Shown here one piece after another: positions 1 to 20,767 of a DNA stretch of 20,767 nucleotides. The stretch is taken from the NCBI GenBank assembly GCA_002308815.1, contig DBVX01000004.1, forward strand, positions 7,653 to 28,419, written 5' to 3'. The translations under genes and the position numbers were made by a program. Origin of the DNA: Bacteroidales bacterium UBA1253 (lineage in GTDB: Bacteria; Bacteroidota; Bacteroidia; Bacteroidales; Paludibacteraceae). The notes beneath the pieces were generated by a model. That model had not been told where the DNA came from. It made no database searches and was given only the letters and a program-made list of their open reading frames with translations. Within the stretch, counting starts at the first letter, position 1. Each line of letters begins with the position of its first letter.

Positions 1-402
1 CCCCTGCCGCAGAGCCTTCAGCAAATCCTTGGTCGGACACCATATACCGCCTGCGAACAGACAATGACCGGGCTGGATATGGATATAATAACCGCCTCGT
101 ATGGATTTCTTTCCTCCTGTACCGGGCTTGCCGGGAGCCGCAGCGGCCGCAAACGTGCCGAACCAGTCCTTGTACGGACGCTTGTCGTGCGAAAAACGCA
201 CATCACGGTAGATTCTCCATATACAGTCTTTCGGCTGCAAAACCGCCAGAGAGGAATCCATCTCCGACAGAACATACAGATACTCCTCGGTGAACCGCAC
301 AAACTGCTTCCGGCAAGCCTCATACCTTTCACGGTTGGCCTCAAACCACTCACGGTTGTTATTCACCGCCAGTTCGGATAAAAACTCCAGTATGTCTCTC
401 AT
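1..402 (-). CDS. DUF2461 / TIGR02453 family protein (N-terminal part, cut by window edge)
   Basis: Reading the minus strand from the ATG at 402 gives 134 codons with no stop before the window edge. The protein starts MRDILEFLSELAVNNNREWF and continues with IWRIYRDVRFSHDKRPYK and GGYYIHIQPG. The NNREWF, YRDxRFS..DKxPYK and GYYxHI blocks are the signature of the DUF2461 family (usually about 220-230 aa), whose biochemical role is unknown. The start ATG overlaps the rfbD stop in an ATGA arrangement, so translation is probably coupled and this is the last visible gene of the tsaB operon. The C-terminal part, about 90 residues, lies outside the window. Family assignment is firm; function is unknown. 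Confidence 0.85.
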   Translation of the reverse strand, partial: MRDILEFLSELAVNNNREWFEANRERYEACRKQFVRFTEEYLYVLSEMDSSLAVLQPKDCIWRIYRDVRFSHDKRPYKDWFGTFAAAAAPGKPGTGGKKSIRGGYYIHIQPGHCLFAGGIWCPTKDLLKALRQG

Positions 403-1268
403 TCGGTTGTTACCAATTTTCGAAGACATTCGTTCAGACTCTCTGACCAGTGTGGAATCTGAATGTCAAATATCTGTTTTACTTTCAGTTTATCCAATAC
501 GCTGTAATGCGGACGGGGTGTCTTATATGCATATTCGGTTGAAAGAATAGGCAACACACGGGCATTATACCTGTTTTCACCGAGGATTTCATTCGCCTGA
601 CGCAATATTTCAACGGTAAAATCGTACCACGAACAGACACCCTCATCGGTGAAATGATACGTACCGGCTTTCCATTCATCGGCATCCAATGCAGAATAAA
701 CGGCTTGCGCCAGATCACCAGCATACGTGGGCGAACCAATCTGATCATATACCACGCGCAACTCGTCCCGCTCCTCGCCGAACCGCAGCATCGTCTTCAC
801 AAAATTCTTCCCCCACGGCGAGTACAGCCAGGCTGTGCGGAACACGATTGCATCCGGGCATATCCGGCGCAGCCTTTCCTCACCCTCCAGTTTGGTACGA
901 CCGTAAGCTGTCCTCGGCGCAGGAGTATCGTCCTCACGGTAGGGCAGCCATCCCTCGCCGGAAAAGATGTAGTCCGTCGATATATGGATAATCCGCCTGC
1001 CGGTCCGCGCCAGGTTCTCCACGGCGTCCGCATTCACTTTCCGCGCTGCGACTTCGTTTTCCTCCGCGCCGTCCACATTGGTGTAAGCGGCACAATTGAC
1101 TATCACATCCGCCTGACTCTCATCCACAAAACGTTGCACCGCCTTCCTGTCAGTCAAATCCAATTCTTCAATATCCGCGAACACATACCTGTGCTTCGGA
1201 TGAAGACCGCTCAACCGGCGCATCTCCGTACCCAACTGACCCTTGCTGCCTGTTACCAATACATTCAT
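399..1268 (-). CDS. rfbD: dTDP-4-dehydrorhamnose reductase
   Basis: A 289-residue NAD(P)-dependent SDR-type reductase that makes dTDP-L-rhamnose from dTDP-4-dehydro-L-rhamnose, the last step of rhamnose donor synthesis for O-antigen and surface glycans. Visible signs are the N-terminal Rossmann motif TGSKGQLG (residues 6-13), DVIVNCAAYTNVDGAE (54-69), the catalytic strand HISTDYIFSG (95-104) and the YGRTK catalytic Tyr122/Lys126 pair. Length is normal for RmlD. The start codon lies 13 nt downstream of the rfbC stop, and the stop overlaps the DUF2461 start (ATGA). rfbA and rfbB, needed for the first two steps, are not in this window. Cytoplasmic enzyme. Confidence 0.95.
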   Translation of the reverse strand: MNVLVTGSKGQLGTEMRRLSGLHPKHRYVFADIEELDLTDRKAVQRFVDESQADVIVNCAAYTNVDGAEENEVAARKVNADAVENLARTGRRIIHISTDYIFSGEGWLPYREDDTPAPRTAYGRTKLEGEERLRRICPDAIVFRTAWLYSPWGKNFVKTMLRFGEERDELRVVYDQIGSPTYAGDLAQAVYSALDADEWKAGTYHFTDEGVCSWYDFTVEILRQANEILGENRYNARVLPILSTEYAYKTPRPHYSVLDKLKVKQIFDIQIPHWSESLNECLRKLVTTE

Positions 1269-1281
1269 ACTCCCAAATAAA

Positions 1282-1830
1282 TCAGAATTCTATCCTTGTA
1301 TCCCTCAAAAGCGGATACTGCCTGTCCTTATCGCTCAATATGCGGTCAGCCACAGGCACACGCCAGTCAATCGCCAGATCGCTGTCACTTAACAGGATGC
1401 CACCCTCCGACTCCTTATGGAACAGCCGGTCACACTTGTAGGTGAACAATGCTTTCTCGCTCATGACGGAGAACCCGTGTGCAAAACCGCGCGGAATGTA
1501 CAACTGACGATGGTTCTCATCGTTGATTTCCACGCTGTACCATTGTCCGTAGGTAGGTGATCCTTTGCGCAGATCAACCGCCACATCCAGCACGCATCCC
1601 ACGGCGCAACTCACCAGTTTTGCCTGCGACCAATCGCCTTTCTGGAAATGCAGGCCGCGAACTACGCCATACGAACTCATCGACATATTGTCCTGCACAA
1701 AATCAGACAGTATGCCCGCCGCTTTGTAGCGCGCCTCATTGTAAGTTTCGCAGAAAAAACCGCGCGAGTCGCGGAATACATCCGGTTCAATGACCAAAAG
1801 ACCCTCAATAGGTGTTTCTATAATATTCAT
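1282..1830 (-). CDS. rfbC: dTDP-4-dehydrorhamnose 3,5-epimerase
   Basis: A 182-residue cupin-fold epimerase (RmlC) that converts dTDP-4-dehydro-6-deoxy-D-glucose to the L-lyxo form used by RfbD. Family landmarks are GLLVIEPDVFRDSRGFFCETYN near the N-terminus, DNMSMSSYGVVRGLHFQ with the catalytic His in RGLHFQ, GCVLDVAVDLRKGSPTYGQW, and YIPRGFAHGFSVMSEKA. It is full length for the family (about 180-190 aa). The start is 6 nt after the stop of the PorW-like gene, and rfbD follows after 13 nt, so this is an operon member without its own promoter. Bacteroidetes often keep rfbC and rfbD adjacent. Assignment is secure. Confidence 0.95.
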   Translation of the reverse strand: MNIIETPIEGLLVIEPDVFRDSRGFFCETYNEARYKAAGILSDFVQDNMSMSSYGVVRGLHFQKGDWSQAKLVSCAVGCVLDVAVDLRKGSPTYGQWYSVEINDENHRQLYIPRGFAHGFSVMSEKALFTYKCDRLFHKESEGGILLSDSDLAIDWRVPVADRILSDKDRQYPLLRDTRIEF

Positions 1831-1836
1831 AGTCGT

Positions 1837-4464
1837 TTAATGTGTTTCTATTTGTGCGGAAAGCGATTTCAGTAATTGTGCTACATGCTCGTCTGACTGT
1901 AGTTTGTTGAGATACCAAAGCAAATCTTCCTCCTTCTCAAATCCGCTAATAATCAAAGCACTGTATCCTGACTTGTAATTCAGTACGGACTGCAGGTCAA
2001 AATCACGGATAAGGAACTGGCTGAAGTTATAGACCGCCACCTCGTACAGCAGGCTGTTCAGTTTCGTTTCGTCCTTTGCTATGATAATGACAATGTTATT
2101 CTCTGCTCCGACGGACTGAACGGAATCATTTTCAACAGCTGTCTGTGCCTGCTCTTCCGCTCGCGCCTCCTCAAGAGAAGAAGGCGAACCGCCCTGCTGC
2201 GCTTCCTGACCCTCACCCATCATAGCGAGCATGGATTTCGCCATGGCACTCAATTCGTGTTCTGGATAACGCTCCACCAGTTCCTGAAGGCATCCGGCGA
2301 AAGGCTTCTGACCTTCTGTGCGTGCCACACCAACCGCATTGAGGAACAGGAAACGCGGCATCAGATATGACTGCGGAAAACGCGTCTGCGCATATTCCTT
2401 GTTGGTCTTGACCACATCATACAGACCATCGCGGTACGCCGAGTATGTCTCCATATACACCGAATCCTGCTCTTTCGCCATTCGCCGCAGCGACTCAAGA
2501 TACGCCGGATCAGACACGATACGCGCCTGCTCACTCTTCGGATAACGGCTCACCAACAGCTGCTTGCAGCGCTCCGCCTCCTTGTCGTCATCCATCTTGA
2601 CAGCGGACAGGTACTGCCTGTACAACAACTCTATATTTTCCTCGTCATTCGGGAAACGCCTCTCATAATCCTCCATAGACGTACGGCTGAGCGACAAGTC
2701 CTCCAACCTGTCCCTGTAAATGCCTGTCAGCGTATATAGAGCATCAGCAATCTGTTCGTTCGATGCGGCTATATCCTCTTCCGTGCTTGGAATCTGACGA
2801 AGATAGTATTCAGGATTATACACATCCGATACAGATGATTTGGATGCAGAAGAACCGGCTATTGAATCAACAGAAACAGAATCGGTATCACCACCTTCAG
2901 CGACCTCAATGGAAGCGGGGGATACCGACTTGCTCATACGGCGCCAGTTGTCCTCCAGCATGCGGTTTCCCCACTGCTGACGGAACATACGTTTGCCTTT
3001 CTGAAGAAGATCGGCGTTGTAGAAATACCAGCTGTTGTCCCTGTTGCCACCTATCATCATATCCGTATTGACAGACAACGGATCATTTTCCATCTCCTGC
3101 GCGCGAGCCTCCTCCGCCTGACGGATACTGTCCGCCCGCTCACGTTCCTTCAAGGCAACTATCACCTGTTCCACCGCTTTCAACTGCTCCTCCGGACTGA
3201 GGGTGGAAAGATACTGCAGGGAATCCTGAAGGTGAATGGTCTGAACCTGCTGCACAAGGTCTGAAAGCACTTCCTGACGCTTCGATACCCGTTCGTATGC
3301 CTCGTGGTTGTGTCCTATCAGTTGCGAGGCCTCCTCATAACAGGGGGCAGCCTGCTCGTATGCCATCCGCTCATAATACAGGTCACCCGCCTTCACCAGT
3401 ATCAACGCCTTGTCCGAACCGTTCGCCTTGCTGCCTTTTATTCCCTCCTCATAACAGCGCAAAGCCTGAACCGTGTCCTTGTTGGTAAGGTATATGTTTC
3501 CCATCGTCCCGTAGATGACATCCAGATTGTCCTTGTATTTTTCTTTCTTCGCCATTCTGCGCAACTTTTTCATAGTGCGAAGCGTGTCCCCTTGAAGTTC
3601 ATAGTACCGCAAATGCGCTTGAAAATTCATCTCGTGGTCCGGCTGCATGTCTATCACGCGCTTGTAAGCAAATTTGGCAGCATTGTTCTGTCCGGCTTTC
3701 TGGTACAACTGCCCCAACACAAACTCGAAACGCGGTTTATAGACGCTGCGCTTCTCTCCGCGCTCCGCCACTTTGACAAACGGTATAGCCTCCTTGTAAC
3801 GCTTGGCTTTGATATGGATATCTGCACTCACAGCGGAATAAAACGGCTGGTGCTGAAGTTTCATATTGTCAGGTTTGACCTTGCTGAGCATATCCTCGGC
3901 ATCATATATCCAACCCATTTCCGCATATGCACGTGCCACCCACAACTGGCATTGCGCCACCACATCCGGGTCATTCGCATACAAACGGCTCACGTAATTG
4001 AAAGTGCCTATGCTGCCCAGAAAATCACCCTTGTGGAACTCCGCCTGCGCCAGCAACATCCAGGCACGATGCATCTCGGGGTTGAACTCCTTGCTTTTCA
4101 ACCATATTTTATATGCCGGATCATTGCTTCGTCTCGGATCGGCAACCGGCTTGGCATGGATGGAATGAAGCTTGATGCACTTGCGGCATTTCTCAATACA
4201 TTTCTCCATCTCGCTTGATGCGGCCTGTTGGGAAGCCTGATTGCTGATAGGATAGAGCGGTATAACCTCCGAATAATCATCCTTGTTCGCCTTGTTGATG
4301 GCTTGAAGACCCTCGTTATAGGCTATCCGACCGTTGAAATACACGTTATGCACCACCCGCATACCGTGATAGCCTCGGGTCGCGCCTGTGTTTTTCGTAG
4401 TAGAACATCCTGTCAACAGACAAATACTGAAAAACAAGCAAAAATAAAGAAATGACTTTCTCAT
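1837..4464 (-). CDS. porW: PorW/SprE-like TPR lipoprotein (type IX secretion/gliding-associated family)
   Basis: An 875-residue predicted outer-membrane lipoprotein. The N-terminus MRKSFLYFCLFFSICLLTGC ends in the lipobox LTGC with Cys20. It is followed by the family-typical GMRVVHNVYFNGRIAYNEG. Several TPR-like helical repeats cover about residues 120-400. A charged, low-complexity middle part follows (about 430-560), then more repeats, and a C-terminal segment with VAVYNFSQFLIRDFDL and ALIISGFEKEEDLLWYLNKL. In Flavobacterium and Porphyromonas, SprE/PorW is required for type IX secretion, but related genes also occur in Bacteroidales lacking a full T9SS, so the role here is inference. I prefer the ATG at 4464, which overlaps the tsaB stop (TGATG), over the in-frame GTG one codon upstream. 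It sits between tsaB and rfbC in one operon. Confidence 0.8.
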   Translation of the reverse strand: MRKSFLYFCLFFSICLLTGCSTTKNTGATRGYHGMRVVHNVYFNGRIAYNEGLQAINKANKDDYSEVIPLYPISNQASQQAASSEMEKCIEKCRKCIKLHSIHAKPVADPRRSNDPAYKIWLKSKEFNPEMHRAWMLLAQAEFHKGDFLGSIGTFNYVSRLYANDPDVVAQCQLWVARAYAEMGWIYDAEDMLSKVKPDNMKLQHQPFYSAVSADIHIKAKRYKEAIPFVKVAERGEKRSVYKPRFEFVLGQLYQKAGQNNAAKFAYKRVIDMQPDHEMNFQAHLRYYELQGDTLRTMKKLRRMAKKEKYKDNLDVIYGTMGNIYLTNKDTVQALRCYEEGIKGSKANGSDKALILVKAGDLYYERMAYEQAAPCYEEASQLIGHNHEAYERVSKRQEVLSDLVQQVQTIHLQDSLQYLSTLSPEEQLKAVEQVIVALKERERADSIRQAEEARAQEMENDPLSVNTDMMIGGNRDNSWYFYNADLLQKGKRMFRQQWGNRMLEDNWRRMSKSVSPASIEVAEGGDTDSVSVDSIAGSSASKSSVSDVYNPEYYLRQIPSTEEDIAASNEQIADALYTLTGIYRDRLEDLSLSRTSMEDYERRFPNDEENIELLYRQYLSAVKMDDDKEAERCKQLLVSRYPKSEQARIVSDPAYLESLRRMAKEQDSVYMETYSAYRDGLYDVVKTNKEYAQTRFPQSYLMPRFLFLNAVGVARTEGQKPFAGCLQELVERYPEHELSAMAKSMLAMMGEGQEAQQGGSPSSLEEARAEEQAQTAVENDSVQSVGAENNIVIIIAKDETKLNSLLYEVAVYNFSQFLIRDFDLQSVLNYKSGYSALIISGFEKEEDLLWYLNKLQSDEHVAQLLKSLSAQIETH

Positions 4465-5150
4465 CACAAACCTTTTATATGGGACGGAGCGGCGACAAAC
4501 TCTTTCAGATAGAAAGGTTCGAAATACGCCACATCCGCATTTTTTCCCTCATTCATATACTTGGCAGCCAATCTGCCAATAAAGCGCGCGTCCGCCTGAA
4601 TACCACCTATATAATGCATATTGGCTGCATTCAATATGTTCGTGCATTTTTCCGCACCGTTGCCGAAATAGTAGATATCCTTGTCAGGCAGCCATCCGTC
4701 ATCCGTCACAACCTGCGCGCATACATCGGATATTTCATTCAACGTACTGTCGTACAAAGCGGTATATACTTCCATCCGCCTTGCGTCAATCATCGGACAG
4801 AGTAGCGCGCCTGCGGGTATAGTTTCGGTCTGCAGCACACGCTCGCATAGGATTTCTAAGGTGGGCACCGCCACCAATGGCACGCCTAAACCGTATGCTA
4901 ATCCTTTCGCAGTACTCACGCCGATGCGCAGACCCGTGTAACTCCCCGGACCGCCGCTTACCGCCACAGCGTCAATCGTGTAACCCCTGTCGCGGCACTC
5001 CTTTGTCAGCTCGTCTATGTAACGGGGCAGCAGCTGCGAGTGGTTCGACCCGCTTTCCGACAGACGGTACAACGTCACACCGCCGTCCTTGTACACGGCA
5101 GCGGAACATACGTCCGTACTCGTCTCTATGCAAAGTATTGTCCCGTCCAT
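4464..5150 (-). CDS. tsaB: tRNA N6-threonylcarbamoyladenosine biosynthesis protein TsaB
   Basis: A 228-residue ASKHA-fold protein. TsaB partners with TsaD and TsaE to transfer the threonylcarbamoyl group to A37 of ANN-decoding tRNAs. Landmarks are ILCIETSTDVCSAAVYKDG at the N-terminus, SESGSNHSQLLPRYIDEL, and the strongly conserved VSGGPGSYTGLRIGVSTAKG around residues 65-84. It is normal length for Bacteroidetes TsaB. It is the first gene of the minus-strand operon: a textbook Bacteroidetes promoter lies about 70 nt upstream, and the downstream PorW-like gene overlaps its stop codon. The start ATG at 5150 gives the conserved N-terminal strand directly, so there is little doubt about the start. 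Confidence 0.95.
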   Translation of the reverse strand: MDGTILCIETSTDVCSAAVYKDGGVTLYRLSESGSNHSQLLPRYIDELTKECRDRGYTIDAVAVSGGPGSYTGLRIGVSTAKGLAYGLGVPLVAVPTLEILCERVLQTETIPAGALLCPMIDARRMEVYTALYDSTLNEISDVCAQVVTDDGWLPDKDIYYFGNGAEKCTNILNAANMHYIGGIQADARFIGRLAAKYMNEGKNADVAYFEPFYLKEFVAAPSHIKGL

Positions 5151-5219
5151 AACCTCTTATTGCGGCATCGGCACACCGTTCATTTGTCTCATCCTGCGGC
5201 AATGCGCACGAAAAGCGCG

Positions 5220-5251
5220 CAAAGGTAACAAATTTATCATATACGCACAAA
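5220..5251 (-). promoter_or_regulatory. Bacteroidetes-type promoter of the tsaB operon
   Basis: On the minus strand there is a TTTG (-33 element, 5251-5248), exactly 20 nt, then TACCTTTG (5227-5220), matching TAnnTTTG. It faces tsaB, whose ATG is about 70 nt downstream. No other such pair is seen upstream of the operon. Confidence 0.75.
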
Positions 5252-5278
5252 AATACTTTTACATATCGCAAATTATGT

Positions 5279-5388
5279 CCCAACGAACATGTCAAAATCT
5301 ATCACAACGAACATCTCAATTTATCACAGCACATATAAAAATCTAATAGCGCACATATCAAAAAATATACTACCGAACACCTATCTTT
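5279..5388. repeat. 22-bp degenerate tandem repeat, five units
   Basis: Five consecutive 22-nt units start at 5279, 5301, 5323, 5345 and 5367. Shared positions include an (A)TCACARC start, a central GAACAT or GCACAT, and an A/T-rich tail (for example AAAATCT). No ORF with codon-like structure covers it. The 22-nt period equals two helical turns, and the next block repeats every 11 nt, so the two arrays together stay on one face of the helix. It lies between the tsaB promoter and the accessory block. Its function is unknown. Confidence 0.7.
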
Positions 5389-5390
5389 TC

Positions 5391-5478
5391 CAAAGGTCGC
5401 CCATAGGTCACCCATAGGTCACCCAAAGGTCGCCCATAGGTGGAGCAAATGTCCCCCATAGGTCATCCAAAGGTCAAA
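5391..5478. repeat. 11-bp tandem repeat, eight units
   Basis: Eight uninterrupted 11-mers with consensus CAWAGGTCRCC start at 5391, 5402, 5413, 5424, 5435, 5446, 5457 and 5468. The units CAAAGGTCGCC and CATAGGTCACC each occur twice and the rest differ at one to four positions. The period is not a multiple of three, so this is not a repeat in a protein. There are no spacers, which excludes CRISPR. Together with the preceding 22-mers it makes about 200 bp of 11-nt-phased DNA. From 5479 to about 5545 the sequence is C-rich and low-complexity, with nothing recognisable. Confidence 0.85.
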
Positions 5479-5549
5479 ACACCTCCACCAATACTCCCAT
5501 CATACCCCCATCGAACTCCATCCTTCCTCGGTTATTTCTTTGTCCATTG

Positions 5550-5708
5550 CGTCTGAATCTTATTCTGACATCGGCTTTGCCGAAAAAGGTTCTGCTCTCG
5601 CGGCTATCCCCGCGAGCAAGTCTTCGCCCATTTCGTCCGAATTGAATTCAGACATCGGCTCACCAGTCGGCACAGCTCTTTCTTCCATTCCGCCGGATAT
5701 CTTCCGGC
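5550..5708. repeat. Imperfect 84-bp duplication with small hairpins upstream of the WYL gene
   Basis: The 27 nt at 5550-5576 match 5634-5660 at 22 positions, 84 nt apart, and weaker similarity continues for about 40 nt with a 3-nt gap. All spacings are multiples of three, and reading frames stay open on both strands here, so this may be a decayed coding fragment. Three stem-loops are visible: TCGGC/GCCGA at about 5571-5583, CTCGCGG/CCGCGAG at 5597-5616 and GCCGGA/TCCGGC at 5692-5708. None has a T-run, so I do not call them terminators. The only plus-strand start for the open frame is a TTG at 5540, and I do not annotate a gene. Confidence 0.45.
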
Positions 5709-5735
5709 TTCCCTCCCGCGAAAAACAGAAAAACA

Positions 5736-5767
5736 TTTGCATACACCAACAAAATGCCGCAACTTTG
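5736..5767 (+). promoter_or_regulatory. Promoter of the WYL regulator gene
   Basis: TTTG at 5736-5739, 20 nt, then CAACTTTG at 5760-5767 (one mismatch to TAnnTTTG). The expected transcript start, at about 5775, lies downstream of the upstream in-frame ATG at 5737, so the internal ATG at 5794 must be the real start. Confidence 0.6.
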
Positions 5768-5793
5768 CAGACCCAAAACCAAAAGCATCTAAC

Positions 5794-6807
5794 ATGGACA
5801 TCCGCAAGAACAACAAGCACCAGCGTTCCCGTTGCAGGGCGTTGGACAAGTGTTTCCGCAACCGCACCATCCGCTTTTACATCGAAGACCTCATTGAGGC
5901 TTGTGAGAAGGCGTTGGAGGACGAGTACGGTGAACCGATAAGCGTCAGCCGGCGGACGGTCATCAACGATATGAACTATATGGAAAGCAATGCCGGGTAC
6001 CAAGCTGACATTGAACGGATTGCAGACGGCAAGCGCAAGTATTACCGCTATGCCGACCCGGATTTCTCCATCGAACAGACACCGCTCACCGATGACGAGA
6101 TGCAAAAACTGCAGGAGACGGTTCTGATGCTTTCGCGTTTCCGCTCGCAGTTCCCGTGGATGGAGGACTTGCTGCTTGAGTTGCAGACGCGGTTCCGCCT
6201 GGACGGTCATACGGAGAGCGTCATCGGCTTTGACAGCAATATCGACATCCGGGGCTTGGAGTGGATTGAGCCGTTGTTCCGCTATATACTCAACCGGCAG
6301 GCAGTGGAAATGACCTATCAGCCTTTCGACAAGTCCGAATGTCAGTGGACGCTGCACCCCTATTATATCAGACAGTATAACAACCGTTGGTTCCTGTTCG
6401 CACGGAACGACACGGACGGCAGGATTGTCAATACCGCTTTGGACAGGATCATATCCGTCTCGCCGTCAGGCAGAAGGTACATCCCGAACACGGATATTGA
6501 CTTTTCGGAGTATTTTGATGATGTGATAGGTGTTACTATTCCTTCGGACACACCGGCGGAACATATTCTTCTCAAGTTCTCGTCCCATCGTTTGCCGTAT
6601 GTTCTTTCCAAGCCGTTGCATCTTTCCCAGAAAATCAAAGACCGCGAGCAAGGTATTGTTGAGATAACCGTTATTCCCAATCGCGAATTGGAAGCCCGGC
6701 TTCTTTCGTTTGGCAGCGATGTGGAGGTGCTTGCTCCTGCATCTCTCCGCAATCAGCTACAGACCAAAATTCAAAAAATGCACGCCTTGTATTTCGACTG
6801 CAAATAG
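5794..6807 (+). CDS. WYL-domain transcriptional regulator
   Basis: A 337-residue protein beginning MDIRKNNKHQRSRCRALDKC. An N-terminal winged-helix-like DNA-binding region (about 10-85, including PISVSRRTVINDMNYM) is followed by a linker helix region. The WYL domain lies at about 160-235 with LHPYYIRQYNNRWFLFARN, and a C-terminal WCX-like extension with VTIPSDTPAEHILLKFS runs to the end. WYL regulators bind ligands, often nucleic-acid-derived, and commonly control phage-defence or DNA-repair gene clusters, for example BrxR and CapW as repressors. An in-frame upstream ATG at 5737 would add 19 residues but lies before the predicted transcript start. The TAG stop is embedded in an inverted-repeat operator that recurs upstream of rmuC, suggesting this protein regulates its neighbours. 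Ligand and mode of regulation are unknown. Confidence 0.85.
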   Translation: MDIRKNNKHQRSRCRALDKCFRNRTIRFYIEDLIEACEKALEDEYGEPISVSRRTVINDMNYMESNAGYQADIERIADGKRKYYRYADPDFSIEQTPLTDDEMQKLQETVLMLSRFRSQFPWMEDLLLELQTRFRLDGHTESVIGFDSNIDIRGLEWIEPLFRYILNRQAVEMTYQPFDKSECQWTLHPYYIRQYNNRWFLFARNDTDGRIVNTALDRIISVSPSGRRYIPNTDIDFSEYFDDVIGVTIPSDTPAEHILLKFSSHRLPYVLSKPLHLSQKIKDREQGIVEITVIPNRELEARLLSFGSDVEVLAPASLRNQLQTKIQKMHALYFDCK

Positions 6808-6832
6808 GTTGCACAACAGCTCTATTCCTTTG
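6796..6832 (+). promoter_or_regulatory. Inverted-repeat operator plus promoter overlapping the WYL gene stop
   Basis: Half-site GACTGCAA (6796-6803), spacer ATAGG, then TTGCACAA (6809-6816) form an imperfect palindrome whose inner five bases on each side pair exactly. Eight nt later comes TTCCTTTG (6825-6832), close to TAnnTTTG. There is no TTTG at -33; the palindrome occupies that place. The same 18 bases at the same distance from a -7 element occur before rmuC. The WYL stop codon TAG (6805-6807) lies inside the spacer. It probably drives, under control, the ATPase gene at 7038. The leader at 6833-6899 holds only ORFs of a dozen codons or less. Confidence 0.55.
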
Positions 6833-6899
6833 CAACATCAAACGGATTTACATATATGCAGGAACAGACTTTATGATAGCCATAAGACAATACCATTAT

Positions 6900-6955
6900 T
6901 GTCAATAAAGAAATACCAAACGTGTCAATAAATATATGCCAAATTTGTCAATTTG
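6900..6955 (+). repeat. Three 23-bp-spaced TGTCAAT repeats at the ATPase promoter
   Basis: TGTCAATAAA at 6900 and 6923 and TGTCAATTTG at 6946 are spaced exactly 23 nt apart. The first two units also share ATACCAAAC/ATGCCAAAT in their second halves. The last copy ends directly at the TTTG element (6956-6959). The position suggests a regulatory binding array for the gene at 7038. Confidence 0.6.
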
Positions 6956-6987
6956 TTTGCACAATTGTTTTATTATTAGTAATTTTG
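6956..6987 (+). promoter_or_regulatory. Promoter of the AAA_14/DUF4143 ATPase gene
   Basis: TTTG at 6956-6959, 20 nt, and TAATTTTG at 6980-6987 form a perfect Bacteroidetes promoter. The ATG at 7038 is about 50 nt downstream. This appears to be a second promoter besides the operator-linked one at 6825. Confidence 0.75.
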
Positions 6988-7037
6988 CGCCGAAAAATAA
7001 AACGACATTTTTATATCAGTCCAAACGACATTGAACT

Positions 7038-8327
7038 ATGGTAGTAAAAGACTATAAACCCCGTGTTTGCGATGCCGAACTACAAGAACAATTGGAGGCT
7101 TCGGGCGCAGTGTTAATAGAAGGTGCAAAGTGGTGCGGCAAGACCTATACGGCACGCAACGCTGCTGCAAGCGCCTTGTTTATGCAAGACCGAGACCAAT
7201 CAAAACGGTACAAACAAATAGCGGCGAATACGCCTTCTTTGTTGCTTGAAGGGGCGACTCCGCGATTGATTGACGAATGGGAGGAAGCCCCCGTATTGTG
7301 GGATGCAGTGCGTTTTGCTGTTGATATGCGCGGTGAGGTCGGACAATTCATTCTGACCGGCTCGGCAGTACCAAAAGATGACAAAACAGCGGATGAAGAC
7401 GAGAAAAGGATGCACTCGGGGGTCGGCAGAATCGCACTCTTGCGAATGCGCACGATGTCGCTGTGGGAGTCCTGCGAATCAAACGGTATGGTAAGTCTCC
7501 GCGCGTTATTTGACAGTCAGCCGCAAGTCGCTGCACAATCTGACTTGACGATAGAGCGGCTTGCATACGCCATCTGCCGTGGCGGATGGCCGGCAAGTGT
7601 CAGACTCAAAGAACGGGCGGCACTGAAAACCGCTCGCAACTATGTGGAGGAGGTGATAAATTTTGATGTCCATCGCGTGGATGGCGTGGAAAAGAATCCG
7701 CTTCGTGTGCGGAAACTGCTGGAGTCCTATGCACGCAACATATCCACCATGGCTTCTAATGAGACCATCATGGCTGATATCCGTGCCACTGACCAAACTA
7801 TTGCGGCAAACACCTTTGCCACTTACATGACCGCTCTCAGGCGTATCTTTATTATAGACGATGTGCCTGCATGGTCTCCTGCCTTGCGCTCAAAAACCAC
7901 AATACGGACAGCACCCAAACGGCACTTTGTGGATCCGAGCATAGCGGCTGCACTGATGCGCATAAGTCCTTTGGGATTGCAAAAAGACTTTAACACTTTC
8001 GGGTTCTTGTTTGAAGACCTTTGCGCCCGTGACCTGCGGGTGTATGCACAGGCAAATGACGGTGATGTATATCATTATCATGACAAGAAAGATCTGGAGT
8101 GCGACCTTGTCGTGGCGCTGCGTGACGGTCGTTGGGCTGCTGTGGAGGTAAAAACGGGAATACACGAAGAGAATGAGGCTGCTAAACATCTGCTTGCCTT
8201 GGCGAATGACATTGATGAACAAAAAATGACCAAACCGTCTTTCCTGATGATTCTTACCGGCGGGCAGTATGCATACCGCCGTGCAGATGGTGTATACGTT
8301 ATTCCTGTCGGCTGCCTCAAACCATAA
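7038..8327 (+). CDS. ATP-binding protein, AAA_14 + DUF4143 family
   Basis: A 429-residue P-loop ATPase of the widespread AAA_14/DUF4143 type. Walker A is GAKWCGKT (29-36), the Walker B-like strand is RLIDEWEEAP (76-85) and a sensor-like FILTGSA is at 104-110. Then come GVGRIALLRMRTMSLWES (128-145) and GGWPAS (182-187), typical of the family. The C-terminal DUF4143 region carries FLFEDLCARDLRVYA, DLECDLVV and WAAVEVKTG. The pattern E326, D356, E370-x-K372 resembles a PD-(D/E)XK nuclease core. The family is common in Bacteroidales and archaea. Its function is not established, though toxin-like, defence or DNA-processing roles have been suggested. It lies between the WYL regulator and rmuC with its own promoter and a 23-bp repeat array. 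Confidence 0.85.
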   Translation: MVVKDYKPRVCDAELQEQLEASGAVLIEGAKWCGKTYTARNAAASALFMQDRDQSKRYKQIAANTPSLLLEGATPRLIDEWEEAPVLWDAVRFAVDMRGEVGQFILTGSAVPKDDKTADEDEKRMHSGVGRIALLRMRTMSLWESCESNGMVSLRALFDSQPQVAAQSDLTIERLAYAICRGGWPASVRLKERAALKTARNYVEEVINFDVHRVDGVEKNPLRVRKLLESYARNISTMASNETIMADIRATDQTIAANTFATYMTALRRIFIIDDVPAWSPALRSKTTIRTAPKRHFVDPSIAAALMRISPLGLQKDFNTFGFLFEDLCARDLRVYAQANDGDVYHYHDKKDLECDLVVALRDGRWAAVEVKTGIHEENEAAKHLLALANDIDEQKMTKPSFLMILTGGQYAYRRADGVYVIPVGCLKP

Positions 8328-8336
8328 TTGTTTTTG

Positions 8337-8373
8337 TTGTGCAAATAGGTTGCACAATAACGCCGTACTTTTG
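8337..8373 (+). promoter_or_regulatory. Perfect inverted-repeat operator and promoter of rmuC
   Basis: TTGTGCAA (8337-8344), spacer ATAGG, TTGCACAA (8350-8357) is a perfect 8-bp palindrome. Eight nt later is TACTTTTG (8366-8373), a full -7 element; the rmuC ATG is at 8404. No TTTG is present at -33. The layout is identical to 6796-6832, so one regulator very likely binds both. Confidence 0.65.
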
Positions 8374-8403
8374 CACCGGATTTGAAAAAACAGATATTGA
8401 TCT

Positions 8404-9816
8404 ATGGAAATTTTATTGTCATTCGTATTGGGTCTTGTATTGGCCGGAGTAGTAGCCTTCTTCGTGCTACGCAGTATTAAATCCACAGCAGAGACAGCGC
8501 AGGCAAAAGCGCTGGATGATGCGGCAAAACAAGCGGAGGCTGATCACAGAGCGGCTGTTGCCAAACTGGAGTCGGACTTGGAGAACGCTCAATCTAATTT
8601 AGAGCAATCCAAGAAGGACGTGGAGAAGCATTCACAAGAGTTGCTGGATGCAAAAGAAAAGGCACATCAGGACGCTGTTGAGGCTATGGAGAAGCGCCAT
8701 ACGGAAGCCATTGAAGCGGAGCATAAGCGTTACGAGCAAGCACTTGCAACTATGAAAGAGCAGGTGCAGAATGTTACTAACCAAATGCTCAAAGACCGTC
8801 AGGCGGAGTTGCAACAGTCCAATTCGACCAGCATGAAGCAGATTGTTGATCCGCTGAAAGAGACGATAGCCAAGATGGAGACCGCTCTCAAAGAGAACAA
8901 ATCCACGCAGGAGACTTCCACCGAAGCCATCAAAGAGAAGATTGCTACGCTTGTTAATACGACGATGAAAGTGAGTGACAGTGCCGACCGGCTTAGCAAC
9001 GCTTTGACAGCGGAGAACAAGACGCAGGGCAACTGGGGTGAGCAGAAGATTGAAACGCTGCTCAAATCGATTGGCTTGGAGCGTGGTCTGGAATATGATG
9101 CGCAAGAATATCTGCGTGACGCGAATGGTAACATCATTATATCCGACGAGACCGCGCATCGGATGCAACCGGACATCATCGTACACTTGGATGAGACACG
9201 CGATTTGATTATTGACTCCAAGGTGTCACTCAATGCCTTTGTGGATTACACAAACGCCGAGGATGACCATGCACGCAACATAGCCTTGGCTGCACACATC
9301 AAGAGCGTGCGTAATCACGTCAAGGAATTGGCGAAGAAGAACTATGCTTCATACATCAAAGCGCCGCGTCAGAGTGTGGACTTTGTGATGATGTTCGTTC
9401 CGGTGGACGCAGCGCTCCAACTGGCACTTGCTTCCGATGTCACGCTGTGGCGCGAAGCGATGAACCAGGGTGTATTCATCGTAGGCGAACAGAATCTATA
9501 CGCCGCCTTGCGAGCTGTACAGGTGACGTGGACGGCTATCAAGCAGAACGCCAACAACAAGGCTATCTGTGACACCGCAGAGGAACTGCTTGGACGGGTT
9601 GGCGATCTTCTTGAACGCGTGCAGAAGATGGGCAGGAAGCTCGGCGAACTCAATACGGCTTATGATGCTGTGGTGGATAAGGCGAATAAAGGGCAGAGCG
9701 TCCTCGGTTCAGCCAACAAATTGGTTAAACTGGGTGCGAAGGTAAGTACCGTCCACCCTCTGCCTGCGGTTGAAGACAATGATGTTCTCCCACAATTACC
9801 TCCGACTATGCCGTGA
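8404..9816 (+). CDS. rmuC: RmuC-family DNA recombination protein
   Basis: A 470-residue protein with one N-terminal membrane helix (about residues 4-23) and a long Ala/Glu/Lys-rich coiled coil (about 30-140). The RmuC domain starts near GNWGEQKIETLLKSIGLERG (209-228). The nuclease-like core has PDIIVHLD (256-263) and LIIDSKVS (268-275), a D-x(n)-D-S-K pattern as in PD-(D/E)XK enzymes. VDFVMMFVPVDAAL and GVFIVGEQNLYAALRAVQVTW follow, and the C-terminal helices end near residue 445. E. coli RmuC limits recombination at inverted repeats and is thought to be a nuclease acting on DNA structures. Length is normal. Here it sits between accessory genes under the palindromic operator, which suggests recruitment into this block; it could also be an ordinary chromosomal copy. 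Confidence 0.92.
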   Translation: MEILLSFVLGLVLAGVVAFFVLRSIKSTAETAQAKALDDAAKQAEADHRAAVAKLESDLENAQSNLEQSKKDVEKHSQELLDAKEKAHQDAVEAMEKRHTEAIEAEHKRYEQALATMKEQVQNVTNQMLKDRQAELQQSNSTSMKQIVDPLKETIAKMETALKENKSTQETSTEAIKEKIATLVNTTMKVSDSADRLSNALTAENKTQGNWGEQKIETLLKSIGLERGLEYDAQEYLRDANGNIIISDETAHRMQPDIIVHLDETRDLIIDSKVSLNAFVDYTNAEDDHARNIALAAHIKSVRNHVKELAKKNYASYIKAPRQSVDFVMMFVPVDAALQLALASDVTLWREAMNQGVFIVGEQNLYAALRAVQVTWTAIKQNANNKAICDTAEELLGRVGDLLERVQKMGRKLGELNTAYDAVVDKANKGQSVLGSANKLVKLGAKVSTVHPLPAVEDNDVLPQLPPTMP

Positions 9817-9830
9817 TGTGGAATTTTTAC

Positions 9831-9866
9831 CGGTACAAATCTATACACTAAAAGCCTCTACTTTTG
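9831..9866 (+). promoter_or_regulatory. Promoter of the methylase-kinase gene, with a degenerate operator
   Basis: TACTTTTG at 9859-9866 is a full -7 element. Upstream, TACAAATCTA then TACACTA (about 9834-9850) aligns with the rmuC operator with one base deleted, matching in the CAAAT and CAC cores. The -7 element and the bases just after it (TACTTTTGCACCG) are identical to those of the rmuC promoter. Transcription from here leaves about 65 nt of leader. The operator similarity is weak and needs testing. Confidence 0.45.
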
Positions 9867-9933
9867 CACCGAATTCAAGAAAACAACAGAAAAATTTATT
9901 GATTGTTTCATCCTTTAATTTGGAGATTTGATT

Positions 9934-12309
9934 ATGGCAAAGATGTCACATACAGCCCCGCAATTGTCAGTGCACAATATTATTTTCAAATATTGTAATT
10001 ATCGACGTGCTAAAGCAGCAATAGTTGATGCGCGTATTGAACTGTTGGGCTATATCGCTCTCCAGATTTGTCCGAGCCGTTTTCATTCGTTTGAGATATT
10101 CGAAAAGGCACCGTTCCAGCACGACGTTCTGTCTGAAGAAGAGAAGAACTTCCTTCTTGACAATGCGGCTGAAGCGGTAGATATATTGTGTTCGCCAACT
10201 GAGAGCATTGGCTCTTTCAGTGAGTTCATGATGCAACCGGCAGAACTCACGCAGTTGGCCGTTGCTTCATTGAAAGGCATACCGGAAGGAACAACGGTAT
10301 ATAATCCGTTTGCTGGTATGAACTCTTACGCCGTCGCTGCTCCTCAATATCATTTCGTCGGAGAGGAGATCAACCAGCAAACTTGGGCTGCTGGTCAGGT
10401 GCGGCTCATGGTGCATGGTGTCGATGCAGATATTAAGTTGGGAGATTCTAATACCGCCCATCGAGGCGATATGTTTAAAGCCATAATCACAACTCCTCCG
10501 TTTGGATTACGCGGTGATTTGGATCAATGGGAGCGGATGTATGACATGCTTGACGATGGTGGGCGTTTGGTGATGATAGCACCGACAAGCCTAACCTTTA
10601 ACGGACGGTATAGGCGATTGTGGAAAAGATGGAGAGAGGATAGAACTCTCGCGACCATAGTACAACTTCCTTCACGCTTGTTCTTTCCTACCGATATTGC
10701 CTCCATACTTGTTGTTTTGGAGAAATGTGATCATCGTACGGTGCGTATGATAGATGCATCTACTTTGGGTACCAATAGCAAGATGCGTTCTATGACTTTA
10801 GGTACGGACAATGTGGATATGCTGACGAAATTGTTGCAAGGCGGAGATGCGCTGCTCTTCAAAGGATGCATTGATGTTCCTTTTGAGGCAATCAACCCTA
10901 CCAAGGCTATATCACCACACATATACATATCAGAACAGTCGCTTCGTTCAAAAGGGCTAAAGAACCTTATACCCTTATATTTTTTGTTGGAACCATATAG
11001 ATGCTGTTTGAGAACATTTCAAGGAGAGGTTCACGAGGTTAAGATTAAGAACCTAGCCGAAAATCTACTCGATTCGGTAAAGGATTTTGCTGACCTGCCT
11101 CCTGTTCTATCTTCGGATAAATTCCCGTTGATTCTCAATGAGAACAATATTCTACTTATTGCAACTTCCGGTCAAAATCCGAAACCAACAATTTTTCGTT
11201 ATGTGCAAGGTAGTGAACATACTGTGGTTTGTTCAAGCCATAATATCGCTGCTTTCAAGTTAAAGAGAGATGTTGATTTGGTTGGTTTGGATTATATTGT
11301 GAGCGAATTATACAAGCCTTATGTGCAAGAGCAGTTAGAAGCAGCACATGTTGGTAGATATATAGCTCATGTGGCTATAAATGATTTTTTATGGATTCGC
11401 ATCAGTGTACCCTCATTGGAGAGACATGACTCAATGGCAGAGGAACGTAGTATTACGGATTTCAAAATACAGTACCAGCAAGAACTTTTAGCCCAAACGG
11501 GAATTCAACTGCGCGAGTTGCAAGATCAGAAGCACGATCGATATGTCAAAATCATGCATCAGCGTAAGCATGCTTTAGGTCAGGTCTTGCAAGAGATCAA
11601 GCATGCCGTTAATCTTATCCAATACGCGGCGGTTAACAACGATGGTATTGTTCGTCTTACGGATATAGTATCTACACGTTCTCATAAGACCATTGATGCA
11701 GAATTACAAGGTCTTAAGTCACAGACAGAGCGGATTATCAATATGGTTGATAGTCTGACAGATGATACGGAGTTTGAAAAACCCGAAGAGGTGTCGTTAT
11801 ACGATCTGTTAGAGCAGTTCCAACGCGACCAATTGAATGATCATTATGAATTGCATATTGCATATGAGACGGAGTCTGGTTTTACAATCGATAAGTCATA
11901 CCTTGAGGAGAATGGTTTAAAGTATAGGGACTACAAGATTTCCTTTGCACCTGCTGAGTTTATCCAAGTATTGCAGAATATTGCAAGCAATGCTGTCAAA
12001 TATGGTTTTGATGAGGATGATAAACTAAATATCATTCAAATTTCAGTTTCGCCGTCACTATGGCATCCTAAATCGGCTATATCGATACGTATTGCCAATA
12101 ATGGTAAGCCGTTACCCAAGGGCATGACACCGGAGAAAGTGTTCACGCAAGGTGTTACTTCCGGCAAGGGACAAGGTCTTGGTGGATGGCACACGCGCAA
12201 TATAGTAGAATTTTATGGTGGTAATATAGAACTCGAATCACATGATGATTCAGAGTTTAAGGTTGAGTATATTATTAATCTCCCATTTATAGAAAGCTAT
12301 GAAGTATAA
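9934..12309 (+). CDS. Fusion: N6-adenine-methylase/specificity-like module + histidine-kinase-like GHKL module
   Basis: A 791-residue protein, starting at ATG 9934 with GGAGA 7 nt upstream. The first half resembles HsdM-type DNA methylases: motif I-like YNPFAGMNS (123-131), FVGEEINQQT (141-150) and GQVRLMVHG (154-162), and motif IV-like TTPPFG (186-191), where the catalytic N/D/S is Thr. Residues about 400-500 (SELYKPYVQEQL, GRYIAHVAINDFLWIRISVPSLE) resemble the end of a type I specificity domain. A coiled region follows, with a possible H-box RKHALGQVLQEI (His546). Then a GHKL ATPase: N-box QNIASNAVKYGF (Asn686), G1-like IANNGKPLP with Asn for the usual Asp, and G2 GKGQGLGGWHTRN (744-756). 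It overlaps the next gene, a receiver protein, by 11 nt. I infer a cytoplasmic DNA-sensing kinase. No membrane segment is seen. Confidence 0.8.
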   Translation: MAKMSHTAPQLSVHNIIFKYCNYRRAKAAIVDARIELLGYIALQICPSRFHSFEIFEKAPFQHDVLSEEEKNFLLDNAAEAVDILCSPTESIGSFSEFMMQPAELTQLAVASLKGIPEGTTVYNPFAGMNSYAVAAPQYHFVGEEINQQTWAAGQVRLMVHGVDADIKLGDSNTAHRGDMFKAIITTPPFGLRGDLDQWERMYDMLDDGGRLVMIAPTSLTFNGRYRRLWKRWREDRTLATIVQLPSRLFFPTDIASILVVLEKCDHRTVRMIDASTLGTNSKMRSMTLGTDNVDMLTKLLQGGDALLFKGCIDVPFEAINPTKAISPHIYISEQSLRSKGLKNLIPLYFLLEPYRCCLRTFQGEVHEVKIKNLAENLLDSVKDFADLPPVLSSDKFPLILNENNILLIATSGQNPKPTIFRYVQGSEHTVVCSSHNIAAFKLKRDVDLVGLDYIVSELYKPYVQEQLEAAHVGRYIAHVAINDFLWIRISVPSLERHDSMAEERSITDFKIQYQQELLAQTGIQLRELQDQKHDRYVKIMHQRKHALGQVLQEIKHAVNLIQYAAVNNDGIVRLTDIVSTRSHKTIDAELQGLKSQTERIINMVDSLTDDTEFEKPEEVSLYDLLEQFQRDQLNDHYELHIAYETESGFTIDKSYLEENGLKYRDYKISFAPAEFIQVLQNIASNAVKYGFDEDDKLNIIQISVSPSLWHPKSAISIRIANNGKPLPKGMTPEKVFTQGVTSGKGQGLGGWHTRNIVEFYGGNIELESHDDSEFKVEYIINLPFIESYEV

Positions 12310-13261
12310 CGTTCTGTGGATTGACAATGAGCCGAGCGATAGTTTCATGGATGATGCTTATAACAATTTTGATTTGAACATCATCAATAAAGAAAACTAC
12401 GTTGAGGGGATGGAATGGTTGGAAGAAAACCGTGAGAATTGTTATGCGGTTATATTAGATGTCAACTGTGTTGAAACAAGTTCAGTTGATGAGAGTGAGT
12501 CAATGGATGTCTTCACGGATTACCTGCCGCACGTGATTAAACTTTGTGAACGACAAGATCATTTTATTCCATGGTATGTTTATACGGCTGGCGGTTATGA
12601 AGGATATGAAACACTGAAAAGAACTATAACCGGCAAACGTGACTGGGATCCGAAGAAAGAGGATAAGTACTATCGCAAGCCCAAAGATAGCATTGAATTG
12701 TTACAAAACATCAAAACCGCTATAGTAGAAAATGCGCGATACGTGCAGAAGTATAAAGACCTCTTTGAATTATTCCCAGACCTAGAACATAAATCGAGTT
12801 TACTCCGCATTATAGAGATAGTAGAGGAAAACAAAACCTCCAATTCCAGTGCTTATAATGATATTAGAAAAATACTGGAAGCCGTAACGGACATACTAAA
12901 AATTAAAGGATTTTTTCCAGATGATCTGGATGGACTCTCTTCTGCGTCCTATTATATAAGGCAGATTTGTATAAAGGGTAGACAATTCTTAGTTCCAAGT
13001 TATATTTCCTATTGTTATACGGCTTGTGAAGATATCTGTAACGATGGAAGCCACAATGGTGGTAAGACACCAATGAAAGTAGATAAGGATACAAGTAGCT
13101 ATAAAGCTCCGTATCTCATTAGAAGTACTTTCTTTATGTTGAGTAATATAATTGTTTGGGCAAGTAAGTTATCTGCTACTGAAGATAGTATTACATATCG
13201 TAAGCAGAAAGTGGCAGAGTATAACATCCCAAAATTTGAAAGAAATAGGAAAACTGAATGA
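12299..13261 (+). CDS. Response-regulator receiver protein with HEPN/DUF4145-like C-terminus
   Basis: A 320-residue protein. The N-terminal receiver domain (about 1-145) keeps the key positions: VLWIDNEP with D9 and E11, phospho-acceptor D54 in VILDVNC, T96 in VYTAGG, and K127-P128 in YYRKPKD. Residues about 165-290 form a helical domain with YNDIRKILEAVTDIL (186-200), a central ACEDICNDGSHNGG (242-255) and IRSTFFMLSNIIVWASKL (274-291). The R-x-x-x-E helix followed by a GSH motif and a closing helix resembles DUF4145/HEPN domains, many of which are RNases or nucleic-acid effectors. The usual catalytic Arg near the His is not seen, so activity is uncertain. It overlaps the kinase-fusion gene by 11 nt, so the two are translated together, and it is the obvious phosphorelay partner. 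There is no DNA-binding output domain. The gene is clearly A+T-rich. Confidence 0.8.
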   Translation: MKYNVLWIDNEPSDSFMDDAYNNFDLNIINKENYVEGMEWLEENRENCYAVILDVNCVETSSVDESESMDVFTDYLPHVIKLCERQDHFIPWYVYTAGGYEGYETLKRTITGKRDWDPKKEDKYYRKPKDSIELLQNIKTAIVENARYVQKYKDLFELFPDLEHKSSLLRIIEIVEENKTSNSSAYNDIRKILEAVTDILKIKGFFPDDLDGLSSASYYIRQICIKGRQFLVPSYISYCYTACEDICNDGSHNGGKTPMKVDKDTSSYKAPYLIRSTFFMLSNIIVWASKLSATEDSITYRKQKVAEYNIPKFERNRKTE

Positions 13262-13271
13262 TTTCTGCATC

Positions 13272-13307
13272 TTGTGAAACAGTTTACACTTCAATCCACT
13301 ACCTTTG
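13272..13307 (+). promoter_or_regulatory. Promoter of the small acidic protein with a related operator
   Basis: TTGTGAAA (13272-13279), CAG, then TTTACACT (13283-13290) resembles the rmuC palindrome (TTGTG..AA and ..CAC cores) with one base fewer. TACCTTTG at 13300-13307 is a full -7 element, 28 nt from the start of the palindrome, versus 29 in the two strong copies. It starts within 15 nt after the receiver gene ends. Confidence 0.5.
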
Positions 13308-13353
13308 CACTATATTTAATACACATTTCTTCATCTATAAAATTTTTGATGAT

Positions 13354-13551
13354 ATGGCACTTTTTGATTTTCTCTTTGGTTCTGATGAGCATTCAAGTGA
13401 TGATGTTGAAGATTACCGCAGCGTAGCCGAAGACCGACGCTTCCGTACACAAGATTCCGGCAATTGGACCGACCGCGAAGATTGGGACTGTGGCGAACCC
13501 GACGATGATGGTATGTCCGGATTCGATATTTATGAAGATAATTATTTTTAG
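13354..13551 (+). CDS. Small, very acidic hypothetical protein (65 aa)
   Basis: Starts MALFDFLFGSDEHSSDD and ends GFDIYEDNYF. It has 21 Asp/Glu, five Arg and no Lys, giving a strong net negative charge. A short hydrophobic N-terminal helix precedes a mostly disordered acidic tail with two Trp residues in the middle. I chose the ATG at 13354 because the TACCTTTG promoter (13300-13307) lies inside the longer open frame that starts at 13258. I recognise no family; small Bacteroidales proteins with a similar (M)-x-LFDFLFG start exist but have no known function. A DNA-mimic or regulatory partner role is only a speculation from charge. It follows the receiver gene by 92 nt and carries its own operator-like promoter. 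Confidence 0.6.
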   Translation: MALFDFLFGSDEHSSDDVEDYRSVAEDRRFRTQDSGNWTDREDWDCGEPDDDGMSGFDIYEDNYF

Positions 13552-13573
13552 TTATCATTAAGTGCGCAGGCCG

Positions 13574-13672
13574 TCAGACCAGCGTGCGTCGCTTCTTGGA
13601 AATTTCAGGCATCATACCTTCCTCGGCACGCAGGCGTTGGTATTTATGCCACTGTTGGCTACACCCTTTTCC
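13574..13672 (-). pseudogene. 32-residue C-terminal remnant of an unidentified gene
   Basis: On the minus strand 32 codons run from just after a TAA (13675-13673) to a TGA at 13576-13574, reading QQWHKYQRLRAEEGMM then PEISKKRRTLV. The composition is protein-like and more G+C-rich than the flanks. There is no start codon for a complete protein, so it looks like the tail of a gene whose front was deleted. I cannot name the family. It occupies the 339-bp gap between the acidic protein and the DUF234 ATPase; the rest of that gap holds the palindromes described next. Confidence 0.3.
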
Positions 13673-13738
13673 TTATATAGATTAATGATCTGTCAGCGGC
13701 GATAAGACGATTGAGATTGCCAAGAACGTGCTACTTTT

Positions 13739-13834
13739 CACCAAATCATATTAAAAATATATAGATTTGGTGCAGAGTCATAGCAAAAACAGCCATACAC
13801 TGCACCAAATCTGCTAAAAAAATCGAGATTTGGT
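13739..13834. repeat. Doubled palindrome (ACCAAATC / GATTTGGT) upstream of the DUF234 ATPase
   Basis: ACCAAATC at 13740 and 13804 and its complement GATTTGGT at 13764 and 13827 alternate, forming two copies of the same palindromic unit, about 64 nt apart. The inner pair extends to a perfect 13-bp inverted repeat: AGATTTGGTGCAG (13763-13775) and CTGCACCAAATCT (13800-13812). The last copy lies about 20 nt upstream of the TACTTTTG element. It is probably an operator or a structured site for the ATPase gene. Confidence 0.7.
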
Positions 13835-13863
13835 TGAAACTATAGATATTTTTACTACTTTTG
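13829..13863 (+). promoter_or_regulatory. Promoter of the DUF234 ATPase gene
   Basis: TACTTTTG at 13856-13863 is a full -7 element. The nearest TTTG (13829-13832) is 23 nt upstream, longer than the usual 19-21, and lies inside the last palindrome arm. The ATG at 13891 is about 28 nt downstream. Confidence 0.5.
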
Positions 13864-13890
13864 CCGCCGTAATTCATAATACTATACAGT

Positions 13891-15312
13891 ATGATATACG
13901 GAAGAGAAGAAGAAATACAACTCCTAAAGTCGCTGGCAGACAGTGACAAATCGGAATTCGTGGCAGTCTATGGGCGCAGACGTGTAGGAAAGACTTACTT
14001 AATCCGAGAGACATTCAACTATCAGTTCGCCTTTCAGCACACCGGGCTGCAGGACGCTTCAACGCGTGAACAACTGGAGGAATTTGCCAACTCTCTGGTT
14101 ATTGCGGGTATGAAGAAAGTCAAATGCCCCAAGAACTGGTCACAGGCGTTTTTTATCCTCGCGCAACACCTCAACTCGTTGCCCGAAGGCAAAAAAATCG
14201 TCTTCATTGACGAGTTGCCGTGGCTTGACACACCCAATTCCAAGTTTGTTTCCGCGCTTGACCATTTTTGGAACGGATGGGCTACGGCAAGAAGAGATAT
14301 TGTCTTGGTTGTGTGCGGCAGTGCTACTTCTTGGATTATTGACAAAATAGTAAAAAACTACGGCGGCTTGCATAACCGGCTGACACAGCAGATTTACCTG
14401 CGTCCGTTCACCCTGCATGAGTGCGAACAATATGCCGGACAGCGCAATCTCGGTATGAGCAGGCGTAATATACTTGAAACATATATGGTGCTGGGCGGCA
14501 TACCTTTCTACTGGGATATGCTTCGGAAAGACCTTTCTTGGGCGCAGAATATCGACCGTCTGTTCTTCTATCCCGATGGCAAGATGCGCGGCGAATTTGA
14601 TGCCTTATACAAATCGCTGTTCCGGCATCCGCAGGCATATATCAATGTAGTAACAGCACTCGGAACAAAAAAGGCTGGTATGACTCGAAGCGAACTTATT
14701 GAAGCGATCGGAGTAAACAACGGAGGTACACTCTCGAAAATCTTGGAAGAGCTTGAGCAATGCGATTTTATCCGTTCATTCACACCGATTGGAAAAGTTA
14801 AGAAAGAAACCGTCCACCAGTTGATTGACAATTTTACGCTGTTCTATTTCAAGTTTATAGCATCCAAAGACATAAATGAGAAGGACTACTGGTCGCACAC
14901 CATCACCAAGCCTGCCTACAATGCTTGGAGCGGCTTGGCATTCGAGCGGGTCTGTTTCCAACACATCAGTCAGATAAAAAAGGCATTGGGGATTGCAGGC
15001 GTGATCAGCAATGTCCATTCTTGGGTATACAAGTCAAAAGACAAGGATGAAAAAGGTGTGCAGATTGATATGGTCATTGAGAGGGACGATAACGTAATCA
15101 ACCTGTGTGAAATAAAATTCGCGCAAGGAGAGTACGAATTGACAGAGAGTTATGATCTGGAACTGCGCAACAAGACAGGCACATTCCAATCAAAAACAAG
15201 AACCCGCAAGGGCGTCAGCATCGTAATGATAACATCGTATGGCCTGAAACGCAACGCATGGGCAAACGGTATCCAACGGCAAATAACGATGAACGACCTG
15301 TTTGAATCATAA
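13891..15312 (+). CDS. Archaeal-type ATPase with C-terminal DUF234
   Basis: A 473-residue STAND-like P-loop ATPase of the ATP_bind_2/DUF234 type. Walker A is GRRRVGKT (28-35), Walker B is KIVFIDELPWLD (102-113) and a sensor-like VVCGSATSWI is at 140-149. A winged-helix region lies at about 250-305. The C-terminal DUF234 domain holds FERVCFQHI (351-359), VQIDMVIE (390-397) and LCEIKF (405-410). E352, D393 and E407-x-K409 follow the PD-(D/E)XK layout. The family is frequent in Bacteroidetes and archaea and is functionally uncharacterised; nuclease or defence roles are suspected. It is the last accessory gene. cobB starts 27 nt after its stop with no visible promoter between, so the two are probably co-transcribed. 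Its promoter carries a doubled palindrome. Confidence 0.88.
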   Translation: MIYGREEEIQLLKSLADSDKSEFVAVYGRRRVGKTYLIRETFNYQFAFQHTGLQDASTREQLEEFANSLVIAGMKKVKCPKNWSQAFFILAQHLNSLPEGKKIVFIDELPWLDTPNSKFVSALDHFWNGWATARRDIVLVVCGSATSWIIDKIVKNYGGLHNRLTQQIYLRPFTLHECEQYAGQRNLGMSRRNILETYMVLGGIPFYWDMLRKDLSWAQNIDRLFFYPDGKMRGEFDALYKSLFRHPQAYINVVTALGTKKAGMTRSELIEAIGVNNGGTLSKILEELEQCDFIRSFTPIGKVKKETVHQLIDNFTLFYFKFIASKDINEKDYWSHTITKPAYNAWSGLAFERVCFQHISQIKKALGIAGVISNVHSWVYKSKDKDEKGVQIDMVIERDDNVINLCEIKFAQGEYELTESYDLELRNKTGTFQSKTRTRKGVSIVMITSYGLKRNAWANGIQRQITMNDLFES

Positions 15313-15339
15313 TAATAAACAACTATAATACTCACAACT

Positions 15340-16041
15340 ATGAAAAAAATTGTAGTATTTACCGGCGCGGGAATCAGCGCCGAAAGCGGACTGAGCACCT
15401 TCCGTGACTCGGACGGACTGTGGGAGAAATACCGCGTAGAGGACATCTGCACCCACGAGGCATGGGAGCGCAACCCGCAACTGCTTGTGGACTTTTACAA
15501 CGCCCGTCGTCGCGACGCGCTGAAAGCGCAGCCCAACGCAGCACACATAGCCATAGCCAGACTGCAGCAGGCTATGCCCTCCACACAGATTATCACCCAG
15601 AACGTGGACGACCTTCACGAACGGGCAGGGGCGAAGAACGTCGTTCACCTACACGGAGAGATAACCAAACTGCGCTCGTCCATCAACGAGACAGCCACCG
15701 TACCGCTCGAAGGATGGGAGCAGCACTACGGCGACCGTCACCCGGACGGCTCGCTGCTCAGACCTTACATTGTCTTTTTCGGGGAAGGCGTGCCGTACTT
15801 CACCTTGGCCTGCGACATAGCCTCCACGGCGGACATAATGATTGTGGTGGGCACCAGCCTGAACGTCTATCCTGCCGCTTCGCTGCTGCAGTACGCGCCA
15901 GATAAAGCGCAGATCTACCTTATTGACCCGGGACAGCCCGCCCTCTCGCCTTACGGGGCAAGAATACAGCACATCAGAAAGAAAGCCACGGAAGGCGTGC
16001 CTCAATTGGTGGAAAGCATATTGAGCAACGCGGAGGAATGA
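15340..16041 (+). CDS. cobB: NAD-dependent protein deacylase (sirtuin, class III type)
   Basis: A 233-residue sirtuin that removes acyl groups from lysines using NAD+. Landmarks are TGAGISAESGLSTFRD (8-23), the Tyr53/Arg56 pair in DFYNARRRD that marks desuccinylase/demalonylase-type sirtuins, TQNVDDLHERAG (86-97), catalytic His105 in HLHGE and GTSLNVYPAA (171-180). The zinc-binding four-cysteine module is absent: only C37 and C158 exist. This zinc-less form is, to my knowledge, usual in Bacteroidetes. The 3' end overlaps recO on the opposite strand by 40 nt. The 27-nt gap to the upstream ATPase has no recognisable promoter, so expression may depend on readthrough. Confidence 0.93.
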   Translation: MKKIVVFTGAGISAESGLSTFRDSDGLWEKYRVEDICTHEAWERNPQLLVDFYNARRRDALKAQPNAAHIAIARLQQAMPSTQIITQNVDDLHERAGAKNVVHLHGEITKLRSSINETATVPLEGWEQHYGDRHPDGSLLRPYIVFFGEGVPYFTLACDIASTADIMIVVGTSLNVYPAASLLQYAPDKAQIYLIDPGQPALSPYGARIQHIRKKATEGVPQLVESILSNAEE

Positions 16042-16514
16042 AGGTTCCTGAACTCCTCCAAAGGCTCGCCCCCATACCCCATCAGTTCAGATAACCGTAC
16101 TGGAAAGTGACTCGGTATATGCTCTATAGAGTCACTTGTGTCCAATTCAATAATAAGGCTGCTAATGTAATCGAACACCTTCTCGTCACTCAAAGGGTGG
16201 CACAAGGTTTTGTACAGCATTTCAGCCATAAAAATAGCCACACACTGCCTGCGTACATCGGTCGGGAGATGCTGCGGCACATAATGCAGTTGGGCGGACA
16301 CAAGACCGTGCAGGGACTTTCCTGACAGTTCCTTCCCTTCAATCTCTATCCACGACAGTGGTGTCAGGATGTTCCTGTTCACACATCCTGAACGCTTCCC
16401 GCCTCCATATACCATATACAGCACCTTGCCGTATTCACGGGTATAGACATGCACAAGCGAAGACTTGTCACTCTTACGCTGGACAGCCAGCACTATTCCT
16501 TCTGTCTTGTACAT
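16002..16514 (-). CDS. recO: DNA repair protein RecO, C-terminally short
   Basis: A 170-residue RecO-like protein starting MYKTEGIVLAVQRKSDKSSL, with the N-terminal OB-fold continuing through VHVYTREYGKVLYMVYGGGK. The helical part follows (RRQCVAIFMAEMLYKTL, FPVRLSELMGYG). RecO loads RecA with RecR on SSB-coated DNA. The usual length is about 240 residues, so roughly 70 C-terminal residues are missing. The last 13 residues are encoded antisense to the end of cobB. The ATG at 16514 gives the standard MYKTEGIVL start; a TTG four codons upstream is less likely. It is convergent with cobB. I see no clear TTTG/TAnnTTTG promoter upstream. Whether the short form works is unknown. Confidence 0.85.
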   Translation of the reverse strand: MYKTEGIVLAVQRKSDKSSLVHVYTREYGKVLYMVYGGGKRSGCVNRNILTPLSWIEIEGKELSGKSLHGLVSAQLHYVPQHLPTDVRRQCVAIFMAEMLYKTLCHPLSDEKVFDYISSLIIELDTSDSIEHIPSHFPVRLSELMGYGGEPLEEFRNLHSSALLNMLSTN

Positions 16515-16550
16515 ATCCTGAACCAACTACGATAGATATATGCCTGCGAG

Positions 16551-16572
16551 AAGTTACGATTGTCCGTAACTT
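16551..16572. other. Stem-loop in the recO leader region
   Basis: AAGTTACG (16551-16558), 6-nt loop, CGTAACTT (16565-16572) is a perfect 8-bp stem. On the plus strand it is followed by TTATTATAT, so it could weakly terminate rightward transcripts. On the minus strand it would sit in the recO 5' leader about 40 nt before the ATG. The surrounding 16573-16690 is A/T-rich and shows nothing else I recognise. Confidence 0.4.
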
Positions 16573-16727
16573 TTATTATATGTGATTACGATTATAATAA
16601 GGCAACAAAATAATAGAATGTATATAATGTGAATAATTCCGATAAAAACTACATTTTTTATAGTTTATAAACGCGGAATTTTAAGGAATAAAAATGGAAA
16701 AGTTTGAAAAAAACTGCTTGTTGACAC

Positions 16728-16762
16728 TTATCAACAACCAGTTCGGAAAAGGTTGTTGATAA
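16728..16762 (-). terminator. 12-bp perfect inverted repeat after corA, probable terminator
   Basis: TTATCAACAACC (16728-16739), 11-nt loop, GGTTGTTGATAA (16751-16762). It begins 3 nt after the corA stop codon on the minus strand, with a run of T about 12 nt beyond the stem in the direction of transcription. Position favours a terminator or 3'-protecting hairpin. The TTATCAACA cores are one base from the DnaA-box consensus, which is noted separately. Confidence 0.5.
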
Positions 16763-16765
16763 TGT

Positions 16766-17716
16766 TCATAACCATTTTTTCAGTTTGAAAAACAGCAGCA
16801 CAGCCAGTGTGAAAACCACCATCAGGGCGATAGCCCATACGTATCCGTAGTGCCAGTGCAGTTCCGGCATGAAGTCAAAGTTCATTCCGTACATGCTGGC
16901 TATCAGGGTAGGGGGCAGGAACACGATATTTACTACCGTGAATATCTTGATGATATTGTTCTGCTCAATGTTTACCAGACCGAGGAACGTGTCCTGCAGG
17001 TAGTCCAGACGGTCGAATCCGAAACGTGTGTAGTCCAATAGCGAGTTGATATCCTTGATGACCATCGTCAGTCTCGGTTGAAGTTCCTGCGGGAAGAGGT
17101 CGCATTTGAGAAAATTACTTATCACCCGCTGTTTGTCCATCACGTTCTGACGTATAAGAGTCACTTTTTCCTGCAGGTCCTTTATCTGTATAAGCACTTT
17201 CTCGTCCATTTCCTCTTTCGCGTTGATTTTGCCGGACAGAGCCGTAATAAGGTCTGTTGTGTCCTCAATCATATCCGCGTCTTTTTCCACACGTGTCTCC
17301 ATCAGCGCGACCAGTACGTGATAGCCGTTCGGATAGTTGCGGGCGTTGACGAACATTTTCTTCATCGTCTCGTTGAAACTGCCCAATTCCGTGTCGCGGG
17401 TCGTCACCAGTATGTTGTTTTTGATGATGAAGTTCACCGGCTCCACCGAGTAGTCATCTTTCAGGAAGTTGGAGTTCGCCACTATCGAGTCATCCGTCTG
17501 TATGTAACGGCTTGACATCTCGATTTCCTCCATTTCCTCGTCCTCCTGTATGTCGATTTTGAGGAATCCCTCAAGGGTGTCCTCCGTCTTGTCGCTGACA
17601 TCCAACAGGTCAATCCATACGATATCGTGCTTGTCAAGATCTTTCAAGGCGTTGATGGAGCGTGCCACGCGGATTCGCTCGTTGTCGTCTTTATAGAATA
17701 TTTTCAGTTCTGACAT
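16766..17716 (-). CDS. corA: CorA-family magnesium/cobalt transporter
   Basis: A 316-residue inner-membrane divalent-cation channel. A long acidic cytoplasmic part (about 1-250) with many helical Glu/Asp/Lys stretches precedes two C-terminal membrane helices. The first helix ends in the family-defining YGMNFDFMPE (GMN at about 277-279), and the second (WAIALMVVFTLAVLLFF) is followed by a short basic tail KLKKWL. Length is normal for CorA (about 315). The gene start overlaps the rsmA stop by 13 nt, so rsmA and corA form one operon. A perfect inverted repeat follows its stop codon. Confidence 0.95.
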   Translation of the reverse strand: MSELKIFYKDDNERIRVARSINALKDLDKHDIVWIDLLDVSDKTEDTLEGFLKIDIQEDEEMEEIEMSSRYIQTDDSIVANSNFLKDDYSVEPVNFIIKNNILVTTRDTELGSFNETMKKMFVNARNYPNGYHVLVALMETRVEKDADMIEDTTDLITALSGKINAKEEMDEKVLIQIKDLQEKVTLIRQNVMDKQRVISNFLKCDLFPQELQPRLTMVIKDINSLLDYTRFGFDRLDYLQDTFLGLVNIEQNNIIKIFTVVNIVFLPPTLIASMYGMNFDFMPELHWHYGYVWAIALMVVFTLAVLLFFKLKKWL

Positions 17717-18480
17717 GGTTGCAAAAGTTTGGTGAGTTCTACAAATTCTTCCACTGACAGTTGTTCGGGGCGCTTGCTGAATATATCCTCTTCAAGGACG
17801 GGATTTCCCTTTCCTGCCAGCTGCTGAAGAGAATTGCGCATCTGTTTTCGCCGCTGGTTGAACGAGGTCTTGACCACTGTCTTGAACAGACTCTCGTCAC
17901 ACCCAAGACTTCGTCGTTTGTTTCTTGTCAGACGGATGACGGCGGACTGCACCTTCGGGGGAGGGTTGAACATCTGCGCGTCCACAGTGAAAAGATACTC
18001 GATGTCATACCATACCTGTAGCAGCACCGACAATATGCCGTATGCCTTTTTCCCCGGCACGGATGCCAGTCGCTCTGCCACCTCCTTTTGAAGCATTCCA
18101 GAGCATACGGATATCCGGTCCTTGTATTCCAGCACCTTGAAAAATATCTGGCTGCTTATATTGTACGGATAGTTGCCTATGACGGAAAAATCGCCGTCAA
18201 ACATTTCACCCCAGTCCATCTTTAGCACGTCCCCCTCTATCAGCCGGAACGAATGCGATACAAGAAGCGTGTTCTGCAGATAAACCACGCTCTCATGATC
18301 CAGTTCGACCGCTGTGAGGGAAATGTCGGGATTATTGAGAAGAAACTGCGTGAGGACACCTGTTCCGGGACCTATTTCCAGAACAGATCCTCCCGTAACC
18401 GTGTCAGCTGTCCGTCCGGCGACCGACATATCCCGCAGGAAATGCTGACCAAGAGATTTTTTGGCGCGCACGTGTTGCAT
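17704..18480 (-). CDS. rsmA: 16S rRNA (adenine1518/1519-N6)-dimethyltransferase
   Basis: A 258-residue KsgA/RsmA enzyme that dimethylates two adjacent adenines near the 3' end of 16S rRNA during 30S maturation. It starts MQHVRAKKSLGQHFLRDMSV. The SAM-binding motif VLEIGPGTGVLT lies at about 33-44, the catalytic motif is NYPYNISS (usually NLPYNISS), and the C-terminal FNQRRKQMRNSLQQL is typical. The open frame extends 112 codons upstream to 18816, but that part has no similarity to the family and overlaps the promoter at 18555-18586, so I use the ATG at 18480. It is operonic with corA (13-nt overlap). Confidence 0.96.
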   Translation of the reverse strand: MQHVRAKKSLGQHFLRDMSVAGRTADTVTGGSVLEIGPGTGVLTQFLLNNPDISLTAVELDHESVVYLQNTLLVSHSFRLIEGDVLKMDWGEMFDGDFSVIGNYPYNISSQIFFKVLEYKDRISVCSGMLQKEVAERLASVPGKKAYGILSVLLQVWYDIEYLFTVDAQMFNPPPKVQSAVIRLTRNKRRSLGCDESLFKTVVKTSFNQRRKQMRNSLQQLAGKGNPVLEEDIFSKRPEQLSVEEFVELTKLLQPCQN

Positions 18481-18506
18481 TTTCTTCGTGATAGTCGTCC
18501 ATTTTT

Positions 18507-18537
18507 TTTGCCGTTTGTCAGAAATGATGTACTTTTG
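18507..18537 (+). promoter_or_regulatory. Promoter of the GtrA-MuiA pair
   Basis: TTTG at 18507-18510, 19 nt, TACTTTTG at 18530-18537. The start codon at 18580 is about 40 nt downstream. It faces the rsmA promoter head-on. Confidence 0.65.
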
Positions 18538-18554
18538 CCTTCTTAAAGAGCGCG

Positions 18555-18586
18555 CAAAAGTATATTGTTTCTGTTGTTTATGCAAA
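18555..18586 (-). promoter_or_regulatory. Promoter of the rsmA-corA operon
   Basis: On the minus strand TTTG (18586-18583), 20 nt, TACTTTTG (18562-18555): a perfect consensus. The rsmA ATG is about 75 nt downstream. Its -33 element overlaps the first codons of the GtrA gene. Confidence 0.75.
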
Positions 18587-19089
18587 AATTTGCTAAATTT
18601 ATTACCAATTCCGTTCATTTTTTCTACCGGCCTTTCCGGCGGTACTTGCCCGAGCAGCTTTTCCTGTACGCTGTATGCGGCGGTGCCAACCTCATCCTTG
18701 ACTGGATTCTCTACTTCCTTGTGTATAACTATGTTTTCGCTGCCGGAGTGCAATCGGCGCACAACCTTGTGTATGTGTCCTTGCCCTTCTCCGGCACGCT
18801 TTGCATTACCCCTCATATCGCTTCCCTTTGCGTCGTTTTCCCAATTACACTTCTGACCGGATTCTGGCTCAACCGCAACGTCACCTTCACCGGCTCTTCC
18901 GTGCGCGAAAGAAGGCAGCTCATACGGTATATACTCGTTGTGGCACTAAATTTGCTGATCAACTATGTGGGGCTTAAATTGACAGTCGAACTGTTCGGCT
19001 GGTATCCCACTCCTTCCAAGATACTTGTCACCCTCATTACTGTAGCCGTCAGTTTCTTCGCGCAGAAATACTACTCTTTCCGCAAATAA
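18580..19089 (+). CDS. GtrA-family membrane protein
   Basis: A 169-residue protein starting MQKFAKFITNSVHFFYRPFR with four membrane helices: about LFLYAVCGGANLILDWILYF, IASLCVVFPITLLTGFWL, LIRYILVVALNLLINYVGL and ILVTLITVAVSFFAQKYY. The motifs FWLNRNVTF after the second helix and FFAQKYYSFRK at the end are typical of GtrA-like proteins, which are thought to move lipid-linked sugars across the inner membrane for cell-surface polysaccharides. The ATG at 18580 is preferred over a TTG at 18565, which is only about 20 nt from the expected transcript start. The MuiA-like gene follows after 14 nt and is probably co-transcribed. Confidence 0.88.
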   Translation: MQKFAKFITNSVHFFYRPFRRYLPEQLFLYAVCGGANLILDWILYFLVYNYVFAAGVQSAHNLVYVSLPFSGTLCITPHIASLCVVFPITLLTGFWLNRNVTFTGSSVRERRQLIRYILVVALNLLINYVGLKLTVELFGWYPTPSKILVTLITVAVSFFAQKYYSFRK

Positions 19090-19103
19090 AAATCCAATTC
19101 AAT

Positions 19104-20651
19104 ATGCTTACCATTCTTTTAGCCACCGTCACATCCGTTTCCCTCTTTCTGAACGGAGCGGAAATCCGGCAGACGGAAACACTCAGTCTGCAGAAAGGCC
19201 AGAACGAGATTCGTGTGGAAGGTCTCAGTCCCAAACTCAACATCCCCTCCATCCAACTCACGCTCGGAGGCGGGACGGTCATCACCTCCTCGCAGTTCAT
19301 CACCGACTACCTCTCATCCTCCGGTATGGAGAAGGACAGCCTTGAGAAGGAGTTTCAGAAGCGGCAGGAGGAATTGAAACAGCAGCAGGCACTCAAGACC
19401 ACGCTGACAACATCCCTTGTGCTCTTGCAGGAAGGCGTGCAGGCTTCCGTATCGTCCGACAAGGTGTCCACCGCCACCATCGATGCCAACCTGATGTATT
19501 ACAAGAACAAGTCCGCAGCCTTCCAACATCAGCTGGCGCAGGCGGAGCAGGCGATTGAGGATGCCAACCTTGCCATACAGCGGCTGAAAAAACAGATTTC
19601 CGAACAGTCCACCAAAAGCAAGAACCGCTGCGGCGTGCTGCTCCTGACTGTCAGCAGCCCGAAAACACAAAAGCAGGAACTTCTCATCAAGTATTACACC
19701 ACCGCCGCCGCGTGGAACATGCAGTATGATGTCAATATAGACAAGATTGGTCAGCCCGCACGGCTGGTTAAGAAAGCCTTCATCACGCAGACCACCGGCA
19801 TCGACTGGAAACAGGTGCGCCTCACCCTCTCCACCGCTCAACCCTCCACCAACAACCATGTACCCGAACTCTCACCGTGGTACCTCCGCATACAGGAACC
19901 TGTCGCCAAACCCCGCCGCAGCGCGAACGTGGCGATGGCGAAAATGGCGGAACCGATGGCGGACATGGCGATGGTCTATGAGGAGGAGGTCGTGGCGGAA
20001 AGTAATACGGCGGCATCGGTCATCACCACCACGCAAACTGACCTCTCGCTGGAATACCGCATCGATGTGCCATACGATGTGCAGGGTAACGGCAAGGAGC
20101 AGATTATCGCCCTCGGCGAGGAACAGCTCACCGAAATGGACTATGTGTATCAGGTCGTGCCCAAGTACAACACCGATGTCTTCCTCGTGGCGCGGATACG
20201 CAACTGGACCCGCTTGAACCTGCTTGACGGACTGGCTTCAGTTCACTACAACGGCACGTTCTTCGGACAGACCTACCTCACCGCCTCCTCCACTGATGAG
20301 AATATCAGCCTCACCCTCGGCTCCGACCCCGCCATTCAGGTCAAGCGCGAGCAGGCGAAGGAGTTCACATCCTCCAAAACTTTGGGAAATAGCAGGGAAC
20401 AAACCTACGCTTGGCAGACCACCGTCCGCAACACCAAGAGCGAACCTGTCCGCCTTGTCCTTAAGGACCAGTACCCCGTTTCCGCCAACAAGGACATCCG
20501 CGTCACCCTTTCCAACAAGACCACTCAGGGAGCGGACAACGATACGGAGAAAGGCTATCTGACCTACACGCTTGACATCCAGCAATCGCAGGCGCAAACC
20601 TTGTATCTGGAGTACACCGTCAAGTCCCCTTCTGACAAGACCATACGGTAA
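19104..20651 (+). CDS. DUF4139 domain (mucoidy-inhibitor MuiA-like) protein
   Basis: A 515-residue protein. The N-terminal DUF4140-like segment (about 1-75: SVSLFLNGAEIRQTETLSLQ, NEIRVEGLSPKLN) is followed by a coiled coil (about 75-170). Next is a beta-rich DUF4139 region with TTAAAWNMQYDVNI and a repetitive Met/Ala-rich linker (about 270-305: VAMAKMAEPMADMAMVYEEE). The rest of DUF4139 has SLEYRIDVPYDV, NGTFFGQTYL and a C-terminal LVLKDQYPVSANKDI then YTLDIQ. In Streptomyces, MuiA suppresses mucoidy; the Bacteroidetes homologues are uncharacterised. Only a short hydrophobic stretch is present at the N-terminus, so export is uncertain. It follows the GtrA-family gene by 14 nt and ends before a strong bidirectional terminator. 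Confidence 0.9.
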   Translation: MLTILLATVTSVSLFLNGAEIRQTETLSLQKGQNEIRVEGLSPKLNIPSIQLTLGGGTVITSSQFITDYLSSSGMEKDSLEKEFQKRQEELKQQQALKTTLTTSLVLLQEGVQASVSSDKVSTATIDANLMYYKNKSAAFQHQLAQAEQAIEDANLAIQRLKKQISEQSTKSKNRCGVLLLTVSSPKTQKQELLIKYYTTAAAWNMQYDVNIDKIGQPARLVKKAFITQTTGIDWKQVRLTLSTAQPSTNNHVPELSPWYLRIQEPVAKPRRSANVAMAKMAEPMADMAMVYEEEVVAESNTAASVITTTQTDLSLEYRIDVPYDVQGNGKEQIIALGEEQLTEMDYVYQVVPKYNTDVFLVARIRNWTRLNLLDGLASVHYNGTFFGQTYLTASSTDENISLTLGSDPAIQVKREQAKEFTSSKTLGNSREQTYAWQTTVRNTKSEPVRLVLKDQYPVSANKDIRVTLSNKTTQGADNDTEKGYLTYTLDIQQSQAQTLYLEYTVKSPSDKTIR

Positions 20652-20685
20652 ATTATGTAACCCTTCTACTTTGCAGTTGGTGTAC

Positions 20686-20733
20686 AAATACAGCCGCGTG
20701 ATTACTTTCCAAATAAATCACGCGGCTGTATTT
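20686..20733. terminator. Strong bidirectional terminator between the MuiA-like gene and the tRNA
   Basis: An 18-bp perfect stem (AAATACAGCCGCGTGATT at 20686-20703 with its complement at 20716-20733) and a 12-nt loop. The stem is G+C-rich in the middle with A/T tails on both sides, so it can end both the plus-strand gene and the minus-strand tRNA. Confidence 0.85.
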
Positions 20734-20767
20734 TGGCGGAAAAGGGGGGATTCGAACCCCCGGTACA
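20734..20767 (-). tRNA. 3' end of a tRNA, probably tRNA-Ser (cut by window edge)
   Basis: On the minus strand the sequence ends ...GGGGG TTCGAAT CCCCC (T-arm), CTTTTCC (acceptor strand), G discriminator and encoded CCA at 20736-20734. The G discriminator, a GGA-type acceptor partner implied by CTTTTCC, and the preceding GTACC that fits the end of a long variable arm favour tRNA-Ser. The anticodon is outside the window, so the isotype is inference. Confidence 0.8.

Follow-up and report, generated by a model that had tools for sequence, protein, structure and literature searches.

A histidine kinase with a type I modification-like input and its receiver partner: a candidate defence alarm in Bacteroidota

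Architecture of the gene pair

In the window, a stretch of 20,767 nucleotides from contig DBVX01000004.1 of Bacteroidales bacterium UBA1253, two overlapping genes code for a sensor histidine kinase and for a partner protein which carries a receiver domain (Table 1). The element TAnnTTTGC, which we take to be the -7 promoter consensus of Bacteroidota, was found 11 times in the window by pattern search (3.57 expected; none of 100 shuffles gave 11). As the copy upstream of the sensor gene is followed by the next one only after the second gene, the two genes look like a single transcription unit.

Table 1 Features of the gene pair and its surroundings. Positions refer to the window, residue numbers to the encoded proteins.
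Feature	Position	Strand	Evidence
WYL-WCX regulator; TTG as candidate start of the listed ORF	5737..6807	+	Pfam (WCX E 6.6e-13, WYL E 2.1e-9)
TAnnTTTGC element resembling a -7 promoter box, ~65 bases 5' of the sensor ATG	9859..9867	+	Pattern search
Sensor histidine kinase with very probable pseudo-methyltransferase and specificity-like input, 791 aa	9934..12309	+	
M-subunit core, residues 101-300; motif I NPFAGMNSYA, motif IV TPPF (HsdM: NPPF/NPPY)	10234..10833	+	
HsdS-like half, ~residues 350-514, bounds approximate (profile positions)	10981..11475	+	3okg_A, 5ybb_D and PADLOC matches
His546, candidate phospho-acceptor in RKHAxxQ	11569..11571	+	Alignment of sensors
GHKL ATP-binding domain; N-box N682/N686, G1 box NNG, G2 box GxG	11956..12306	+	Pfam (residues 675-777; extended here to the C-terminus)
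Response regulator made up of a receiver and a helical output domain, 320 aa	12299..13261	+	
Receiver domain, residues 1-150; D9, D54, T96, K127	12299..12748	+	
Helical output domain, ~residues 162-307; R190, E194, H252, W287; HEPN-like in layout only	12782..13219	+	
Following TAnnTTTGC element, directly 3' of the partner gene	13300..13308	+	Pattern search

The GHKL domain of the sensor is matched by Pfam with an E-value of 7.1e-11 (43 bits, cut-off 26.4). For the conservation of the kinase we aligned 31 sensors, those of 20 loci and the relatives P0002-P0012; L126 and L127 were not included, and the window's own copy (P0001) and P0013, which is without the kinase end, were excluded. The position of His546 is occupied by His in all 31, and N-box N686 and the GxG of the G2 box are equally invariant. 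The G1 box of GHKL proteins is usually DxG, with Asp, but its first residue is Asn in 31 of 31 sensors, so that ATP use may be atypical.

The first 150 residues of the partner have the CheY fold together with the acidic pair, the phospho-accepting Asp, the Thr/Ser and the Lys of a receiver, just as the initial annotation had read them from D9, D54, T96 and K127. D54 is present in 139 of 139 partners; K127 is, as aligned, absent in 2 of the 20 partners from loci. Taking sensor and partner together, nearly all residues for phosphotransfer are retained. A search with a 33-sequence profile among 5.8 billion proteins retrieved 188 relatives of the partner at E <= 1e-3, and the conservation counts use 119 of the 120 that were listed, the window's own protein (P0014) being left out.

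Behind the receiver, Pfam detects no gene-regulatory output domain. The helical domain found there contains R190 in all 139 sequences, E194 in 132, H252 in 138 (with one gap) and W287 in 139. Among the sequences of solved structures it retrieved nothing but weakly matching or designed helical proteins (9r1o_A, E 3.4e-4), and in a fold search with the partner model the match list was filled by the receiver. Some partners have an extra C-terminal segment. Of nine such pieces, four were without any match, and the matches of the others are all below the cut-off (bacterial OB fold, E 0.008; S1/CSD, E 0.03; unrelated families for three pieces, E 0.03-0.08).

Pairing, neighbourhood and distribution

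The two genes lie side by side in all 22 loci, the window included, which excludes a chance pairing; the absence of such co-occurrence had been named at the outset as an observation that would speak against a functional pair. In this count L004 and L005, which are near-identical pairs, are two loci, and L016 comprises only 4.4 kb. The distances between kinase regions and between receivers are strongly correlated (r=0.84, n=22; none of 999 shuffles was as high). From the gene lists, which were read through without clustering, sensor and partner are the only constant genes among the 22 loci, the commonest others being a WYL gene (15) and an adjoining HsdM gene (11).

An HsdM or a fused M-S gene adjoins the partner in 11 of the 22 loci and type I genes are found in the examined flanks of 13, both being raw counts without a random-gene baseline. 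With few HsdM/S/R seeds at E 1e-8, the flanks of the remaining nine loci gave no type I gene (L002, L003, L006, L016, L018, L019, L055, L056 and the window, where none was seen beside the pair); L016 has almost no flank to search. The examined stretch contains a WYL gene in 15 of the 22 loci. In several loci other than the window it lies directly 5' of the sensor gene; in the window two genes lie between them. One pair (L056) is located inside a type III-A CRISPR locus. The surroundings are thus of the defence type that had been proposed from the window alone, and the location of about half of the related pairs beside restriction systems suggests an alarm module in the defence against bacterial viruses.

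The pair does not diversify together with the neighbouring modification gene. Kinase and HsdM distances are uncorrelated (r=-0.04, n=12; 564 of 999 shuffles as high), and co-inheritance with the adjacent HsdM was thus not found; for WYL the trend is only weak (r=0.23, a value reached in 45 of 999 shuffles). The kinase regions of L004 and L005 are 97% identical while their modification genes are unrelated (HsdM 19%). As the kinase does not track HsdM, the pair seems to be a module that is combined with different restriction systems. In a tree, 12 HsdM proteins form one group (support 0.943) apart from the M domains of 27 sensors. This tree was computed without L006 and L056 and has long branches from degenerate sequences; the single group is moderate evidence against a repeated capture of the local HsdM.

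Strong matches are sporadic: 5 of 393 genomes from the order and 11 of 395 from the phylum have one, own genome included. Matching genomes with E > 1e-6 had been dropped (4 of 9 in the order search; 28 of 39 in the phylum search, those shown mostly with receiver coverage only). A first scan of genome contigs with the sensor as query gave no match. The longer relatives P0008-P0012 have the order S-M-S-kinase, and a search with P0012 in 149 genomes retrieved its own genome and one fragment only. One related pair is located on a mobilizable plasmid. Searches of plasmids with the partner retrieved just three Myroides records, one of which was examined. With the L049 sensor, 1522 plasmid records were matched, at least 80% coverage being reached in three from Myroides only; the L004 sensor had no plasmid match at E 1e-40. 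The partner family was not found in viral contigs.

The input and output domains

The sensor input has the fold of a type I M subunit and is matched by N6_Mtase of Pfam. In N6 methyltransferases the generic catalytic motif IV is (N/D/S)PP(Y/F/W). This is retained in only 2 of 30 sensors but in 10 of 10 neighbouring HsdM proteins; L006 lacks an M domain altogether, and in L056 the N-terminal part is unmatched by the M profile (2 of 29 without L056). In the window's sensor TPPF is found instead and motif I is altered. Motif I is partly retained as P[FY]xG in many sensors, and strand 2 ends with an acidic residue, E145, which all 15 sequences of alignment A4 and most sensors of the larger set share. 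As motif IV is lost in 28 of 30 sensors and kept in all HsdM proteins from the same loci, the methylase part is very probably a pseudo-enzyme that serves as sensor, and the initial annotation needs correction on this point. For one relative of the sensor, the public record gives the name 'N-6 DNA methylase', with 'hypothetical protein' for its partner.

The M-subunit core is followed by a single HsdS-like half (3okg_A, E 4.5e-10; 5ybb_D, E 4.7e-10), which is also touched by PADLOC specificity models (E 0.001-0.016). Together with the M fold and the histidine kinase this confirms the overall fusion that had been recognised from the sequence at first sight. The structures most similar to the input include those of M subunits in complex with the DNA mimics Ocr and ArdA (7eew, 7bto and 7bst).

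The output domain had initially been read as a HEPN-like putative RNase, to which it corresponds in layout only. In HEPN proteins a His ends helix 3, helix 2 carries an acidic residue, and some families retain the His without the motif Arg (PMC3710099). In the partner model, helix 185-202 carries R190 and E194, and helix 234-251 is followed by H252, so that an invariant His is at the expected place and the acidic residue is in helix 2; the domain has more than the basic four helices, and this numbering is our own. The Arg of the Rx4-6H motif is missing: none of 138 sequences has an Arg between 4 and 9 residues before His252.

Profile comparisons with hhalign do not clearly assign the domain to a HEPN family. 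With 39 and 139 sequences, respectively, the output domain reached 7.25% and 0.69% with DUF4145, 1.57% and 3.61% with Abi_C, and 0.16% and 0.19% with the HEPN family PF05168, when controls reached up to 1.3% and 4.6%, the latter being the kinase ATPase domain. As a yardstick, DUF4145 and Abi_C gave 87%, DUF4145 and PF05168 47%, and Abi_C and PF05168 9%; the profiles used 14 of 22 DUF4145 loci, 14 of 15 for Abi_C and 16 of 30 for PF05168. In a Pfam scan of 47 partners (E up to 10), which matched 43 families, the 25 that were listed include none of HEPN type. Pkinase was matched by 24 of these partners with a best E of 0.0009 and HydF_dimer by 13 with a best E of 0.0018; we take both to be spurious. 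The RNase output is putative.

Possible function and comparison with known systems

The most likely reading, although we hold it at no more than even odds, is that the pair is a cytoplasmic defence alarm, in which a dead M.S-like sensor signals through a phosphorelay to a helical effector, forming a second line beside restriction. The basis of this reading is the domain make-up, the loss of methylase motifs, the retention of phosphotransfer residues, the pairing and the linkage to restriction. The resemblance of the input to M subunits solved with DNA mimics also favours it, and PrrC and PARIS, compared below, are precedents. Less in its favour are the lack of a clear HEPN match, the Asn in the G1 box, the K127 missing in 2 of 20 partners and the window's own pair, beside which no type I gene was seen. 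The input, a catalytically dead copy of a type I modification half with the M fold and one specificity half, would bind a ligand that is most likely DNA-shaped, being either invading DNA or a phage anti-restriction protein which imitates DNA and is directed at surfaces of this type. This would cause autophosphorylation of the kinase on His546, and Asp54 of the partner would receive the phosphate. Once phosphorylated, the partner would act directly via its HEPN-like helical domain with the conserved Arg190, Glu194 and His252, its target probably being RNA or translation. More tentatively, the dead DNA-handling part may be a bait that foreign DNA or anti-restriction proteins of phages bind to and that reports via the phosphorelay to the stand-alone effector, making the pair a portable tripwire that guards the adjoining restriction or CRISPR system.

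Two other readings seem rather unlikely to us. The sensor might be a sequence-specific reader of foreign DNA, its specificity half reading a fixed target while the dead M part tests for methylation, with unmethylated phage DNA as the trigger. Besides the HsdS-like half, this is favoured by the sensor model, which in structure comparison resembles methyltransferases in complex with DNA, for example CamA and TaqI, over ~residues 98-519, and by a target-recognition region that is somewhat less conserved than the rest of the sensor in some pairs (window versus P0002, 71% against 75-87%; window versus P0003, 37% against 44-65%). However, pairwise sensor comparisons revealed only slight and non-uniform variability of this region and not the hypervariability which target switching predicts, as it is 95% identical between L004 and L005 and, with 57%, even exceeds the M core (47%) between L002 and L003. 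The near-identical L004 and L005 kinases next to unrelated modification genes also indicate that such a reader does not follow the methylation pattern of its own locus, and they argue against tuning to one restriction target. Sequence-specific DNA recognition, in line with the initial proposal, is kept as one of several possible triggers.

The second of these readings is a switch for the restriction enzyme, where the phosphorylated partner would activate or silence restriction by docking to HsdR or to the M.S complex. It would account for the linkage with HsdMSR genes, and the HsdR frames of L049 and L050 have an N-terminal DUF4145, which the helical domain may resemble. This is doubtful in view of the nine loci without a type I gene in the examined flanks, the missing co-diversification of kinase and HsdM, and a DUF4145 similarity that fell when more sequences were included.

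That the pair is an ordinary signalling system outside immunity, acting in stress or metabolic control with a methylase-like input recruited for instance for SAM sensing, is improbable. The partly retained motif I and E145 would be compatible with SAM binding, but the linkage to genes for WYL regulators, for type I restriction and, in one locus, for CRISPR, the sporadic occurrence and the plasmid location point elsewhere. An active DNA methyltransferase fused to a kinase as an epigenetic regulator, for which the N6_Mtase match and the public name of the relative might be quoted, can be dismissed from motifs IV and I.

If the alarm reading is correct, restriction, anti-restriction and abortive infection would be joined by a phosphorelay, and the bait or tripwire could possibly be an immune sensor of a hitherto undescribed type. 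Bacterial genetics has dealt with restriction and with two-component signalling almost as long as with any other subject, yet no description of such a pair, a kinase with a disabled type I input, was found among the papers listed in searches of the open-access literature, most subscription papers being outside this scope. The testable question is whether a pseudo-enzyme decoy can sense phage counter-defence. The result also bears on annotation, where the two components may be called a methylase and a hypothetical protein.

Several known systems share parts with the pair. HATPase and REC are listed among the domains of systems predicted by DefensePredictor (PMC13092281). Of MADS, the model mad2 is the best PADLOC match of the methylase part (E 6e-14), and mad5 also matches the sensor; no other mad model matched among eight window proteins. 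The M and S subunits of type I systems (EcoR124, PacII, EcoKI) have fold and sequence in common with the input, while the sensor has lost the catalytic motifs and unites M, half an S and a kinase in one chain. PARIS (AriA/AriB) responds to anti-restriction proteins, Ocr among them, by shutting down translation (PMC11455837). For our sensor, sensing of such mimics is a proposal, and PARIS consists of an ABC ATPase and a Toprim/OLD nuclease, without phosphorelay and without a methylase-like part.

Detocs is described as a family of three-gene defence systems, the best known having an ATP-cleaving PNP effector (PMC11249213). It resembles the role proposed here in that a two-component pair serves against phages and its output is an effector, not a regulator of genes; the pair differs from what is described there in having two constant genes, with no third conserved gene in the 22 loci, a pseudo type I M.S input and a helical output. 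PrrC adjoins the type Ic system PrrI, and the use of the Stp peptide by T4 leads to its release (PMC3710099). The likeness is a second-line effector, a HEPN protein in PrrC, in a type I restriction neighbourhood, which is adjoining in 11 of our loci, present with nearby genes in 13 and not seen in the window. PrrC, a tRNA anticodon nuclease, is one ABC-ATPase-HEPN protein held by a real restriction complex, whereas in the pair this link would be replaced by a phosphorelay together with a dead M.S-like sensor as a separate protein, and related pairs accompany unrelated restriction systems.

The gene pair in the window and its surroundings

The 11-nt overlap of sensor and partner genes, as described in the initial annotation, is confirmed by their coordinates. 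As promoter-like TAnnTTTGC elements were found by pattern search before the sensor gene and after the partner gene, the pair looks, on sequence grounds, like a separate two-gene unit. Neighbouring genes are likewise preceded by such elements, which occur 11 times in the window versus 3.57 expected (0 of 100 shuffles reach that many). No type I genes were seen beside the window's own pair; WYL, RmuC and two AAA proteins are encoded nearby. N6_Mtase matches in the window's own genome (69% complete) reach at best 55.1 bits. The last 4 nt of the partner gene are shared with a 97-aa ORF that matches no family; since its later ATG at 13354 lies downstream of a promoter-like element, this ORF may be a short gene of its own that encodes an acidic protein.

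Features around the gene pair (window positions)
Feature	Position	Strand	Remark
TAnnTTTGC element	6980		precedes neighbouring gene
AAA protein	7038-8327		matches PADLOC candidate family PDC-S01 (E 6.6e-64)
TAnnTTTGC element	8366		precedes neighbouring gene
TAnnTTTGC element	9859		before sensor gene
Sensor gene	9934-12309	+	
Partner gene	12299-13261	+	
97-aa ORF	13258-13551		
TAnnTTTGC element	13300		after partner gene
TAnnTTTGC element	13856		precedes neighbouring gene
AAA protein	13891-15312		matches PADLOC candidate family PDC-S27 (E 4.9e-206)

Conservation of the pair and its neighbours

Within the order, 5 of 393 genomes contain a strong match to the partner; within the phylum, 11 of 395 do, and both counts include the own genome. 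Together with five genome-contig loci, a Myroides plasmid and a contig filed as phage, these gave 22 loci (L-numbers). The sensor is adjacent upstream of the partner in every one, so the two genes do co-occur in a conserved manner. In this non-random set, where neighbour counts stand without a random-gene baseline, an HsdM or fused M-S gene adjoins the partner in 11 of the 22 loci (L004, L005, L017, L048, L049, L050, L051, L053, L054, L126, L127), two more (L052, L057) have type I genes within the flank examined, and 15 of 22, L127 among them, have a WYL regulator within the examined stretch. The L056 pair (7259-10474), whose sensor matches weakly, belongs to a type III-A CRISPR locus: a RAMP gene, placed as csm5 by gene order, precedes it, and a gene resembling Csx1-CARF (21.4 bits, under the cut-off of 24.7) and cas6 follow.

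L127 (MT835483.1 11376-24386), filed as 'UNVERIFIED: Bacteriophage sp.', has five consecutive genes (WYL-like, sensor, partner, HsdM-like, HsdS-like) and may be of bacterial or mobile-element rather than phage origin. A YhcG/DUF1016 nuclease gene (L017:6670-7869) lies between HsdM and HsdS of the type I operon adjoining the pair, and in L003 a DUF1016-like gene follows WYL (by eye).

Kinase distances correlate with receiver distances (r=0.84, n=22, 0/999 shuffles as high). In the 12 HsdM-bearing loci this value is 0.89, while kinase versus HsdM gives -0.04 (564/999 as high); minus L005, the values are 0.63 (0/999) and 0.10 (206/999). Kinase versus WYL shows a weak trend (r=0.23, 45/999). L004 and L005 show the same directly, being 97% identical in the kinase and 99% in the receiver, but 19% in HsdM and 52% in WYL. 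As the kinase tracks the receiver and not HsdM, the sensor-partner pair is a module.

Domains of the sensor and the partner

Ten bona fide HsdM proteins from sensor loci served as reference; nine adjoin the partner gene, while that of L057 is ~4 kb off. The catalytic motif (N/D/S)PP(Y/F/W) is present in 10/10 of these versus 2/30 sensor M domains, a count that excludes the 31st sensor (L006, no M domain) and includes L056, although its N-terminal part does not match the M profile. The two positives are L004 (SPPF) and L054 (NPPW, lacking motif I); L005 has SPPI, though it is 93-97% identical to L004 by region, and the window sensor has TPPF. In the M-domain tree, the 12 HsdM are cleanly apart from the 27 sensor M domains (support 0.943). 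The proposed likeness to DNA methylases thus holds for the domain but not for its catalytic motif, and to judge from the motifs the sensor methylase is very probably a pseudo-enzyme.

The L006 sensor (L006:8621-9967, 448 aa, partner retained), whose match to the family covers the end of the specificity-like part and the kinase, is a minimal form. Sensors L018:6994-9942 and L057:6695-9508 carry an additional N-terminal region, HARE-HTH by Pfam in L018 (E 5.8e-6) and similar by eye at the L057 start. Longer relatives (P0008-P0012, about 985 aa) are extended at the N-terminus and finish in a kinase-like region; one of them, in Bacteroides caecimuris, is named N-6 DNA methylase. No partner gene was found for them, a search of 149 genomes with P0012 having matched only its own genome and a fragment.

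All 31 sensors retain the His that would accept the phosphate, together with the Asn of the N-box and GxG of the G2 box. Histidine kinases usually have Asp at the first G1-box position; since all 31 sensors have N(N/T/S)G, predicted ATP binding calls for caution.

The output domain had been considered HEPN-like. The HEPN layout, in the excerpted text of PMC3710099, has an acidic residue in helix 2 and a His closing helix 3. In the structure model of the partner, R190 and E194 are in the domain's second helix and H252 is just after helix 234-251, in agreement with that excerpt. By layout the domain is a HEPN candidate, but it lacks the Arg of Rx4-6H: none occurs at -4 to -9 of His252 in 138 of 138 partners. 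According to the same excerpt, some HEPN families retain the His yet lack this Arg. With 39 sequences, hhalign against DUF4145 gave 7.25% (best control 1.3%), in a register placing R190 and H252 on the DUF4145 Arg and His; with 139 sequences it gave 0.69%, while a control scored 4.6%. PF05168 HEPN stayed <0.2% with both sets, where true HEPN pairs give 9-87%.

A ~60-residue C-terminal extension in partners L004, L005, L006, L016, L019, L048-L052 and P0032 possibly adopts an OB/cold-shock-like fold (two sub-threshold Pfam matches among nine pieces scanned).

A possible alarm function

The dead M.S input, the intact phosphorelay residue set, the finding of no gene-regulatory output, and the linkage to restriction and CRISPR genes without matching them suggest that the pair is an alarm able to guard more than one kind of system. 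Given that almost identical pairs accompany unrelated modification systems, and that the target-recognition region shows no strong variation, we favour a general DNA-shaped ligand, anti-restriction DNA mimics included, over one fixed target. Some of the M subunits structurally closest to the sensor were solved with Ocr and ArdA. Defences set off by an anti-restriction factor have precedents in PrrC (excerpted text of PMC3710099) and PARIS (PMC11455837), and by analogy such factors might trigger the pair. Searches of an open-access literature collection turned up no description of such a sensor-partner pair; defence-linked two-component pairs are already known as a kind, and the present pair is probably a variant on it.
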